Origin: an uncultured bacterium
GTDB lineage: Bacteria > Cyanobacteriota > Vampirovibrionia > Gastranaerophilales > Gastranaerophilaceae
Direction of reading: 5' to 3'
Assembly (NCBI GenBank): GCA_902801985.1
Contig: CADCKD010000005.1
Span: forward strand, 1-64,000
Length of the DNA: 64,000 nt
The stretch's first letter is position 1. Each line of letters starts with the position of its first letter. Positions 1-64,000 of the stretch are shown piece after piece. The position numbers were made by a program, and so were the translations under genes. The notes beneath the pieces were generated by a model that searched no databases, had not been told where the DNA came from, and saw only the letters and a program-made list of their open reading frames with translations.

Positions 1-315
1 AAAGGTAAATTTCATGCAGAATAATTTTTGATTTACTCACACTTTCCTTCAAATGTCCAATAATCACTTTAACCGTGCAATTTAGTAAAATCGGGGGAAT
101 GCAGGCTATAGTTGGTCATGCAAAAATCTTTTCCCCGGACTTTTGCCGGACAATAAGAGCAAATAAAGTGACATTTCGTCCCATTTGGTAACGCATAAAA
201 AGATTTTTTCCGACCGCCCAAACCTAAACACACACTGAACTTTGCCAAATAATCAATTTAAGAGTTCAAATGAAATGTCCTGTTAAACTATATTCTCATC
301 ATTACCCAAACAATA
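1..315. other. Intergenic DNA, no gene seen
   Basis: No convincing reading frame, RNA gene or ribosome-binding site is visible. A short hairpin lies near 139-155 (CCGGAC / GCCGG around a TTTT loop). The left edge could hold the end of a gene running off the window on the minus strand, because one minus frame stays open from about 112 to 2, but its translation is low-complexity and has no start signal, so no gene is called. Confidence 0.4.
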
Positions 316-350
316 AAAAAGAGATAGAAAGAATCTATCTCTTTTTTATT
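316..350 (-). terminator. Terminator of the tRNA transcription unit
   Basis: Inverted repeat AAAAAAGAGATAG / CTATCTCTTTTTT around a short AAAGAAT loop, with T/A runs on both flanks. It lies directly downstream of the minus-strand tRNA region, so it most likely ends that transcript; the A/T symmetry means it could act in both directions. Confidence 0.7.
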
Positions 351-384
351 AGCAAGGGAGAGATTCGAACTCTCGACCTCACGG
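351..384 (-). pseudogene. Exact partial copy of the tRNA-Met 3' half
   Basis: These 34 bases are identical to 491-524, the T-arm and 3' acceptor half of the complete tRNA gene. The copy lacks the anticodon arm and the 5' half. The sequence between the copy and the real tRNA (385-489) is unrelated and rich in short hairpins (396-420, 424-451 and one near 457-470). It is a remnant of a duplicated or invaded tRNA gene and cannot itself make a tRNA. Confidence 0.75.
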
Positions 385-489
385 ACTCTGCCGAGCAAAA
401 CAATTAAGTATTGTTTTGCGAGAGGGTTTGTGCTCAGAGCACAAACAACCCGTGAGCGGTGCTCAATGCACCGAAAAGACGCAAAAAAA
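385..489. repeat. Hairpin-rich insert between tRNA copies
   Basis: Three consecutive inverted repeats are visible: GCAAAAC..GTTTTGC (396-420), GGGTTTGTGCTC..AGCACAAACAACCC (424-451) and CGGTGCTCAATGCACCG (about 457-473). There is no coding frame. The run of palindromes resembles other dispersed palindromic modules in this window, though no exact second copy was found. Confidence 0.5.
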
Positions 490-563
490 TAGCAAGGGAG
501 AGATTCGAACTCTCGACCTCACGGGTATGAGCCGTGCGCTCTCACCAGCTGAGCTACCTTGCC
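490..563 (-). tRNA. tRNA-Met (anticodon CAT)
   Basis: The minus strand folds as a standard cloverleaf. The acceptor stem pairs GGCAAGG with CCTTGCT, the D-arm is GCTCAGCTGGTGAGAGC, the anticodon loop is CTCATAC giving CAT, and the T-loop carries TTCGAAT. The discriminator base is A and CCA is not encoded. CAT could also mark an initiator tRNA or a lysidine-modified tRNA-Ile; the first pair G-T and the lack of three G-C pairs in the anticodon stem argue against an initiator, so elongator Met is most likely. It sits between partial copies of itself (351-384 and 662-678). Confidence 0.9.
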
Positions 564-567
564 ATAT

Positions 568-678
568 TTCGTTAATTATTTAGTTGTCATCCGGCTCAGC
601 AGCCTCGAGCGCGCGCTCTCAAGAAATTTTAAATCTTCTCGCTCACTTCGTTCACTCGGGCGAGCTACCTTGCCATAT
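568..678 (-). repeat. Second tRNA 5' end with palindromic insert
   Basis: Bases 662-678 repeat 551-567 exactly (17 nt, the 5' end of the tRNA plus flank). On the minus strand this 5' end is followed, where the D-loop should be, by a GC-rich palindromic stretch (about 618-661) and then GAGAGCGC, the bases that follow the D-loop in the intact gene. It looks like a tRNA copy opened in its D-arm by a repeat element; the GAGAGCGC match could be chance because it also belongs to a palindrome (GAGCGCGCGCTC). Confidence 0.5.
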
Positions 679-1100
679 TGTTGTGCCCAAAATTTGGCAC
701 AAGTCAATTTTTTCATAAATATATTTTTTTTTCAAGTACTTTTTACTCTTTTATAAAAATTTCAACCAGGGCAATACTTTGAGCGGATGATTTTTATAAA
801 ATTTAGTCGGCAAAAAGGTTTAGGGAACATGTTACAAATTGTCAATCTTTAGATTTAAATTTTTGTTAAAAGTATTCCATGCTTTCAAATTTTGTAGTAC
901 AATAATTGTAATCAGTTTAGGAAAGATTGGGTGGGAGCCCCATACTTTACAGCATTTACTAAAATCGGCATGCCCTAGCTGAAATAAAAAAATAAAAAAA
1001 GTAACAAAAATACAGTCTATGACAGGAATTTGGGATAAAGGAAAGTAGTTTGTAGATAATAGATTGTCTCATTTCTGCCCTTTAAATAAAGGAGATTAGC
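679..1100. other. Intergenic region and long nrdD leader
   Basis: A 7-bp inverted repeat TTGTGCC..GGCACAA lies at 681-702. A possible -10 (TACAAT, 898-903) would give nrdD a leader near 190 nt. The leader contains GC-rich patches in otherwise AT-rich DNA (about 926-945 and 966-980), suggesting structured RNA, but it matches no riboswitch consensus I know. No NrdR box or coding frame was recognised. Confidence 0.35.
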
Positions 1101-3374
1101 ATGAATAACGTAAACAACGGGAGAGTTGTAAGCATTAGTGGTACAGATTTAGAGGACGTGTCCTCAGTTTCGTATGTGTCTAAACCAAGATCAATGGAAA
1201 CTATTAATCCAATTAAAAAAGTGGTTAATATGTCTCAAAAAGTTGACTTGAGCAATATTAAAATTGTTAAAAAAGACGGAACTTTGGAAGATTATAATGT
1301 TCAAAAAGTTGTTAATGCTGTAAAAAAATCAGCAGCAAGAATGCTTGTTGAACTTAATGATGAAGATATTCAAAATATTTGTGATCATGTAAATCAAAGT
1401 GTTTATGCAACACGTGATGAACAAATTGATATATCTAAAATGCACTGTATTGTTGAAAATGCGTTAGAAGATGTTAATCCGAAAGTTGCTAAAAGTTATA
1501 GAAATTACAGAGATTACAAAATTGATTTTGTTACAATGCTTGATAAAGTTTATCAAGAATCTCAAAGAATTATGTATATCGGTGATAAAGAAAACTCTAA
1601 CGCCGATTCAGCTTTGGTATCTACAAAACGTTCTTTAATCTTCAATCAGTTGAATAAAGAATTATACAAAAAGTTTTTCTTAACGGTTCCGGAACTTCAA
1701 GCTATTCGTGACGGTTACATTTATATTCATGACATGTCTGCAAGACGTGATACTATGAACTGCTGTTTATTTGACGTTGCTAACGTTTTAAAAGGCGGCT
1801 TTGAAATGGGTAACCTTTGGTACAATGAACCAAAATCGTTGGAAGTTGCGTTTGACGTTATCGGTGATATTGTAATGGCTGCTGCAAGTCAACAATATGG
1901 CGGATTTACTGTTCCGGAAGTTGATAAAATTTTGGCACCTTATGCTCAGAAAACTTATGACAAACAATATAACAAGTATATTGAAATGGGTGTTTCTGAA
2001 GAAAAAGCAAGTGAGATTGCAACAAAAGATGTTGAAAAAGATTTCCATGACGGTTTCCAAGGATGGGAATATAAATTTAATTCAGTAGCTTCAAGCCGTG
2101 GTGATTATCCGTTTATCACAGTTACAACAGGTTTGGGAACTGAAAAATTCGAAAAAATGGCTTCAATTGTTATGTTGAATGTAAGAAAAGACGGTCAGGG
2201 CAAAAAAGGTAACAAAAAACCTGTATTATTCCCTAAGATTGTATTCTTATATGATGAAAATCTTCATGGCGAGGGGAAAGTCAATTACGATGTATTTGAA
2301 GCAGGTATTGAATGCTCTAAAAAAGCTATGTACCCTGATTGGTTGTCTTTGTCAGGAGAAGGTTATGTTGCTTCTATGTATAAAAAATATGGTAGAGTTG
2401 TTTCTCCGATGGGTTGCAGAGCGTTCTTATCACCTTGGTATGAAAGAGGCGGATTTGAACCTGCAGATGAAGATGATAAACCAATTTTTGTAGGTCGTTT
2501 TAATATTGGTGCAATAAGCTTGCACTTGCCTATGATATATGCAAAAGCTAAGCAAGAAGGTAAAGATTTCTATGAAGTATTAGATTACTATATGGAAATG
2601 ATAAGAGGACTTCACAAACGTACTTATGATTATCTTGGCGAAATGAGAGCATCGGTAAACCCTCTGGCATATTGCGAAGGTGGTTTCTATGGCGGTCATT
2701 TAGGTTTCCATGACAAGATTAAACCTTTGCTCAAATATGCTACAGCTTCATTTGGTATTACTGCATTGAATGAATTGCAAGAAATTTATAACGGCAAATC
2801 TTTGGTAGAAGACGGTGAGTTCGCAATTGAAGTAATGAAGTATATCAATAAAAAAGTTGCTGAGTTCAAAAAAGAAGACGGATATTTATATGCTTTGTAC
2901 GGAACTCCTGCGGAAAATCTTTGCGGTTTGCAGGTTAAACAATTCCGTAAAAAATATGGTGTGATTGATAAAGTGTCTGATAAACCATATGTATCAAACA
3001 GTTTCCATTGTCATGTATCCGAACATATTACGCCTATTGAAAAACAAGATTGCGAAAAGCGTTTTTGGGATTTGATGAACGGCGGTAAAATTCAATATGT
3101 AAAATATCCTCTTGATTACAATACAGAGGCTGTCAAAACACTTGTATTAAGAGCTATGGATATGGGATTTTATGAAGGTGTAAACTTATCATTGTCATAC
3201 TGTGATGATTGCGGACATGAAGAATTAAATATGGATGTTTGTCCGAAATGCGGCAGTCGTAATTTGACAAAAATTGATAGAATGAACGGTTATTTATCAT
3301 ATTCCAGAGTAAAAGGTGATTCACGACTTGCTGATCACAAAATGGAAGAAATTAAAGACCGTGTTAGTATGTAG
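1101..3374 (+). CDS. nrdD: Anaerobic ribonucleoside-triphosphate reductase
   Basis: Class III ribonucleotide reductase large subunit: a glycyl-radical enzyme that makes dNTPs from NTPs without oxygen in the cytoplasm. At 757 aa it is full length. An ATP-cone regulatory domain covers about residues 50-140, the catalytic barrel follows, then a four-cysteine zinc site (CDDCG..CPKCG, about 700-717) and the C-terminal glycyl-radical loop RMNGYLSYS with the radical glycine near residue 730. A Cys-Cys pair near 220 and PMGC near 437 are candidate active-site cysteines. The start is chosen for AAAGGAG seven bases upstream. The activase gene nrdG follows after 83 nt, so the pair forms one functional unit and shows anaerobic growth. 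Confidence 0.97.
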   Translation: MNNVNNGRVVSISGTDLEDVSSVSYVSKPRSMETINPIKKVVNMSQKVDLSNIKIVKKDGTLEDYNVQKVVNAVKKSAARMLVELNDEDIQNICDHVNQSVYATRDEQIDISKMHCIVENALEDVNPKVAKSYRNYRDYKIDFVTMLDKVYQESQRIMYIGDKENSNADSALVSTKRSLIFNQLNKELYKKFFLTVPELQAIRDGYIYIHDMSARRDTMNCCLFDVANVLKGGFEMGNLWYNEPKSLEVAFDVIGDIVMAAASQQYGGFTVPEVDKILAPYAQKTYDKQYNKYIEMGVSEEKASEIATKDVEKDFHDGFQGWEYKFNSVASSRGDYPFITVTTGLGTEKFEKMASIVMLNVRKDGQGKKGNKKPVLFPKIVFLYDENLHGEGKVNYDVFEAGIECSKKAMYPDWLSLSGEGYVASMYKKYGRVVSPMGCRAFLSPWYERGGFEPADEDDKPIFVGRFNIGAISLHLPMIYAKAKQEGKDFYEVLDYYMEMIRGLHKRTYDYLGEMRASVNPLAYCEGGFYGGHLGFHDKIKPLLKYATASFGITALNELQEIYNGKSLVEDGEFAIEVMKYINKKVAEFKKEDGYLYALYGTPAENLCGLQVKQFRKKYGVIDKVSDKPYVSNSFHCHVSEHITPIEKQDCEKRFWDLMNGGKIQYVKYPLDYNTEAVKTLVLRAMDMGFYEGVNLSLSYCDDCGHEELNMDVCPKCGSRNLTKIDRMNGYLSYSRVKGDSRLADHKMEEIKDRVSM

Positions 3375-3398
3375 GTCTTACGAATGATATAAAAAATG

Positions 3399-3436
3399 CT
3401 AAGGCACTAAGATTTTACAAGTCTTAATGCCTAGTA
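3399..3436 (+). terminator. Hairpin between nrdD and nrdG
   Basis: An imperfect stem pairs CTAAGGCACTAAGA with TCTTAATGCCTAG, followed by a weak T-rich tail (TATTTTAT). It ends just before the nrdG ribosome-binding site. It may act as a partial terminator or mRNA-processing signal that lowers activase relative to reductase. Confidence 0.45.
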
Positions 3437-3457
3437 TTTTATCAAAGGAGATATATT

Positions 3458-3943
3458 TTGAATTATCATAATATTACAAAAGAGGATATGTTGAATGGGG
3501 AAGGTCTGAGGGTTGTCCTTTGGGTTGCAGGATGCAATCATCATTGCAAGGGATGCCAAAATCCTGAAACTTGGGATGAAAACGGCGGTATACCTTTTGA
3601 TAAAGAAGCTGAAGATGAATTGTTTGAAGCATTAGATAAACCTTATATTTCAGGTATTACTTTCAGCGGGGGAGATCCTTTGTTTCCGGGTAACAGGGAT
3701 GAAGTTTTCAGGCTAATCAAAAAATTTAAAAAAGTGTTTCCGCAGAAAGATATTTGGCTTTATACAGGTTATACGTGGGAGCAGATTAAAAATCTGGAAG
3801 GCATTGAGGATATTGATGTTATTGCAGAAGGTGAATATGTTGAAGCTTTAAATGATAACAATCTTCACTGGGTAGGGAGCTCAAATCAGCGTGTTATAAG
3901 AGTAAAAGAGTCTTTATGCGGTGCGATGGTTTTTGAGCCATAA
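3458..3943 (+). CDS. nrdG: Anaerobic RNR-activating radical SAM protein
   Basis: Activase that uses S-adenosylmethionine and a [4Fe-4S] cluster to place the glycyl radical on NrdD. The 161-aa length is typical. The cluster motif C26-x3-C30-x2-C33 (CNHHCKGC) is present, followed by the SAM-binding GGDPL motif (FSGGDPLFPG, near residues 69-78). Translation starts at TTG, supported by AAAGGAG at 3444-3450 seven bases upstream; no ATG fits the N-terminus of the family as well. It lies directly downstream of nrdD on the same strand. Confidence 0.96.
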   Translation: MNYHNITKEDMLNGEGLRVVLWVAGCNHHCKGCQNPETWDENGGIPFDKEAEDELFEALDKPYISGITFSGGDPLFPGNRDEVFRLIKKFKKVFPQKDIWLYTGYTWEQIKNLEGIEDIDVIAEGEYVEALNDNNLHWVGSSNQRVIRVKESLCGAMVFEP

Positions 3944-3969
3944 ATATTATGTGTATAATGTTTATATAA

Positions 3970-3998
3970 TTGACATTTCTGCTATATAAATATAGAAT
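3970..3998 (+). promoter_or_regulatory. Sigma-70-type promoter
   Basis: TTGACA (3970-3975), a 17-nt spacer and TAGAAT (3993-3998): perfect -35, near-consensus -10 and ideal spacing. It drives the acyl-CoA synthetase gene that starts at 4025, leaving a leader of about 20 nt. Confidence 0.8.
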
Positions 3999-4024
3999 GT
4001 TATTGTAAAATTAGGGGTAGGACT

Positions 4025-5701
4025 ATGGAATTGAGAAACAGTCATATTTTATCATTATTAGAACATAAAACATCAGACTATGAAGAGCGTATTGCTCTTG
4101 GTATTAAAGGAACATACGGTTGGGAAGAATTTACATACAGAGGACTTGGATTATTATCAAGAAAAATTGCCAGATATCTTATAGAAGATGCTGAAATTAA
4201 AAAAGGTGAAACTCTTGCAATATTATCCGAGTCAAAACCTGAGTACGGTTCATGTGTATTTGCATCAGTTTTGACAGGTACTATTACAGTTCCTTTGGAT
4301 ATTAAGTTGTCTGTTTACGAATTGGAATCTATATTAACAGATTGTAAACCGACTGTAATGTTGGTATCTCAACATTATCTTGATACTGCACTTGAATTGC
4401 AGAAAAAAGTTCCGGAAATCAAACATATTTTAGTAATTGATGAACACGCTGATACTAATGGCGTTAAAAATATTTATGATTTACCTAATAAATATGATGC
4501 GCTTTGGCGTCAAAGAAGTTCAAAGTCAACGGCTTTAATTATTTATACATCAGGTACAACTGGGGCGCCTAAGGGCGTAGAGATATCTTTTGCTAATATT
4601 AATGCTCAATTGCAAGATTTGATGGAAGTTGCTGATATCATTTTGCCTAAAAAACAAAAAATTAATATGCTTTCAATATTACCAATGAATCATTTGTTTG
4701 AAATGACGGTAGGTTTTTCAACATTCCTGAATGCGGGGCATACTGTGTATTACACAACAAGTCTGAAGCCTAAAGATATTTCAGGCATTATGAAAGAAAA
4801 ACAAATTCAGTTTATGATTGTTGTTCCTGCATTTCTGAAGTTGTTAAAAGCAGGAATAGAAAAACAAATTAGTACAGCTCCGTTGTTTACGAGAGTTATG
4901 TTTAAAGCAATGTATTTCTGTGCGCAATTTATACCGAATTATAAAATCAAGAAGATGTTGTTTAAGAAAATACACGAAGGCTTTGGCGGCAAATTCTTCG
5001 GCTGTATTTCAGGTGGCGCACCTTTGGATCTTGATGTGGCAAAATTTTTTGAAACCATCGGTATTAAAGTATATCCAGGTTATGGACTTTCAGAAACAAG
5101 CCCTGTTGTGTCTGTAAATTATGACAGGCCTGAAAAACTCGGTTCGGTTGGTCATCCGTTGACTCATTTTGAGGCAAGAACAGATGAGCAGACAGGCGAA
5201 CTCTTATTAAGAGGTCCATCTGTTATGAAAGGATATCACAATCAACCGGAATTGACGGCTGAAGTTATCGATCAGGATGGGTGGCTTCATACCGGTGATA
5301 TCGCAAAAATTGATAAAGACGGGCATATATATATCACAGGTCGTATAAAAAATATGATAGTTCTTCAAGGCGGCAAGAAAGTGTTCCCAGAAGAAGTAGA
5401 ATGTGTTTTAGAAAAGAGTCATTATATTTCTGAAGTTTGTGTGTTGGGAACTTCAAGAAATTTTGGTTCAAAAGACGGCACAGAAGAAGTTACTGCTGTT
5501 ATTGTTCCAAAAGATGAATTATACAACTCATATTCAGATGATGATATTGACAGAATGGTAAAAGTTGATGTCAAAACTTTATCTCAGCGTTTGGCATCAT
5601 ATAAACGTCCTACAAATGTGGTTATAAGACGTGAAGAACTTCCTAAAACCACTACAAGAAAAGTTAAACGTAACGACGTAAAAAAACTTCTAATGGTCTA
5701 A
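4025..5701 (+). CDS. Long-chain acyl-CoA / acyl-ACP synthetase
   Basis: AMP-forming adenylating enzyme of the ANL superfamily, activating fatty acids with ATP. The 558 aa carry the phosphate-binding loop YTSGTTGAPKG (about 175-186), GYGLSETSP (about 354), the TGD motif (about 423), the hinge GRIKNMI, and a C-terminal catalytic lysine region TTTRKVKR. Product specificity (CoA or acyl carrier protein) cannot be read from the sequence; cyanobacterial relatives often recycle free fatty acids by making acyl-ACP. It has its own strong promoter and an AGGGG ribosome-binding site. FabD, FabF, FabG and ACP are encoded elsewhere in the window, so both reactions would have partners. Confidence 0.88.
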   Translation: MELRNSHILSLLEHKTSDYEERIALGIKGTYGWEEFTYRGLGLLSRKIARYLIEDAEIKKGETLAILSESKPEYGSCVFASVLTGTITVPLDIKLSVYELESILTDCKPTVMLVSQHYLDTALELQKKVPEIKHILVIDEHADTNGVKNIYDLPNKYDALWRQRSSKSTALIIYTSGTTGAPKGVEISFANINAQLQDLMEVADIILPKKQKINMLSILPMNHLFEMTVGFSTFLNAGHTVYYTTSLKPKDISGIMKEKQIQFMIVVPAFLKLLKAGIEKQISTAPLFTRVMFKAMYFCAQFIPNYKIKKMLFKKIHEGFGGKFFGCISGGAPLDLDVAKFFETIGIKVYPGYGLSETSPVVSVNYDRPEKLGSVGHPLTHFEARTDEQTGELLLRGPSVMKGYHNQPELTAEVIDQDGWLHTGDIAKIDKDGHIYITGRIKNMIVLQGGKKVFPEEVECVLEKSHYISEVCVLGTSRNFGSKDGTEEVTAVIVPKDELYNSYSDDDIDRMVKVDVKTLSQRLASYKRPTNVVIRREELPKTTTRKVKRNDVKKLLMV

Positions 5702-5730
5702 ATTCATAATTCATACGTTTAGAGGTGTAA

Positions 5731-5756
5731 GAATTGTATATGTTAATATACAATTC
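5731..5756 (+). promoter_or_regulatory. Perfect 11-bp inverted repeat over a start region
   Basis: GAATTGTATAT and ATATACAATTC flank a 4-nt GTTA loop. The possible TTG start (5734) and ATG (5740) of the next gene lie inside the stem, and AGAGGTG (5721-5727) lies just before it. It is either an operator or an RNA hairpin that hides the start codon; there is no T-run for a terminator. Confidence 0.5.
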
Positions 5757-6459
5757 TTATACTATGGGTGGTTTTGTGCAAAAAATAAAACAAATATTTG
5801 CAGTAATTCGAGCAAAAAATATACGCTCAAAACTTGTCGGAATTTTGAAAAAATTAAATCCTTCAGGTAAAAGTGTGTATCATGATAAAATTGATTTGTC
5901 CGCAGCTTCTTCAAATGAGCAAAAAGCGGAATTTAAAAATAATATATTAGCCATAATAAAGAGTACAAATTGTGAGTGTGAAAAACTTTTGAATTACGTA
6001 CAGGCTGCGGGAACGGATGTACATTATTTGGTAAATGCCCAAAAAGCGCTGGCCCCTATTAAAGAAGAACCGGGGTTAATTTCTGAGCAAAAGGGTTTTG
6101 AAGCGGTTTATTTATCATTTATAACAGAGCGCAGATTTAGGTTGTATACAAAGCCAATGTTTGTTATAGATAAAAATTTTGTTGATAAATACTCAATATT
6201 GCAAAATTTTTATAAATGGTATTCTCTCAAATCGGGTCTGCCGGGATTTGAATATGGAATTCAAAAAAAATTGAAACAATATTTACGCTCAAGTGGTCAG
6301 AATGTTCGGGGTTTAAATCTTGATGAGGTGGAAGAACTTCAACAAGCTCTTTTAAGAGAACAAGAGGCGACGGATTTTGTTCTTGATTATGCAAAAGAAA
6401 TGGAAGGTTCACAAAAAGTTGTTGAAAAATTAAAAAATAATGGCAGCGCAGAGGTTTAA
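5734..6459 (+). CDS. Hypothetical cytoplasmic protein
   Basis: Unrecognised 241-aa protein with no signal peptide or membrane segment. It is basic at the N-terminus (residues 11-45, VQKIKQIFAVIRAKNIRSK) and helical in appearance throughout, with a Glu/Gln-rich helix near 190-215. The start is uncertain: TTG at 5734 is six bases after AGAGGTG, ATG at 5740 also fits, while ATG at 5764 has no ribosome-binding site. The start region lies within a perfect hairpin (5731-5756). It follows the acyl-CoA synthetase by 32 nt and may be cotranscribed with it. No function can be assigned. Confidence 0.75.
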   Translation: MYMLIYNSYTMGGFVQKIKQIFAVIRAKNIRSKLVGILKKLNPSGKSVYHDKIDLSAASSNEQKAEFKNNILAIIKSTNCECEKLLNYVQAAGTDVHYLVNAQKALAPIKEEPGLISEQKGFEAVYLSFITERRFRLYTKPMFVIDKNFVDKYSILQNFYKWYSLKSGLPGFEYGIQKKLKQYLRSSGQNVRGLNLDEVEELQQALLREQEATDFVLDYAKEMEGSQKVVEKLKNNGSAEV

Positions 6460-6486
6460 AATCGCCTTTTATCCTTAATTTTAGTG

Positions 6487-6515
6487 TTGAAAAATAAATA
6501 TGTTCTTGTTACACT
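6487..6515 (+). promoter_or_regulatory. Promoter of gpmI
   Basis: TTGAAA (6487-6492), 17-nt spacer, TACACT (6510-6515). It precedes the gpmI start at 6550, which has AAGGG eight bases upstream. Confidence 0.6.
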
Positions 6516-6549
6516 AATATTTGCATTAGAGGAAAGAAGGGATAATAAA

Positions 6550-8026
6550 ATGGATAAAAGAGTTCTATTATGTATTATGGACGGATGGGGAATTTCTACC
6601 GGTTCTGAAAAATATGATGCAACAAAACTTGCGCATCCGGTGAATGTTCCACCCTGCAGGTCAAATGGGTAATTCAGAAGTAGGTCATTTGAATTTGGGT
6701 GCCGGCAGAGTTGTTTATCAGGATTTGTCCAGAATTAATAATGCTATAAAGGATGGTTCATTTTTCAAAAATGAAAAATTTTTGGCAGCTGTTGAACACG
6801 TTAAAAATAACAATTCCGCATTACATATCTACGGTCTTGTTTCAACAGGCGGTGTTCATTCATCTTTAGATCATATTTTGGCTTTAATACAGTTTGCGGC
6901 TCAAAATGGTTTGACAAAATTCTATGTACACGCATTTTTGGATGGTCGTGATACTCCTCCTACAAGTGCTTGTGAATATTTGCAAAGAGTAGAAGATGAA
7001 TTAAAGAAATATAATCTCCCTCCTGTTGCGACTGTTGTCGGTCGTTATTACATAATGGACAGGGATAACCGTTGGGAAAGAGTTGAAAAAGGCTATAATG
7101 CGCTATTGCTCGGCGAAGGAGAAAAAGCAAATTCTGCAGTCGAAGGTGTTAAAAAGTCTTATGAAAACGGTGTAACTGATGAATTTGTTCTTCCGATTGT
7201 TGTGGGCGGAGAAGAATCAAGAATTCACGATAATGATGCGATAATTTTCTTTAATTTCCGTCCTGACAGAGCAAGAGAAATTACAAAGGCGATAAACTTT
7301 GCTGATTTTGATGGATTTAACCGTAAAAAAGTTCTTAAAAATATCTTATACACGACAATGACAAGTTATGATGCAAGTTTTAATTTTCCTGTTGCATTTC
7401 CGAAAGAAAAACTTGTAAATATTCTGGGTGATGTTTTAGAAGCTAATGGTATAAATCAATTCAGAACTGCTGAAACAGAAAAATATGCTCATGTAACATT
7501 CTTCTTTAATGGCGGTATTGATGAACCTCAGCCGCACGAATCAAGAGTTCTTGTTCCGTCACCAAAGGTTGCAACTTATGATATGCAGCCTGAGATGAGT
7601 GCTCCTGAAGTTTGTGAGAATGTTTTAAAGGCAATAAACGATCCTAAATATCAATTTATTTTAGTAAATTTTGCAAATCCTGATATGGTTGGTCATACCG
7701 GCGTAATCGAAGCCGCAACCAAGGCTTGTAAAGTCGTTGACGAGTGCGTAGGAAAAATTGCCGATGAATGTAAAAAACACGGTGTTGTTATGCTTTTGAC
7801 GGCAGATCATGGTAATTCTGAAACAATGTTTAACGAACAGACAGGAAAACCTCATACTGCACATACAACAAATGAAGTCCCGTTTGTTTTAATAAATGCT
7901 CCGGCTGATGTTGAGTTGAGGCCAACAGGTGCTTTATGTGATATAGCTCCAACTATATTGCAATTGTTCGGTATTGAACAACCAAAAGAAATGACGGGGA
8001 AATCGTTGATAAAAGAAGTTGGATAA
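6550..8026 (+). pseudogene. gpmI: Phosphoglycerate mutase, disrupted reading frame
   Basis: Cofactor-independent phosphoglycerate mutase (3-phosphoglycerate to 2-phosphoglycerate, glycolysis), split between two frames. The first frame starts at 6550 and reads MDKRVLLCIMDGWG through KLAHP, then stops at 6670. The second frame reads PAGQMGNSEVGHLNLGAG to the normal C-terminus at 8026, including metal-binding motifs DGRD, DRD and ADHGN. The family has about 26-28 residues between these blocks, containing the catalytic serine (ASG motif); they are missing, so roughly 80 bases plus a frameshift are lost near 6632-6650. The two parts sum to about 485 codons against a usual 510. An assembly error is possible because the enzyme is normally needed for glycolysis. 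Confidence 0.85.
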
Positions 8027-8028
8027 GT

Positions 8029-8168
8029 CTGACAGGTTGGATAAGTAAGATAAGTACATTTCAGGTTTTTATTTTATTTAAACAGGGAACTGTAAAGACA
8101 TTAATAAACAAACCGTAAAGAACTTATTAAACCTATCCGACTTATCAAACTTATCAAACTTTATAAAG
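8029..8168. repeat. Inverted arms of 10-nt repeats
   Basis: The left arm (8035-8056) carries GGTTGGATAAGTAAGATAAG and the right arm (8130-8163) carries the complementary pattern CCTATCCGACTTATCAAAC, with an AT-rich middle. A very similar arrangement lies at 23628-23762, and single-orientation versions lie at 52068-52105 and 60369-60415. The core repeats with a period of about 10 nt (ACTTATCAAA / CCTATCCAAC). The right arm runs to the ribosome-binding site of the SNF2 gene. Confidence 0.6.
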
Positions 8169-8176
8169 GGAAAATT

Positions 8177-11149
8177 ATGAATAACGATGCAAAAAATTTA
8201 AATATAGATTTTTCTTTTAAAAAGAATGATGTTGATGAATTGTTTTTTAATTTAAGTGAAGATCCGGAAGGCTTTAAAAATAAGGATTTTCGCTATACAT
8301 TAAGTATGATTTATCAAATAGTTGAGGATGAGTTTGCGGGTGTATTTTTGAGCCCGAATTCTCCTACTCGTAATACTAATTTTTATTTAATTCACCAGAA
8401 TGGAAAATATTCATTTTTTGTCACCCCGACGAATAATTTTGAGTATTATTTGAAGTCAAAAGGTTCATTATTCAGATTCAGACCCGAAGAATTGGATGGG
8501 GTTAGGGGATATTTCCTTGCCTGGGATTTAGTTATGGATTATTTTGGCGGTTTTGGTAATGTTGTCGATCACGAAGCTTTGTCTGAAACATTTATTTACC
8601 TAAACAAATTAACCTACTTTGTTATGAAATTGATTGAAAAATTATATTTCATCCCAACAGTAAAACGTAATGGAGCAATGTTTAGGATTATTTATGAACC
8701 GATTATAAATAACACCCAAATGGCAAGAATAATAAATCAGTTTGAAGAATGTATGCCTCAAGATTTGTTTATAAAAGGCGAAAAACCTAAGAATTTTATT
8801 TATGAATTTATTTATGAATACTTAAATTATGTTCTCTATAAATTCTTAAATATAAAGATGTTCCGTTTTAAAGATGTTCAATCGGGTACATATTTGTTAA
8901 AAGACTTGGAAAGAAAATCTGTTCTCAAAGGTAGAGATTTGGCGGAAAGTTTTACCAACTGGTTTGACGAATTGTATTTGGGCAAATATGATGTAATACC
9001 TTTCTTCAAAATTGAAAAACAAGAAGACGAAGTGTTCAGGCTAAAAGTTTATATCAAAAACAGAAAAACCGATGAAGAAGTTCTTATTGATAAACTTTAT
9101 ACGGATGAAGAAGTTTTTGGCGCAAAATCAAACGATATAGCAAGAATTGTAGAAAAACAATTAAATTATGCTCTTCGTTATATGCCGGAATTAGAAGATC
9201 TTTTTGAAGATGAAGACAAATTGTATTTGGATTTGAATTTGAATGAGGTTTATCAAATCATTACAAAGACCGCATATTATCTCCAAAAAGCACAAATAGA
9301 AGTTGTTTTGCCTAAAGAACTTTCTAATATTGTTATCCCTCGTGCTTCTATAAATGCAAAAGTAAAAGAATCAAGAGCCGGGGATTTGGCAGATCTTATT
9401 AATAGTAATTCTTCATCAAAATTGTCTTTGGAAGATATATTAGATTTTTCTTACGAAGTTGCTATCGGGGATGACAAAATATCTTTAGAAGAATTCCAAA
9501 AACTTGTTGATACCAATGATGGTTTAATAAAATATAAAAATAAATATGTTCTTATTGATAAGAATGAAAGCAAAAAAATATTTGAACAAATTGCAAAAGC
9601 TAATTTTAAAACACTATCAAGAATGGAACTTATTCATGCATCGTTATCAAAACAATTAGATCAATATGATTTTGATTATGATGCCGCATTCGCAAGAGTA
9701 TTATCTGATTTTACAAAACCTGTGGATATAACACTTCCTCAAGATTTGAACGGCGAATTAAGACCATATCAAGAAGTTGGGCTCAAATGGCTGTGGACAA
9801 ATATTTCCAAAGGCTTTGGCGCTTGTATGGCTGATGATATGGGACTTGGGAAAACTATTCAGGTTATCAGTTTAATTCTAAAAATGAAAGAAGAAAAGAA
9901 ACTCAAAAAACCGGTTTTGGTTATCTGTCCGACAACTCTTATGGGTAACTGGATGAAAGAACTCCAAATGTTCGCTCCAAATTTAGATGCAGTTATTTAC
10001 CACGGTTCTGACAGACAGCTTGATGTTAAGCATGATGTTATTTTAACAACGTATGCAATTATGAGAATTGATGTTGAAGAGATTAAAAAACAAGCCTGGG
10101 GTATGATTATTGTTGACGAAGCTCAGAATATCAAAAACCCTGATACCGCTCAAACTCTTGCAATAAAAATGCTTAAGGCTGATGTTAAAATAGCTATGAC
10201 CGGTACTCCTGTTGAAAACAGGTTAACAGAACTTTGGAGTATATTTGATTTTATCAACAAAGGTTATCTGGGTTCTTTGCGTGATTTCCAAAAGAGTTAT
10301 GCAATTCCTATTGAAAGGTTTAAAGAACATTCAAGAGCTGACAAACTCAAGATGTCTATTTCACCTTTCGTCTTAAGACGTTTGAAGACCGATAAAAATG
10401 TCATTTCAGATTTACCTGAAAAAATGGTACTCAACGAATATTGCTACTTGTCCAAAGTTCAAGCTGTTTTATATGAAAAAACTCTTAATGAAATGATGAC
10501 AAAAATTAGCGGATTTACCGGTGTTAACAGACGCGGAAATATCTTCAAACTTATTACCGCGCTTAAACAAATTTGCAATCACCCTTATCAGTTCTTGAAA
10601 ACAGGCGAAATGGGCAGAGAACTTTCCGGTAAAATGGAAAAATGCCTCGATCTTGTTCAAAGTATTCTCGATAGAGGCGAAAAAACACTTATATTTACTC
10701 AATACAAAGAGATGGGTGATATTTTATGCAAAGTTATTGCTCAAGAATGCAATATTGAACCGCTGTTTTTTCACGGCAGCTTGACTGTTTCTCAAAGAGA
10801 AGAACTTATTGATAAATTCCAAAATCATGATGAGTCAAAGGTTATGATTTTATCCCTAAAAGCCGGTGGCACAGGGCTCAACCTTACACGTGCTACAAAT
10901 GTTATACATTATGATTTGTGGTGGAATCCTGCTGTTGAAGATCAAGCTACTGACCGTACTTACCGTATCGGACAAGATAAAAATGTTATGGTTCACAGAA
11001 TGATTACCCTTGGCACATTTGAAGAAAAGATTGACGAAATGCTTAAATCTAAAAAAGAACTTGCTGATATGGCAGTCTACGAAGGCGAAAAGATTATTAC
11101 AGAACTTTCAGACGAAGAAATCTACGAAATCTTTACTCTCTCCGCCTAG
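8177..11149 (+). CDS. SNF2-family helicase-like ATPase
   Basis: 990-aa Swi2/Snf2 double-stranded-DNA translocase. The N-terminal 480 residues match the bacterial SNF2-associated type of region, with low complexity of recognisable motifs. The ATPase core has Walker A DDMGLGKT (about 553), Walker B DEAQ (about 648), motif III TGTPVENR, and the C-terminal helicase domain with LKAGGTGLNL and TDRTYRIGQ (about 928). Such proteins remodel protein-DNA complexes; the bacterial HepA/RapA branch recycles RNA polymerase, but this one's target is unknown. The start has AAAGGGAAAATT upstream. The stop codon TAG is immediately followed by the first unit of a G-run repeat array. Confidence 0.92.
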   Translation: MNNDAKNLNIDFSFKKNDVDELFFNLSEDPEGFKNKDFRYTLSMIYQIVEDEFAGVFLSPNSPTRNTNFYLIHQNGKYSFFVTPTNNFEYYLKSKGSLFRFRPEELDGVRGYFLAWDLVMDYFGGFGNVVDHEALSETFIYLNKLTYFVMKLIEKLYFIPTVKRNGAMFRIIYEPIINNTQMARIINQFEECMPQDLFIKGEKPKNFIYEFIYEYLNYVLYKFLNIKMFRFKDVQSGTYLLKDLERKSVLKGRDLAESFTNWFDELYLGKYDVIPFFKIEKQEDEVFRLKVYIKNRKTDEEVLIDKLYTDEEVFGAKSNDIARIVEKQLNYALRYMPELEDLFEDEDKLYLDLNLNEVYQIITKTAYYLQKAQIEVVLPKELSNIVIPRASINAKVKESRAGDLADLINSNSSSKLSLEDILDFSYEVAIGDDKISLEEFQKLVDTNDGLIKYKNKYVLIDKNESKKIFEQIAKANFKTLSRMELIHASLSKQLDQYDFDYDAAFARVLSDFTKPVDITLPQDLNGELRPYQEVGLKWLWTNISKGFGACMADDMGLGKTIQVISLILKMKEEKKLKKPVLVICPTTLMGNWMKELQMFAPNLDAVIYHGSDRQLDVKHDVILTTYAIMRIDVEEIKKQAWGMIIVDEAQNIKNPDTAQTLAIKMLKADVKIAMTGTPVENRLTELWSIFDFINKGYLGSLRDFQKSYAIPIERFKEHSRADKLKMSISPFVLRRLKTDKNVISDLPEKMVLNEYCYLSKVQAVLYEKTLNEMMTKISGFTGVNRRGNIFKLITALKQICNHPYQFLKTGEMGRELSGKMEKCLDLVQSILDRGEKTLIFTQYKEMGDILCKVIAQECNIEPLFFHGSLTVSQREELIDKFQNHDESKVMILSLKAGGTGLNLTRATNVIHYDLWWNPAVEDQATDRTYRIGQDKNVMVHRMITLGTFEEKIDEMLKSKKELADMAVYEGEKIITELSDEEIYEIFTLSA

Positions 11150-11422
11150 GGGGTAAATGTTGTTTCCAATGGTTGCGCAGAGTTTCTTCATTATTGCGTG
11201 CCTAGGGGTAAATGTTGCTTTCAATGGTTGCGTGAGGGACTTAGGTTTTGCGCTAGGGGGGTAAATGTTGCTCCCAACGGTTGCACATATAACTCAATTT
11301 TTGCGCTAAGGGGGGGGTAAATGTTGTCTCCAACGGTTGCACATATAACTCAATTTTTGCGCAAGGGGGGTAAATGTTGTTTCCAATGGTTGCGCAAGGC
11401 TCTTCTATGGTTGTTCAGATTG
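11149..11422. repeat. G-run/GTAAAT tandem repeat array 1
   Basis: Five units, 53-56 nt each, begin near 11153, 11208, 11261, 11317 and 11371. Each opens with a G-run of varying length (5, 4, 6, 8 and 6), then GTAAATGTTG, a CCAAYGGTTGC core and a variable end closing in TTGCGC. The array begins at the stop codon of the SNF2 gene, and the TAG sits in the same CTAGGGG context that joins the internal units. Units 3 and 4 are nearly identical. Short frames across it break with the G-run length, so it is not coding. Confidence 0.85.
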
Positions 11423-11439
11423 GGGTAGATATATAATAA

Positions 11440-11582
11440 TGTACCCTCTCCTAGGGAGAGGGTTAGGGTGAGGGGCTAAATAATTATCTGTTCTAATACA
11501 AATCACTGAAAAATATTGTAAGATTCTTCGGACTTTGTCCTCAGAATGACGAATTTCTTCTCCCCTCGTAAGGGGAGAAAAT
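11440..11582. repeat. Palindromic intergenic repeats
   Basis: Three palindromic modules lie in a row: CCCTCTCCTAGGGAGAGGG followed by TTAGGGTGAGGGG (11444-11477), AAGATTCTTCGGACTTTGTC with CTCAGAATGACG (11520-11551), and CTCCCCTCGTAAGGGGAG (11561-11578). These resemble repeat types scattered through many bacterial genomes. Relatives occur here at 18118-18150 and 52112-52222. Confidence 0.65.
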
Positions 11583-11628
11583 TTAAGCATGCAAGATCAG
11601 TCTTTAGCCTGACCTATACAGTAAAACA

Positions 11629-11657
11629 TTGAAATGCATTGCAAAACATTGTATAAT
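11629..11657 (+). promoter_or_regulatory. Promoter of leaderless TPR gene
   Basis: TTGAAA (11629-11634), 17-nt spacer, perfect TATAAT (11652-11657). The ATG of the TPR gene follows after exactly 6 nt, so transcription should begin at or next to the start codon. Confidence 0.8.
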
Positions 11658-11663
11658 ATCTTT

Positions 11664-12146
11664 ATGGGCGATTACAAGTATTTTTTGGATAACGGAATAT
11701 ACGAATTCCAAAACGGACGGTTTCAAAGTGCGATTGATTTTATTAACCAATCTTTAGACCTTAAAAAAGATTGGGCTATTCCGTATTTTTATCGTGCGGC
11801 TGCTTACCATTCTTTGGGTGAATATGATGAAGCTATGCTTGATTATTCCAAAGCTATTAAACTTGATGACAGAATGACGGATGCATATTACAACCGTGCA
11901 AAAATTATTCTTTCCAGAAAAGATATTCAAAATCCCGATATACAAAAGGCAATTGTAGATTTAGAAAAAGCGTTGGAACTTGATCCGGAGTTTCAGGATG
12001 CTCTTTATGCTATGGCGGCTGCGTATAAAAAACTTGAAGATTATCACAAATGTCTTGTATATTTGGAAAAACTTTTACAAATAGAACCTCAGCACGTTTA
12101 TGCAAGGGCATTTAAAAAACTTATTTTGCAGAAGTATATAATCTAA
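11664..12146 (+). CDS. Tetratricopeptide-repeat protein
   Basis: 160-aa protein built of about four TPR units, beginning MGDYKYFLDNGIYEF. Characteristic TPR residues recur (W..PYFYRAAAYHSLGEYDEA, DAYYNRAKI, DALYAMAAAYKKLEDY). TPR proteins are protein-binding scaffolds; the partner is unknown. The start at 11664 is preferred to the in-frame ATG at 11634, which lies inside the promoter, upstream of the predicted transcript start. There is no ribosome-binding site, so the mRNA looks leaderless. It ends directly against the convergent hydE-like gene with no bases between the two stop codons. Confidence 0.85.
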   Translation: MGDYKYFLDNGIYEFQNGRFQSAIDFINQSLDLKKDWAIPYFYRAAAYHSLGEYDEAMLDYSKAIKLDDRMTDAYYNRAKIILSRKDIQNPDIQKAIVDLEKALELDPEFQDALYAMAAAYKKLEDYHKCLVYLEKLLQIEPQHVYARAFKKLILQKYII

Positions 12147-13139
12147 TTACCCTTGATTATGGCTATTCCCATAAGTAGTTGCGATGTTTCTGCCTATGGA
12201 TTTAATTTTTGCGCCAATACAATTTCTGCATTTGTCAGGGCTTTCGTGAGTGCAGATTTTGTTTGGGTAGATTTCATATTTTTCTCTATACTGAAGTGAT
12301 GTAACATTTGGCATAACAACATTTGCGCCGCTTTGGAGTGCGATTATACGCCCGTTAGGGTTAAGGGTTTCCATCGCTGTTGTTGCGGGGATATTTATAT
12401 CAGGAAGCATAATTCTGACAAGTGCCATAACTTTCAGTGCAAGTGTAAAACTTCCTGTATCAGCATCTTTTAAAGGGGTATCAGGATGAGGAATAAATGG
12501 TCCTATTCCAACCATGTCAGCGCCAATTTCTTTGAAAAATAAAATATCATCAGCCAAAGATTCTATTGTTTGGTTCGGAAGTCCGACAAGGCATCCTGTT
12601 CCGACTTCATAACCAAGGGCTTTAATATCTTTCAAACATCTTATACGGTTGTCAAAATCCATATTGGGGTGCATTTGTTTGTAAAGTTTTTTATCGGTTG
12701 TTTCAATTCTAATCAGATATCTGTCTGCACCGGCGTCTTTAAAGGCTTTGTATTCTTCGTATGTACGTTCTCCAATACTCAAAGTCAGGGCAACGTCAAA
12801 CTCTTTAATTCTTTTTATGATATCAACCATACGTTCTTTTGTATAATATGCATCTTCTCCGCTTTGGAGAACAATTGTTTTATACCCCATATCAACCGCA
12901 TTTTTTGCAATTTGGATTATTTCATCTTCTAAAATTCTGTATCTTTGAATATTTTTATCAGGTGCTCTCAAGCCGCAGTATTTGCACTCGCACTTGCAGA
13001 TATTAGAAAATTCAATTAGCCCTCTTAAATGGATGTCATCTCCGACATTTTCTTTGCGAACCTTGTCTGCAAGTGCAAATAACCAATCGTTTTTGGTATC
13101 GTCTTTTAATATTTCAATTATTTCGTTTTTGCTGAACAT
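12147..13139 (-). CDS. hydE: [FeFe]-hydrogenase maturase HydE-like radical SAM enzyme
   Basis: 330-aa radical SAM protein. HydE helps build the dithiomethylamine-bridged di-iron subcluster of [FeFe] hydrogenase. The cluster motif C48-x3-C52-x2-C55 is present, and the C-terminal half has family-type motifs PATTAMETLNPNGR and GANVVMPNVTS with a further cysteine cluster (CTHESPDKCRNC). The biotin-synthase-like relatives PylB and BioB are alternatives, but these motifs favour HydE. HydF, HydG and the hydrogenase are not in the window. A TAAAAT box lies nine bases before the ATG, so the leader is very short or absent. The promoter region of 51 nt is shared back-to-back with the SpoIID-like gene. 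Confidence 0.82.
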   Translation of the reverse strand: MFSKNEIIEILKDDTKNDWLFALADKVRKENVGDDIHLRGLIEFSNICKCECKYCGLRAPDKNIQRYRILEDEIIQIAKNAVDMGYKTIVLQSGEDAYYTKERMVDIIKRIKEFDVALTLSIGERTYEEYKAFKDAGADRYLIRIETTDKKLYKQMHPNMDFDNRIRCLKDIKALGYEVGTGCLVGLPNQTIESLADDILFFKEIGADMVGIGPFIPHPDTPLKDADTGSFTLALKVMALVRIMLPDINIPATTAMETLNPNGRIIALQSGANVVMPNVTSLQYREKYEIYPNKICTHESPDKCRNCIGAKIKSIGRNIATTYGNSHNQG

Positions 13140-13190
13140 CTTATGAAAATTTTATCATGAAACTATTCAAATTTGTTGTATAATTCATAT

Positions 13191-14903
13191 ATGAAAAGAT
13201 TGGCGGTTTTATCATTAATAGTGGCAGTGCTAAGTATAGGAAAAGTTTTCGCGTTTTCGTTAGATGATATTCCGCCTGCAACTCTTGCTATTGCAAAGCA
13301 GGTCATAGAAATAAATAAGCCTGAATCAAAAATAGTTAGAGTTGGTATAGGTGATGCTAATTTTTCATCCTATGTTTGGAAAAATGCAACTATATATTCA
13401 AATACCCAATTTGGAATTTATAATGATCAAAATTGCGTGAGGATATATGATGCCGGTAAAGAAATAAATGTTTCAATGTCCGGTAATATATTTGTATTAA
13501 AGGATAATTCAGGAACTGAAATCGCAAAATTAATGGGTCCTGTTTCTTTTAAAACAAATTCAAACGGTTTAATAGGAATTAAAGGCCTAAAAAGAGCAGG
13601 GAAAAATGCTATGTACCGTGGTGATATAGAACTTGTCAATGCAAACGGCGGAGGACAATTCCATATTGTAAACAGTATTGATGTTGAAGAATATTTGCGT
13701 GGTGTTGTACCAAATGAAATGCCTGTTCATTTTGGGTTAGAAGCACTAAAAGCCCAGAGTGTTGCGGCAAGGAATTATGTTTTGGCTCCGCGTGTAAAAT
13801 CAAATCCAAATTATGATGTTGTGGATTCTGTTGCAAGTCAGGTTTATTTTGGTGCGAATACCGAAAAAGATTTATCAGACAGAGCCGTAGAGGAAACAAG
13901 AGGAATAGTTGCTTTGTATGATTGGGATTTGATTTTAGCATTGTATTCTTCTACTGCGGGAGGTTATACAGAAAGCTATCATAATGCATTTTCTGACCCT
14001 AAAACTAAAATTTTTCCTGCAGAATACAAACCGTACCTTATAGGAAAACCCGATTATGATGTATTTTCACCACTGGATAATGAATCTGCTGTGGAAAATT
14101 TTTATACCTCAAAGTTAGATTCATTTGATAAAAATTCTTCATATTACAGATGGGAAAGAGAATGGACTCAGGCCGAATTGCAGCAAGAAGTTCAAAACCA
14201 TATTGCAGCGCAAAGTGCTGCAGGATTTGTACATCCTGTAGTAAATAAAGGTCAGGTAATAGGTAAAATATTAAGAATAAATGTTTTGGAACGTGGTGTT
14301 TCAGGTAAAATTATGAAGCTTGAGATAGAAACTGATAATGGAAATTATCAGGTTGAAAAAGAACTTGTAATAAGAAGATTATTCACAAATAAAGGTAAGG
14401 CTTTGCCAAGTGCTAATATTGTGTTCAAGCAAGAATTTGATGATGATGGGAATTTAGTAAAGATTAAGGCATACGGCGGTGGCTACGGGCATGGTGTCGG
14501 AATGAGCCAGTATGGTGCAGGTTACATGGCAACAGAACTCAATATGCCGTATGAAAAAATCCTTCAGCATTATTACACAGGAATTACTCTGGGTACTGTT
14601 CCGTTTATCCTTTCATCAAATAGTGAGCAAAACAAGGCTGTAAGATCTTTTTATTCAAAAAATGGGCAGGCATGTTTGGTTATAGATAATAAATATAAGG
14701 TTAACTATCTTGAATTAAATGTGAACGGGTATGATTACAAATTTCATTTAGATTCAAAAGAACGCATAAATAGGATAAATTTAAATTCCTATATACAAAA
14801 AGGAATGAATACGATAACATTTTATTATCCGACAAATGCCGGAATAAATAAAGGGTTAAGAATGTATGTAGAACTGGCAGGGCAGTATGAGTACTCAAAC
14901 TAA
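13191..14903 (+). CDS. SpoIID/LytB-domain secreted protein
   Basis: 570-aa exported protein with an N-terminal signal peptide (MKRLAVLSLIVAVLSIGKVF, cleavage probably after the following A). The SpoIID domain has VPNEMP (about 173), ALKAQSVAARNY, STAGGYTE and the hallmark GYGHGVGMSQYGAG (about 430). SpoIID enzymes are lytic transglycosylases acting on denuded peptidoglycan in spore formers; in non-sporing bacteria the domain is taken to remodel the cell wall. Start 13191 is chosen over 13173 because TATAAT (13179-13184) ends 6 nt before it and would lie inside the longer frame. Its last 17 nt overlap murJ, so the two are coupled in one envelope operon. Confidence 0.9.
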   Translation: MKRLAVLSLIVAVLSIGKVFAFSLDDIPPATLAIAKQVIEINKPESKIVRVGIGDANFSSYVWKNATIYSNTQFGIYNDQNCVRIYDAGKEINVSMSGNIFVLKDNSGTEIAKLMGPVSFKTNSNGLIGIKGLKRAGKNAMYRGDIELVNANGGGQFHIVNSIDVEEYLRGVVPNEMPVHFGLEALKAQSVAARNYVLAPRVKSNPNYDVVDSVASQVYFGANTEKDLSDRAVEETRGIVALYDWDLILALYSSTAGGYTESYHNAFSDPKTKIFPAEYKPYLIGKPDYDVFSPLDNESAVENFYTSKLDSFDKNSSYYRWEREWTQAELQQEVQNHIAAQSAAGFVHPVVNKGQVIGKILRINVLERGVSGKIMKLEIETDNGNYQVEKELVIRRLFTNKGKALPSANIVFKQEFDDDGNLVKIKAYGGGYGHGVGMSQYGAGYMATELNMPYEKILQHYYTGITLGTVPFILSSNSEQNKAVRSFYSKNGQACLVIDNKYKVNYLELNVNGYDYKFHLDSKERINRINLNSYIQKGMNTITFYYPTNAGINKGLRMYVELAGQYEYSN

Positions 14904-16485
14904 AGAAGATAAATCTACAAGTGTATTAAAAGCGGCTTGGCTTATAATGGTTGTTACAATAGTCAGCAAATTAGTCGGATTTGTCAGGGATATTGTTATT
15001 GCTAATTATTATGGTGCTTCTTTGGTTTCAGATGCATATTATTATGCATATCAAATTCCGTCTTTGTCTTTGATACTTTTAGGCGGGGTTGGTGGCCCGT
15101 TCCATAGCGCTACGGTTGCTGTTTTTTCAAAATTAATCCCGTCATTAAATGAAAAACCATCTGAGCAAGTTAATAAATTGTATTCCACATTTATGACCGC
15201 AACGATACTATTTTTCTTAATGTTGTCTGTTTTGATGTATATATTCCCAAGGCAAATAATGGGACTTATTATTTCAAGCGGTTCCGCTCAAATGATTGAT
15301 CTTGCGGCTATGCATTTGAAAATTATGACCCCATTGCTTGTAATTGGCGGCATTGTAGGCATTTATTACGGAATACTGATTATTTATAAGCAATTTATGC
15401 TTCCAAATTTATCTCCTATAATTATGAGCCTTGCGATAATCGGAATTGTTGTTGCTGTGCCGAGTGATCAAAAAGGATATGCTCTTGCTTGGGCGACTAC
15501 TGTGGGAGCAATTTTGCAGCTAATTATACAGTATCCTAATATTAGAAAGCTTGGCTATAAACTAAGACCGAATTTTGAGTTTACGAATAATCCTCATTTC
15601 AAAGAAATTGGCGAACTGTTATTCCCTGCGATATTAAGTTCAACTGTCGGGCAAATTCATATTTATGTTGATATGTTTTTCACATCTTCAATCTCGGAAG
15701 GTGCTTGGACGGCAATAGGTTATGCTAACAGAATATTTCAGTTCCCTGTCGGGATATTAGTTACTGCGTTTTTGGTGCCATTATTCCCTATTTTTGCACG
15801 TTTAGTCGCTGATAAAGACTATGAGGGTATTAGAAATTATTTTAATAAGGGAGTTGGTGTTCTTTTATTCGGGGCAATACCTATTATAATCGGAATTTTA
15901 GTTGTTGGTACTGATGCGGTACGTTTGGTGTTTGAACGCGGGGAGTTTGATGCAAATGCAACATTTATGGTAACAGAAGCGTTGTGGTTTTTGTCTGTTT
16001 CTATTATTCCTTATGTATTTAGAGATTCTATTACAAGGGTTTATTATTCCTTTAATGATTCGGCAACACCGTTTGCTGTTGCTTTTTCATCTATAATATT
16101 AAAAGTTCTTTTAAACTGGGTATTTATATCAAAAATGGGGTATGGAATTGGAGGTATTACTCTTTCAACTTCGCTGGTAACTCTGTTTAATGCGTGCGTT
16201 TTAGGATATTTTATTACTAAGAAGATGAGCATGAATTATAAATCTCTTTTTGTAAACGCTTTCAAGATGATTGTTGCGGGTGTTATTGCGTTGGGTGTGT
16301 GTTATTTTACCGCAGTTCAATATGATAATTATGTAGTTCTGCCGAAATTTGTATTTGAAAGTTTTAAAATATTACTTGTTGCATTTATATGTTTAGCGGT
16401 GTATATTCCATTAAACTTAAGTTTTAAAATGGAGTATGCAAAAGAGTTGTTTACCCATTTGAGTGCTAAATTTCAAAGGAAATAA
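14887..16485 (+). CDS. murJ: Lipid II flippase MurJ/MviN
   Basis: 532-aa polytopic membrane protein of the MOP exporter superfamily that flips lipid II across the inner membrane for peptidoglycan synthesis. About 13-14 hydrophobic segments are visible. The N-terminal motif VSKLVGFVRDIVIANYYGAS is typical, followed by LLGGVGGPFHSA. The start overlaps the SpoIID-like gene by 17 nt; ATG at 14887 is supported by GGCAGGGCAGT just upstream. The next gene follows after 3 nt, so these three form an envelope operon. Confidence 0.95.
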   Translation: MSTQTKEDKSTSVLKAAWLIMVVTIVSKLVGFVRDIVIANYYGASLVSDAYYYAYQIPSLSLILLGGVGGPFHSATVAVFSKLIPSLNEKPSEQVNKLYSTFMTATILFFLMLSVLMYIFPRQIMGLIISSGSAQMIDLAAMHLKIMTPLLVIGGIVGIYYGILIIYKQFMLPNLSPIIMSLAIIGIVVAVPSDQKGYALAWATTVGAILQLIIQYPNIRKLGYKLRPNFEFTNNPHFKEIGELLFPAILSSTVGQIHIYVDMFFTSSISEGAWTAIGYANRIFQFPVGILVTAFLVPLFPIFARLVADKDYEGIRNYFNKGVGVLLFGAIPIIIGILVVGTDAVRLVFERGEFDANATFMVTEALWFLSVSIIPYVFRDSITRVYYSFNDSATPFAVAFSSIILKVLLNWVFISKMGYGIGGITLSTSLVTLFNACVLGYFITKKMSMNYKSLFVNAFKMIVAGVIALGVCYFTAVQYDNYVVLPKFVFESFKILLVAFICLAVYIPLNLSFKMEYAKELFTHLSAKFQRK

Positions 16486-16488
16486 TTT

Positions 16489-17769
16489 ATGAAAAAAATC
16501 GCATTATTGGTCTTTATATGTATATTGTGTGCAGGATGTTTGAATGTGCAGGCGGTAGTTTTGACAAAAGATAATGTCTCAACGACCGCAAAAAGCTATG
16601 CGAGTATGCCTTACGGGAAATATCTGCGTTATTATTTGATTGATGAAGAAAAAATATTTATAACCTTTAAACAGTTATCTGAAGAGGATGACAAAAATTT
16701 TGAAAAAACATTATCTAAAGAAGAAAAACAAGATTATAAATATGTTAAAAAAGTGCAAAAAATTATTGATAAAGGCGATTGGAACGAAGTTTTTTATAAA
16801 TATGCAGATTTTTTCCCTGCCTATATTCAATATTATAATCTGTGTATTGCAAGAAGTAACTGGCATGAGGCATTGAGAGTTCTTGATAAAATAAAAAACA
16901 CTGATATGTATAACCAAATTTTTAGTGCTGATGTTGTTAATTTTGCTAAGGGGGAATTATATTTGAAAGCTAAACAGTATCAGAACGCCCTTGATTATTT
17001 TAAAACATTTGAAGGCTCCGGCAAAGATTCTGTATATGCATATATCGCAACTTGTTATTTCTATTTAGGGGAATATGATTCTGCAATATCTTATATGAAA
17101 AAAATTAAAAATATGACTTACGATAACAAGGAATTGATGTATTCAATTTATATCGAAAGTCAAAATTATACACAAGCGCATAAGTGGGCGCTAGAGCTTA
17201 TAAAAGCAAGATATAGTTATGCTAATTTTATGAAAGCTCAAGCCACTGCACCAAATGATGCTAAAAAACTTCAATACCTTTATCAAGCAAGAAGCTCTAC
17301 TCTAAATGAAAATGAGATTACTTCCGTAAATAAAATGATTGCTGAGCTCGAACAGCAAAAACTCGAAAAACAAATTTCAACTCTTAAACAGTTTATAAAG
17401 GTTCCAAGCTGGTCTGATATTGTGAGCCAGCTGCCTGAAAATATTTCTATAAATGAATTAACGAATAAGCAAGATGAGTTTTATAGAACTGCTAATGAAT
17501 ATCTAATAAAATATAGCGGGCAAAATTTAACTAATGCGTTTAATTCACTAAATCAAGATTTTGTAAATTATGTTCAAACAAAAAAAATTGAATATGCGCA
17601 AGAGCAACAACTAATTCAGCAGCAACAGTATGAAGCTCAACAACAGCAACTTATGTATATTAGACAGATGCAGGCGCAGCAGCAACAACTTGAACATTAC
17701 AGACGAATGCAAAGAATATATTATCTCTCTCGCCCGTATGATGATTTTACTATGTCTCCTTGGTTCTAG
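16489..17769 (+). CDS. Exported TPR-like protein with Gln-rich tail
   Basis: 426-aa protein with an N-terminal export signal (MKKIALLVFICILCAGC, then LNVQA). Cleavage may be after VQA by signal peptidase I; the CAGC could be a lipobox but has Cys rather than Leu at -3. The middle (about 85-270) shows helical repeats of TPR character (NALDYFKTFEGSGK, YIATCYFYLGEYDSA). The C-terminus (about 370-410) is very rich in glutamine, encoded by CAA/CAG runs. It is 3 nt after murJ and probably belongs to that operon, suggesting an envelope role. Its TAG stop is joined directly to repeat array 2. Confidence 0.75.
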   Translation: MKKIALLVFICILCAGCLNVQAVVLTKDNVSTTAKSYASMPYGKYLRYYLIDEEKIFITFKQLSEEDDKNFEKTLSKEEKQDYKYVKKVQKIIDKGDWNEVFYKYADFFPAYIQYYNLCIARSNWHEALRVLDKIKNTDMYNQIFSADVVNFAKGELYLKAKQYQNALDYFKTFEGSGKDSVYAYIATCYFYLGEYDSAISYMKKIKNMTYDNKELMYSIYIESQNYTQAHKWALELIKARYSYANFMKAQATAPNDAKKLQYLYQARSSTLNENEITSVNKMIAELEQQKLEKQISTLKQFIKVPSWSDIVSQLPENISINELTNKQDEFYRTANEYLIKYSGQNLTNAFNSLNQDFVNYVQTKKIEYAQEQQLIQQQQYEAQQQQLMYIRQMQAQQQQLEHYRRMQRIYYLSRPYDDFTMSPWF

Positions 17770-18053
17770 GGGGTAAATGTATATTACCAATGGTTGCGCG
17801 AGGTTCTTCTATGGTTGCGCAAAGGGGGGGGGTAAATATTGCTACCAACGGTTGCGCGAGGTTCTTCTATGGTTGCGCAAAAGGGGGGTAAATGTATTCA
17901 AGATCGGTTGTGTGTGTTGGGGTAAATGTTGTTTATGTTTTTGCGTATCTGTTTCCTCTGTCATTGCGAGCGGGGGTAAATGTTGTAGTCAATGATTGCG
18001 TAAAATTTATATGTCATTGCGAGCGGGAGCGAAGCAATCCAGCTGTTTTGAAT
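17767..18053. repeat. G-run/GTAAAT tandem repeat array 2
   Basis: Five units with G-runs of 5, 9, 6, 4 and 5 followed by GTAAAT. The first two end in GGTTGCGCAA; the last two end in GTCATTGCGAGC, so units fuse into the palindromic module GTCATTGCGAGC..GAAGCAATCC (18013-18040). The array starts at the TAG stop of the upstream gene. Frames that cross it give only short Gly/Val/Cys-rich peptides disrupted by G-run length, so no gene is called. Confidence 0.85.
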
Positions 18054-18229
18054 CCTTTTGTTCTACCTAGATTGCCGCGTCGTCACTACCGTTCCTCCTC
18101 GCAATGACGACCCTCCCCCACCCAGTCTCCCCCTTAGGGGAGAAGTAATGTCATACTTCATTCCTACTCCACCCCTCTTAATTTTCAGTGTAGGTAATAT
18201 CGTTAATAGAAAAATTATTATTTTAATGC
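18054..18229. repeat. Palindromic intergenic repeats after array 2
   Basis: An inverted half of the ATTGCGAG module occurs at 18092-18109 (CCTCCTCGCAATGACG), opposing the copy at 18013. A further CCCCCTTAGGGGAG palindrome lies at 18129-18145. The rest is AT-rich leader sequence before the next gene; nothing else was recognised. Confidence 0.55.
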
Positions 18230-18241
18230 TTTAATATTTAT

Positions 18242-18598
18242 ATGAAAGTTTTTAGAGTTATACACGATTATATAAATGAACATTTTAAAAGAAATACCCC
18301 GGCTATTGATGATGTTATGGACGTTTCGGATGCTGTTGATATGTATACATATAATGATTACGAATCGAGTAATCCGATGCGTATAGATTTTTGGCAAAAT
18401 CAAATTGACCAAATTGAAAATAAAATGCTAAGACAGACTGCCGGCGCAGCGCAAAATATAGGTGCAGAAGTGATGTCAGCGTATACAAATCCGTATTATA
18501 TACCTCATAAGATAATAAATATTCCAAAAGATTACAAAAATGTTGTAGAAACATATAAAAAGTACTCAGATGTGCAAGAAAAAAAGACCGGCAATTAG
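18242..18598 (+). CDS. Hypothetical small protein
   Basis: 118-aa soluble protein with no recognised domain. The N-terminus is MKVFRVIHDYINEHFKR, followed by an acidic stretch (AIDDVMDVSDAVD) and a C-terminal Lys/Tyr-rich helix. A TTTAAT -10-like box ends exactly 6 nt before the ATG and no Shine-Dalgarno is seen, so it belongs to the predicted leaderless set. Its stop codon lies inside a strong terminator (18581-18610). The codon pattern fits a real gene. Confidence 0.7.
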   Translation: MKVFRVIHDYINEHFKRNTPAIDDVMDVSDAVDMYTYNDYESSNPMRIDFWQNQIDQIENKMLRQTAGAAQNIGAEVMSAYTNPYYIPHKIINIPKDYKNVVETYKKYSDVQEKKTGN

Positions 18599-18610
18599 CC
18601 GGTCTTTTTT
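18581..18610. terminator. Bidirectional terminator
   Basis: GACCGGC..GCCGGTC stem with a short AATTA loop, A-run before and T-run after. It serves the small gene on the plus strand and speE converging from the minus strand. Confidence 0.85.
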
Positions 18611-18622
18611 ATACTTTGTTAT

Positions 18623-19492
18623 TTATACATTCGTTTTTGCACAAGTTAATTCTTTTAAGTAATTTGGGAGTGCAAAACGTGCGTTGTGGTATTCTTTATT
18701 ATACATTTTGCAGGTTGGAATAATTTCTTTTGCTCGTTCGTCATTGTAGTATTCTAAAGGTTTAACATCAACCGAACAAAAAGCCCAAGCCCAATATCCG
18801 CCAGGATATGTTGGCATATTTGATGTATAAGTTGAAACAATTGGGAATACTCTGTGTAATTGTTCATACATTTTTTTAATTTCGTGGTGATTTGTAACAG
18901 GAGATTCCGATTGAGCCGCCATTATGCCGCCTTTTTTGAGAGAATTTTTGACGTTTGTATAAAATTCATCAGTAAATAAGCCTTCCCCAGGTCCCATTGG
19001 GTCTGTTGAATCGATTAGAATAATGTCATATTCGTCTTTTTTATCTTTGATAAATTCGATTGCGTCTTCGACTTTAATTTCTACTCTTGGATCATCAAGA
19101 GCACAAGACACACTTGGCAAGAATTTTTTTGAAACATCGATAACCATTCCGTCTATTTCGCAAAGTACAACTTTTTCTACTGTTTTATGTTTCAGTACTT
19201 CTCTGACTGTTCCGCCGTCGCCCCCGCCGATTACTAAAACAGATTTTGGACAAGGGTGCTGCATCATTGGAATGTGCGCTATCATTTCGTGGTAATGATA
19301 TTCGTCCCCTTCTGTTACCATCATTAAATCATCAAGTGTTAAAACTCTGCCTAAGCTTGAATCAGATTCAAACACTTCAACCTTTTGAAACGGTGAATTA
19401 TCAGAAAAAAGTACTTCTTTTGCTTTTATAACCAAGCCAAAACCTTGCGGTGTAATCTCGTGATAGTAACCGTTCTCTATTCCGTTTTTCAT
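18623..19492 (-). CDS. speE: Spermidine synthase (polyamine aminopropyltransferase)
   Basis: 289-aa cytosolic enzyme that moves an aminopropyl group from decarboxylated SAM to putrescine. The nucleotide-binding glycine loop VIGGGDGGTVRE, the acidic polyamine site DSTDPMGPGEGLF and the N-terminal Y.HE region match the family, and length is normal. ATG at 19492 is chosen because an ATG slightly upstream runs into a stop after two codons; AAAGGG lies 10-12 nt before it. It follows the methyltransferase gene by 27 nt on the same strand. SpeA/SpeD are not in the window. Confidence 0.93.
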   Translation of the reverse strand: MKNGIENGYYHEITPQGFGLVIKAKEVLFSDNSPFQKVEVFESDSSLGRVLTLDDLMMVTEGDEYHYHEMIAHIPMMQHPCPKSVLVIGGGDGGTVREVLKHKTVEKVVLCEIDGMVIDVSKKFLPSVSCALDDPRVEIKVEDAIEFIKDKKDEYDIILIDSTDPMGPGEGLFTDEFYTNVKNSLKKGGIMAAQSESPVTNHHEIKKMYEQLHRVFPIVSTYTSNMPTYPGGYWAWAFCSVDVKPLEYYNDERAKEIIPTCKMYNKEYHNARFALPNYLKELTCAKTNV

Positions 19493-19519
19493 TCTTTCAT
19501 TTTCCCTTTCTATTTGTAG

Positions 19520-20398
19520 TTACGGCTTTTGGAAAACGAAAATATATTCATGGTTAAATATACTAAAACCGCCTGCTAAAGCTCTATAACGCCATAAATT
19601 AGCGGTTCTTCCTTTTCCTCTTTCGTTGCCTTGAATGTCTTTTACTATTGTAGATTTTAACACAAACCCAAGTTTTCGCATACGGTTCATGCATTCAAAA
19701 CCAAGAGGTTGAACTTCGGAATTTTTATAACTATCGCCAATAATTAAACAAGCAAAACGACCACGCTCTAATAGGTCATAACCATGTTTTGCTACTTTTT
19801 CAAACATATCATAAAATTCTTCTGTGGATTCACAATTTGATAAGTCTTCTTTTTTATCGGAAAAACGTATAATATCATCATAAGGCGGGTGAAGCATCAA
19901 AAATTGTGCTTTTTCTTCGCCCATAATTTCAAGTCTTGCTTTAACTTTTTCTGCGGCTTCATCGCTTGTAGAATCTCCGCAGATAATATTAACATCTGTA
20001 ACCAGTTGTTTTGAAGTAAATTTTTGAGAAACACTGTCAACCAAATCTTGTTTCAACTCTACTCCAATGCAGCGTCTGTTCATATTGATTGCTTCAATGC
20101 CGGAAGTACCCGAACCAAAAAACATATCAAGAACAATATCGTTTTTCTTGGTATATCGTTCATACATTTGCTGTGCAATTTGAGGAATATAATTGCCGTG
20201 ATACTCGTTAGAATGCCCATGCTCTTTTAATCTTGAAGGAAACAACCATAATGAACTTGTTAAAACATGTGCATAATCTTTCCAACGTTTAAGATTAATA
20301 TCGCTATATTTGGTTGTTTTAACCTCAGGTTGTTTGACAACCTGTAAATCTGCTTTTTTTGTCGGTTTTAACTTAGTATTTCCTGCAAGTTTAGGCAT
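19520..20398 (-). CDS. Site-specific DNA methyltransferase
   Basis: 292-aa SAM-dependent amino-methyltransferase. Motif I (LDMFFGSGTSG, about residue 92) comes before motif IV HPPYDD (about 170), the order of the alpha or gamma groups. HPPY in place of the common DPPY/SPPY is a noticeable variant. Target base is adenine N6 or cytosine N4; the site cannot be read. The start is moved to 20398 (MPKLAGNTKLK) because GGGAGG lies four bases upstream; the longer frame from 20443 lacks such a site. No restriction gene lies nearby, so it looks like an orphan methylase, perhaps regulatory, or less likely an RNA methylase. Confidence 0.82.
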   Translation of the reverse strand: MPKLAGNTKLKPTKKADLQVVKQPEVKTTKYSDINLKRWKDYAHVLTSSLWLFPSRLKEHGHSNEYHGNYIPQIAQQMYERYTKKNDIVLDMFFGSGTSGIEAINMNRRCIGVELKQDLVDSVSQKFTSKQLVTDVNIICGDSTSDEAAEKVKARLEIMGEEKAQFLMLHPPYDDIIRFSDKKEDLSNCESTEEFYDMFEKVAKHGYDLLERGRFACLIIGDSYKNSEVQPLGFECMNRMRKLGFVLKSTIVKDIQGNERGKGRTANLWRYRALAGGFSIFNHEYIFVFQKP

Positions 20399-20507
20399 TT
20401 TTCCTCCCATATATTTACTAAATAATCTTATAAAATTCATCATGATTTGTAATCAAACATTTATATGATTTTGTGCTATCATTTGTATAGATTGAGGGAT
20501 TGATGTT

Positions 20508-22286
20508 ATGGGCAGAATTAAACAGTTATCTAAGCATCTTATAAATCAAATAGCTGCAGGTGAGGTTATTGAACGTCCTGCATCTGTTGTAAAAGAATTA
20601 ACAGAAAATTCAATTGATGCAGGAGCAACAAAAGTTAGTATTGATATTACTAATGATTGCAGGGATATAAGGATTGCTGATAACGGTTCAGGGATTCATC
20701 CTGAGGATATTGTTTTGGCTTTTTCAAAACATGCGACAAGTAAAATTCAAGAAGATGCTGATTTGTTTGACATCCATACTTTTGGTTTTAGGGGGGAAGC
20801 TCTTGCAAGTATAATCTCTATCTCAAAAGTTACTTGTACTACAAGAACTAAAGATTTTGAAACCGGTACAAAAGTAATTTGTGAAAATTCTGAAGTAAAA
20901 CAAGTTGAAACAGGATGTGCTGTGGGTACAATTATGGAAGTTCGTGATTTATTCTATAATTTGCCTGTGCGTCTTAAATTTTTGAAAAGCTCAAATACAG
21001 AGTTTTCTTATATTCAGGAAATTGTTCAGGCTATTGCGCTTTCGCATCCCGAAGTTTCAATTGAATTAAAAAAATACGGTAAAACAGTTTTAAAAACAAC
21101 AGGTCAAAATAATCTTAATCAAACAATAAAAGAGGTTTATTCATCTGATGTCACTCAAAATTTAAAAGAAGTATTAAAAACGGATGAAATTTCAGGCCTG
21201 AAAATTAGCGGTTACGTAAGCACTCCTGACTATACACGCTCAAGTAAGAAGAGTTATCACACTTATATAAATTCAAGAAGTGTCAAGTGTCCTGTATTTC
21301 AAAAAGCTATTGATATGGTGTATAAAACACTTACCGCAAATAATAAGTACCCATTTATTGTCTTAAATCTTGAAATCCCACCTCATGATGTTGATGTAAA
21401 TGTTCATCCGACTAAAAAAGAAGTCAGGTACAAAAATCCGAACCAAATTTTTAATTTTATATATTCTGCTATAGAAGGCGGGCTTTCAAATTATGTGGAA
21501 AAGACAAGGGAAAATGTATATAAATTTACTAAACCCGAGTACATTCAAGAGCCGGTGGTACAAAATAATTCAGTAATTGAATTCCCAAAGTCTGCAGATG
21601 ATGTTTATATTGATGAAAAGAATGATACCGTTTATATTCCGAGTGAAAAATTTGAAAATACTTCAATAAATGTGACAACATCAAGCCCACAACAACAGCA
21701 AATGTTCACACAGGTTGAACAAGCAGAAGATAATCCAGACAAAATCATCGGTCAGTATCATAATACATACATCTTGATAGAGGTAGAAGACGGGCTTGAA
21801 ATAGTTGATCAGCACATTGCAGAAGAACGATACAACTATGAAAAACTTCAAAATGATACGAATATAATTTCTCAAATGCTTTTTGTTTCGGATGTTATTG
21901 AGGTTTCATCTTCCGAGGCCGAGCTTATAAAAGAAAATCTTGATAAATTTGAAAAATTTGGCTACGGTATTGAGTTTTTAAAAGAAAATGAATTGATATT
22001 CAGAAAAGTTCCTCAAATTCTCGCAAAAGTTAATCCAAAAGAGATTATGGCTGATATTTTGCAAAACATTGAGGGGGATATTGATAATATGGAAGAAAAT
22101 ATCCTCAAAACTACTGCTTGTAAGGCCTCCGTGAAGGCTAATACCCCGTTATCAATTTGGCAGATGCAAGAAATTATTAAAAAATGGCGTACAACAAAAA
22201 TGCCGTACACTTGCCCTCACGGACGCCCGATTAGTCATATTATTCCGCACAAAGAGCTTGCTGCGTTTTTTGATAGGGCTAAATAA
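20508..22286 (+). CDS. mutL: DNA mismatch repair protein MutL
   Basis: 592-aa GHKL ATPase that couples mismatch recognition by MutS to strand processing. N-terminal motifs are clear: ELTENSIDAGA (about 30-40), DNGSGI (about 62) and FGFRGEAL (about 94), then the transducer domain with VDVNVHPTKKEVR. The C-terminal dimerisation domain has the region KACKASVKANTPLS and a closing CPHGRPISH. A linker of about 90 Gln/Asn/Ser-rich residues joins the halves. A ribosome-binding GAGGGA is present. A strong terminator follows the stop, so it is probably a single-gene unit divergent from the methyltransferase. Confidence 0.96.
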   Translation: MGRIKQLSKHLINQIAAGEVIERPASVVKELTENSIDAGATKVSIDITNDCRDIRIADNGSGIHPEDIVLAFSKHATSKIQEDADLFDIHTFGFRGEALASIISISKVTCTTRTKDFETGTKVICENSEVKQVETGCAVGTIMEVRDLFYNLPVRLKFLKSSNTEFSYIQEIVQAIALSHPEVSIELKKYGKTVLKTTGQNNLNQTIKEVYSSDVTQNLKEVLKTDEISGLKISGYVSTPDYTRSSKKSYHTYINSRSVKCPVFQKAIDMVYKTLTANNKYPFIVLNLEIPPHDVDVNVHPTKKEVRYKNPNQIFNFIYSAIEGGLSNYVEKTRENVYKFTKPEYIQEPVVQNNSVIEFPKSADDVYIDEKNDTVYIPSEKFENTSINVTTSSPQQQQMFTQVEQAEDNPDKIIGQYHNTYILIEVEDGLEIVDQHIAEERYNYEKLQNDTNIISQMLFVSDVIEVSSSEAELIKENLDKFEKFGYGIEFLKENELIFRKVPQILAKVNPKEIMADILQNIEGDIDNMEENILKTTACKASVKANTPLSIWQMQEIIKKWRTTKMPYTCPHGRPISHIIPHKELAAFFDRAK

Positions 22287-22293
22287 AATCAAT

Positions 22294-22326
22294 AAAAAAC
22301 GACGATTTAGAATAATCGTCGTTTTT
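22294..22326. terminator. Bidirectional terminator
   Basis: AAAAACGACGATT / AATCGTCGTTTTT stem between convergent mutL and fabF. Confidence 0.85.
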
Positions 22327-22343
22327 GCATTATGTTACTTATT

Positions 22344-23597
22344 CTATACTTCTTTAAATACTAAAGTTGTATTGTGCCCGCCAAAACCGAAAGAGTTTGA
22401 AAGCGCTGCGCGAACTTTCTTCTCTCTCATTTTGTGCGGTACATAATCAAGGTTTGCAACGTGTTCATCCTGATGATCAAGGTTGATTGTCGGAGGAACT
22501 TTGCCGTCTGTGATTGTTTTTACGCAAACAATAGCTTCAATAGCACCTGTTGCGCCAAGCATATGGCCATGCATACTCTTTGTTGAAGATACAAGCAAGT
22601 TCGGATTTTTTTCTTTATCACCAAAAATTTGGGCAATCGCTTGTGATTCAGCCATATCACCAAGCCCTGTACTTGTTCCGTGAGGGTTAATATAATCAAT
22701 ATCCTCAGGTTTTAATTCAGCATCTTTCAATGCAAATTCCATTGCTTTTAATGCGCCTTTACCTTCAGGGTCCGGAGCAACTATATCGTGAGCATCGGCA
22801 GTTTGACCGTAGCCTGCGATTTCTGCATATATCTTTGCTCCTCTTGCTTTTGCATGTTCGTATTCTTCCAATACCAAAACTGCTGCACCTTCACCCATTA
22901 CAAAACCGTCTCTGTCTACATCATAAGGACGTGATGCTTTTTGAGGCTCATCATTTCTTTTTGAAAGTGCTCTGCAAGCGGTAAACGCACCTATACCTAA
23001 AGTTGTTATTGTTGCTTCGCAGCCGCCTGCAATCATTACATCAGCATCTCCATATTGAATGCTTCTGAACGCGTCACCGATAGAATGTGTGCCTGTTGCA
23101 CAAGCTGATACAACAACTTTATTGACACCTTTATAACCATGTTTAATAGAAATACGGCCTGATGCCATATCTACAATTAACATCGGAACCGTGAAAGGTG
23201 AAGCTTTTGTTGGACCTCTTTCTATCATTATCATGTGATTTTTTTCAAATGTATTAAACCCGCCGGCAGCTGAACTTACGATAACACCAATCCTGTATGG
23301 GTCAATGTTTGCTTCGTCAATCCCGGAATCTGCAATAGCTTCATCTGCTGCTACCACTGCAAATTGGGTAAATCTATCCATTCTTTTTGCTTCTTTTGGG
23401 TCTATGTATTGTTCAGGGTCAAAATCTTTATCTTTAATCTCTGCAGCTATTTTTACGGTTTGTTTTTCTGTATCCATTCTTTCGATTGTAGAAATACCGC
23501 TTTTACCTGCAAGCATGTTAGCCCAAAATTTGTCTACGCCTATACCGCAAGGTGTAACTGCTCCCAATCCTGTTATTACTACTCTTCTTTTTGTCAT
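22344..23597 (-). CDS. fabF: 3-oxoacyl-ACP synthase II
   Basis: 417-aa condensing enzyme of fatty-acid elongation, joining malonyl-ACP to the growing acyl-ACP. The Cys-His-His triad is visible: active cysteine in VSACATGTH (near C166), HGTSTGLGD and STKSMHGHMLGATG. The start is moved to 23597 (MTKRRVVITGLG) because AAGGA lies seven bases upstream; the frame begins 18 nt earlier but without a good site. It lies downstream of acpP on the same strand with a repeat and hairpin between them. Confidence 0.96.
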   Translation of the reverse strand: MTKRRVVITGLGAVTPCGIGVDKFWANMLAGKSGISTIERMDTEKQTVKIAAEIKDKDFDPEQYIDPKEAKRMDRFTQFAVVAADEAIADSGIDEANIDPYRIGVIVSSAAGGFNTFEKNHMIMIERGPTKASPFTVPMLIVDMASGRISIKHGYKGVNKVVVSACATGTHSIGDAFRSIQYGDADVMIAGGCEATITTLGIGAFTACRALSKRNDEPQKASRPYDVDRDGFVMGEGAAVLVLEEYEHAKARGAKIYAEIAGYGQTADAHDIVAPDPEGKGALKAMEFALKDAELKPEDIDYINPHGTSTGLGDMAESQAIAQIFGDKEKNPNLLVSSTKSMHGHMLGATGAIEAIVCVKTITDGKVPPTINLDHQDEHVANLDYVPHKMREKKVRAALSNSFGFGGHNTTLVFKEV

Positions 23598-23627
23598 TGT
23601 TATTTCCTTATTCATATTGTTAGTAGG

Positions 23628-23764
23628 ATAAGTTTGATAAGTTCGATAGGTTTGATAAGTGCTTTACAAATATACTAAATTTATTTGCGAATAAATAACG
23701 CATAAATAACTTAAAGAAACTGATCCTACTTATTTTACTTATTCTACTTATCAAACTTTATAAT
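23628..23764. repeat. Inverted arms of 10-nt repeats, second copy
   Basis: The left arm (23628-23662) reads as GATAAGTTTGATAAGTTCGA-type repeats; the right arm (23724-23762) has CCTACTTATTTTACTTATTC-type complements and ends ACTTATCAAACTTTATAA, the same ending as the element at 8029-8168. The middle is AT-rich in both. It sits between acpP and fabF. Confidence 0.6.
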
Positions 23765-23768
23765 ACTA

Positions 23769-23804
23769 ATACGGGAGCGAAACGAACCCGTCCCACTCCC
23801 GTAT
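23769..23804 (-). terminator. Hairpin downstream of acpP
   Basis: ATACGGGAG / CTCCCGTAT with an inner GGGACGGGTT/AACCCGTCCC-type segment. It lies 28 nt beyond the acpP stop, lacks a long T-run, and may be a processing or partial termination site that lets acpP exceed fabF in amount. Confidence 0.5.
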
Positions 23805-23831
23805 TTATAAAATTCAATTTTAAAAACTCAA

Positions 23832-24068
23832 TTAGTGAGACAATTTGCTGTCAATGTATGATACAGCATCTTGAACTGTTTGAATTTTTTCTGCGTCTTC
23901 ATCTGGGATTTCGCATTTGAATTCTTCTTCTAAAGCCATAACTAGTTCAACTGTGTCTAATGAATCTGCACCTAAATCATCTGTGAAACGTGCTTCAGGT
24001 GTAACTAATTTTTCATCTACGCTTAATTGATCTACTACAACTTTTTTTACTGTGTCTAATGTACTCAT
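23832..24068 (-). CDS. acpP: Acyl carrier protein
   Basis: 78-aa acidic four-helix carrier that holds acyl chains on a phosphopantetheine arm. The modification site is Ser36 in [10 protein letters not shown]. Length and charge are typical. Upstream on the minus strand is a Shine-Dalgarno AGAGGAAAAAAAAAG. It lies with fabF downstream and fabG, fabD further upstream, all on this strand, but plus-strand genes interrupt the series. Confidence 0.97.
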
Positions 24069-24266
24069 CTTTTTTTTTCCTCTTTTTAATTTAATACGTA
24101 TTTATAATACTATTCTTCTATAATTATATTTGTAGAAAAAAAATTTGCAAGAAATTTACATTACGTACATACTTTTGTTAATAAAGTTTAATATATATGA
24201 CAAAAATATTTATTTTGCGATTTAATATGTATTATCTGTATCAATTTATAAATTAAGGTGTTTATT

Positions 24267-25220
24267 ATGAATGTAAGTCCTATTGGGTTCAGCAATTATA
24301 ATCAGAACTTTGGGAGTTCGCTGCGTGTAGGTATTTTTGTAAAATCTGCAGATGGTTTGTATACGACTTTTGTAAATCCTTCTGTTGATGCGAAAACATA
24401 TAAAAAATTAAATTCCAAAATAGTTGGTTCTCTAAATACTGATTTTATTGAAAATCTAAGAACAACTTTTGGTATAGAAAGAAAAAGTAAAAATAATAAA
24501 ACCTTATCTGCTGTGTACAGAAGATTAATTGAGGATTTGAAAAATATTGATGCGGATTATCGCAGGTTTAACCTTACGCGTTCATTGTATCGAAAACACA
24601 AACTCGGGTATATTGTTACAGGTTCTGATGTTTCTGTTGTTGAAAATATAAAAGGCGTAGGGCAAATAGGACTTGCTAAAACAGATTCTTTGTGGGCGAA
24701 TGGCCATTCTAATAATGCTTATGTTCGTGGGTTTAGCAAATCTGTAAACCAAAATGCAATTCATTATGCGCAAAGTGATGATGTTGTTTTACGTTCAAAA
24801 GATAATAAAGAAATAATGTTAAGGGCTTTTTTCAAAGAAGTTGGTGTTGATAAACGCGGGAACAAAAAATATGCATTAGAGGATTATGAGTTCCACGAAA
24901 ATTCTTCAATGCCGGATTTGCGCCCTGTAAGGGATGCCCATGTTCGCTACAAAAATAGCCGTGCAATTCAAGATGAAATAAGAAAAACTGTTCAATATCA
25001 ATTGAATGCTCTAAGCGGAAAGCGAGTTCATTTTAGTGATTTAGAAGATATTTTGTATCCTAAAAAACAAATAAAAGCTGAATCATCTGTAATTTCAAAG
25101 GATGTAAAAGCTTCAAATCCGCCAGCCCCAAAAGAGATGCAAAAGCATGTAATTCCAAAACAAGTTCCTCCAAAACCCGCAAATGAAGGGAAACAATTAA
25201 CAATTGATTTTGGTGCATAA
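24267..25220 (+). CDS. Hypothetical protein with N-terminal V-x-PI motif
   Basis: 317-aa protein of no recognised family and no signal peptide or membrane span. It begins MNVSPIGFSNYNQNFGSSLR, a pattern shared in outline with the proteins starting at 31513 and 54999 (I/V-x-P-I, an Asn/Tyr/Gln-rich stretch, then F-G or F-T-G). The middle is basic and mixed; the last 60 residues are Pro/Lys/Gln-rich, ending GKQLTIDFGA. The start is moved to 24267 for AAGGTG six bases before ATG. A terminator follows. It sits alone between minus-strand fatty-acid genes. Confidence 0.72.
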   Translation: MNVSPIGFSNYNQNFGSSLRVGIFVKSADGLYTTFVNPSVDAKTYKKLNSKIVGSLNTDFIENLRTTFGIERKSKNNKTLSAVYRRLIEDLKNIDADYRRFNLTRSLYRKHKLGYIVTGSDVSVVENIKGVGQIGLAKTDSLWANGHSNNAYVRGFSKSVNQNAIHYAQSDDVVLRSKDNKEIMLRAFFKEVGVDKRGNKKYALEDYEFHENSSMPDLRPVRDAHVRYKNSRAIQDEIRKTVQYQLNALSGKRVHFSDLEDILYPKKQIKAESSVISKDVKASNPPAPKEMQKHVIPKQVPPKPANEGKQLTIDFGA

Positions 25221-25230
25221 TTTAGAAATA

Positions 25231-25260
25231 AAAAAACGGCTAAATATTTAGCCGTTTTTT
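25231..25260. terminator. Bidirectional terminator
   Basis: AAAAAACGGCTAAA / TTTAGCCGTTTTTT stem between the convergent hypothetical gene and fabG. Confidence 0.85.
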
Positions 25261-25281
25261 ATGTATATATTGATTAAATTT

Positions 25282-26013
25282 TTATAGCATTAAACCGCCT
25301 GCAACTTCAATTGCTTGACCTGTTACGTAATCTGTATCTAAAGCTAAGAATTTAACAACTTTAGCGATATCTTCAGGGGTACCAAATCTTTGCATAGGAA
25401 TTGCTTTTGCGTATTCTTCAATGTTTCCTAAGTTAGCAGTCATTGCAGTTTGGATAAATCCAGGGCATACAGCGTTTACTCTGATATTTCTTGAACCAAA
25501 TTCTTTTGCAAGAGTTTTAGTTAAACCAATCAAACCTGCTTTTGAAGCTGAATAATTCGCTTGGCCCGCATTACCGTGAACACCAACGATTGATGACATA
25601 TTGATAATTGAACCTTGTCTTGCCTTCATCATGTATTTGATAACAGCATGTGTTACATAATATGCAGAACCTAAGTTAATCTTAATAACTCTTTCCCATT
25701 GTTCAGCATCCATTCTTAAGAATAAACCGTCTTTTGTAATCCCTGCATTGTTTAATAAAATGTCGATATGTCCGTGTTCTTCAATCATTTTATCAACAGC
25801 AGCTTTGACTTGTTCATCATTTGATACGTCAAATTGATAAAACCATGCGTTTACACCCAAAGCTTTAATTTCGTCTATTGCAGGTTGTGCTGTTGCAGCA
25901 TCGCAAATATCATTGATGATGATGTCACATCCGTTATTAGCTAATTCTTTAGCACAGCTAAATCCGATTCCTCTTGAACCCCCTGTAATTAAAGCAATTT
26001 TTCTGTCTGTCAT
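25282..26013 (-). CDS. fabG: 3-oxoacyl-ACP reductase
   Basis: 243-aa short-chain dehydrogenase that reduces 3-oxoacyl-ACP with NADPH in the second step of fatty-acid elongation. The cofactor loop TGGSRGIG (residues 10-17), NNAG, the catalytic Ser in NMSSIVG and the YSASK pair (about Y153 and K157) are all present. Start has AAGGAGAAAGATT upstream. A TATAAT box at about 26057-26062 on the minus strand suggests its own promoter. Confidence 0.95.
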   Translation of the reverse strand: MTDRKIALITGGSRGIGFSCAKELANNGCDIIINDICDAATAQPAIDEIKALGVNAWFYQFDVSNDEQVKAAVDKMIEEHGHIDILLNNAGITKDGLFLRMDAEQWERVIKINLGSAYYVTHAVIKYMMKARQGSIINMSSIVGVHGNAGQANYSASKAGLIGLTKTLAKEFGSRNIRVNAVCPGFIQTAMTANLGNIEEYAKAIPMQRFGTPEDIAKVVKFLALDTDYVTGQAIEVAGGLML

Positions 26014-26141
26014 AATCTTTCTCCTTATTTATCATATAAAATCCCTCAATGGCTAAATTATACCATAAATATAAATTTGTAAAGGGAATTATTGAATATG
26101 AACCTGCAAGTTTTTCAGTGGATTTATGTGCAATCTTACAT

Positions 26142-26309
26142 TTATAACTCTATATTTTTTAATGCATATTCACAACATTGAATAATGAGATTGTTTAATG
26201 AAACCTCTTTATTTTGAGCAATTTTTTGCATTCTTTCGACTAGATCTAGAGGTAATCTAAAAGTTTTATTTATCATTTCCGGTTTTTCTATTTTAAATTT
26301 GTTATTCAT
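26142..26309 (-). CDS. Small ribbon-helix-helix DNA-binding protein
   Basis: A 55-aa frame too short for usual gene calling. It reads MNNKFKIEKPEMINKTFRLP and continues with a helix pair LVERMQKIAQNKEVSLNNLI typical of Arc/MetJ/CopG-like repressors: a short beta strand (KTFRLP) then two helices with the SLNNLI turn. Such dimers bind short palindromes. Two palindromes of ACACTT..AAGTGT type lie just upstream of its start, at 26310-26327 and 26358-26377, so it probably represses itself and perhaps the divergent exported-protein gene at 26424. No toxin gene is adjacent. Confidence 0.75.
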   Translation of the reverse strand: MNNKFKIEKPEMINKTFRLPLDLVERMQKIAQNKEVSLNNLIIQCCEYALKNIEL

Positions 26310-26377
26310 ACACTTTATTTTAAGTGTATTTTAACATAATTTATATACTCCAATTTTACACTTAATTTAATAAGTGC
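26310..26377. promoter_or_regulatory. Paired operator-like palindromes
   Basis: ACACTT-N6-AAGTGT (26310-26327) and ACACTT-N8-AAGTGC (26358-26377) share half-sites. They lie between a ribbon-helix-helix gene and the divergent gene at 26424, the usual setting for operators of such repressors. Confidence 0.6.
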
Positions 26378-26423
26378 AATATATTAATATTTTATGTTAT
26401 ATTATACAAGAAAGGAGTATTAA

Positions 26424-26894
26424 ATGAAAAAGATTATTACGTTGTTGCTGGTATTTTTATTATTGCAAATGCATGCATTTGCTTTGAATGTACCTTCCGG
26501 TACCTTGGTTGTTGTTCAACCGCAAAAAATAATAGATGCTGATGATTTAAAAATAGGTGATGATGTCAAATTTGCTGTTGTGCAACCTGTAAAAGTGAAT
26601 AATAAAACTGTATTACCAATAGGTACAGAAGTTTTGGCAAAAGTTACTAAAAAGAAGAACAATTGTGTGTTAGGTATTCCAGGAAATATTCAGGTTGGTG
26701 AATTCAGTATAATTACGCAAAATAATGATATTATACGATTATCGGGAACAGTTTCCGATGAAGGAAATAACAGATATTGGGCTAATGTAGGATGGATATT
26801 TGTTTTTCCATTGCTTTTTATCAAAGGTGATGACGGAAAAATTCGACAGGAAACAACGCATATGCTATATACTGTTGAGGATATAGAGCTGTAA
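26424..26894 (+). CDS. Exported hypothetical protein
   Basis: 156-aa protein with a clear signal peptide (MKKIITLLLVFLLLQMHAFA). The mature part reads as a small beta-rich domain (SGTLVVVQPQKIIDADDLKI, LPIGTEVLAKVTKKKN) ending with a hydrophobic patch WIFVFPLLFIKGDDGK. No family is recognised. AAAGGAG eight bases before the ATG supports the start. It is divergent from the ribbon-helix-helix gene and may be its target. Confidence 0.75.
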   Translation: MKKIITLLLVFLLLQMHAFALNVPSGTLVVVQPQKIIDADDLKIGDDVKFAVVQPVKVNNKTVLPIGTEVLAKVTKKKNNCVLGIPGNIQVGEFSIITQNNDIIRLSGTVSDEGNNRYWANVGWIFVFPLLFIKGDDGKIRQETTHMLYTVEDIEL

Positions 26895-26896
26895 AT

Positions 26897-26928
26897 AAAA
26901 ACGCCTTGCTTGTATGCAAGGCGTTTTT
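26897..26928. terminator. Bidirectional terminator
   Basis: AAAAACGCCTTGC / GCAAGGCGTTTTT stem between the exported-protein gene and convergent fabD. Confidence 0.88.
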
Positions 26929-26940
26929 ATTTATTGTATC

Positions 26941-27888
26941 TTATATCTTTGCAAGTTGTTCATTCAAAGCTTGAACTGTCGTTTCTAAAGATTCTTTATC
27001 GTACACGTTGTATACGGTAGATTCCGGCGTGATTTTTTTGCATAATCCGGCCAAAACCTTACCCGGCCCGATTTCTACAAATGTATCAACTCCGTTGTGT
27101 ACCATATTTTCAATTGTTTGTGTCCAGTGAACTGATGTGCAGATTTGTCGTGGCATTTTGTTTCTAAAGTCTTCTGCTGAAATTGTTGCAGCTCCATCAA
27201 CGTTTGTAACAACAGGAATAGAAGCGCTTGATAAATCTAAATCAGAAACAAATTTAGAGAATTCTTTGCTTGCTCCCTCTAAAAATTTAGAGTGAAATGC
27301 TCCTGAAACCGCCAATGGAACAACTCTTCTTGCTCCGGCTTCAAGAAGTAATTCTCCTGCTTTTGCTACTGCATTTTCTTCTCCTGTTAATACAATTTGA
27401 ACAGGGGAATTGTAGTTTGCGATATCAACATAGCCTAGTGAAGACGCTTCTTCTATTGCTTTTTCAACCGAACCTGCAGGGGCATTTAATACAGCGGCCA
27501 TTGTCCCGCCTTTTACTTCACTCATTAGCTCTGCTCTTTTTTGTATTGCCTTTAATGTCGTATCTAAATCCATGACATCAGATGCATACATTGCGCAATA
27601 CTCTCCCAAGCTGTGTCCTGCTGTAAATATAGGTTTAATTTTTACTCTTGATTTCAGAACTTCTAATGCCGCAATTGACATTGTCACAATTGCAGGTTGA
27701 GTATTTATTGTTTGTTTTAAATCTTCTTCAGGCCCGTTAAAGCATATATTTGTAATATCTTTCCCTAAAACTTCATCAGCTCTGTTGAAAACTGTTTTAG
27801 CTTCTTGGTAATTGTCATATAAGTCTTTTCCCATACCAACAATTTGGGCTCCTTGTCCGGGGAAAATGAATGCAATCTTTTTAACCAT
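26941..27888 (-). CDS. fabD: Malonyl-CoA-ACP transacylase
   Basis: 315-aa enzyme that loads malonyl groups onto ACP. The N-terminal FPGQGAQIVGMG, the nucleophile GHSLGEY (Ser near 93) and the C-terminal GAFHSKFL histidine region match the family. GAGGGA lies ten bases before the ATG. It is the most upstream of the four fatty-acid genes on this strand. Confidence 0.95.
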   Translation of the reverse strand: MVKKIAFIFPGQGAQIVGMGKDLYDNYQEAKTVFNRADEVLGKDITNICFNGPEEDLKQTINTQPAIVTMSIAALEVLKSRVKIKPIFTAGHSLGEYCAMYASDVMDLDTTLKAIQKRAELMSEVKGGTMAAVLNAPAGSVEKAIEEASSLGYVDIANYNSPVQIVLTGEENAVAKAGELLLEAGARRVVPLAVSGAFHSKFLEGASKEFSKFVSDLDLSSASIPVVTNVDGAATISAEDFRNKMPRQICTSVHWTQTIENMVHNGVDTFVEIGPGKVLAGLCKKITPESTVYNVYDKESLETTVQALNEQLAKI

Positions 27889-27978
27889 ACCTTTTATATC
27901 CCTCTTTAATATTTTTCTATTTGAAATTATATAATAAACAATAAAAAAGTAAATTATATGTATTTTTAACTTTTATCT

Positions 27979-28467
27979 TCAATCGCATTTAGGGTTCCCA
28001 AAGGGGAGCATTTGAGGGTTGAGCTTATAATAATTTGGCATGCGGTTTTCTTTTTTGAGGTCATGTTTTTCAAGATGTTTAATTTGGTTATATTTATTTT
28101 TTTGTGTTCTGTTAAGTATTGATTTTAGGTCTGCATCTTCGTTGTGTGATAATTTCCTTATGTCATTTTCTAACTTTTTTATTATGTTTTTGTTTGGGTT
28201 TTGTTTTTTGTTTTCATTTAATATTTCTTTTAAAGCATTCTTATAAAGTGGGGAATATTTTGTTGTTATTTGTTCGTATAAACATCTTTGTTCGGGGGAC
28301 AAATTCAGGGAATTAAATATTGTGGATTTATCGTTTATAACTGCTTGGAAATATTCGTAGTATTTTTCGTTTGAAATATTACTATTTTGGTTGTATGGCT
28401 CTGCAAATGTTGTTTGCGGGGTCAGCAACAAGATTAGTATAAACAATTTTTTAAAAAAATATTTCAT
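27979..28467 (-). CDS. Exported hypothetical protein, Spy/CpxP-like length
   Basis: About 162 aa with a signal peptide (MKYFFKKLFILILLLTPQTT, cleaved near FAEP). The mature part is basic, helical and Lys/Asn-rich, with SLNLSPEQRCLYEQ, which resembles the LTxxQ motif of periplasmic Spy/CpxP chaperones in spirit; the match is weak. The start is moved to 28467 because the earlier residues would sit before the export signal. No strong ribosome-binding site is visible. Divergent from the mini-RNase III gene. Confidence 0.65.
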   Translation of the reverse strand: MKYFFKKLFILILLLTPQTTFAEPYNQNSNISNEKYYEYFQAVINDKSTIFNSLNLSPEQRCLYEQITTKYSPLYKNALKEILNENKKQNPNKNIIKKLENDIRKLSHNEDADLKSILNRTQKNKYNQIKHLEKHDLKKENRMPNYYKLNPQMLPFGNPKCD

Positions 28468-28550
28468 ATTTAAAGGCCCATTAAAATATTTTTTACTTCT
28501 CAAAAAAAAAATAAAATACAACACTCGGATATTTGTAGTAAAATCTTCCT

Positions 28551-28913
28551 ATGGAAGAAATAAACTTGAGAAATTATGCATATCTTGGCGATGCAGTTTG
28601 GGAATTATTTATCAGGGAAAAAACAATTCTCAAGACGAATAATTCAAAAAAATTGCATCAGATTACTACATCACTTGTAAAAACTCAGTTCCAAAGCGAA
28701 TTGCTGCATTTTTTGGATGAACATTTAACTGATGATGAACAAGAAATTTCAAGACGTGCAAGAAATTTGCAGATTCCTGTGGGCAGAAGGAGTATGCAAT
28801 CTGAATACAGGCAAGCTACCGCATTTGAGGCGCTTATCGGTTGGTGGTACACTCACGATAAATTGAGGTATAACGAAGTTTTGGATTTGTTAGAACCTAA
28901 AATTACTTTTTAA
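28551..28913 (+). CDS. mrnC: Mini-ribonuclease III
   Basis: 120-aa RNase III catalytic domain lacking the double-stranded-RNA-binding domain. In Bacillus this enzyme matures 23S rRNA ends, and cyanobacteria also have it. The signature NLRNYAYLGDAVWELF is present with the acidic residues for metal binding, and a second acidic region EALIGWWY. TAAAAT ends exactly 6 nt before the ATG and there is no Shine-Dalgarno, so the mRNA is predicted to be leaderless. Confidence 0.88.
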   Translation: MEEINLRNYAYLGDAVWELFIREKTILKTNNSKKLHQITTSLVKTQFQSELLHFLDEHLTDDEQEISRRARNLQIPVGRRSMQSEYRQATAFEALIGWWYTHDKLRYNEVLDLLEPKITF

Positions 28914-28999
28914 TGTAACAGTATTTACAAATTTTAAAAAATATTATAATATAATTTCGGTCGTGTAAGAAGAGATTAGAGTTTAATAGGAGGATTAAA

Positions 29000-29632
29000 A
29001 TGGAATGTTTTAAAAAGTATCTTGTTGAATTTATCGGGGCATTTTTCTTGATATTTACAATAGGAGCGACAGCTGCATTTGGCGGTCCTGGTGTTATTGC
29101 ACCTTTAGCAATAGGTTTTGCATTAATGGTAATGGTTTATGCAGGCGGATATATTTCCGGCGGTCATTATAACCCTGCAGTTTCTTTGGCTGCTGTCGTA
29201 AGAGGAGCATTGCCTGCTAAAGAATGGATTCCTTATGCTGTATTCCAAATTTTAGGCGGTGTTGCTGCAGCTTATGTTGTTAAATTGTTAGGTGCAGCTC
29301 CGGCATGTCCTGCTGTACCGTTCGATATTTGGGGTGTTATTGCAGGTGAATTATTATTTACATTTGCGTTATGCTATGTAGTATTAATGACTGCAACATC
29401 TTCAAAAACTGCAGGTAATTCATATTACGGATTAGCAATCGGTTCAACTGTAATGGTTGGTGCATTCGCTGTTGGCGGAATTTGCATGGGCGCATTCAAT
29501 CCTGCTGTTGCTATTTCTGCTTTAGTTTTGGGTTCATGCTGCTGCTGGAAGTTTGTATGCTTGACTGTCTTAATGAACCTTGTTGCAGGCGCATTAGCAG
29601 GTATTGTGTACAAGTTCTTGAATGACGATTAA
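29000..29632 (+). CDS. MIP-family channel (aquaporin-like)
   Basis: 210-aa membrane protein with six hydrophobic spans and two NPA loops: GGHYNPAVSLA (about 54-64) and GAFNPAVAIS (about 162-171). The family passes water or small neutral solutes. The second loop lacks the arginine that follows NPA in nearly all aquaporins and glycerol facilitators and forms the selectivity filter; here it is valine. The cysteine-rich stretch GSCCCW follows at about 175. AGGAGG nine bases upstream supports the start. Substrate may therefore differ from water or glycerol. A terminator follows. Confidence 0.88.
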   Translation: MECFKKYLVEFIGAFFLIFTIGATAAFGGPGVIAPLAIGFALMVMVYAGGYISGGHYNPAVSLAAVVRGALPAKEWIPYAVFQILGGVAAAYVVKLLGAAPACPAVPFDIWGVIAGELLFTFALCYVVLMTATSSKTAGNSYYGLAIGSTVMVGAFAVGGICMGAFNPAVAISALVLGSCCCWKFVCLTVLMNLVAGALAGIVYKFLNDD

Positions 29633-29650
29633 TTTGTTGTTTTTGATAAA

Positions 29651-29685
29651 AAAGAGTCCTTTGTATTTTACAAAGGGCTCTTTTC
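29651..29685 (+). terminator. Terminator of the MIP channel gene
   Basis: AAGAGTCCTTTGTA / TACAAAGGGCTCTT stem with one mismatch, then TTTT. Confidence 0.8.
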
Positions 29686-29733
29686 AATTACATAAATGAT
29701 TGATTTTCTAAAAAAAAATATTAAAATATTTGT

Positions 29734-30459
29734 ATGAGAAAGTTTTTATGTACTTTAATTTTAATTTCATTTGTTTCTGTTGCTCCTAGTTGGGGTGCTT
29801 TTTGGAATAGAAATAAATCTCAACAGGCGCAAACTCAAAATTCGCAAAATCAATCTGCGCCGGTTCCTCAAAATCAGCAAACCTCTCAACAAACATCATA
29901 CCCTCAAGATGTTGACGGAAATCCTATATCTGAAGGTGAATATATCGATATTGATAATATCGATATTGAAAAGATGTATAGAGATATGCCTGTTCCGAAT
30001 TTTAAATATATTCATAATATTGACCCTGATGAATATCAAGATACAATGTATTCAACTTGGTCTCCGTATCCTTTGTTCAGGTTAACGGCTCCGTTATTTT
30101 TTAAATCTGTTGCTATTCAACCGGGGTATTATTTGTTAACCCCTCGTGAACACGAAGGAAAGTGGTATATTCTTTTTAAAGAAGCAGGAAAGGTTAAATA
30201 TATTGTTCCTTGCTATAAAAAAGAAATGGTGCCAATGAATTTTTATAAAAATAATTTGCCTCAAATAAAAATGACTACCCCTCAAAAAATCAGAGAAAAA
30301 GCTTTGCAATTTGTGGGCAAACATTTTGATTCATCTAAGCGAAAACCTATACCTGATACATATTTGGATGCGACAGATTTAGATAATAACTTTATATCTT
30401 TGATTGTGTATTGGGGAAATTATAGGTATTATTTTGTGTTACGTTCGATACAGTTGTAG
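29734..30459 (+). CDS. Exported hypothetical protein
   Basis: 241-aa protein with a signal peptide (MRKFLCTLILISFVSVAPSW, cleavage near GA-FW). Residues 28-60 are low-complexity Gln/Asn/Ser-rich. The rest is Tyr/Pro-rich (YSTWSPYPLFRLTAPLFFK) with a beta-rich look and no known domain. TAAAAT (29722-29727) ends exactly 6 nt before the ATG with TTGATT 16 nt further up, so it is predicted leaderless. The parvulin gene follows after 51 nt. Confidence 0.7.
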   Translation: MRKFLCTLILISFVSVAPSWGAFWNRNKSQQAQTQNSQNQSAPVPQNQQTSQQTSYPQDVDGNPISEGEYIDIDNIDIEKMYRDMPVPNFKYIHNIDPDEYQDTMYSTWSPYPLFRLTAPLFFKSVAIQPGYYLLTPREHEGKWYILFKEAGKVKYIVPCYKKEMVPMNFYKNNLPQIKMTTPQKIREKALQFVGKHFDSSKRKPIPDTYLDATDLDNNFISLIVYWGNYRYYFVLRSIQL

Positions 30460-30510
30460 TATTTATTTTTATCTTTTTTCAATGTAAAATGGGGAAAATA
30501 GGAGAGAAAA

Positions 30511-31377
30511 ATGAAAAATATACTTAGTCTTTTGGTTGTGTTGGCTATTTTTATTAGCGGGGTTAATCTTAGTTCCTATGCTGACATATACACGGCTGAT
30601 GGTGTGTACTCTACAGAACAACTTGAAAAATCCGTAAAACAGAATAAAAAAGCACTCAAAGAAAATAAAAAACTTCAAAAACAACAAATTAAAGCTCAAA
30701 AAGAGCAAGAAAAAAATCAAAAAAAATTGGAAAAAGCTCAGCAAAAAGCTTTGAAAAAACAGGCTAAAATTGAAGCCGAAAAACAAAATTTGAATCCGGA
30801 AAAACCGGTTGCTTTAACTAAAAAAGAGCAGAAGAAAGCTCAAAAACAATCTCAAAAAGAGGCTAAAAAGTTGGCAAAAGCTGAGAAAAAAGCTCAAAAG
30901 AATTTAAAAACGAAAAATACAACACCTGAAGATGAAAATGCAAAAAATACAAATGTAAAAGTTTCCAGTCCTATTTCATCAAGTCCGGATTATGGAATGG
31001 ATACGCCAATCGGTCGTGAGTTGAAATTACTTGAGCGTTCTTCTTCTCTAAAGAAACGTTCTGCACTTGCGATGAAGTTAAATCCGAATTTAGATGTGAG
31101 AGAAGTCAGAGCAAGTCATATTTTAGTTAAAACACGTAAAGAAGCAGTTGCCCTAAAAAAAGATATTGAAAGCGGCAGCATATCATTTGAAGAAGCTGCT
31201 AAAAAATACTCTCTTTGCCCGTCAAGTGTGAAAGGTGGGGACTTAGGCTTTTTCACCAGAGATAAAATGGAACCTCAATTTTCTGAAACAGCGTTTGATA
31301 CAAAAATGGGTACGATATCAAATCCCGTCGGTACAAAGTTTGGCTGGCATTTGATTAAACCAACAGATAAAAGATAG
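30511..31377 (+). CDS. Exported parvulin-type peptidyl-prolyl isomerase
   Basis: 288-aa protein with an N-terminal signal (MKNILSLLVVLAIFISGVNL), a long Lys/Gln/Glu-rich coiled-coil (about 35-135), and a C-terminal PpiC rotamase domain (about 195-288) with ASHILVKTRKEA, CPSSVKGGDLGFF and VGTKFGWHLIK. Such enzymes help fold exported proteins outside the inner membrane. The highly basic coiled-coil could bind acidic partners or anchor the enzyme to the cell wall. GGAGAG lies just before the ATG. A strong terminator follows. Confidence 0.87.
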   Translation: MKNILSLLVVLAIFISGVNLSSYADIYTADGVYSTEQLEKSVKQNKKALKENKKLQKQQIKAQKEQEKNQKKLEKAQQKALKKQAKIEAEKQNLNPEKPVALTKKEQKKAQKQSQKEAKKLAKAEKKAQKNLKTKNTTPEDENAKNTNVKVSSPISSSPDYGMDTPIGRELKLLERSSSLKKRSALAMKLNPNLDVREVRASHILVKTRKEAVALKKDIESGSISFEEAAKKYSLCPSSVKGGDLGFFTRDKMEPQFSETAFDTKMGTISNPVGTKFGWHLIKPTDKR

Positions 31378-31390
31378 TTAAAAATAAAAA

Positions 31391-31429
31391 GCTAAAAGAA
31401 CTTCTATTATTGGAAGTTCTTTTAGTTTT
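31391..31429 (+). terminator. Terminator of the parvulin gene
   Basis: CTAAAAGAACTTC / GAAGTTCTTTTAG stem with T-run after it. Confidence 0.82.
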
Positions 31430-31512
31430 GTAAATTTTTATCTGTATGCTTAGCAACATTTTTTTTTATATCTTTTAATACCCGTGTAGTGATTATGAAA
31501 GGAATGTATAAA

Positions 31513-32646
31513 ATGCGAATTTATCCAATTACCCAAAATTATTCTCAAAATTATAATAGAAATAATCAAAATCAATCAGTACAAAGCTCAGTAGCTTTTA
31601 CAGGTATTCGTGGAGATAAAATTGTTAGTGATTTAGCAAAATTTGAAGATGTAAAATTGGCAGATGTTATGAAAGATTTAAAAGGTGCTTTTGGTTTAAA
31701 AACCGACAAAGTTGAAGATGTTATTGAGTCTTTACTTGCTGCAGTTAAAGCCGGTTTTAATAAAGAAGCAGTCACTGCCGAAGAGTTAAAAGTAACTAAA
31801 TCTTCTTTGGAACGTGCAGAACAAAAAGCAAAAGATGCGCAAGAAGATATAGCAGATTTAAAAGAAGTATTTTCAGGCACAATTAAGGCTAAAACAGTTG
31901 CACTTAAAGAAAAAGAAGCAGAACTTAAAAAAGCTCAAGAATTTGCAGATAAATTCAAACCAATGTCAACAGTCAAATCTGTTGACGAACTTGGAGCTAT
32001 TATGCCTAATGAAGCAATAAAAGTTGCCAATGAGTTTAAAGAAAGTAAGTCAAAAGCAGCTCAAAGTATGATGGATTTTCTGTTAACAGGAAAAGGACAA
32101 GAAGAATTTTTATCTCAATTAGAACGAAATAATATAATCAGCAAAGCAAGACGAGATGGTTTAGCTGATATTCCTGAGGTAGATGAAGCTTTAAAACATG
32201 TATATACGGATATAAGTCATAATTTTATCCTTGACGTTATTAAAAACTCTCTTAAAACCTGTTCTAAAGGGGATTATGTTTTAAGTAATGCTATGAGTGA
32301 ACAAATTAAAAAGAATGCTGCCGCTATATTGCTTCCTAATGTCGATGAAAGGTATATCCCTAGGATTTCCGGTTTAAAACCTGATGTCCCAAAATTTGTT
32401 GATGGAAAAGTCGCAGAGGTAATAAAAGAGGTACAAGAATTTTATAGAAGTCTTAAACCTGCAAAAGAAAAATTTTTAAGGTCGATAGAGAAAAATTCCG
32501 AAATCGAAAAAACTGAATTTGTTTCTGTTCCCGGTATTCCATATAGAACGGGATATGTTATAACATATAAAGATGCCAGTATAAAAGCGCATTTTCAGAG
32601 CTTAGATAATATAATTGAGTCTAATAGATACGGCTGGTATAACTAA
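31513..32646 (+). CDS. Hypothetical coiled-coil protein with I-x-PI N-terminus
   Basis: 377-aa protein beginning MRIYPITQNYSQNYNRNNQN and reaching VAFTGIRGDK, the same layout as the starts at 24267 and 54999. A coiled-coil lies at about 90-155 (Lys/Glu/Ala-rich). The C-terminal half has no recognised domain. Start 31513 is preferred because AAAGGA lies nine bases upstream; earlier in-frame ATGs overlap that site. There is no signal peptide or membrane span. A terminator follows. Function unknown. Confidence 0.72.
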   Translation: MRIYPITQNYSQNYNRNNQNQSVQSSVAFTGIRGDKIVSDLAKFEDVKLADVMKDLKGAFGLKTDKVEDVIESLLAAVKAGFNKEAVTAEELKVTKSSLERAEQKAKDAQEDIADLKEVFSGTIKAKTVALKEKEAELKKAQEFADKFKPMSTVKSVDELGAIMPNEAIKVANEFKESKSKAAQSMMDFLLTGKGQEEFLSQLERNNIISKARRDGLADIPEVDEALKHVYTDISHNFILDVIKNSLKTCSKGDYVLSNAMSEQIKKNAAAILLPNVDERYIPRISGLKPDVPKFVDGKVAEVIKEVQEFYRSLKPAKEKFLRSIEKNSEIEKTEFVSVPGIPYRTGYVITYKDASIKAHFQSLDNIIESNRYGWYN

Positions 32647-32662
32647 GCATATAAAATAGTGA

Positions 32663-32698
32663 AAAGCGGATACAAAAAAAATTGTATCCGCTTTTTTT
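32663..32698 (+). terminator. Terminator
   Basis: AAAAGCGGATACAA / TTGTATCCGCTTTT stem followed by a T-run, downstream of the hypothetical gene. Confidence 0.88.
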
Positions 32699-32743
32699 AT
32701 TTGTAATATAATAAAGCAAGAAGGTATAAAGGAGTTTTAATAT

Positions 32744-33256
32744 ATGGATTTTTTGAAATTGGCTCATGAACGTTATTCTTGCAGGAAATTTTCGAATAAG
32801 CCTGTCGAGCAAGATAAGATTGATAAAATCATAGAAGCAGGCATGATTGCACCTACGGCAATAAATGCACAACCTTTTAAAATCTGGGTTATAAAATCAG
32901 AAAACGAAGTTAAAAAAGTGGCTCAGGCGACTCCGTTTATGTTTGGGACTTCATTAGTTTTTGCAGTTGGAGCGAAAAATGCGGGTGCTTATGTGAGAAA
33001 TTTCGATGGGAAAAATTTTGCTGAAATAGATGCTTCAATTGCAGCTACTCAAATGATGTTGGAAATTCAAGATTTGGGTCTTGGCACAACTTGGGTCGGC
33101 CATTTCGATCCTGTTAAGTTAAAGGAACTTTTCCCTCAAATGACAGATTATGAAATTGTTGCGTTGTTCCCAATCGGGTACCCTGCTGAAGATGCCAAAC
33201 CATCTGACAGGCATGAGGCTTCTAAGCCATTAGAAGAAATGGTTGAAGTATTGTAA
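32744..33256 (+). CDS. Nitroreductase-family flavoprotein
   Basis: 170-aa FMN-dependent oxidoreductase of the small nitroreductase type, including the N-terminal FMN/phosphate motif ERYSCRKFSNKP, MIAPTAINAQPFKIWV and the GLGTTWVGHF region. Members reduce nitro groups, quinones or flavins using NAD(P)H; the true substrate is not evident. AAGGAG before the ATG supports the start. It is a single-gene unit ended by the terminator at 33355. Confidence 0.9.
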   Translation: MDFLKLAHERYSCRKFSNKPVEQDKIDKIIEAGMIAPTAINAQPFKIWVIKSENEVKKVAQATPFMFGTSLVFAVGAKNAGAYVRNFDGKNFAEIDASIAATQMMLEIQDLGLGTTWVGHFDPVKLKELFPQMTDYEIVALFPIGYPAEDAKPSDRHEASKPLEEMVEVL

Positions 33257-33354
33257 ATAAAAAATGATATTATTTAATTTTAGGGGTTGAAATTTCTAAA
33301 AAATAGTAAATAATATTAATAGCAGCATGTTCTGCGTTTTAAGTTCATCATACG

Positions 33355-33387
33355 AATGGAAAGGGCCGACGAGGCCCTTTCCATTTT
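33355..33387. terminator. Bidirectional terminator
   Basis: AATGGAAAGGGCC / GGCCCTTTCCATT stem with A/T flanks, between the convergent nitroreductase and prepilin genes. Confidence 0.9.
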
Positions 33388-33409
33388 GTTATATTTTTAA
33401 ATTTATAGG

Positions 33410-34132
33410 TTATTTCGTTTTTTGCAGAATAGCTCTTGCAGCATTTGTTCCGGGTTCTACTGTGCCGTCATGAAAAACGATTGGGTATATATCAGTTGTG
33501 CGGTTAAAATCAGAAGAAACTTCACATTCTGCAGCAACGTCAAGGTCATCTGTGTTGCCATCTGCGCATGCAACTTCTTTATTTGGTAATGTCGGACCAT
33601 TAACATCTATAAATGCATAACATTGGGAACCTAACGATTTATTTTTTGTTTCACCCTCTTTATATGTTACTCCTCGTCCTAAAGGAATAGTACAACCCTT
33701 CATATTTTTGTTGAATACCAACATGGATCCATCTGATAGTAACACGTGTGCCGCATTATCCGCCGTAGGCATACCATTTGGAGCTGTACCTTCTACTATT
33801 CCTGACGGAGTATAATTCTCAGGCATGCCAAAACTCAATTTGTGACCCGCTAATGTACCGTTTAAAATAGCACATAGGGTATAAGTAGACTCCGGAGCAT
33901 CTGATATTGCAACGCATTCGCTGACATCTCCATAACTAAAATCATATCTTTCCTGTGCAATTTTACCGGCTTGGCTTAAAGTGGAAAGTATTTTTTTGTA
34001 TTGGCTTCTAAATCTTGCAGAATTTGTATTCGCAATTAACGTAGGTATTGTCATTGCTGCAACAACACCTATAATACCGAGAGTAATAAGTACCTCAGCT
34101 AAAGTGAACCCAAACTTTTTCATGTTTTCCAT
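33410..34132 (-). CDS. Type IV pilin-like prepilin (N-methylated)
   Basis: 240-aa prepilin with a short basic leader and the class III signal KKFG-FTLAEVLITLGIIG: cleavage after Gly and methylation of Phe by prepilin peptidase, with Glu at +5. The hydrophobic helix that follows would pack in a pilus or pseudopilus. The large C-terminal domain has six cysteines and a SDGSMLVF region. It is longer than typical major pilins, so it is probably a minor pilin or pseudopilin. It could work with PilM-N and PilO encoded at 37.6-39.9 kb. Start is either 34132 or 9 nt later. Confidence 0.85.
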   Translation of the reverse strand: MENMKKFGFTLAEVLITLGIIGVVAAMTIPTLIANTNSARFRSQYKKILSTLSQAGKIAQERYDFSYGDVSECVAISDAPESTYTLCAILNGTLAGHKLSFGMPENYTPSGIVEGTAPNGMPTADNAAHVLLSDGSMLVFNKNMKGCTIPLGRGVTYKEGETKNKSLGSQCYAFIDVNGPTLPNKEVACADGNTDDLDVAAECEVSSDFNRTTDIYPIVFHDGTVEPGTNAARAILQKTK

Positions 34133-34174
34133 TCTTACATGATAACTCTTTTTTTAGGGTGTGTCAATCCATGC

Positions 34175-34207
34175 AAATAACCGGCTTTGTACAAAGCCGG
34201 TTATTTT
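34175..34207. terminator. Terminator of pgk
   Basis: AATAACCGGCTTTG / CAAAGCCGGTTATT stem with flanking A/T; ends pgk on the minus strand. Confidence 0.88.
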
Positions 34208-34226
34208 GTATTTTTTTTTAAATTAT

Positions 34227-35423
34227 TTATTTTTCATCTAAAGCAGCAACACCAGGTAATACCTTACCTTCAATAAATTCTAAAGAAGCACCGCCGCCTG
34301 TAGATACGTGAGTGAAATCTTCAGCTTTGAAGAATTTCTTAGCCGCGCTGACTGAATCACCGCCGCCAATAACAGAAGTTGCACCGTTCTTTGTTGCTTC
34401 AACAACTGCAGCAAGAACAGCCTTAGTACCTTCTGCAAACTTCGGATTTTCGAATGCGCCGACCGGTCCGTTCATCAAGATTGTTTTTGAAGATTTAATT
34501 ACATCTGAAAAAGCTTTTCTTGACTCTTCGCCTGCATCAACACCTTCAAATCCGTCAGGAATTTCGTTAATCTTAACAAACTTGTTTGTTCCGTTTCCTG
34601 AGAAATCATCAGCAACTAAAACATCTGTTGCCATAACAAGTTTAACGCCTTTAGCTTGTGCTTTTGCCTCAATAGCTTTTGCTGTTTCGATTTGATCATC
34701 TTCGCAAATTGAATTACCGATTTTGCCGCCGTTAGCTTTAACAAATGTGTAAGCCATACCACCGCCGATAATCATATTATCAACTTTATCAAGCAAGTTT
34801 TCTAAAACACCGATTTTTGAAGAAACTTTTGCTCCGCCAACGATAGCTGTGAATGGTCTTGTAGGATTATCAAGAGCTTGTGATAAGCATCTGATTTCTT
34901 TCTCCATTAACAAACCTGAAACTGCAGGTTTAAGAATTTTTGCCAATTTTGCAGTAGAAGTATGGTTTCTGTGAGCTGCACCAAATGCATCATTAACATA
35001 GAAATCACCGAATTTTGCAAGTTCATTAGCAAAAGTCATATCATCATCTTTTGCTTCTTCTGCTTTGTAGAAACGAATGTTTTCCAAAAGTGCAATTTGG
35101 CCGTCTTGAAGTTTTTCAACATACGGCGCTGCTTCTTCAACAGAAGGAATAAATACAATTTCTTGACCAAAAACTTTGTTCATATATTTTGCAACAGGAG
35201 CCAAAGAGAATTCCATATTTCTTTCTCCCTTTGGTCTGCCCAAATGAGCCATAAGAATTACTCTTGCACCGCGTTCTGTTAAATAATTAACTGTTGGTAC
35301 AATAGCTTGAATTCTTGTATCATCTGTTACATTTTTGTTTTCATCCAAAGGTACGTTAACGTCAACTCTGACTAATGCTCTTTTACCTTTGATGTCGCCT
35401 AAATCTTTAATTGATTTTTTCAT
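34227..35423 (-). CDS. pgk: Phosphoglycerate kinase
   Basis: 398-aa glycolytic enzyme that makes ATP from 1,3-bisphosphoglycerate. The N-terminal RVDVNVPLD, HLGRPKG and the C-terminal nucleotide-binding GGGDS..STGGGASLE motifs are intact, and length is typical. GGAGAG upstream of the ATG supports the start. This enzyme acts one step before phosphoglycerate mutase, whose gene in this window appears disrupted. Confidence 0.97.
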   Translation of the reverse strand: MKKSIKDLGDIKGKRALVRVDVNVPLDENKNVTDDTRIQAIVPTVNYLTERGARVILMAHLGRPKGERNMEFSLAPVAKYMNKVFGQEIVFIPSVEEAAPYVEKLQDGQIALLENIRFYKAEEAKDDDMTFANELAKFGDFYVNDAFGAAHRNHTSTAKLAKILKPAVSGLLMEKEIRCLSQALDNPTRPFTAIVGGAKVSSKIGVLENLLDKVDNMIIGGGMAYTFVKANGGKIGNSICEDDQIETAKAIEAKAQAKGVKLVMATDVLVADDFSGNGTNKFVKINEIPDGFEGVDAGEESRKAFSDVIKSSKTILMNGPVGAFENPKFAEGTKAVLAAVVEATKNGATSVIGGGDSVSAAKKFFKAEDFTHVSTGGGASLEFIEGKVLPGVAALDEK

Positions 35424-35510
35424 TATTTTCTCTCCTTTTTAAAAATAGCGCATGTTAATTTTACAAAAAACATAATCTTAAAACAATAATTTATGTTGTA
35501 TAATATGCGT

Positions 35511-35894
35511 ATGAAGATTTTAATTGTAGATGATGTGCCGGGTTGGGTGCGTTTTCATAAAAGTAACATTGAATATCTGAATATTGATGATATTGAAATT
35601 CACACTGCGCAAAATGCTAATGAAGCATTAAATAAAGTAGAGCTGGAACTTGATTCTCCTTATGATGTAATATTTACCGATTTACAAATGGAGGCAAATT
35701 TTTTGCCAAAACTCGCAGGGGAATGGTTGATAGAGCAAATACAAATGTTCAAAGAGTATAAAAATACAAAAATTGTTATAATTTCCGCAACTTCATCAAT
35801 TGACAGAATTGCAAAAAAATACGGAGTTTTATATGCTCCAAAATATGTGATAAGAAATGAAGATGCACAGTATTACAGGCAATTTTTGGCGTAA
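35511..35894 (+). CDS. Stand-alone response-regulator receiver domain
   Basis: 127-aa CheY-like receiver without an output domain. Acidic pocket D7-D8, phosphorylation site D57 (FTDLQM), the ISATS threonine/serine region and the conserved lysine in YAPKYV are visible. A short insert after D57 (LQMEANFLPKLAGE) is longer than usual. The partner kinase is unknown; the sensor kinase at 62.5 kb is far away. TATAAT ends 6 nt before the ATG, so this gene is predicted leaderless, and the in-frame ATG at 35493 lies upstream of the transcript start. Its last 22 nt overlap the convergent gene. Confidence 0.83.
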   Translation: MKILIVDDVPGWVRFHKSNIEYLNIDDIEIHTAQNANEALNKVELELDSPYDVIFTDLQMEANFLPKLAGEWLIEQIQMFKEYKNTKIVIISATSSIDRIAKKYGVLYAPKYVIRNEDAQYYRQFLA

Positions 35895-36622
35895 GTCAGT
35901 TCTTGGTAGTATTTTTGAGTGTAGTTTATAGATTTGAAAAGTTCTATGGCATCAAGATTATTGCCCATTCCGTTTAATGTTACATCTACGCTGTATGCAC
36001 CCAGTTCTATCGCTTTTAAAGTGTTTTGCAGAGCTAAATTATGTTTATTGTGTGCATGAAAACTTATAGAATTATAACCGATGGATTTTAATTTATTAAA
36101 AAAGCTTGGAATATCTTCTGGCTTTACTGTGCTGTAACTGTCTGCAATATACAAACTTTCTAAAATATTTTTGTGGCGCCAATTTTCTAATATTTTATAA
36201 TGCTCTTCTTTTACATTAGGTATTTCCATAAGTTGTACAAATATTTTATAACCTTTTTTGTGTAGATTATATGCAATATCCAGAGTTTTTTGTATTTTAT
36301 CGGGATGTGTTGCTATTCGTATAAAATTTGCATAATCATTTTCTGCGCCCGGAAAATCATTTTCGTTATATCTTGAAGTATCAACCATTATCCCGATTTG
36401 CAAATCTTGTTTATTTGTTTGGAATTCTTTTAATATATCAGGTGTGCAATAGAAAAATTTTCCTTTATTTTCTTTATCTGTAAAATTTCTGTATCCTATT
36501 TCGTAATAGGTTACCTGAGATTTATTCATACAAAATGTCAGTTCTTCAATAAATTTTTTATCAAAAAACCAGTTTGTGTCGTGTCCGCCATCTCTTGTTG
36601 TACAATCTAAAATCTTTACCAT
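35873..36622 (-). CDS. DRE-TIM metallolyase-like (HMGL) protein
   Basis: 249-aa TIM-barrel protein related to the aldolase domain of 4-hydroxy-2-oxovalerate aldolase and HMG-CoA lyase. It starts LDCTTRDGGHDTNW, with the R-D-G metal/substrate motif, and ends with FHAHNKHNLALQNTL and DVTLNGMGNN, the histidine metal ligands. The protein is shorter than classical members, so the reaction is uncertain; such short forms occur in polysaccharide or cofactor gene clusters. TAAAAT ends 6 nt before the ATG, predicting a leaderless mRNA. It overlaps the convergent receiver gene by 22 nt. Confidence 0.8.
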   Translation of the reverse strand: MVKILDCTTRDGGHDTNWFFDKKFIEELTFCMNKSQVTYYEIGYRNFTDKENKGKFFYCTPDILKEFQTNKQDLQIGIMVDTSRYNENDFPGAENDYANFIRIATHPDKIQKTLDIAYNLHKKGYKIFVQLMEIPNVKEEHYKILENWRHKNILESLYIADSYSTVKPEDIPSFFNKLKSIGYNSISFHAHNKHNLALQNTLKAIELGAYSVDVTLNGMGNNLDAIELFKSINYTQKYYQELTYAKNCL

Positions 36623-36723
36623 AGCCGTATTTTACCATGAATAAATACCGTATTGGCTAATTTATTAAAATAATAACTGTCTTAATATAAATTACAAAGA
36701 TCAGTAGAAGAGGAGAAAATATC

Positions 36724-37584
36724 ATGAAAAGTTCTGTTTGCCAATCTGAAATTGTATCAATGAAAAATTTAAATAATTTGTTTATAGAAATGACTGCTAA
36801 ATCCTGCAATCAACATTGCAGTCACTGTTATATAGATTTCCCTAAATATAAAAAAGTTGAAGATTTTATAAATATTGAAACAGTTAAGCAAGCTTTGAAT
36901 GATACAATGTGTGAAGATATAAAATGTATCTATCTTACAGGTGCAGAACCTATGACGCATCCTGATTTTAATGCTATATTAAGGCTTTGTTTAAAGCGTT
37001 CAGATGTTTGTATATGCACAAACGGTTCTTTTATAAATGAAAAAAAAGCAAGATTTCTGAAAAAAGTTGAAGATGAAAGTTCTAATGAAATAATTTTCAA
37101 AATAAGTATTGATCATTATAATGAAGAAAAAAACGATTATATTCGCGGCAGAGGTGCATTCAGACAAGCTGTTTTTGCAGTAAAACATCTTGCTAAATAT
37201 GGATTTATGCCTATTATCGTTTGTACAAATTATTATTGTGAAACACCTTCAGTTTTATTTGAAAATTTTCAAGAAATTCTTTCCAAATATTCTTATTATA
37301 TTAATTCTTCTCATCTTCAGATTGTTCCTTGGCACGATAAAACTAAGGAATTTAGTGAAAATATAAAATATGAAAATTCGGGATTAGACTGCCAATATGG
37401 CAGAGTTTTAACTTCACAAGGGGTGTATGCTTGTCCGTTTTTGTCTGATGATTATAGGGGGAGATGCGGAAGCAGTTTCAAGAATTACACTAAAAGGTGC
37501 TCTCTAGAAACTGCTTTCTGCCAAACTTGTATTTCTGCCAAAAATCAAATTTTTGGAATAAATTTTTCCTCTTTTGAAATTTAA
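36724..37584 (+). CDS. Radical SAM protein with cysteine-rich C-terminus
   Basis: 286-aa radical SAM enzyme. The cluster motif is C28-x3-C32-x2-C35 (CNQHCSHC). The SAM-binding region follows (YLTGAEPMTHPDF). The C-terminal 70 residues hold eight cysteines (LDCQYGRVLTSQGVYACPF, then RCGSS, KRCSLETAFCQTC), the layout of SPASM/twitch auxiliary iron-sulfur clusters. Such enzymes often modify peptides or build cofactors; no precursor peptide gene is visible nearby. AGAGGAG supports the start. It may be transcribed alone between the divergent aldolase-like gene and convergent pilO. Confidence 0.85.
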   Translation: MKSSVCQSEIVSMKNLNNLFIEMTAKSCNQHCSHCYIDFPKYKKVEDFINIETVKQALNDTMCEDIKCIYLTGAEPMTHPDFNAILRLCLKRSDVCICTNGSFINEKKARFLKKVEDESSNEIIFKISIDHYNEEKNDYIRGRGAFRQAVFAVKHLAKYGFMPIIVCTNYYCETPSVLFENFQEILSKYSYYINSSHLQIVPWHDKTKEFSENIKYENSGLDCQYGRVLTSQGVYACPFLSDDYRGRCGSSFKNYTKRCSLETAFCQTCISAKNQIFGINFSSFEI

Positions 37585-38168
37585 ACTTTTGAATATAATT
37601 TCATTTTGAAATTGATCAGTAATATACGTTTATCTTTTCTATATGGAACTATTTCTACTGATTGGATATCTAAAAAGTGTTCATGTTTATAAAGTTCTCT
37701 AAGGAAATTATCATAGTTTGTGTAGTGACCAATCATTTCCATATTTAGACGTGCAACTTTATATTTATCTGCACCGTTTTTAACGAAATTATCATCTTCA
37801 GGATTGTAATCATATTTAATGGAGCGAACTTTAATTTGGTTTGCTCTTATTAATTTTAAAATTTCAGCAAATTCTCCGGCAATAACGGCTTCATTATCCA
37901 AACCTGTTTCAATTGGTTTATAGAATGCTTTAGCTTCTTGTGATACATTCTTCTCTTTTTGAGCTTCTAATTCTGCCTTGCGCTTTGCATCTTCAAGCTG
38001 TTTCTTTTTATCATTAAGCTTAATCGTATTATTATCAACTTCAGCTTTTACAGTTCTATAATCTTGAAAATTTTGAATAACTTTTGGTGCCAAGAATATT
38101 ATGGCCAGAATCGTTATTACAAGTACCAAAATTGGAACCAAAAATTGTTTTAATTTTTCATTATCCAT
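37581..38168 (-). CDS. Type IV pilus PilO-like protein
   Basis: 195-aa bitopic membrane protein: a short cytoplasmic start, one span at about 11-28 (LVPILVLVITILAIIFLAP), a coiled-coil (about 35-75) and a small C-terminal ferredoxin-like domain. This is the layout of PilO, which with PilN links the cytoplasmic PilM ring to the outer pilus parts. It lies 13 nt after the PilM-PilN fusion gene in the same operon, which strengthens the call. Four bases overlap the convergent radical SAM gene. Confidence 0.75.
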   Translation of the reverse strand: MDNEKLKQFLVPILVLVITILAIIFLAPKVIQNFQDYRTVKAEVDNNTIKLNDKKKQLEDAKRKAELEAQKEKNVSQEAKAFYKPIETGLDNEAVIAGEFAEILKLIRANQIKVRSIKYDYNPEDDNFVKNGADKYKVARLNMEMIGHYTNYDNFLRELYKHEHFLDIQSVEIVPYRKDKRILLINFKMKLYSKV

Positions 38169-38181
38169 TATTTATAATCCT

Positions 38182-39867
38182 TTATTGTGCTTGTTCTTCG
38201 TTATTGCTATTGTTTTCTTTGTCTTTGTCTTTGTCTTTGTCTTTATTCGTATCTCTGAGTAATTTCATAAATGTTTTTAATTGGTCATCACTCATATTTG
38301 TAATTTCAAATACATAAGGTGCTGTATCTATACTTGATGTTTCACTATTGATTATTGAATCTAAAGAACCTGTTTTCAAATCCAATTTATTCAATCTTAA
38401 ATTTGACTCATACAATGAATCTTTTAAGTTTTTGAAGAATAGGTATACATCTTCTACGGAATTTGCACAACCTTTTATATCTATATAACCATCATCACCT
38501 GTCATAAAGTATGTCAAATATAAATCTTTAGGAATAGATTCTCCTAATGATGCATAAGCGATAATTTTGGTACGATTGTTTTTTAGTACTTTTTCTATTT
38601 CATTTACAGGGTCAAATGAATTATTATCTGTTTGACTGTATGTTTTTAATTCGGCTTCTATTGATGAAATTTCATTTTTCAATTCATCATTTTGCTTATT
38701 GATATTTGTCATCATTGTAGAAATTAAACCAAAGCATAATAATAGCGGAATTATGAATATAGCAAGTAATATTAGTGCATAAATTAATGCTTTTTGCGGG
38801 GTCAAAACTAATGTAAAGTCTTTTGTTAAAGGAATTTCAATAACTGCAGAAACGTTCTTTTTGGTGTCTTGACTTTCTAAGAAATCTACATTAACAGGTA
38901 ATAAATCTGTTGGAGAAATTAAACCTATAATTCCTAGCGATATATTGATTTGCTGCTCAGGAATAACATCAAGACCAAAATCCATGAAAGGATTTTCTTT
39001 GAATTTGTTATCTTCAACAGCAAGTATATTACCCCCGAATTGTATGTTTTGGCTCAAATATTCTGCTGAAATTAAATCTGTTTCAGACAAAATAACTAAA
39101 GTTCCTGCATCTATTCCCATTAGAGAAATTTGAACTGCGTTGTTAATTGCAGCATATGCTTCATCTCCGTCATATGTTTTTAGGGCAATTGGTTCTTCTA
39201 CATATTCAGTTATACTTTTGCCTTTCATTCCATATAGTTGGAAACCTGTGTTATTAATGATTAATAAATCCCATGGGGTTTCATCACTGGCAATTAATTC
39301 AGAAATTTTTTCTGTTACGATTAAACCTTTTAAATTTGTAAAAGTAGAACAAGTTATGCTAATCAGTTTTGCGCCCAAAGCCTTGAATGTGTTTTGGAAC
39401 ATATCTTTAGAATCTTGTTGAATCGCCGTATAAAAAATATTACGAGAGTCTGATTTTGTTGCTGCCGCATCGAACCAATACGGAAGAGGATCTTTGCGTT
39501 TGAATACGTAACTTTGCTCCAATTCTCCGATAACTACGTTTGTAACTCCGTTGTCATCGAGCATTAAAGGAACATTATCTTTATATCCGAACCAAACTGT
39601 CGGAACTGCCATGTAAATATTTGATTTTTGCGGGTTTATATTGCATTTTGCAAATAAATCTTCCATAACACTCTTGAAATGGTCTGCACTTTCAATTTCG
39701 CGCATAGATTCGTTATAGTTAATAGGTCCTTGTGCATATGCTTTTATTTTGTGGGTTTTAGGATCTAATAGTGCCATTTCTGCTATTCCAGAAGAAGAAA
39801 TAGAAACATACACATCAATTCCAGCTGTAATCCCGCCTATCCCAAGACTATCTAAAAAATTTGCCAT
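38182..39867 (-). CDS. PilM-PilN fusion-type pilus assembly protein
   Basis: 561-aa protein. Residues 1-340 look like the actin-like PilM ATPase (GIDVYVSISSSGIAEMALLD, LLIINNTGFQLYG), normally a separate cytoplasmic protein. One membrane span at about 359-379 (IYALILLAIFIIPLLLCFGL) is followed by a coiled-coil and an extracytoplasmic domain as in PilN. The C-terminus ends in a KDKDKDKD tract encoded by a hexanucleotide repeat. PilM and PilN are separate genes in most bacteria, where PilM binds the N-terminal tail of PilN, so a fusion is plausible. PilO follows in the operon. Confidence 0.72.
   Translation of the reverse strand: MANFLDSLGIGGITAGIDVYVSISSSGIAEMALLDPKTHKIKAYAQGPINYNESMREIESADHFKSVMEDLFAKCNINPQKSNIYMAVPTVWFGYKDNVPLMLDDNGVTNVVIGELEQSYVFKRKDPLPYWFDAAATKSDSRNIFYTAIQQDSKDMFQNTFKALGAKLISITCSTFTNLKGLIVTEKISELIASDETPWDLLIINNTGFQLYGMKGKSITEYVEEPIALKTYDGDEAYAAINNAVQISLMGIDAGTLVILSETDLISAEYLSQNIQFGGNILAVEDNKFKENPFMDFGLDVIPEQQINISLGIIGLISPTDLLPVNVDFLESQDTKKNVSAVIEIPLTKDFTLVLTPQKALIYALILLAIFIIPLLLCFGLISTMMTNINKQNDELKNEISSIEAELKTYSQTDNNSFDPVNEIEKVLKNNRTKIIAYASLGESIPKDLYLTYFMTGDDGYIDIKGCANSVEDVYLFFKNLKDSLYESNLRLNKLDLKTGSLDSIINSETSSIDTAPYVFEITNMSDDQLKTFMKLLRDTNKDKDKDKDKENNSNNEEQAQ
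38215..38245. repeat. Hexanucleotide microsatellite in the pilM-pilN gene
   Basis: Four copies of TCTTTG (plus strand) encode Lys-Asp pairs in the tail. The unit is six bases, so gain or loss of a copy changes tail length without a frameshift. Confidence 0.75.
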
Positions 39868-39974
39868 AAGTATTTATTTTCTCTCTTTGCTACATTCCAT
39901 TTTTATTATACAATATATTTCACGAATAGGAAAAACTTAACATACATTTACAAGATACACGGAGGTAATTATTT

Positions 39975-40883
39975 TTGTACAATATAGTTGACAAGATTAA
40001 AGCATTAAAAAAGCTTAAAAATGCTATTGTTTTGGCGCATTGCTATCAACCTGTTGAAATAGATGAGGTTGCTGATTATGTGGGTGATTCATTATATCTG
40101 AGTCAAGTAGCAGCTAAGACAGATGCAGATATTATAGTGTTTGCTGGGGTTTATTTTATGGCGCAGACTGCAAAGTTGTTATCTCCTGATAAAAAAGTTT
40201 TGTTGCCTCAAATAGAAGCTGGTTGCAGAATGGCAGATATGTTAAGTTATAAACAGCTAAAAGATTTTACTTCAAAACATCCGTCTATTCCATCTGTTTG
40301 TTATGTAAATTCTACTGCAGAAGTTAAATCAGAGTGCGATATATGTTGTACAAGTTCAAATGCAGTTGAGGTGGTAAAAAGCTTGGGTGTTAGTAAAATT
40401 TTATTTGTGCCGGATACTTATTTAGGCAAATGGGTCGAAAAGCAATTAGGAAATGTAGAAGTTATAACATATCCGGGTTTTTGCCCGACACATTTGCAAA
40501 TTAGGCCTATTGATATTGAAAATGCCCGCAAAAAATATCCGCATGCACTTGTTCTTGCTCATCCTGAGTGTCATATGTCGGTATCTTCAATAGCTGATTA
40601 TGTCGGCAGTACTGCAGGAATTATGAATTTTGTGAAAAATAGCAAACAGAAATCTTTTGTTATTGCAACAGAGCAGGGTGTTGTGGACAGATTAAAAAGA
40701 GATTATCCTAATAAAGAGATTATTCCGATAAAGAGTAATATTGTTTGTCCGAATATGAAGATGACATCATTGGAAGATGTTTTATATGTGTTAGAAACTG
40801 AAGAGAATGAAATTACGGTAGATAATGATATTGCAAAAAGAGCCGTAAGGTGTCTTGACAGAATGTTGGAGGTTTCTAAGTAA
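39975..40883 (+). CDS. nadA: Quinolinate synthase
   Basis: 302-aa [4Fe-4S] enzyme that condenses iminoaspartate with dihydroxyacetone phosphate to quinolinate, a precursor of NAD. Conserved cysteines for the cluster lie in QIEAGCRMADM, the region SECDICC and YPGFCPTH, with further HPECHMS. TTG start at 39975 fits GGAGGT eight bases upstream. NadB and NadC are not in the window. The stop overlaps the rlmB start (TAATG), so the two genes are translationally coupled. Confidence 0.95.
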   Translation: MYNIVDKIKALKKLKNAIVLAHCYQPVEIDEVADYVGDSLYLSQVAAKTDADIIVFAGVYFMAQTAKLLSPDKKVLLPQIEAGCRMADMLSYKQLKDFTSKHPSIPSVCYVNSTAEVKSECDICCTSSNAVEVVKSLGVSKILFVPDTYLGKWVEKQLGNVEVITYPGFCPTHLQIRPIDIENARKKYPHALVLAHPECHMSVSSIADYVGSTAGIMNFVKNSKQKSFVIATEQGVVDRLKRDYPNKEIIPIKSNIVCPNMKMTSLEDVLYVLETEENEITVDNDIAKRAVRCLDRMLEVSK

Positions 40884-41638
40884 TGGATGGAGTTGTATAT
40901 GGTAAAAATTCTGTTCTTGAAGCGTTAAATGCGGGTAATAGAGAAATAAATAAGATACTTATTTCCAAAAATATTCATACGGATACAAAGATAAATAAAA
41001 TAAAAGAAATAGCACAGCAAAAAGGAATTGTATACCAATTTGTCGGTCGTGATAAATTTCAAGCGTACGAAGAATTTAACCACCAAGGAGTTATAGCACA
41101 GATTTCTCCTATAAAATACGTGGATATTGATGATTTTATTGCTGAAATGTCTTATAAAAACAGGTTTTGTTCCGTTGTTGTATTAGATGGGGTTGAAGAT
41201 TCACACAATTTGGGTGCAATAATAAGAACTTGTGTGTGTGCGGGTGTAGACGGGATAATTATTCCTTCCCATCGTAATATTCAAGTAAATGCTACTGTTG
41301 ATAAAATTAGTCAAGGAGCAGTAAATTTAATTCCTATTATAAAAGTAAATAGCCTGATTAACGCAATTCAAAAATTAAAAGATAACAACTGGTGGATAAT
41401 TGCAACAGATGCAAGTGCGAATGATAATTATTATGATATCAAATATCATGATATGAACTATGCAATAATTATGGGCGCAGAGCACGCAGGAGTTTCAAAA
41501 TCGTTATTAAAGGCATCTGATTTTGTGGTAAAAATTCCTATGCAGAACAATTTTAATTCTTTGAATGTTTCTAATGCGATGAGTGCAATATTATTTGAAG
41601 CTTTAAGACAAAAATTAGTTTCAAACTGCAAAAAATAA
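40883..41638 (+). CDS. rlmB: 23S rRNA 2'-O-methyltransferase (TrmH/RlmB family)
   Basis: 251-aa SPOUT methyltransferase. An N-terminal substrate-binding domain (YGKNSVLEALNAG) is followed by motif 1 DGVEDSHNLGAIIRT, motif 2 IIMGAEHAGVS and motif 3 NSLNVSNAMSAILFEA, which form the trefoil-knot SAM site. RlmB methylates G2251 of 23S rRNA; the closest alternative is a tRNA Gm18 enzyme of the same family. It overlaps nadA by one base. Confidence 0.92.
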   Translation: MDGVVYGKNSVLEALNAGNREINKILISKNIHTDTKINKIKEIAQQKGIVYQFVGRDKFQAYEEFNHQGVIAQISPIKYVDIDDFIAEMSYKNRFCSVVVLDGVEDSHNLGAIIRTCVCAGVDGIIIPSHRNIQVNATVDKISQGAVNLIPIIKVNSLINAIQKLKDNNWWIIATDASANDNYYDIKYHDMNYAIIMGAEHAGVSKSLLKASDFVVKIPMQNNFNSLNVSNAMSAILFEALRQKLVSNCKK

Positions 41639-41660
41639 TACATAAGTATGGTTACGATAA

Positions 41661-41689
41661 TTGATATTAGTATTATTATGTATTAAGAT
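41661..41689 (+). promoter_or_regulatory. Promoter of the sigma factor gene
   Basis: TTGATA (41661-41666), 17-nt spacer, TAAGAT (41684-41689), with TTGGAG as ribosome-binding site before the ATG at 41702. Confidence 0.65.
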
Positions 41690-41701
41690 TGGAGCTTTGT
41701 A

Positions 41702-42721
41702 ATGTCAAAAAAGGTAAAAAATATAGATTTTATTCCTGCATCAGATATTTCGGATGAAGATGTTGATTTTCACAAGTTGCAAGAACTTGAAGCGGAACAA
41801 GAAGACGATGATGAAGATATCTTGAAATCAGTTGAAGATCCAAAAGTTCAGGAAAATTTATTTACAATTAGTACTGATGACAGTGTGAAAATATATTTAA
41901 GACAAATAGGTAAAATTCCTTTATTAAGTTCTGATGAGGAAACAGATTTAGCCAAAAGAATTAAAGAAAACCATGATAATTTTGCAAAAGATATTCTTGT
42001 TAATGCAAATTTAAGGCTTGTTGTAAGTATTGCAAAAAAATACATTGGCCGAGGGTTATCTTTTTTGGATTTAATTCAAGAAGGGAATGTTGGTTTAATA
42101 AAAGCTGCAGAAAGATTTGATTATAAAAAAGGTTACAAATTTTCTACTTATGCAACTTGGTGGATTCAACAATCAATCACAAGAGCAATTGCCGATAAGG
42201 CAAGAATTATCAGGCTGCCGATTCACATGATAGAATCTATCGGAAAGATAAGAAGAACAACATTAGATTTAACATCAAAACTTGGAAGGACTCCGACAAA
42301 ACAAGAAATTGCATACGGAATGGGTATTTCTGTTCAAAAATTAAATTCAATTATAAAATCCGCTCAGTCAACTGTTAGTATGGATACTCCGTCTACATCA
42401 GAGGATGATTCATCAAAAATCGGTGATTTTATCGTTGATGAATCTACGATAAGCCCTGATAGCCGTGTCCTTCAGGATAACATGCTTGAAGATATCAGAA
42501 ATATACTTAATCAATTGAGTCAAAAAGAAAGAGATGTCTTGATTTTGCGTTATGGTTTAGATAATAACGGCGGGAAAAAGACCCTTGATGAGATCGGTTC
42601 TCAGTACGGAGTGTCGAGAGAACGTATTCGTCAAATTGAGACAAGAGCAATTTCCAAGCTTAAAAAACTTTGCAAAGACGAAACTTTACACGAAGGTTTG
42701 ATGAATTACTTTGCGACATAA
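41702..42721 (+). CDS. RNA polymerase sigma factor, sigma-70 group 1/2
   Basis: 339-aa sigma factor of the RpoD/SigA type. An acidic N-terminus precedes region 1.2 (DSVKIYLRQIGKIPLL, about 60-75), regions 2.1-2.4 (LDLIQEGNVGLIKAAERF, YATWWIQQSITRAI), region 3 and region 4.2 (SRERIRQIETRAISKLKK). A short region 1.1 and full core suggest the primary factor, as in many Cyanobacteria-related genomes, but a second group-2 copy elsewhere cannot be ruled out. The TATAAT/TTGACA promoters seen here fit recognition by such a factor. Confidence 0.93.
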   Translation: MSKKVKNIDFIPASDISDEDVDFHKLQELEAEQEDDDEDILKSVEDPKVQENLFTISTDDSVKIYLRQIGKIPLLSSDEETDLAKRIKENHDNFAKDILVNANLRLVVSIAKKYIGRGLSFLDLIQEGNVGLIKAAERFDYKKGYKFSTYATWWIQQSITRAIADKARIIRLPIHMIESIGKIRRTTLDLTSKLGRTPTKQEIAYGMGISVQKLNSIIKSAQSTVSMDTPSTSEDDSSKIGDFIVDESTISPDSRVLQDNMLEDIRNILNQLSQKERDVLILRYGLDNNGGKKTLDEIGSQYGVSRERIRQIETRAISKLKKLCKDETLHEGLMNYFAT

Positions 42722-42784
42722 ATTTTGACATGAATATTTGCAAATTCGTCATGTCCATACCATAATGTCAGTAGAGGTAGAGAT

Positions 42785-43399
42785 ATGGCGAATATTTTAG
42801 TTTATGAACTTGATGGAAAAATTTATATAAATCTTACAAATAAATGCACAAATGATTGTATTTTTTGTTTGCGCAATGATAAGGATGATGTAAAAGGTCA
42901 GGAATTGTGGCTTGATAGCGAAGATTTTGGAGCAAAAGATGTTATAGAGCAACTGGACAAATTTGAGTTATCTTCAGAAGTCATTTTTTGTGGTTATGGG
43001 GAACCGCTTTTAAAATTGGATGTTCTAAAAGAGGTTGCAAGGTATATTAAAGAAAATTATCCGAATGTAAAAATAAGAGTTAACACAAACGGGCATGCAA
43101 ATTATGTGTATAAACGCAATATTGTTCCGGAGTTAAAAGGATTAGTGGATGAGTTCTCTGTCAGTTTGAATGCTGAGAATTCTCAAGAGTATAACAGACT
43201 TTCTCAACCGTCATTTGAGGGCGCGTATGACGAAGTTAAAAAGTTTATCAATGCTTGTTCAAATGAGGGTATTGATGTAGTCGCAAGTATTGTTGAAGGC
43301 TACAAGGGTGAGCATCATAATATAGAGCTTTGTGAAAAAATTGCAAATGATTGCGGTGCAACTCTTCGAGTTCGTGAATGGATACAAAATGGCTACTAG
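42785..43399 (+). CDS. TatD-associated-type radical SAM protein
   Basis: 204-aa compact radical SAM protein beginning MANILVYELDGKIYINLTNK with C21-x3-C25-x2-C28 (CTNDCIFC), the GYGEPLLKLD SAM motif, and NTNGH. It resembles the small family usually found beside tatD DNases, though no tatD lies here. The reaction is unknown. GTAGAG upstream supports the start. It follows the sigma factor by 63 nt and may share its transcript. Confidence 0.82.
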   Translation: MANILVYELDGKIYINLTNKCTNDCIFCLRNDKDDVKGQELWLDSEDFGAKDVIEQLDKFELSSEVIFCGYGEPLLKLDVLKEVARYIKENYPNVKIRVNTNGHANYVYKRNIVPELKGLVDEFSVSLNAENSQEYNRLSQPSFEGAYDEVKKFINACSNEGIDVVASIVEGYKGEHHNIELCEKIANDCGATLRVREWIQNGY

Positions 43400-43483
43400 G
43401 AGTAAATATTTTACAAAAATATTTACATAAAAAATATTATTTATACATAATAATATTTTAAACGTATGATTTTAATTATTCAG

Positions 43484-43780
43484 CTTTTTATTGACCGCTT
43501 TCTTTGGGCGGTCAAAGAAAGCGGTCAGAAAGAAACCCGCGGTCTGGAGCTGCGTTCGTTAATAAATTGTAATTACTCTGCCCCAAGTTCGCAAACTCGC
43601 TAACGCTCAAACAATGCTCACTTTGACCTTGCAGAGTAAAACATTTATTACTCACTTCGCAAAAGACCGAATTTATAAAATACTTTGATTATCAAGGAAG
43701 TTGAAACAATTAATATGCACAGCGTTGTTTAGCTGCGCTAGAGATTTTTGCATGAAATGCAAAAATGTATGAACAATAAT
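43484..43780. repeat. Intergenic region with palindromic repeat element
   Basis: A perfect 14-bp inverted repeat GACCGCTTTCTTTG..CAAAGAAAGCGGTC (43492-43525, loop GGCGGT) stands at the start, followed by GC-richer sequence with more short inverted pieces: TACTCTGC (43573-43580) against GCAGAGTA (43633-43640), and TTTTGCATGAAATGCAAAA (43747-43765). No coding frame fits. The structure looks like an inserted repeat element rather than regulatory DNA. Confidence 0.6.
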
Positions 43781-43901
43781 TAGAAATTATTAATAATTCA
43801 GATAATATTTTTTATGTGAATAATATTAATCCGCCCCAATTTATTTTTGGTGTATAATGTTGTCATGAGTTAGTTTTTCAATGTAAAGAAAGGACATTAA
43901 A

Positions 43902-46085
43902 ATGACAGCAAATTTAGACAAAATTATGAAACCGAAGTCAATTGCCGTTGTTGGTGCTTCTACAAAAGAACACACAATCGGTTCTGATATTATGAAAAGA
44001 CTTCAAGAGTACAAATTTAACGGTAAAATTTACCCAATCAACCCAAAAGGCGGAATTATTGAAGGTCTGCAAGCTTATACTTCTGTTTTGGAAGTTCCGG
44101 GCGAAATCGATTTGGCAATTATTGTAGTAAATGCTAAATTCGTTCTTGATACTATTGATCAATGCCATCAAAAAGGTATTAAAGGTCTTTGTATAATTAC
44201 TGCCGGATTTAAAGAAACAGGCGCAGAAGGTGCTGCAGCTGAAAAAGCACTTTTGGCAAAAGTTCAAGAATATGGTATGAGATGCGTTGGTCCTAACTGC
44301 TTGGGTGTTGTAAACACATTGCCTGAAGTTAGAATGGACGGCTGCTTTGCAGAAAGTTTGCCTGAAAGAGGACATATTGGTTTTGTTTCTCAATCTGGTG
44401 CTTTAGGCGGCGGTATTTTGAACATCTTAAAAGACTTAAACTTAGGTTTTGCTCAATTCATTTCAATTGGTAACCAGGCTGATGTTAACGCTGAAACAGC
44501 TTTAGAATACTGGGAAAATGAAGATGACGTTGAACAAATTCTTTTATATATGGAATCAATCCAAAACCCTGCTAATTTCAGAAAGTTAGCTTCAAGAATT
44601 TCTAAGAAAAAACCTATTTTGGCTTTGAAAGCAGGTAGATCTGCTGCAGGTGCATCTGCTGCATCTTCTCACACAGGATCACTTGCCGGTGCTGATAAAG
44701 CAGCTAATGCTTTATTAAATCAATCAGGTGTAATCAGAGAATATTCTTTGAAGAATTTATTCTCAACAGCTAAAGTTTTTGCAAATTGCCCAATTCCAAA
44801 GGGTGACAGAGTTGCAATTATTACAAACTCAGGCGGTCCTGGTATCATGGCTACTGACGCAGTTTGTGAATACGGTATGCAAATGGCTAAGATTTCTGAT
44901 GCAACAAAAGACAAATTAAGAAGTTTCTTGCCTTCAGCTGCATCAGTTAAAAACCCAATCGATATGATAGCTTCTGCTCCTATCGAACACTACAAGCAAA
45001 CATTGGAAACAGTTATTGCTGATGAAAATGTTGATATGATTATTTGTATTTACTTACCGTTCTTAGGTTTGAAAGATATTGATGTTGCAAAAGCATTGAT
45101 GGAAATTAAGGCTAAAAATCCTCAAAAACCTGTTATCGGTGTATTTATGACTAAGTCTGAATTCTTCACAGCATTATCTGATATGGATGTAAATATTCCG
45201 TTCTTTATGTATGCTGAAGAAGCTGCAGAAGGTTTACACAGATTAAATCAACAAAGATTGTGGATTGAAAGACCTGTTGGAAACATCCCTTCATACAGTG
45301 TTGATAAGAAAAAAGCATCTGAAATTATTGCTCAATCTCTAAGAGAAGGCAGAGAACAATTAACAACAAGAGAATCAATTGATGTGTTAGATGCTTACGG
45401 AATCAGAGTTTGTAAATCAGGTTTTGCAACAACTGAAGATCAAGCAGTATCTATTGCAGATTCAATCGGCTACCCTGTTGTAATGAAGATGACTTCTAAA
45501 ACAACATCTCACAAAACTGATGTTGGTGGTGTAAGAGTTAACATCCAATCTGCAGAACAATTAAGAAGCGAATATCAAGACCTTATTTCTAAACTTGAAG
45601 CAAAAGGTTTGTTAGACGGTTTGGAAGGTGTAATCATTCAAGAAATGGTTAAAGGTTCTCGTGAAATGGTTTGCGGTGTTGCAACAGATCCTCAATACGG
45701 TCATATGATGATGTTCGGTTTGGGCGGTGTATTTATTGAAGTTATGAAAGACGTAACATTCAGAATTGCTCCTTTAACAGATGTTGATGCTGAAGAAATG
45801 ATTAAATCAGTTAAGGCATACAAATTGTTAGAAGGTGCAAGAGGTACAACTCCTGCTCAAATGGATCAAATCAAAGAAACTATTTTGAGATTATCTCAAT
45901 TAGTAGCAGATTTCAGCTTTATCACTGAACTCGATATCAACCCATTGTTGATTTCAGAAAAAACAGGTGAAGGTATCGCAGTTGACGGACGTATCAAAGT
46001 AAAAATGGAAGATGCTAAAAAATATTTTGAATGTCACTGTGGTGAAGGCTGCGAATGCGGTGAAATCTGCACTTGCAACAAATAG
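43902..46085 (+). CDS. ADP-forming acetate/acyl-CoA synthetase
   Basis: 727-aa fused alpha-beta enzyme that converts acetyl-CoA, ADP and phosphate to acetate, CoA and ATP, an energy-yielding step in fermenters. The CoA-binding N-terminus (KSIAVVGASTKEHTIGSDIM), the ligase domain with SHTGSLAGADKA (active His near 259) and the ATP-grasp domain (PVVMKMTSKTTSHKTDVGGV; IIQEMVKGSREMVCG) are in the usual order. The last 20 residues form an unusual metal-binding-like tail, CHCGEGCECGEICTC: three C-x-C pairs spaced by three residues. AAAGGACATTAAA supports the start. A -10 TATAAT lies at 43853. A strong terminator follows. Confidence 0.92.
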   Translation: MTANLDKIMKPKSIAVVGASTKEHTIGSDIMKRLQEYKFNGKIYPINPKGGIIEGLQAYTSVLEVPGEIDLAIIVVNAKFVLDTIDQCHQKGIKGLCIITAGFKETGAEGAAAEKALLAKVQEYGMRCVGPNCLGVVNTLPEVRMDGCFAESLPERGHIGFVSQSGALGGGILNILKDLNLGFAQFISIGNQADVNAETALEYWENEDDVEQILLYMESIQNPANFRKLASRISKKKPILALKAGRSAAGASAASSHTGSLAGADKAANALLNQSGVIREYSLKNLFSTAKVFANCPIPKGDRVAIITNSGGPGIMATDAVCEYGMQMAKISDATKDKLRSFLPSAASVKNPIDMIASAPIEHYKQTLETVIADENVDMIICIYLPFLGLKDIDVAKALMEIKAKNPQKPVIGVFMTKSEFFTALSDMDVNIPFFMYAEEAAEGLHRLNQQRLWIERPVGNIPSYSVDKKKASEIIAQSLREGREQLTTRESIDVLDAYGIRVCKSGFATTEDQAVSIADSIGYPVVMKMTSKTTSHKTDVGGVRVNIQSAEQLRSEYQDLISKLEAKGLLDGLEGVIIQEMVKGSREMVCGVATDPQYGHMMMFGLGGVFIEVMKDVTFRIAPLTDVDAEEMIKSVKAYKLLEGARGTTPAQMDQIKETILRLSQLVADFSFITELDINPLLISEKTGEGIAVDGRIKVKMEDAKKYFECHCGEGCECGEICTCNK

Positions 46086-46098
46086 TTTATAAATAATT

Positions 46099-46140
46099 AA
46101 AAAGACCGCCAATACAATTTGTATCGGCGGCCTTTTTTTT
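46099..46140 (+). terminator. Terminator of the acyl-CoA synthetase gene
   Basis: AAAAGACCGCC..GGCGGCCTTTT stem with inner AATACAATTTGTAT palindrome and a long T-run. Confidence 0.88.
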
Positions 46141-46152
46141 GTCTGAATTTGG

Positions 46153-46416
46153 TTACCATAATTTTTCGTGTATTTCTGAGGAATATGAAAAATTATCATT
46201 ATAATTTTTGTCAAGTTGTTTATAATATTCTTGTCTGCGATACCTCATACAAAAGGTAATCATCCTAATTGCAGTATTTAATCCTAATATTCTTTCGTTA
46301 ATTTCTTTATCTGATTTATGATAATTATCTCTCAATAAGTCGTCTATAATCCGACTAATGCTTGATATTGCGATAATAGGTTCTTTTTCTTCTATTAAAT
46401 AATATTCAAGTTCCAT
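46153..46416 (-). CDS. Small hypothetical protein divergent to a repressor
   Basis: 87-aa soluble protein, MELEYYLIEEKEPIIAISSI at the start, helical, rich in Tyr/Arg/Glu, with no recognised domain. AAGAAGG lies before the ATG. It is divergent from the HTH gene at 46527, with a 13-bp palindrome between them, so it is probably controlled by that repressor. It could be part of a toxin-antitoxin-like or phage-derived pair, but nothing in its sequence shows toxicity. Confidence 0.65.
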   Translation of the reverse strand: MELEYYLIEEKEPIIAISSISRIIDDLLRDNYHKSDKEINERILGLNTAIRMITFCMRYRRQEYYKQLDKNYNDNFSYSSEIHEKLW

Positions 46417-46447
46417 ATGTTTACCTTCTTTTATATGAGTATAATTT

Positions 46448-46479
46448 CATCTTATATGATATATACATCATATAAGATG
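46448..46479. promoter_or_regulatory. 13-bp palindromic operator candidate
   Basis: CATCTTATATGAT-N6-ATCATATAAGATG, perfectly symmetric, between the divergent small gene and HTH gene. It also partly matches sequences just outside (TTTATATGAG at 46430). Confidence 0.7.
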
Positions 46480-46491
46480 AATAATATATCA

Positions 46492-46520
46492 TAGACAGTA
46501 TTTTGTCAAGTATATATAAT
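46492..46520 (+). promoter_or_regulatory. Promoter of leaderless HTH gene
   Basis: TAGACA (46492-46497), 17-nt spacer, TATAAT (46515-46520); ATG follows after 6 nt. Confidence 0.75.
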
Positions 46521-46526
46521 TAGATT

Positions 46527-46739
46527 ATGCTTGATTACAATTTAAAAAAATTTGGTAAAACTTTAAAGATAGAGAGATTAAAAAATGACCTATCTCAAGA
46601 GGACCTTGCAGTGTTGTTAAAGGTTTCTACTCGTACAATTAGTCAAATAGAAAATGGCAAACAACATCCTAAGTTCTTTTTGGTTGCCGCCATAGCTAAA
46701 GCATTGAATGTCGATATACGCGTGTTTATAGATGATTAG
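46527..46739 (+). CDS. XRE-family HTH transcription regulator
   Basis: 70-aa single-domain Cro/C1-type DNA-binding protein (LKIERLKNDLSQEDLAVLLK, VSTRTISQIENGKQHPKFF). The recognition helix is in the RTISQIENG segment. Small XRE repressors commonly bind a palindrome upstream of their own gene; the perfect one at 46448-46479 fits. TATAAT ends 6 nt before the ATG with no Shine-Dalgarno, so the mRNA is predicted leaderless. Confidence 0.9.
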   Translation: MLDYNLKKFGKTLKIERLKNDLSQEDLAVLLKVSTRTISQIENGKQHPKFFLVAAIAKALNVDIRVFIDD

Positions 46740-46744
46740 CCGTG

Positions 46745-46788
46745 TAGCAAGTAGGTCAGGCATTTGCCTGACAATATATGCTTGCTTG
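46745..46788. terminator. Nested palindrome between convergent genes
   Basis: GTCAGGCA / TGCCTGAC (46755-46772) inside an outer AGCAAGTA..TGCTTGCT pairing. It lies after the HTH stop and before the end of the minus-strand HEAT gene; probably a terminator or palindromic repeat. Confidence 0.55.
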
Positions 46789-46796
46789 TTACATTC

Positions 46797-47471
46797 TTAT
46801 TTTCCTCTTTTATAGGCATTATAGACAAGGGCAAGGGTTGAAATTGCACTTGCTTGGACTATGGGATTTGGGTCTTTGGCCACTTGGGTTAGGGGGATAA
46901 TGAATTTTTCAATTTCTATATTCTCATCTTCTATGAGATTTTTAATGCAGGTTATTGCAGAATTTTTTGAGACCCAGTTTTCATCCTCGAGTGCTTCTAT
47001 AATTCTGTTTTGAAGAATATTTCCGTATCTGCATATAGCATTTATGGCATTTTTTCTAAGGAGTTCGTTTTCTTCTCCTATTTTTTCAAACAAAATATTA
47101 AAAGTCTCTTCTGACGGGAATTCTGCCAGTGCAGTGATCGCTGCTTGAGCTACTCCTTGGCTTGATGAATTTATTTTTTCTCTGATGACGTTTAGAATTA
47201 TATTTTCATAATCATTGCTGCTTTTTGAAACTTTTTTAGGAGTAATTTTTGTCGGGGTAACTTTTTGCCCGTTTGGTAATACATACGAAAAACCGGCTCT
47301 TGCGATTGCTTCTTTTGCTTCGTCAAGGGTGTTGTATTTCAAAAAATCTGTACCCAAAGGATGCGGGATCTTTTGAACCACGGTTTTGTTTGTGTTTTTT
47401 AATGCTATTGCATTAACTATATAAATGTCTTTTCCGTCTTTATTCTCTTGTTTTATTGGTATGTATTGCAT
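46797..47471 (-). CDS. HEAT-repeat protein
   Basis: 224-aa protein. The N-terminal 75 residues are an uncharacterised small domain; residues about 85-220 form HEAT/PBS-lyase-like helical repeats (VAQAAITALAEFPSEETF, RKNAINAICRYG, VQASAISTLALVYNA). Such repeats bind proteins. Start follows AAAGGG at the end of the upstream gene with 1 nt spacing, so it is the third gene of the operon 48950-46797. Function unknown. Confidence 0.78.
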   Translation of the reverse strand: MQYIPIKQENKDGKDIYIVNAIALKNTNKTVVQKIPHPLGTDFLKYNTLDEAKEAIARAGFSYVLPNGQKVTPTKITPKKVSKSSNDYENIILNVIREKINSSSQGVAQAAITALAEFPSEETFNILFEKIGEENELLRKNAINAICRYGNILQNRIIEALEDENWVSKNSAITCIKNLIEDENIEIEKFIIPLTQVAKDPNPIVQASAISTLALVYNAYKRGK

Positions 47472-47472
47472 C

Positions 47473-48066
47473 CTATATCCCTTTATTAGAAAGATTTTCC
47501 CCTACTTGAGAGAAAAATTCATCATATACTTCCGGACGGTAAATTCTGATAATTCTCATTGGCGCTGCTTTCATAAATGAAAATCCATCGGCATTTTGTA
47601 AGATTTTTTCTACAAGTAAAAATCTTACTTTAGTTGTCCCATCCGGCATTGGTTCTACAAAAACATTTGTATCAACAATAATATTTTTTTTACGCATTTC
47701 GTTTAGAACCCTTCTTGAAGGGCTATACATTGAATATGCAGTGGAACCGTATGAAAAAACAGTGTAAGCTGTTGCTGCGGCAAAAACAGTTGACCAGCCG
47801 AGTACTCTTTTTTTGCTTACGTAATTGCTTTTGAATGTTTTTCTGGCATTTATGTAGCCGTATTCAGGATTTATATCTTGAATTATAAAATCACTATTCT
47901 GTAAGGTTTCTATCGCAGCATTAAATACATCTTGAGAATTTGCATTATTGTAATAATGAGTTTGCATTTCAATTCTTTTTTGCGCGGAAACCTTAGGCAT
48001 TCTAACAGCGGAAGCCTCTAAAGGTAATAATATTAAACATAAAAATATTGCTAAAATTCTTTTCAT
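47473..48066 (-). CDS. Exported hypothetical protein
   Basis: 197-aa protein with a signal peptide (MKRILAIFLCLILLPLEASA). The mature part has a pattern shared with the upstream gene product: QKR..MQTHYY..N, AIETLQNSDFIIQDINPEYG and GYINARK. It also has a hydrophobic stretch near 87-107 that may be a second membrane segment. The two genes are probably paralogs from an old duplication. The start lies 2 nt after the previous stop without a clear ribosome-binding site, suggesting translational coupling. Confidence 0.72.
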   Translation of the reverse strand: MKRILAIFLCLILLPLEASAVRMPKVSAQKRIEMQTHYYNNANSQDVFNAAIETLQNSDFIIQDINPEYGYINARKTFKSNYVSKKRVLGWSTVFAAATAYTVFSYGSTAYSMYSPSRRVLNEMRKKNIIVDTNVFVEPMPDGTTKVRFLLVEKILQNADGFSFMKAAPMRIIRIYRPEVYDEFFSQVGENLSNKGI

Positions 48067-48068
48067 AA

Positions 48069-48950
48069 TTATTGATAAATTTTATTTAATTCCTTCTCTA
48101 TTTTAGCCTGTTCTTTTGCTTGTTTTGCTTTTTCTTTTTCAAGCTCCTTTTCAAGCTTTTCTTGTTCTTTTAAGGCTTTTGCTTCTTCTTTAGCTCTTTT
48201 CTTTTCTAATTTCGCAGCTTCTTTATCATCTTCGGCTGTTATATTTTCAGAAATTTCCTCTTCTTGAACTTGTTCAGCCGGAACGCTTTCTACAACTTCT
48301 TCAACAACTTCTGTTTTTTGAGGCTGGGTTGTGTCTTCTATAACAGTTTGTTCAACAGTTTCAGGAATTACTTCCGGTTCTGCTTTTGGAGGGGTTGAAA
48401 TTTGAATTTCTTGTTTAGTTTGTTTTTTTACTGCCCCGTTTTTTTGTAATGACAGTGCAGTATCAAGTTTGTTATAAAATTCTTCATAAAATTCTGCGTC
48501 ATCAACATCATCAATAAATTGAGCATTACCGTATTCGTTAAGTAATTTTCGTTTAAAATTAATTCGGATTTTTGTATTATCCGGATATGGTGTTACGTTT
48601 GCAACAAACTCAAGTGTGGCAACTTTTACACCGTTGTAACTTAGCCTTGATTTGGTTAGGCCGAATTCTTTTGAGATATCAACATTAGGATCTGTTGTGT
48701 CAAAATCCTTTACTCCGTATATAAATCCAAGTACTGAATTGACATTATATACAATATATCCTTCATCTTGTAATACATTCAAAACCCCTTTCATAAGTGA
48801 GGTCTCAGTGTTGGCTGAAAATGTCCTTGTTTGGAACTGGCGTTTTTGTAATTGCGCCATAGGTGTAATTATTTCTTCGGATTGTCTTTTTGCGCAAACC
48901 GGTAATGCAATACATAATACAAATAATGCTGCTAATATCTTTTTATACAT
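48069..48950 (-). CDS. Exported protein with charged C-terminal coiled coil
   Basis: 293-aa protein. A signal peptide (MYKKILAALFVLCIALPVCA) precedes a domain like that of the downstream gene (QKRQFQTRTF, GVLNVLQDEGYIVYNVNSVLG, FIYGVK). Residues about 175-290 are Glu/Lys/Val-rich and end in a long alternating Glu-Lys coiled-coil (KEKAKQAKEQAKIEKELNK). It could act as a spacer through the periplasm. AGGGA before the ATG supports the start. First gene of a three-gene operon. Confidence 0.74.
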   Translation of the reverse strand: MYKKILAALFVLCIALPVCAKRQSEEIITPMAQLQKRQFQTRTFSANTETSLMKGVLNVLQDEGYIVYNVNSVLGFIYGVKDFDTTDPNVDISKEFGLTKSRLSYNGVKVATLEFVANVTPYPDNTKIRINFKRKLLNEYGNAQFIDDVDDAEFYEEFYNKLDTALSLQKNGAVKKQTKQEIQISTPPKAEPEVIPETVEQTVIEDTTQPQKTEVVEEVVESVPAEQVQEEEISENITAEDDKEAAKLEKKRAKEEAKALKEQEKLEKELEKEKAKQAKEQAKIEKELNKIYQ

Positions 48951-49054
48951 ATTTCCCTGCCTTCTATTTATAACTTTTCTACATTATATCAAAGTTTTTT
49001 AAATTAGCCAAAAGTCATATTTGATTTTTTACAAAAATAATTATAATAGTATAT

Positions 49055-49576
49055 ATGAAGAAATTATTATTGTTTTTTGTATTATTTGGTTTTATGTTGT
49101 CCTGTCAGGCAGAAGTATTGACAGGCGGGGTTAAGTATTCACAGGATGATGCAAGAATTGAACTGCAAAATAATAAACCCAGTGCTGATTTTTTACTGCA
49201 GGCTTCTGTATTGGATGAAAATTTTGATGAAAATATTTCTCACTTGTTAAAAGGGGAAACAAAATTGAGTGACAGAACTCTTGCAAAGTTTTCAGACGGC
49301 AGCTATGGAGTAAATTATTATAACGATATAAACCATGTTTGGTATTACGATAGAGAAGGGGTATTAATCAATGCGGAAATTAAAACCTCAAATACTCCTC
49401 CATACAGTACTTACAAATATACTCCTGAGGGTTCTCTTGTTACTATGACCATGCGAGTTTCAGAAGATGAAACGTTTATATTCAATCCGTATGGACAACT
49501 GCTCGGGCATTGGGTCGGACAAAATTGTTATGATGAAAATGGCAGTATTGTTATGACACGCCAAATATTGAAGTAG
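49055..49576 (+). CDS. Exported hypothetical protein
   Basis: 173-aa protein with a signal sequence (MKKLLLFFVLFGFMLSC) ending in SCQA; cleavage after CQA or a weak lipobox are both possible. The C-terminal half has MORN-like short turns (FSDGSYGVNYYNDINHVWYY, YTPEGSLVTMTMRV), resembling tandem beta-hairpin repeats. TATAAT ends 7 nt before the ATG and no Shine-Dalgarno is present, so it is probably leaderless. Confidence 0.72.
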   Translation: MKKLLLFFVLFGFMLSCQAEVLTGGVKYSQDDARIELQNNKPSADFLLQASVLDENFDENISHLLKGETKLSDRTLAKFSDGSYGVNYYNDINHVWYYDREGVLINAEIKTSNTPPYSTYKYTPEGSLVTMTMRVSEDETFIFNPYGQLLGHWVGQNCYDENGSIVMTRQILK

Positions 49577-49577
49577 C

Positions 49578-49757
49578 TTAGTAACTTTCTTTTCTCATTA
49601 ATTCTGATAATCGAAGCTCTTTTGGCGGATTTTTTTTCATTGTAAATTTCTTTGTCTGGGGCTTAATTTCGGTTTTATATTCAGATAAACCTATTTTGCA
49701 AGTTGTATCTTCTTTTCCCATAAATATTTGCTGTAAAACTGATATAATATTTTCCAT
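49578..49757 (-). CDS. Small 59-aa hypothetical protein
   Basis: A short frame, MENIISVLQQIFMGKEDTTC at the start and NPPKELRLSELMRKESY at the end, basic overall. It has AGGAG eight bases before the ATG, so translation is well supported. It ends one base from the stop of the convergent gene at 49576. No family recognised; the lone cysteine is near residue 20. Confidence 0.6.
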   Translation of the reverse strand: MENIISVLQQIFMGKEDTTCKIGLSEYKTEIKPQTKKFTMKKNPPKELRLSELMRKESY

Positions 49758-49887
49758 AGTGTTAATCTCCTAACATATATTATAAAAGAATAATATCTTT
49801 ATATATCATACATTTAAACGATTTGAGGGTAAAAAAACATTGTTCTTTATGATATATTTATAGGGGCAGGGATAAAAGGTTTAAAAT

Positions 49888-50598
49888 TTGAATAATACTT
49901 ATTATGAAACTTTAGATGAAAATTTTATGCAAGCTGTGAATTTATATGAGAAAGAACATTCACACTCTGAGCTTGTCGAAATGTTGAAAAATGGGAATAT
50001 CCCCCAAAAACAAATTGCTGCTCTGAAACTTGATATGATAAATTCTACTCGTGAAGCACAAATTTTGGTTTCAAATTTAACAGGTCAAGATGGTAAAATA
50101 AGAGAAGCAGTGTCTTTGAGGCTGGATGAATTTATGTCTGATAAAAAATACCTGCCATTTTTCAAATCTTGCGATAATTACAAAATATTTTTAGATGCGA
50201 TAACTGATATTAACGGGAATATTTGCCGTAATATTATCAGTGCGATTTCTAATCTGCATTCAGATGATAAATTTTGTGATATTTTCTGTAAAAGTTTGGT
50301 TGAATTAACTTTAAATTTAATATCTATTGTTGAAAAATTCGATTTTCAAGACGGGAAATACAAAGTAAACAAAGAAGCCTTTAAATTGTACTGGTGTCTT
50401 GAAACAATTTATTATTTCTGGGATAAAATTGAACTTGCTGATTTGAAAGAAATTATATTTCGAGCAAAAAATATCGGGGAATATACAATTCGTGAAAAAG
50501 TCGCCAAAATACTTACTCAAAACATAAATGATATTGAGCTTTTAAAAGTTAAAGAAGAACTAAAACAAGATTCAAACTATTATGTTCGCAGATTTTAA
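49888..50598 (+). CDS. Hypothetical helical (HEAT-like) protein
   Basis: 236-aa all-helical protein with weak HEAT-like periodicity (QKQIAALKLDMINSTREAQI, GKIREAVSLRLDEFMSD, REKVAKILTQ). No signal peptide. The start is TTG at 49888 (no ATG fits); AAAAGGT is seven bases upstream. Its last four bases overlap the convergent prs gene. Confidence 0.7.
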   Translation: MNNTYYETLDENFMQAVNLYEKEHSHSELVEMLKNGNIPQKQIAALKLDMINSTREAQILVSNLTGQDGKIREAVSLRLDEFMSDKKYLPFFKSCDNYKIFLDAITDINGNICRNIISAISNLHSDDKFCDIFCKSLVELTLNLISIVEKFDFQDGKYKVNKEAFKLYWCLETIYYFWDKIELADLKEIIFRAKNIGEYTIREKVAKILTQNINDIELLKVKEELKQDSNYYVRRF

Positions 50599-51614
50599 TT
50601 TACTTGCATTTCTTTTTCAAATCCGAACAATGAGCTTACGGATTCATCATCATGAATTCTTGAAATAGCTTGCGCAAGAATTGGTGCAACTGAAATTTGT
50701 TTAATATTAGACGGCATTTTGTCCATATCTAACGGAATAGTATTTGTAACAATACATTCTGTAATTGGAGCAGAACCAAGTCTTTCTATCGCAGGACCGG
50801 AAAATACAGGGTGAGTTGCGCCTACATAAATCTCTTTTGCTCCTCTTGATTTTAATAACTTAGCAGCTTCACATATTGTTCCGGCTGTATCTATAATATC
50901 ATCAAACATCAAGCATATTTTGTCTTCAACATCACCAATTACGTTGGTTGCAATTGCTTCATTGTGTCTGTCACGTCTTTTATCAATAATCGCAATAGGG
51001 CAATCAAGTCTTTTTGCAAAATACCTTGTTCTGTTTGCTCCACCCATATCAGGTGATACTGCAACCATTTCGTCAGGATTTATATTTAAACCTTTGATAT
51101 AATTAACCAAAATAGGTGCTGCAAATATGTGGTCTACAAGTATATTGAAAAATCCTTGAATTTGACCGGTGTGAAGATCCATTGCCAATACTCTGTTAGC
51201 CCCCGCAGTTGTTAATAAATCTGCTACCAGTTTTGCTGTGATAGCTTCACGACCGGAAGTTTTTCTGTCCTGTCTTGCATAACCATAGTATGGTATTACC
51301 GCAGTGATTGATTTGGCACTTGCACGTTTGAATGCGTCAATTATTATTAAAAGTTCCATTAAATTTTCATTTACAGGATTACATACAGGTTGAATAACAA
51401 AAACATCATCTCCTCGAACGCTTTCCTTAACCTGAACATATATTTCGCCGTCTGCAAAGTTTTTAACTATCATTGGCCCTATTGTTGTACCGAGCTCATT
51501 TGCTATTTCTTGTGCTAATTGTGGGTTTGAACGACCGGCAAATAATTTGATATCATGATTTGGACTAATTGCTCTTTCCAATTCAGGATAAGTTTTTTCT
51601 TCGATTGCAACCAT
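50595..51614 (-). CDS. prs: Ribose-phosphate pyrophosphokinase
   Basis: 339-aa enzyme that makes PRPP for nucleotide, histidine and NAD synthesis. FADGEIYVQVKESVRGDDVF, the flexible loop YYGYARQDRKTSGRE, the metal site DLHTGQIQGFF and the PRPP loop DDIIDTAGT are present; AMP/phosphate-site features are standard. N-terminus is extended by about 15 residues against the shortest homologs. AAAGGATTAAAATAA precedes the ATG. Confidence 0.97.
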   Translation of the reverse strand: MVAIEEKTYPELERAISPNHDIKLFAGRSNPQLAQEIANELGTTIGPMIVKNFADGEIYVQVKESVRGDDVFVIQPVCNPVNENLMELLIIIDAFKRASAKSITAVIPYYGYARQDRKTSGREAITAKLVADLLTTAGANRVLAMDLHTGQIQGFFNILVDHIFAAPILVNYIKGLNINPDEMVAVSPDMGGANRTRYFAKRLDCPIAIIDKRRDRHNEAIATNVIGDVEDKICLMFDDIIDTAGTICEAAKLLKSRGAKEIYVGATHPVFSGPAIERLGSAPITECIVTNTIPLDMDKMPSNIKQISVAPILAQAISRIHDDESVSSLFGFEKEMQVN

Positions 51615-51727
51615 TTATTTTAATCCTTTCCAAACTTCAGCATGCAGTACCATTATAAAACTTTATCGAGTCAACCTCAATATTTTTTTAAGTTTTGTAA
51701 TACTAAAACACGTAAATATAAAATTTG
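51615..51727. other. prs upstream region
   Basis: AT-rich promoter region of the minus-strand prs gene up to the start of the repeat array. No individual promoter box is convincing on either strand. Confidence 0.3.
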
Positions 51728-52075
51728 CGGGGGTAAATGTATGTTACCGATGGTTGCGCATGGTTCTACACCGTTGCGCGGGGGGGGTAAATATTGCTAC
51801 CAACGGTTGCGCGAGGTTCTTCTATGGTTGCGCAAGGGGGGGATGTCGTAATCAATCTTGCGTATTTCCCCCATGTCATTGCGAGCGGGGGTAAATGTTG
51901 TTACTGATGGTTGCGCATGGTTCTACCTCCGTTGTGTGTGGGTAAATGTCGTTTATGTTTTTGCGTGTCTATTCTTCTGTCATTGCGAGCGGGAGCGAAG
52001 CAATCCAGCTGTTTATTAATATATTATCATATACCTTATAAGTAATCCTGTGCTTGATTTGCACTTATCAAACCT
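51728..52075. repeat. G-run/GTAAAT tandem repeat array 3 with common tail
   Basis: Units begin near 51728, 51780, 51833, 51886 and 51945; the third lacks GTAAAT but keeps the G-run. It ends in the module GTCATTGCGAGCGGGAGCGA..GCAATCCAGCTG (51979-52012), followed by a tail of about 65 nt (52013-52075) that matches the tail of array 4 at 60314-60378 with one visible difference. This array is not joined to a gene stop. Confidence 0.85.
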
Positions 52076-52107
52076 ATCCAACTTATCCAACTTATCAAAC
52101 CTATCGA
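52066..52107. repeat. 10-nt tandem repeats after array 3
   Basis: Four to five copies of a degenerate 10-mer (ACTTATCAAA / CCTATCCA.. types) in one direction, corresponding to one arm of the elements at 8029 and 23628. Confidence 0.65.
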
Positions 52108-52230
52108 TATACCCCACCCCCTACCCCCTCCCGCAAGGGGCGGGGATAAACCTTCCCCCACCTAACCTCCCCCCAAGGGGAGGAAAAATGCCTACGTCAT
52201 TCTGAGTTTAAGCGAAGGATCTTCTTTGTA
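52108..52230. repeat. Palindromic intergenic repeats
   Basis: CCCCTCCCGCAAGGGGCGGGG (52124-52144 region), CCTCCCCCCAAGGGGAGG, and a TCATTCTGAGTTTAAGCGAA module (52197-52220) like the inverted one at 11520-11551. It leads directly to the end of the minus-strand gene. Confidence 0.6.
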
Positions 52231-52863
52231 TTAGTATGTATTTCCGGCTTCTATGGCTTGTGGGGTAATTACTTCCTGTTCTTGGATTTTTTCATCAGGA
52301 TTTGGTGCCGGTTGAATTTCAGAATCTTCACTGTATTCAGCTTTTCCGCCAAGCCCGCCGTACATAAAATTATCCATTCTTTGTTGTGAACTTTCGTATA
52401 TTTCTTCGGATTTTTCTATTTCATCTTGAAGATTTTTCAAACCTGTTTTATATGTGGCAGCTTGCTTACAGGTGCTGTATTGGTCTAATATTTCATTCAA
52501 ATTGTTTATTTTGTCTTCTGTTACGTCTTTTCTGTCATCTGCAAAATCTGCACTGTTAAATATCAATTTGTATAGAGATGTTACGTTGTGGTATGCATAA
52601 TCTAAGTAGACGCAAGAGGAATTTTTAAATGGAATATTTGCGTTTTTCTTCAATTTTTCTTCTAATAAATTTGCATAAAACAGATGTTTATAATACTTAT
52701 CAGAAGTTGATATTCTGCTATTATTATCTAATTCATCAAAATCAATTTTGTTTGATAAATTTTTTATTTCCATATGCGTTGAAAAAGAATACACTAAAAG
52801 AAAAATCCCGCATACTATTATCAGCAAGCCCAAAATCAGCATATTATTATAATTTTTTTCCAT
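52231..52863 (-). CDS. Hypothetical single-span membrane protein
   Basis: 210-aa protein with one N-terminal membrane span (residues about 8-27, LILGLLIIVCGIFLLVYSFS) after a short start MEKNYNNM, then a helical domain that contains SSCVYLDYAYHNVTSLYKL and ends in an acidic/Pro region. It probably faces outward. No family recognised. GAGGGATG lies upstream of the start. The gene ends one base after a dense repeat region. Confidence 0.72.
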   Translation of the reverse strand: MEKNYNNMLILGLLIIVCGIFLLVYSFSTHMEIKNLSNKIDFDELDNNSRISTSDKYYKHLFYANLLEEKLKKNANIPFKNSSCVYLDYAYHNVTSLYKLIFNSADFADDRKDVTEDKINNLNEILDQYSTCKQAATYKTGLKNLQDEIEKSEEIYESSQQRMDNFMYGGLGGKAEYSEDSEIQPAPNPDEKIQEQEVITPQAIEAGNTY

Positions 52864-52978
52864 AAAACATCCCTCTTCAGAGAAAATTATACAATAAATT
52901 TTAGTAAAATACCATTTGAATATATTATGTAAAATTTCAGTTTGTAGTGTATAATATTCTGATAAAAAGAGGATTTGT

Positions 52979-53602
52979 ATGAAAAAAGTTATATTTATAT
53001 CTTTATTTGCAGTAATTTTTGTATGTGCTCAAGCATTTGCAACAGTTGTTACTGAAAGAAAAATATATAAACAAACTCCGGCAGGAAATAGTGTACAGCA
53101 GGCTCCGGCAGCAAATAGTATGTCTCAGCCCCCTGTTGTTACAAGGTCAAAAGAAAAAATGTCAAATGCTATTAAAAATTGCACCCCTTACCATGAACAT
53201 TTAGATTCAGATTATCTTGGCATGAATGTGGATTTTGATTTGAGAATTCAAGGTTGGGTTAACAATAAATGCGTTATGAATTTTAATGCTAACACCTCCG
53301 GAGCAAGTTCAAGTTTTAACAGGATGTATGGTGTAGAACCTTCTCAGGCGGAAATTTTTGCTTTTGCTCCAAAAATCAGATGTGAATTTACGCAAAAACA
53401 GCTTGAGTATGTGGGAGATTCTATATTGCAAGAACAAGAGCGCAGCACGGGTAATGTAAGTATGTTAAAAGATCCAAATAGTATAAATATTACAAATTTT
53501 TCATCTTCTGATATGCGTTTATTAGATGTTGTAATGAGGCAGGGTGCTTGCGTAATTTTGAATGTACCTGATTTGGATAATGTTTTACAAATGTTATATT
53601 AA
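52979..53602 (+). CDS. Exported protein, paralog of the next gene
   Basis: 207-aa protein with a signal peptide (MKKVIFISLFAVIFVCAQAF, cut near FA-TV). A Gln/Ala-rich linker (about 33-50) precedes a domain with cysteines arranged as CTPYHEHL..GWVNNKCVMNF..APKIRCEF. The same pattern appears in the next gene (CVPYNENI..GWVNDKCSYEF..EPKFECNF), so the two are tandem duplicates. Conserved cysteines suggest disulfide bonds outside the membrane. TATAAT at 52950 and AAGAGG give it an ordinary leader. Confidence 0.78.
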   Translation: MKKVIFISLFAVIFVCAQAFATVVTERKIYKQTPAGNSVQQAPAANSMSQPPVVTRSKEKMSNAIKNCTPYHEHLDSDYLGMNVDFDLRIQGWVNNKCVMNFNANTSGASSSFNRMYGVEPSQAEIFAFAPKIRCEFTQKQLEYVGDSILQEQERSTGNVSMLKDPNSINITNFSSSDMRLLDVVMRQGACVILNVPDLDNVLQMLY

Positions 53603-53620
53603 GGAATTGAGAGGATATTT

Positions 53621-54265
53621 ATGAAAAAGATTATAATTTTTGCTATTTTAGCACTACTTGTCGGGACTTATTCTTATGCTCAGGATACTGAATTTGAAAC
53701 AATAGAAAACTCTTTTTATTTCAAATTAAGACATACTATTCCTGTCAGCTATTCACAAAAAATTAAAGATTCCTTCCTTGATGGTAATGATAGTGAAGTG
53801 CTTACTGATTTTTTGAAAGCTTGTGTTCCTTATAATGAAAACATAAATATAAATTTCTTTGGTTTCGATTTTAGTTTAAATGCAAAGAATAACGGCTGGG
53901 TTAATGATAAATGTTCATACGAGTTTTACGGTAAAATAAATTCAATAAGCTCTTATGCAAAACAAATGATGAATATAACTGCGGATGACAGCCAAATTTC
54001 AGCTATTGAACCAAAGTTTGAATGTAATTTTGATAAAAAACAGCTGGAACTTTTTGCAACCGAAATTATGTCCGGTACTCGCAGAAATATGGGTACAAAA
54101 GAAGCTATATACAAACCTGCTCAGAATGATTTAAAAACAAAAAGCAAAAGAAGAGCTGAATTTCTGTCTATGATAAAAGATCCGAATGTTTGCCGTATTG
54201 TAAATGAGGAAGACATATTAAAAGCATTCCAAATTTTCAGTCCGACTCCGGATTTTTCAGAATAA
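53621..54265 (+). CDS. Exported protein, paralog of the previous gene
   Basis: 214-aa protein with a signal peptide (MKKIIIFAILALLVGTYSYA) and the same cysteine-centred domain as its upstream neighbour (GWVNDKC, FECNFDKKQLELFA). It lacks the Ala/Gln linker and has a longer tail. GAGAGG before the ATG; it lies 18 nt after the first paralog, so they are cotranscribed. Role unknown. Confidence 0.78.
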   Translation: MKKIIIFAILALLVGTYSYAQDTEFETIENSFYFKLRHTIPVSYSQKIKDSFLDGNDSEVLTDFLKACVPYNENININFFGFDFSLNAKNNGWVNDKCSYEFYGKINSISSYAKQMMNITADDSQISAIEPKFECNFDKKQLELFATEIMSGTRRNMGTKEAIYKPAQNDLKTKSKRRAEFLSMIKDPNVCRIVNEEDILKAFQIFSPTPDFSE

Positions 54266-54267
54266 AT

Positions 54268-54999
54268 TTAATTATTTCTTGTATTGCCGGTACCTGAACG
54301 ATATCCGCAGAATGAATATATGAAGGGTAAAAGTCTTTCAGGGTGCAGGTGTTTTGTAAACGGTAATCTTGTCAGTACAAGAATCGCAACAGCATCATCA
54401 AAGTTTGCAATCATATCAATTGGCTTTAGTTTTCTGTCCGGCTTTTTGGCTTCTTTGGTGTTTCTCAATTTGTTTGAAACCCATACTGCCAAATGTGAAC
54501 CGGTGTAAACCCCTGCAACAGATGCAATTATTTTTGCAAAGTTGTTGTTTATATATTTGTTTTTAGATTTTGCACATAATTTTATACCGCCGTCAACAAA
54601 AAGAAGTGGTGCAGAAGTTAGTATCATCTGGAATGCTCCTTCTTTCCATTTTCTTTTTTTGTCTTTTGTGTCTTGTCCGATTGAACTTAATAAAATCCCT
54701 CCGCAATTACCTGCTGCAGCCATTGTCAGCATTTGGGATACTTTGTAGTCAACGTGCAAAGGATTTTTAACTTTTTGTTTTTTCATAAGTGTTCCCAAAA
54801 CCAGAGCAACACTACCAATAGAACCGATAGCAGCTCTTATTTTTTCAGGTGTAAATTTTTCTTTGGTGTTTGGTTTGTGTTCATCCGGCTGAATATTAAT
54901 ATGCCCATAAGTTACATCCCGTTTGCCGAATTGCGAAAAGGCAGACGATGGGGTATTTTTGCTATTTATATTGTAATTATTTATTGGGGTAATGGACAT
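54268..54999 (-). CDS. Membrane protein with I-x-PI N-terminus, family A
   Basis: 243-aa protein. It begins MSITPINNYNINSKNTPSSA and then SQFGKRD, matching the N-terminal layout at 24267 and 31513. Four or so hydrophobic stretches follow (about 58-73, 90-108, 125-142, 160-178). The C-terminus ERLLPFIYSFCGYRSGTG resembles GRVIPFALLVPGYQTGIA at the end of the protein at 61582-62397, so the two are paralogs. The start is set at 54999 because GAGG lies five bases upstream of that ATG; the frame extends 21 nt further without such support. Function unknown. Confidence 0.75.
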   Translation of the reverse strand: MSITPINNYNINSKNTPSSAFSQFGKRDVTYGHINIQPDEHKPNTKEKFTPEKIRAAIGSIGSVALVLGTLMKKQKVKNPLHVDYKVSQMLTMAAAGNCGGILLSSIGQDTKDKKRKWKEGAFQMILTSAPLLFVDGGIKLCAKSKNKYINNNFAKIIASVAGVYTGSHLAVWVSNKLRNTKEAKKPDRKLKPIDMIANFDDAVAILVLTRLPFTKHLHPERLLPFIYSFCGYRSGTGNTRNN

Positions 55000-55098
55000 A
55001 ATAACCTCGTTCAAAGTCATTCTACAATAAAATTTATAAAAGTCTATTGCTTAAATGTTATTTACATTATTTGAAGGAAAAGTTTGGAGTAATTAGAA

Positions 55099-56844
55099 TT
55101 ATTCTATTGATTGAACTGCTTCAATTACTTTTTGAGTTGCTTCTTGCGGAGTCATTTCTATTTTTTCTCCGTTTGCGCGGGTTACAAATTCTACTTTACC
55201 TTCTGTAATCGTTTTACCAACCGTAATTCTATACGGGAATCCAATCAAGTCTGCATCTTTGAATTTTACTCCCGGACGTTCGTTTCTATCATCAAGAACG
55301 GCTTCAACACCTTCTGATAATAATTTTTCATAAATTTCGGTTGCAACTTTCATTTGCTCCTCATCTTGAGTGCTTACAGGAACAACAACAACGTGGTAAG
55401 GCGCAATAGCTAAAGGCCATTTTATACCCCAATCATCGTGGTGAGCTTCAACAGCAGCAGCGGCTGTTCTTGAAATTCCTATTCCGTAACATCCCATAAT
55501 ATATGGTTGAGTTTTGCCGTTTGCATCAAGATAAACTGCATTCATCGGAGCAGAATATTTAGTTCCGAGTTGGAAGATATTTCCTACTTCAATACCTCTT
55601 GTAACTTTTAGCGGTTTGCCGCATTGAGGGCAAAAATCACCTGCTTCAACAAGTCTGATATCTTCTATTTGAGCAGGCATGTCAACATCAATCCCCCAAT
55701 TTGCACCAACTAAGTGCTTATCTGTTTGGTTGATACCGATAACAAAGTTCTTTAATTCAGTAACTGTTTTATCAGCGATAATTTTAACTTCATATTCTCC
55801 GTATTTTTTCAAACCTTTTGGCCCGATAAATCCTGCGATTGCATTGAAGCCGTTTTCTTTCATTATTTCTTCAATTTCGCCTGCTGTTGCAATTCTTATA
55901 TCAAGACCGCCAACTGCATTCATTAGTTTTGTTTCTTCAACTGTTCTGTCACCTCGAATGAGTGCAATTACAGGTGCTTTGTCAACGATATAGACAAGTG
56001 CTTTGCAAATTACTGTTTGCGGGCAATTTAAGAATTTACTTAATTCTTCTATTGAACCAACATTTGGGGTATCAACAATTTTTGCTTCGTTATAACCTCC
56101 GTCAACTGTTGCTTGAGGAAGTTTAGAAACAGCATGGTTTGAATTTGCTGCATAATCACAATCTTCGCAGTAGAAAACATCATTTTCTCCTGCATCAGTA
56201 TCTGTTATAACCATAAATTCGTGAGAAACACTTCCGCCAATTGCGCCTGAATCTGATTGAACGGCTTTTGTTTCAAGCCCGCAGCGGTTGAATATCTTTG
56301 TATATGCATCCCACATATTTTGGTATTCTTTGTCCAAATCTTGTTGACAAGTTGCAAAAGAGTACGCATCTTTCATAATAAATTCACGGCCTCTTAAAAG
56401 TCCGAAGCGCGGTCTTCTTTCATCTCTGAATTTGGATTGAATTTGGTATAAATTTGTCGGCAATTGTTTGTATGATTTTAAAACATCGCGAGCAATTGAG
56501 GTAATAATTTCTTCGTGTGTTGGGCCAAGACACATTTCTCTTCCGTGTCTGTCATTAAGGCGCATAAGTTCAGCTCCGTATGCTGCCCATCTGCCGGATT
56601 CTTCCCAAAGTTCTTTTGGTTGAACGAAAGGCATTAAAAGTTCTTGCGCTCCTGCTTTGTCCATTTCTTCTCTTACGATATTTTCAACTTTTTTCAAAAC
56701 TCTCCACATTAGCGGTAAGTATGTGTATACACCGCTTGTAAGTTTTTTAATATATCCTGCACGGGCAAGCATTTTATGCGATATTACTTCCGCATCTGAC
56801 GGAAATTCTCTCATAGTTTGTACAAACAAATTCGACATTCTCAT
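55099..56844 (-). CDS. proS: Prolyl-tRNA synthetase (bacterial type)
   Basis: 581-aa class II enzyme that charges tRNA-Pro. Motif 1-3 regions are visible (TSGVYTYLPLMWRVLKKVE; FRDERRPRFGLLRGREFIMK; GCYGIGISRTAAAAVE), and residues about 230-390 are the editing insertion domain that clears Ala-tRNA-Pro. The C-terminal anticodon-binding domain is complete. GAGGAT lies upstream of the start. The start could be six bases further in (MSNLFVQ), as in most homologs. Confidence 0.97.
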   Translation of the reverse strand: MRMSNLFVQTMREFPSDAEVISHKMLARAGYIKKLTSGVYTYLPLMWRVLKKVENIVREEMDKAGAQELLMPFVQPKELWEESGRWAAYGAELMRLNDRHGREMCLGPTHEEIITSIARDVLKSYKQLPTNLYQIQSKFRDERRPRFGLLRGREFIMKDAYSFATCQQDLDKEYQNMWDAYTKIFNRCGLETKAVQSDSGAIGGSVSHEFMVITDTDAGENDVFYCEDCDYAANSNHAVSKLPQATVDGGYNEAKIVDTPNVGSIEELSKFLNCPQTVICKALVYIVDKAPVIALIRGDRTVEETKLMNAVGGLDIRIATAGEIEEIMKENGFNAIAGFIGPKGLKKYGEYEVKIIADKTVTELKNFVIGINQTDKHLVGANWGIDVDMPAQIEDIRLVEAGDFCPQCGKPLKVTRGIEVGNIFQLGTKYSAPMNAVYLDANGKTQPYIMGCYGIGISRTAAAAVEAHHDDWGIKWPLAIAPYHVVVVPVSTQDEEQMKVATEIYEKLLSEGVEAVLDDRNERPGVKFKDADLIGFPYRITVGKTITEGKVEFVTRANGEKIEMTPQEATQKVIEAVQSIE

Positions 56845-56997
56845 AATTTTATATCCTCTTTAGCTATTTATTAACTTTATATTATCACAAAAATTTTGCT
56901 AAATTTGTGACTTACAATGTAAAGTTTATATAAAGGCGGTATTTAGCTGTGATATAATAAAACAAAGACATGTTGGTAGTTTATAAAGGAGATTAAT

Positions 56998-58122
56998 ATG
57001 ATACCTATTTTTGATTCAAAACGTCAGTATGCACAAATTGGTGCTGAAGCTGAAAAAGCTGTATGCGAAGTTATGAGAAGCGGATGCTATATTTTAGGCC
57101 CAAATGTTAAATCATTAGAAAGTGAATTAGCATCATATATCGGCTGCAAATATACAGTTGCATTGAACTCAGGAACAGATGCTTTACATGTTGCATTAAG
57201 AGCTTTAAATATCGGTGCCGGTGATGAAGTTATTACAACCGCATTTACATTTGTTGCAACTGCTGAAGCTATCGGAATGGTTGGTGCTAAACCGGTATTT
57301 GTTGATATTGATCCTGATACATTCAATATTGATCCAAAAGCTATTGAAGCTGCAATCACTTCAAAGACAAAAGCAATTATTCCTGTTCATTTGTATGGTC
57401 AGCCTTGCGATATGGATGCGATTATGGATATAGCTCACAGACATAATTTAAGAGTAATTGAAGATTGCTGCCAAGCTATCGGTGCTTTGTACAAAGGTAA
57501 AATGGTTGGTACATTCGGTGATATCGGATGCTACAGTTTCTACCCTACTAAAAACTTGGGTACTATGGGTGATGGCGGTCTTTGCACAGTAAACTCAGAA
57601 GAATTAAGAGATCACTTGATTGCTTTGAGAAACCACGGTTCTATGGTCCGTTATCATAATGATGAACTTGGTGTAAACTCTCGTCTTGATGAAATTCAAG
57701 CTGCAATCTTAAGAGTTAAAGCTAAATATATTGATGAATGGAATACTCAAAGAAGAGAGCATGCTGCTTATTATAACAAATTGTTTGCATCTTGCCCTGA
57801 TATTCAAACACCAAAAGAACTTGATAACACGTATTGTGTATATCACCAATACACCGTTAAAATTCCTAACAGAGATGAAGTACACAAAATGCTTGGTGAA
57901 GCTGGTATTGGCGCAATGCTTTATTATCCTATTCCGCTTCATTTCCAAAAAGTTAATTCATGGCTTGGCATGGGCAAAGGTTCATTGCCTGTAACTGAAC
58001 ATAATACAGAAGTTGTTATTTCTTTACCTATGTTCCCTGAATTGACACACGAAGAACAAGAAACAGTAGCTTCTACTTTGATTTCTTGCATAGAAAAATC
58101 AAAATCAGCAGCTTGCTGTTAA
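56998..58122 (+). CDS. DegT/DnrJ/EryC1-family sugar aminotransferase
   Basis: 374-aa PLP-dependent aminotransferase that makes amino sugars on nucleotide carriers for surface polysaccharides. Cofactor lysine near K185 in [16 protein letters not shown]-terminal [12 protein letters not shown] and [11 protein letters not shown] are clear. It ends in a cysteine pair (KSAACC). AAAGGAG supports the start. TATAAT near 56952 is a likely promoter. No other sugar genes are adjacent, so the exact product is not assigned. Confidence 0.92.
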
Positions 58123-58137
58123 TAAAGAAACATAAAT

Positions 58138-58178
58138 AAAAAGTTCCTCTCAAATTTTTTGGGGGGACTTTTTTTTAT
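58138..58178 (+). terminator. Terminator of the aminotransferase gene
   Basis: AAAAAGTTCCTCTC / GGGGGGACTTTTT imperfect stem followed by an eight-T run. Confidence 0.8.
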
Positions 58179-58265
58179 TAATATTACTTTACATTAGGTT
58201 AAAAAATATTAAAGAAATATTCTCAAATTGCCGATAAACGATATGAGAAAGGATTTTTTAAATCA

Positions 58266-60032
58266 ATGGGTTTATCGTCAAGTCAAGCGAGATTATTATC
58301 TATAACAGCAAGATTAACTGACAATGAATACAAGAGTCAGCGAATTGCTAATGCAAAAATGAAATTATCAAACCTTGGTCTTGATGCTCAAAAAGATTAT
58401 GCGGATTCTTTAAATTCTCAAAAACTTGAATATACAAACTATAACAGTGCATCAAAGTTGACTCGTGAGAATTTGACTCCTGCAATTATATACGAATACC
58501 AACCATACAAAAATCAATATTCTTTGGTTAACACTGCGGGACAAGTTCTTGTTTCCCGTCTTGATGCCCAAAACTATAAAGAAACAAACAACCTTGCTGA
58601 ATTCTTAGACAGATATGGGTTGTTAGACAAAATCGCTTATCAAGTTACAGAATTGAATCCGGACTATTCAGTTTATTTAACCGAACTTGCACAATGGAAA
58701 ACCCAAGAACCTGATAAAAATAATCCTATATATTGGGATATAACTACAAGTTCAACAAATACAGCATTATATGATAAATTTAAAGCTGGTTCTGCCGGTT
58801 GTTTTAGTCACGCAACAATGGAAAACCCGTGGGAAACTTGTTATTTGCATGTTCTTGCTCATATGTTAGATTTAACACTTGATTCAAGCGGTAATCCTGT
58901 TCCGAGTGCATATCCAAAATCTTATGCAACAACTACGGGGAATTCTATAAGCATATCTATAAGTAAAATAGACGGTTCGCAAATTTATTCTGATGGTACG
59001 ACACCAGACATGCAAGATGTTTCAGATGCCATAAAAAATGGATATAGTGGAACAACTTTATATGCTTATGATCGTAGACTTGAAGGTGCATCTGATAATC
59101 TTATTGCAACATTGACGCCTCTTTATAACTCTTATTATATAGACGAAGTTTTAAAACTTCTTGGGCCTGAATATATACAAACAGGAACCGCAACGGATGT
59201 TCAAAAACTTTTAAGTAGTTATTATCTTGATAATGACGGAAACGTTCAATTAAAAACTCTTGAGCAAAAAATTGTCGATTTGTATTATGCTGTTGAAAAA
59301 CGCAGTGACTTGGGCATTAATTATGAATGCGTATTAGCGCCAATTCTATATTCTTTTGAAGATGATTTGAAAAATGTTTTAAGTATTACCAAAACATTCA
59401 ATGAGGACAAATTTAACAAAGATTATAATGAATGGCTTGATGCAAAACCCGTACCAGTTGAACAATATATAGATGTAACCAAAACAGAAATAGAAGTAAA
59501 TGACAAAGACAAATCTCAATGGTACACTAACCTTTGGTACAGAATGAACGGGTATGACGACCCCGCAAAAATTGAAACTAAAGAACGTATAAATCAATTC
59601 GATGAAGTTTCTTATTATCACTCAATGAATTTCTATGACAGAGAAAAAGAAACTTTCTCTAAAAACTATGCCATTCTTGATTCTAAACTTGTTACAAGCA
59701 AAGATTGGCTCTATGATGCCTTAAAAGAAGGTATTATAACTATGGAACGTGTTAATTCAGCCGATTCTTCCGAATTTAAAAAATTAAATTGGCAATCTAT
59801 TATTTACACAAACGCTACTGATATCGTTGAAACCGAAGATAATGAAAAAATTGCTCGCGCTGAAGCTAAATATCAAGCAGCAATGGAAACAATAGATATT
59901 AAAGATAAAAAATTCCAAATGGAATTGAAAAAACTTGATACAGAGCATAATGCACTATTAACAGAATATGATTCTATAAAATCCGCAATGGAAGCAAATA
60001 CTCAACGTTCATTCAAAGCATTCCAAGGCTAG
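58266..60032 (+). CDS. Large helical-ended protein of the SQARLL type
   Basis: 588-aa protein with no signal peptide. It begins MGLSSSQARLLSITARLTDN, a long amphipathic helix, and ends in a coiled-coil (FQMELKKLDTEHNALLTEYD) closing RSFKAFQG. The 400-residue centre is Tyr/Asp/Thr-rich and varied. N- and C-terminal helices around a large middle resemble the architecture of flagellin and hook-type filament proteins, but no known motif confirms that. I believe similar N- and C-terminal sequences recur in genomes of this lineage. AAAGGA lies 12 nt upstream. TAG stop is joined to repeat array 4. Confidence 0.72.
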   Translation: MGLSSSQARLLSITARLTDNEYKSQRIANAKMKLSNLGLDAQKDYADSLNSQKLEYTNYNSASKLTRENLTPAIIYEYQPYKNQYSLVNTAGQVLVSRLDAQNYKETNNLAEFLDRYGLLDKIAYQVTELNPDYSVYLTELAQWKTQEPDKNNPIYWDITTSSTNTALYDKFKAGSAGCFSHATMENPWETCYLHVLAHMLDLTLDSSGNPVPSAYPKSYATTTGNSISISISKIDGSQIYSDGTTPDMQDVSDAIKNGYSGTTLYAYDRRLEGASDNLIATLTPLYNSYYIDEVLKLLGPEYIQTGTATDVQKLLSSYYLDNDGNVQLKTLEQKIVDLYYAVEKRSDLGINYECVLAPILYSFEDDLKNVLSITKTFNEDKFNKDYNEWLDAKPVPVEQYIDVTKTEIEVNDKDKSQWYTNLWYRMNGYDDPAKIETKERINQFDEVSYYHSMNFYDREKETFSKNYAILDSKLVTSKDWLYDALKEGIITMERVNSADSSEFKKLNWQSIIYTNATDIVETEDNEKIARAEAKYQAAMETIDIKDKKFQMELKKLDTEHNALLTEYDSIKSAMEANTQRSFKAFQG

Positions 60033-60378
60033 TGGGTGGTAAATGTATGTTACCGATGGTTGCGCATGGTTCTACTATCGTTGTGCGGGGGTAAATGTCG
60101 TAGTCAATGATTGTGTAAAATTTATATGTCATTGCGAGCAGGGGTAAATGTTGTTTATGTTTTTGCGTATCTGTTCCTCTGTCATTGCGAGCGGGGGGTA
60201 AATATTGTTACTGATAGTTGCGTAAATTCCCCTGTCATTGCGAGCGGGGGGTAAATATTGTTACTGATAGTTGCGTAAATTCCCCTGTCATTGCGAGCGG
60301 GAGCGAAGCAATCCAGCTGTTTATTAATATATTATCATATACCTTATACGTAATCCTGTGCTTGATTTGCACTTATCC
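60030..60378. repeat. G-run/GTAAAT tandem repeat array 4 with common tail
   Basis: Units begin near 60034, 60088, 60142, 60195 and 60247, each about 53 nt. The last two units are exact copies (60195-60246 and 60247-60298). The array starts at the TAG of the upstream gene, ends in the GTCATTGCGAGCGGGAGCGA..GCAATCC palindrome, then a constant tail (60314-60378) shared with array 3. G-runs vary (3-6). Confidence 0.88.
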
Positions 60379-60422
60379 AACTTATCAAACCTATCCAACC
60401 TATCAAACCTATCAATATACTT
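60365..60422. repeat. 10-nt tandem repeats after array 4
   Basis: About five copies of a degenerate 10-mer (CCAACTTATC, AAACCTATCC, AACCTATCAA) in the same order as after array 3. It lies against the end of the minus-strand small gene. Confidence 0.7.
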
Positions 60423-60668
60423 TTATATTGATAAATCCAGTTTTTTACCTACGTTGTTGTCTGTTACGATATTTTTCATTTGATGAGGTGCAGCTTCAGT
60501 TCTTGTGTCTTGGAATGATAATCTGAATTGTCTTACTGCTGCATCGCTATTAATGGTGATACGTCCGGCATCCGGGCCGTAATCATTCCCCTGTATATGC
60601 CCGTATAACATATCAGGGTTGATTCCTATTTTGTTATTTATTTGTATACCGTTAATTTGTGTTGACAT
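60423..60668 (-). CDS. Small hypothetical protein
   Basis: 81-aa protein, MSTQINGIQINNKIGINPDM at the start, Asn/Ile-rich and without signal or membrane span. A small stretch DYGPDAGRITINSDAAVRQF suggests a compact fold. AAGGAT upstream of ATG. It lies 19 nt downstream of the 60688-61035 gene on the same strand, forming a two-gene unit convergent to the large helical protein. Function unknown; a partner of that protein is possible. Confidence 0.68.
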   Translation of the reverse strand: MSTQINGIQINNKIGINPDMLYGHIQGNDYGPDAGRITINSDAAVRQFRLSFQDTRTEAAPHQMKNIVTDNNVGKKLDLSI

Positions 60669-60687
60669 TTTTTATTAAATCCTTATT

Positions 60688-61035
60688 TTATCCCATTGTT
60701 TGGAATGATGATATTCCGCCTGTTTTATGACCATCTTGATCGTAAGTCTGTATTCTTCCAACCGCTGACAACTCCCAGAATTTTTTATTGTCAACTACCA
60801 TGCAGCGATTTGGATCGTTTTGTGTTTTGATAAAATCAATACTTACATTCGGGTCAAAACCAACTGCGTTCATAAGTGCGTTTACAAAATCACTTTTAAT
60901 TAAACTAAAAGTCGAACTCATAATATTTCGAGTTTCTTCATTTGTATTGCTTATGTTCAAGGTGGTGCTAACGTAGCTTCCTTCTGAGCTTGCTGCTATG
61001 TTGTTTACCGAGTTTACGGCCATAGATCTTTCCAT
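60688..61035 (-). CDS. Hypothetical small protein
   Basis: 115-aa protein beginning MERSMAVNSVNNIAASSEGS. The start is placed at 61035 because AAGGA lies seven bases upstream, while the frame further out would begin with an unsupported hydrophobic peptide. No signal or membrane span. The N-terminal third is Ser/Asn-rich; the rest contains VSIDFIKTQNDPNRCMVVDN. No known family. First gene of a two-gene unit. Confidence 0.68.
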   Translation of the reverse strand: MERSMAVNSVNNIAASSEGSYVSTTLNISNTNEETRNIMSSTFSLIKSDFVNALMNAVGFDPNVSIDFIKTQNDPNRCMVVDNKKFWELSAVGRIQTYDQDGHKTGGISSFQTMG

Positions 61036-61259
61036 AATCGAATCCTTATAAATCCTCTCTTTTATATATAAAGTATATAAGTTCGTAATAATTGCTTTTT
61101 TGATTAAAAAACATGTTACAAAAGTTAATATTAGCGATTTTATTGAGAAGCATGCTAACCAAAGTAAAGACAAAACGTCTAAATGTGAAGTTTTGTAAAG
61201 TGTAAATAGTACACTATACCTATCTTTTCGGGTAATTTAGAAAAGATTAAATCAATCTG
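61036..61259. other. Intergenic region
   Basis: AT-rich sequence that should hold the promoter of the minus-strand pair 60688-60423. No clear -10/-35 pair could be fixed on that strand, and no coding frame was found. Confidence 0.35.
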
Positions 61260-61288
61260 TTGACTTATAAATTTTCTTGTGGCATAAT
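61260..61288 (+). promoter_or_regulatory. Strong orphan promoter
   Basis: TTGACT (61260-61265), 17-nt spacer, CATAAT (61283-61288), so transcription should start near 61295. No gene follows on this strand; a terminator lies about 110 nt downstream. Confidence 0.75.
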
Positions 61289-61294
61289 AATTGT

Positions 61295-61435
61295 ATAAGA
61301 TTTAAGTGTAGCCGAAACACTAAATATAAATAGTTCATTAACCCCAAAAACATATAAACTCCTAAATAATAAACACTAAAAGAGACCATTAGGATGCAGA
61401 AAACGACCCACTCACAAGATGAGTGGTTTTTTTTT
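61295..61435 (+). ncRNA. Candidate small RNA (~140 nt)
   Basis: The unit between the strong promoter (61260-61288) and a perfect terminator has no open reading frame of note. It contains a 5' hairpin AGTGTAGCCGAAACACT (61305-61321) and a long unpaired AT-rich middle, then the terminator hairpin. No match to 6S RNA, tmRNA, RNase P or SRP RNA was recognised. It may be a trans-acting regulatory RNA. Confidence 0.6.
61408..61435 (+). terminator. Terminator of the small RNA
   Basis: CCACTCACAAGATGAGTGG stem-loop followed by nine T residues. Confidence 0.88.
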
Positions 61436-61581
61436 AGCTCCGAGCAGAGGCAGGCACGAAGTGTCAGTCCGAAAATTATGGAAGAATGAATATTCTTCCT
61501 AATTTGAGGCGTTGCCGTTTAGTGCGAAGAGCGTAGAAACCGAGCAGAGGCAGACACGAAGTATATTTGTTCTTTCTTTAT
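61436..61581. repeat. Direct repeat pair
   Basis: CGAGCAGAGGCAGGCACGAA at 61441-61460 recurs as CGAGCAGAGGCAGACACGAA at 61541-61560, 100 bp apart. GC content is above that of the surroundings and there is no coding frame. It lies just before the end of a minus-strand gene. Confidence 0.6.
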
Positions 61582-62397
61582 TTATTTCTCTCTTGCGATT
61601 CCTGTTTGGTATCCCGGTACGAGCAGGGCAAAAGGTATTACGCGGCCTATTTTGTCTCCCAGAGAACCTTTATCCATTAAGGATGCTGCCAAGCATATAT
61701 CATCTACGTGAGGTGCAAAGTCTGTTGCTTTGATGTTTCTGTCAACTTTTTTGTGGTACAAATGGTCATTTATAAAGTTTGAAACTTTGTTGCCAAGATA
61801 TATTCCGATAGATAAAAATGCGAGTGTAAAGAATGTTTGTGGCATAATTTGGGAAATTTTATTGATAACTTTTGCGCCTTTAACAGAATCTTTAACTGTC
61901 GGCATCATTTTAATAAGTTTGTCAGAAAATCTATTAAAAATTTCAGATCCGCCCCATACGCAACCTACGGGTACCGCAACGTTACCAAGTATTTGATTTA
62001 AAACTTCGCGTTTTTTAGATTTCTTGTTTTCTTTATCGACGATGCTTCCGCCAACATAACCGCCGGCAACTGAACTTGATGCTATTGCTAAAATCTCAGG
62101 ACCTTCGTATCTTACAATTTTATCTTTTGGGGCAAATTTGAATAAAGCCCAATCTTTTATGGGAGTTTTAAGTATTTTGGCTGGGTTAAGCGAAAAACCT
62201 TTCATTTTAGCCAGTGTTGCAAGTACAGGTAACATTCCTGCTGCTGATGAAGCTAAAATTATTCCCTTTTGTTTTGCACTCAACGGTTTTTGACTTGCGG
62301 GTGCATTAGTAAAATTTGCATTATTTGCAAGCAAAAAGTCTCTATTTAAATAGTATTTGCTGTAATCTACATTACCGTTTAATATGCTATCAATCAT
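61582..62397 (-). CDS. Membrane protein, family A paralog
   Basis: 271-aa protein with several hydrophobic segments (ILASSAAGMLPVLATLAKM; AIASSSVAGGYVGGSIV; LGNVAVPVGCVWGG; FFTLAFLSIGIYLGNKVS). The C-terminal IKATDFAPHVDDICLA..GRVIPFALLVPGYQTGIA matches the pattern of the protein at 54268-54999. Start is set at 62397 (MIDSILNG) because a TATAAT box on the minus strand overlaps the upstream ATG at 62424, so a transcript would begin after it; AGGAC lies eight to nine bases before 62397. Function unknown. Confidence 0.72.
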   Translation of the reverse strand: MIDSILNGNVDYSKYYLNRDFLLANNANFTNAPASQKPLSAKQKGIILASSAAGMLPVLATLAKMKGFSLNPAKILKTPIKDWALFKFAPKDKIVRYEGPEILAIASSSVAGGYVGGSIVDKENKKSKKREVLNQILGNVAVPVGCVWGGSEIFNRFSDKLIKMMPTVKDSVKGAKVINKISQIMPQTFFTLAFLSIGIYLGNKVSNFINDHLYHKKVDRNIKATDFAPHVDDICLAASLMDKGSLGDKIGRVIPFALLVPGYQTGIAREK

Positions 62398-62488
62398 TTT
62401 AAAGGGTCCTACTTCACTTTTCATTATATCAAAAACTAAACAAATTAAAAATTGCTAAAAATTTATTTGGTTTTAAGTATTTGTTACA

Positions 62489-64000
62489 TTAAACCAAATC
62501 ATCTTCACTGCAGTCAATAGGAAGTGTAAAACCAAATGTTGAGCCGTGATCCGGTTGTGAATTTACAAATACGTGTCCGTTATGGTGTTTTTCGATGGTT
62601 GTTTTAACTAAATGTAGTCCTAAGCCGGTACCTTTGACGCTGTGGGTTTTATTTTCTATTCTATAAAAGCGTTCAAACACCTTTTTCTGAAATTCCGGTG
62701 CAATACCAATACCTTCATCTCTTACAGTAACAACTATTTGATTATTTTCAGGTTCTTTAAATAGTTTTACTTGTATGGTTGAATCTTGAGGGGCATATTT
62801 AATTGCGTTTGAAAGATAATTTGTTAATGCTCTGGCTATTGAATCGTAATTACAATATATTTGCGGAATTTGTTCTTCTTTTTCAACGTTAATATTAAGG
62901 TTGTGTTCTTTTAAAAGAGGTTGAACTTCACTTACACAGCAATCAATGAGTTGAGAAATATCATTTTCACTCTTTTCGATTTTTGCATTAGAGTCAAGTC
63001 TTGAGAAATCTAAAATATCATTCACCATATTTTGAAGTCTTATTATTTCGGAATGAATAGTACCTATAAATTCTTTTTGTGATTCATAATCAAAATCATT
63101 TCCGCATTCGTATAGTGTATCGATATAACTTCTAAGTACGGTTACCGGAGTTCTGAGTTCGTGCGAAACATTTGATATGAATTGTGATTTCATAACATCC
63201 ATTTCTGCTTCTCTTGTAATATCTATCATTACAATAATGTAGCCCATGTATTCGTGATTTTGATTGTACATTGGGGATATGATAGATTTAAGAGTTTTGT
63301 CATCCATTTTGATATTAAATATAACCGGTTTGGACAATCTTTCTTCTTGTGAAAGCTTTTTATATTCATCAATTTTTTCATTGAAACAGAAGTTACCGTC
63401 AGAATCAACGTAATTTTTAATATTTGAATTTAGGAGTTGATCTTCTTGAAGTTCAAGTAATGATTTTGCGTGCTCATTGATAAGTGTTACGGTGTCGTTA
63501 TTGTCGCATACGATTACACCGTTTGCAATACTCATTAACACAGCTTGAAGTTTATTTCTTTCAAGGGTTAATTGTTCAATATTTGATTCTTCGTATAAAT
63601 GAAGTTTGTTAGACATATCATTAAACGCGTTGAAAAGCTCTTGAACTTCTTGGCTGACGTCTTTACCTTCTATTTTGTAACCGAATTCTCCTGAAGAAAT
63701 TTTTTTAACCCCATCACGAAGAATTTTTAATTCTCTTGTAATCAAATATGTATTGATTAAAACAACAAAAGCAAATACTAACCAAACAATTGTAAATACA
63801 AATAATAATGATGCTCTTGTTGTGGAAGATAATTTGTCTATAATAGTTCCGGACAATCCAACATTTACAGATCCGTAATTCATCCCGCTTTGTGATGAAA
63901 TCATAGGAGAAGACACTGCTATATCCGGTCTTTTTGTGGTGCGAACCGAATTATTTTGTGCTTTATATATTGTATTACCATTTTGGTCTAAAAATTCGAT
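62489..64000 (-). CDS. Sensor histidine kinase (5' end cut by window edge)
   Basis: Incomplete: the frame stays open to the window edge, so the N-terminus lies beyond 64000. From the edge inward: part of an extracytoplasmic domain, one membrane span (LLFVFTIVWLVFAFVVLINT), HAMP, a PAS domain (ANGVIVCDNNDTVTLINEHA), HisKA with the phosphorylated histidine in SNVSHELRTPVT, and HATPase_c with YLSNAIKYAP, DEGIGIAP and GTGLGLHLVK. The layout resembles VicK/WalK or PhoR kinases. Its partner response regulator is probably beyond the window; the single receiver domain at 35.5 kb is another candidate. A GTG inside the frame at 63916 is not the real start. Confidence 0.93.
   Translation of the reverse strand: MEFLDQNGNTIYKAQNNSVRTTKRPDIAVSSPMISSQSGMNYGSVNVGLSGTIIDKLSSTTRASLLFVFTIVWLVFAFVVLINTYLITRELKILRDGVKKISSGEFGYKIEGKDVSQEVQELFNAFNDMSNKLHLYEESNIEQLTLERNKLQAVLMSIANGVIVCDNNDTVTLINEHAKSLLELQEDQLLNSNIKNYVDSDGNFCFNEKIDEYKKLSQEERLSKPVIFNIKMDDKTLKSIISPMYNQNHEYMGYIIVMIDITREAEMDVMKSQFISNVSHELRTPVTVLRSYIDTLYECGNDFDYESQKEFIGTIHSEIIRLQNMVNDILDFSRLDSNAKIEKSENDISQLIDCCVSEVQPLLKEHNLNINVEKEEQIPQIYCNYDSIARALTNYLSNAIKYAPQDSTIQVKLFKEPENNQIVVTVRDEGIGIAPEFQKKVFERFYRIENKTHSVKGTGLGLHLVKTTIEKHHNGHVFVNSQPDHGSTFGFTLPIDCSEDDLV

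Follow-up and report, generated by a model that had tools for sequence, protein, structure and literature searches.

Comparison with Described Repeat Systems

Mycobacterial interspersed repetitive units (MIRUs) are minisatellite-like tandem repeats that occur at many, mostly intergenic, loci with a copy number that varies between strains (PMC3635867). The arrays described here are similar in form, since they consist of head-to-tail intergenic units of tens of bp in 29 clusters, and their copy number also varies, in this case between species, each represented by one genome. MIRUs belong to unrelated organisms, and their sequence is not known to be related to that of the present units. They insert at overlapping stop and start codons, whereas the anchor here is a TAG followed by a G-run, and the units merge with one half of a palindrome.

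In neisserial intergenic mosaic elements (NIMEs), which are built from dRS3 and RS, a short palindrome alternates with other repeats in intergenic arrays to form mosaic nests (PMC3898611, PMC9778887), and dRS3 is itself a CGTC-1 REP (PMC3733652). Mosaic nests of a palindrome and other repeats are likewise found in the intergenic arrays studied here. However, the RS of NIMEs is flanked by whole 20-bp palindromes, while the present units reach only the middle of the palindrome, the whole palindrome standing only at the end of the array; the dRS3 pattern ATTCCC(N8)GGGAAT also differs from the ATTGC..GCAAT found here.

CGTC-tagged REPs have a CGTC, TGTC or CCTC tag, a stem that starts with AT, a CCA tail, and a stem of 8–9 bp with a loop of 4–5, and head-to-head dimers predominate among them (PMC3733652). 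The palindrome module, TGTC-ATTGCGAGC...GCAAT-CCA, shares the tag, the AT stem start and the CCA tail, but its predicted stem is imperfect and only 5 + 2 bp long (z 0.17). As to dimers, the palindrome has an inverted partner behind it in array 2 and on contigs C3, C7, C13 (three copies) and C15, about half of the listed copies being without one; folding of the array 2 dimer gives a z of −2.5. The G-run units, in contrast to REP/BIME, have neither a conserved hairpin (RNAalifold) nor a Y1 transposase partner, and they differ from REPs with RAYT (GTAG type) on both of these points. A literature search by sequence letters gave chance matches only. The system works like a MIRU-like minisatellite family embedded in NIME-like nests; apart from general form, the unit matches no family with which it was compared. 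The units make up a new non-coding repeat family, which probably grows as units are duplicated locally and which is mixed with other repeats of known type.

Extent and Layout of the Arrays

The window, i.e., the whole stretch of 64,000 nt that was analysed, is part of contig C5 of a draft genome (G000; 2.14 Mb, 74 contigs), and the gene ends given below are those of open reading frames, not of annotation. A sequence-only profile built from 49 units detected about 65 units of 51–58 bp in 29 clusters of G000, arranged head to tail with periods of 53–58. In the unit, about 28 nt form a conserved core (GGGGTAAATGTTGYTACCAATGGTTGCGCA), while the 3′ part, which has a second TTGCG, is weakly conserved. 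In the window, GGGTAAAT occurs 20 times against 2.8 expected (the maximum in 100 shuffles was 8), and 18 of the 20 occurrences lie inside four arrays. The arrays are confirmed as real. At two sites where the separately assembled relative RGIG4844 has orthologous arrays or units, the sequences make an assembly artefact unlikely. Some array lengths may be wrong, because several arrays lie at contig ends of the draft assembly. The preliminary description of this DNA had defined the units by a G-run and GTAAAT; the four arrays recognised in this way stand, although the third unit of array 3 has no GTAAAT (GGGGGGGATGTCG at 51838).

The arrays, with their modules and the stops at their left edges, lie on the + strand. 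Array 1 (11147–11426) starts at the TAG stop (11147–11149) of an SNF2-helicase ORF (8177–11149) and has five units and no GTCATTGCGAGC half. Array 2 (17767–18026) starts at the TAG stop (17767–17769) of the ORF at 16489–17769 and also has five units, the third of which is truncated; at its end stands a complete 96-nt inverted-repeat element (18013–18108) made of two palindromes head to head. Array 3 (51729–51993) has five units, with a palindrome at 51979–52009, a tail at 52010–52061 and 9-nt tandem repeats at 52063–52105.

The left edge of array 4 is the TAG stop (60030–60032) of a 588-aa ORF (58266–60032), and the array occupies the entire gap to the next ORF, which is convergent, 81 aa long and has its stop at 60423. 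Unit 1 (60033–60086) shares 94% identity with unit 1 of array 3, unit 2 (60087–60139) shares 94% with the last unit of array 2, and unit 3, or "unit e" (60141–60192), shares 98% with two other units, one in array 2 and the other at C12:2331. Units 4 (60193–60245) and 5 (60246–60298) are identical 53-mers, as had been pointed out before, and the idea of a recent expansion, which is also local, is supported. The 3′ end of unit 5 is the left half of the palindrome (60287–60317), which is REP-like with its TGTC tag, AT stem start and CCA tail. It is followed by a tail (60318–60371), composed of an AT-rich joint and a truncated left arm from a second family of palindromes, and by about 4.7 copies of a 9-nt tandem repeat (TATCAAACC; 60374–60415).

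Unit Boundaries and Growth of the Arrays

Nearly every unit boundary is a G-run, with a length of 2–11. In many arrays of G000, the last unit ends inside the REP-like palindrome, and only this last unit is then followed by the 3′ half of the palindrome; since the 3′ boundary falls inside the palindrome, the units carry its 5′ half. On the palindrome side, the boundary comes after GAGCGG in G000, GAGGAGCG in G015 and ATGAGG in G002; the lineages also have different palindromes. According to lineage, the boundary G-runs sit at different positions in different palindromes, so that the same core captured different neighbours. Units are also more similar within an array than between arrays (0.68 vs. 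0.54), mainly in the 3′ part, and the difference of 0.144 exceeds the maximum of 0.081 reached in 1000 label permutations, in which relatedness between arrays is ignored. Near-identical units are common to arrays 2, 3 and 4, where they stand in different order.

These arrays probably represent a non-coding repeat family, specific to one clade and dispersed between genes, whose growth proceeds by G-run-bounded duplication. In the simplest reading, slippage or unequal exchange involving the G-run that opens the core and another G-run nearby would give tandem copies of a core that lies beside a palindrome or another G-containing flank. The arrays would then expand, contract and swap units by recombination, and they would persist where they are harmless, such as directly behind stop codons or terminators and among nested repeats of other kinds. 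Encoded mobility is not required, and no such function was found. Such duplication would cover only the local growth of the arrays. If the arrays have any function, it is most likely a by-product at mRNA 3′ ends, similar to what has been proposed for REP/BIME.

Several known kinds of element were rejected. RNAalifold on 49 units gives no pairs and thus no consensus fold, and a single tRNA is the only Rfam match in the window, which argues against a structured RNA. When two unit sequences were folded alone, only the tRNA-side copy folded well (z −5.9). A CRISPR array was rejected as well, since the spacer-like 3′ parts are homologous between units and common to several arrays, so that they are not unique spacers. 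The Y1 transposase (PF01797) has no match in G000, G009 and G002, one weak partial match in G015, and is present in 21 of 46 congeners; its absence from three array-bearing genomes led to the rejection of a RAYT-driven REP.

Copy-Number States and Distribution among Relatives

Orthologous sites show different copy-number states. Exactly behind the TAG stop of prfA, there are four units in G000, five in G009, and one unit and a remnant in G002. No unit stands behind this stop in the other congeners with a readable gene end, and in most of these, ylxR (recognised by sequence, not annotation) follows prfA directly, within tens of bases. The gene of array 1 is followed by five units in G000 vs. 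one in G009, and the gene of array 4 has no units behind it in G009. The empty sites and differing unit numbers that the preliminary description had proposed to look for thus exist at orthologous sites as empty, one-, four- and five-unit states, the comparison being one between species with one genome per species. This gives a readable series, from empty site through single unit to array, of how intergenic repeats in bacteria arise and grow where no transposase is obvious, a series accompanied by the lineage-specific capture of palindrome halves. The prfA–ylxR junction (L186–L208) holds different repeats according to species, i.e., units in G000, G009 and G002, and GTCATTCTGAG-type palindromes in G006, G023 and G024.

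The profile found 65 unit matches in G000, 14 in G009, 10 in G015, 5 in G002 and 0–3 in each other congener, and none in the other 40 genera among 191 genomes sampled from the family (1 of 41 genera positive). Arrays have formed in G000, G009, G002 and G015, and in the sampled genomes the family is confined to one genus. By exact-pattern match, the array sequence of G009 is that of RGIG4844, a bacterium from roe deer rumen. A prfA tree groups G000, G009 and G002 (88/88), and a second-gene tree joins G002 and G015 (100/100); both groupings speak for the duplication account, while the absence of G000 from beside the pair in the second tree counts against it. From the distribution and the trees, the arrays look like a lineage-specific expansion. 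The unit pattern had no match in viral contigs, and a phage origin was rejected on this ground.

For G006, G022 and one of the two G021 places, the matches that were looked at consist of a related 35-nt palindrome (GGTAAATATTGC..GCAATACTTACC), which adjoins a tRNA gene, or copies of that gene's 5′ portion, on the 5′ side. Its sites are L096 1958–2340 (G000:C9), L220, L221, L223, L224 and L232, and partial tRNA-like fragments are repeated nearby.

Anchoring at Stop Codons and the 12-nt Motif

Eight of the 29 clusters start no more than 8 nt after the stop of a co-directional ORF, against 1.9% of random non-coding positions in the window; the binomial probability is about 4e-8, for 28 clusters, with the expectation taken from the window alone and independence assumed. 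The stop is TAG in seven of these eight cases, while TAG ends only 11 of the 54 ORFs in the window, three of the 11 being array genes. Three other clusters (C11:34.8k, C12:2.3k and C21) lie directly behind a terminator-like T-run, and some clusters are inside a larger dispersed repeat. Neutral intergenic persistence does not easily explain anchoring of this strength (8 of 29, 7 with TAG), which counts against the duplication account; no other feature of the system is as new or as poorly explained.

The first 12 nt of the arrays, TAGGGGTAAATR, are present in 42 of 46 congeners, in up to 42 copies against 0–2 for the reversed pattern, and therefore also in genomes without arrays. Example sites are L060, L064, L097, L125, L302 and L313. 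Among the 72 or 73 sampled sites, some of which are orthologues or duplicates of each other, 32 (44%) have an ORF that ends in frame at the TAG of the motif, against 0.6% for other TAGs, the ORF having at least 80 open codons in one count and at least 120 in another. The motif itself is tandem in G005, with periods of 12 and 10 (L302, L313), and at an apparently orthologous stop (KKW*), TAGGGG is found, depending on the genome, once, twice, or three times with a preceding TAAGGG (L285, L093, L272). In the orthologues of G012, the context of the stop is mostly another one. Seeding at Gly-stop codons (GGG TAA) was rejected, as many anchored genes have no terminal Gly.

The anchoring of TAGGGGTAAATR may reflect selection for tandem stops, a site-specific process or the decay of an old repeat. 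It is a tentative and rather doubtful idea that TAGGGGTAAATR is a genus-wide stop-anchored sequence, made or kept by a process at UAG stops, which in one clade nucleated the arrays that capture palindrome halves; the arrays would then be a class of repeats tied to translation stops. The dodecamer makes it testable why such sequences recur exactly at UAG stops across the genus.

The sharp left edge at TAG stops could also be that of a non-autonomous MITE-like or REP-like element with the left end TAG/GGGGTAAAT, whose transposase prefers stop codons, followed by tandem amplification. Empty sites in congeners and near-identical units at far-apart loci agree with such an element, as do the units found at one internal position of a larger dispersed repeat on C4, C7, C12, C13, C18, C33 and C34. 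However, it has no defined right end, no target-site duplication was seen, there are neither conserved inverted ends nor a conserved fold, and the three array-bearing genomes mentioned above have no Y1 transposase. One G010/G012 orthologue pair (L319), in which substitution rather than insertion seems to account for the difference at the stop-anchored motif, also speaks against the element, and a TA target-site duplication (TA-GGGG-TA) was rejected on the basis of this pair. Taken together, a mobile element of this kind is unlikely. The dispersed repeat (TTCGTTCAAACAATGCCCGC...CGTAAAGGTCGG, unit, ...GCGAACCGTTATTTAGGTTCGCCC) is seen at L068, L092 (first cluster), L105, L106, L117, L122 and L123; several copies are near contig ends, and five copies tested have no Rfam match.

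With a still lower probability, the arrays or TAGGGGTAAATR would be functional 3′-end elements under selection, with an effect on how translation terminates, on the 3′ ends of transcripts or on the coupling of operons. The excess of TAGGGGTAAATR over the reversed control in most of the 46 congeners and its share of in-frame stops are consistent with this, and the plain motif does give two in-frame stops (TAG GGG TAA), but the second of them is broken by longer G-runs. In addition, the number of copies varies among congeners between 0 and 42, the motif is present in few genes (in a 400-kb part of G012, 3 of 325 ORFs) and orthologues readily do without it, and no terminator-like site was found in the region of array 4. 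The family growing by G-run-bounded duplication is retained as the probable reading.

Independence of the Modules

The palindrome core GTCATTGCGAGCGGGAGCGA occurs exactly three times in the window (arrays 2, 3 and 4) against 0 expected. A stretch of 142 nt with the palindrome, the tail and the small repeats (51971–52112 and 60279–60420) shows 94% identity between arrays 3 and 4, which bears out the near-identical tail reported for them. The layout ascribed to both arrays is correct for the order of the modules; inside the arrays, the order of the units is shuffled, for example e-f in array 2 and f-e in array 4. The small repeats ACTTATCAA/CCTATCCA, thought to be of 10 nt, have a period of 9 in both arrays. 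As for the "constant tail", it is the junction of the palindrome with the left arm of the second palindrome family (GTCATTCTGA..TTGATTT), interrupted by the 9-mers.

Across the genome, the modules occur independently, an outcome that the preliminary description had itself named as speaking against its composite element. The palindrome is found without any unit at C4:36421, C12:32684 and C14:13884; units without the palindrome are found in array 1 and at C6:53.4k, C8:26.4k and C11:34.7k; and the 9-mers are alone at many places. A block of unit e, palindrome, tail and 9-mers does recur at 51.9, 60.2 and 66.4 kb of one contig, the array 4 copy having two extra units between unit e and the palindrome, and it is partly present at C12:2331. 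Because these three sites lie within 15 kb, a local block duplication in three copies is possible. Nevertheless, the proposal that a composite element copies or expands as one block is highly improbable, as every module also occurs alone or in other combinations and the unit order differs. The composite is not an obligate element, and the arrays are a repeat nest rather than one element copied whole. Beside the arrays, at 11440–11475 and 52112–52215 of the window, more palindrome families are nested (CCCTCTCC..GGGAGAGGG, CCCCTCCCGCAAGGGGCGGGG and GTCATTCTGAG..GAAGGATCTT).
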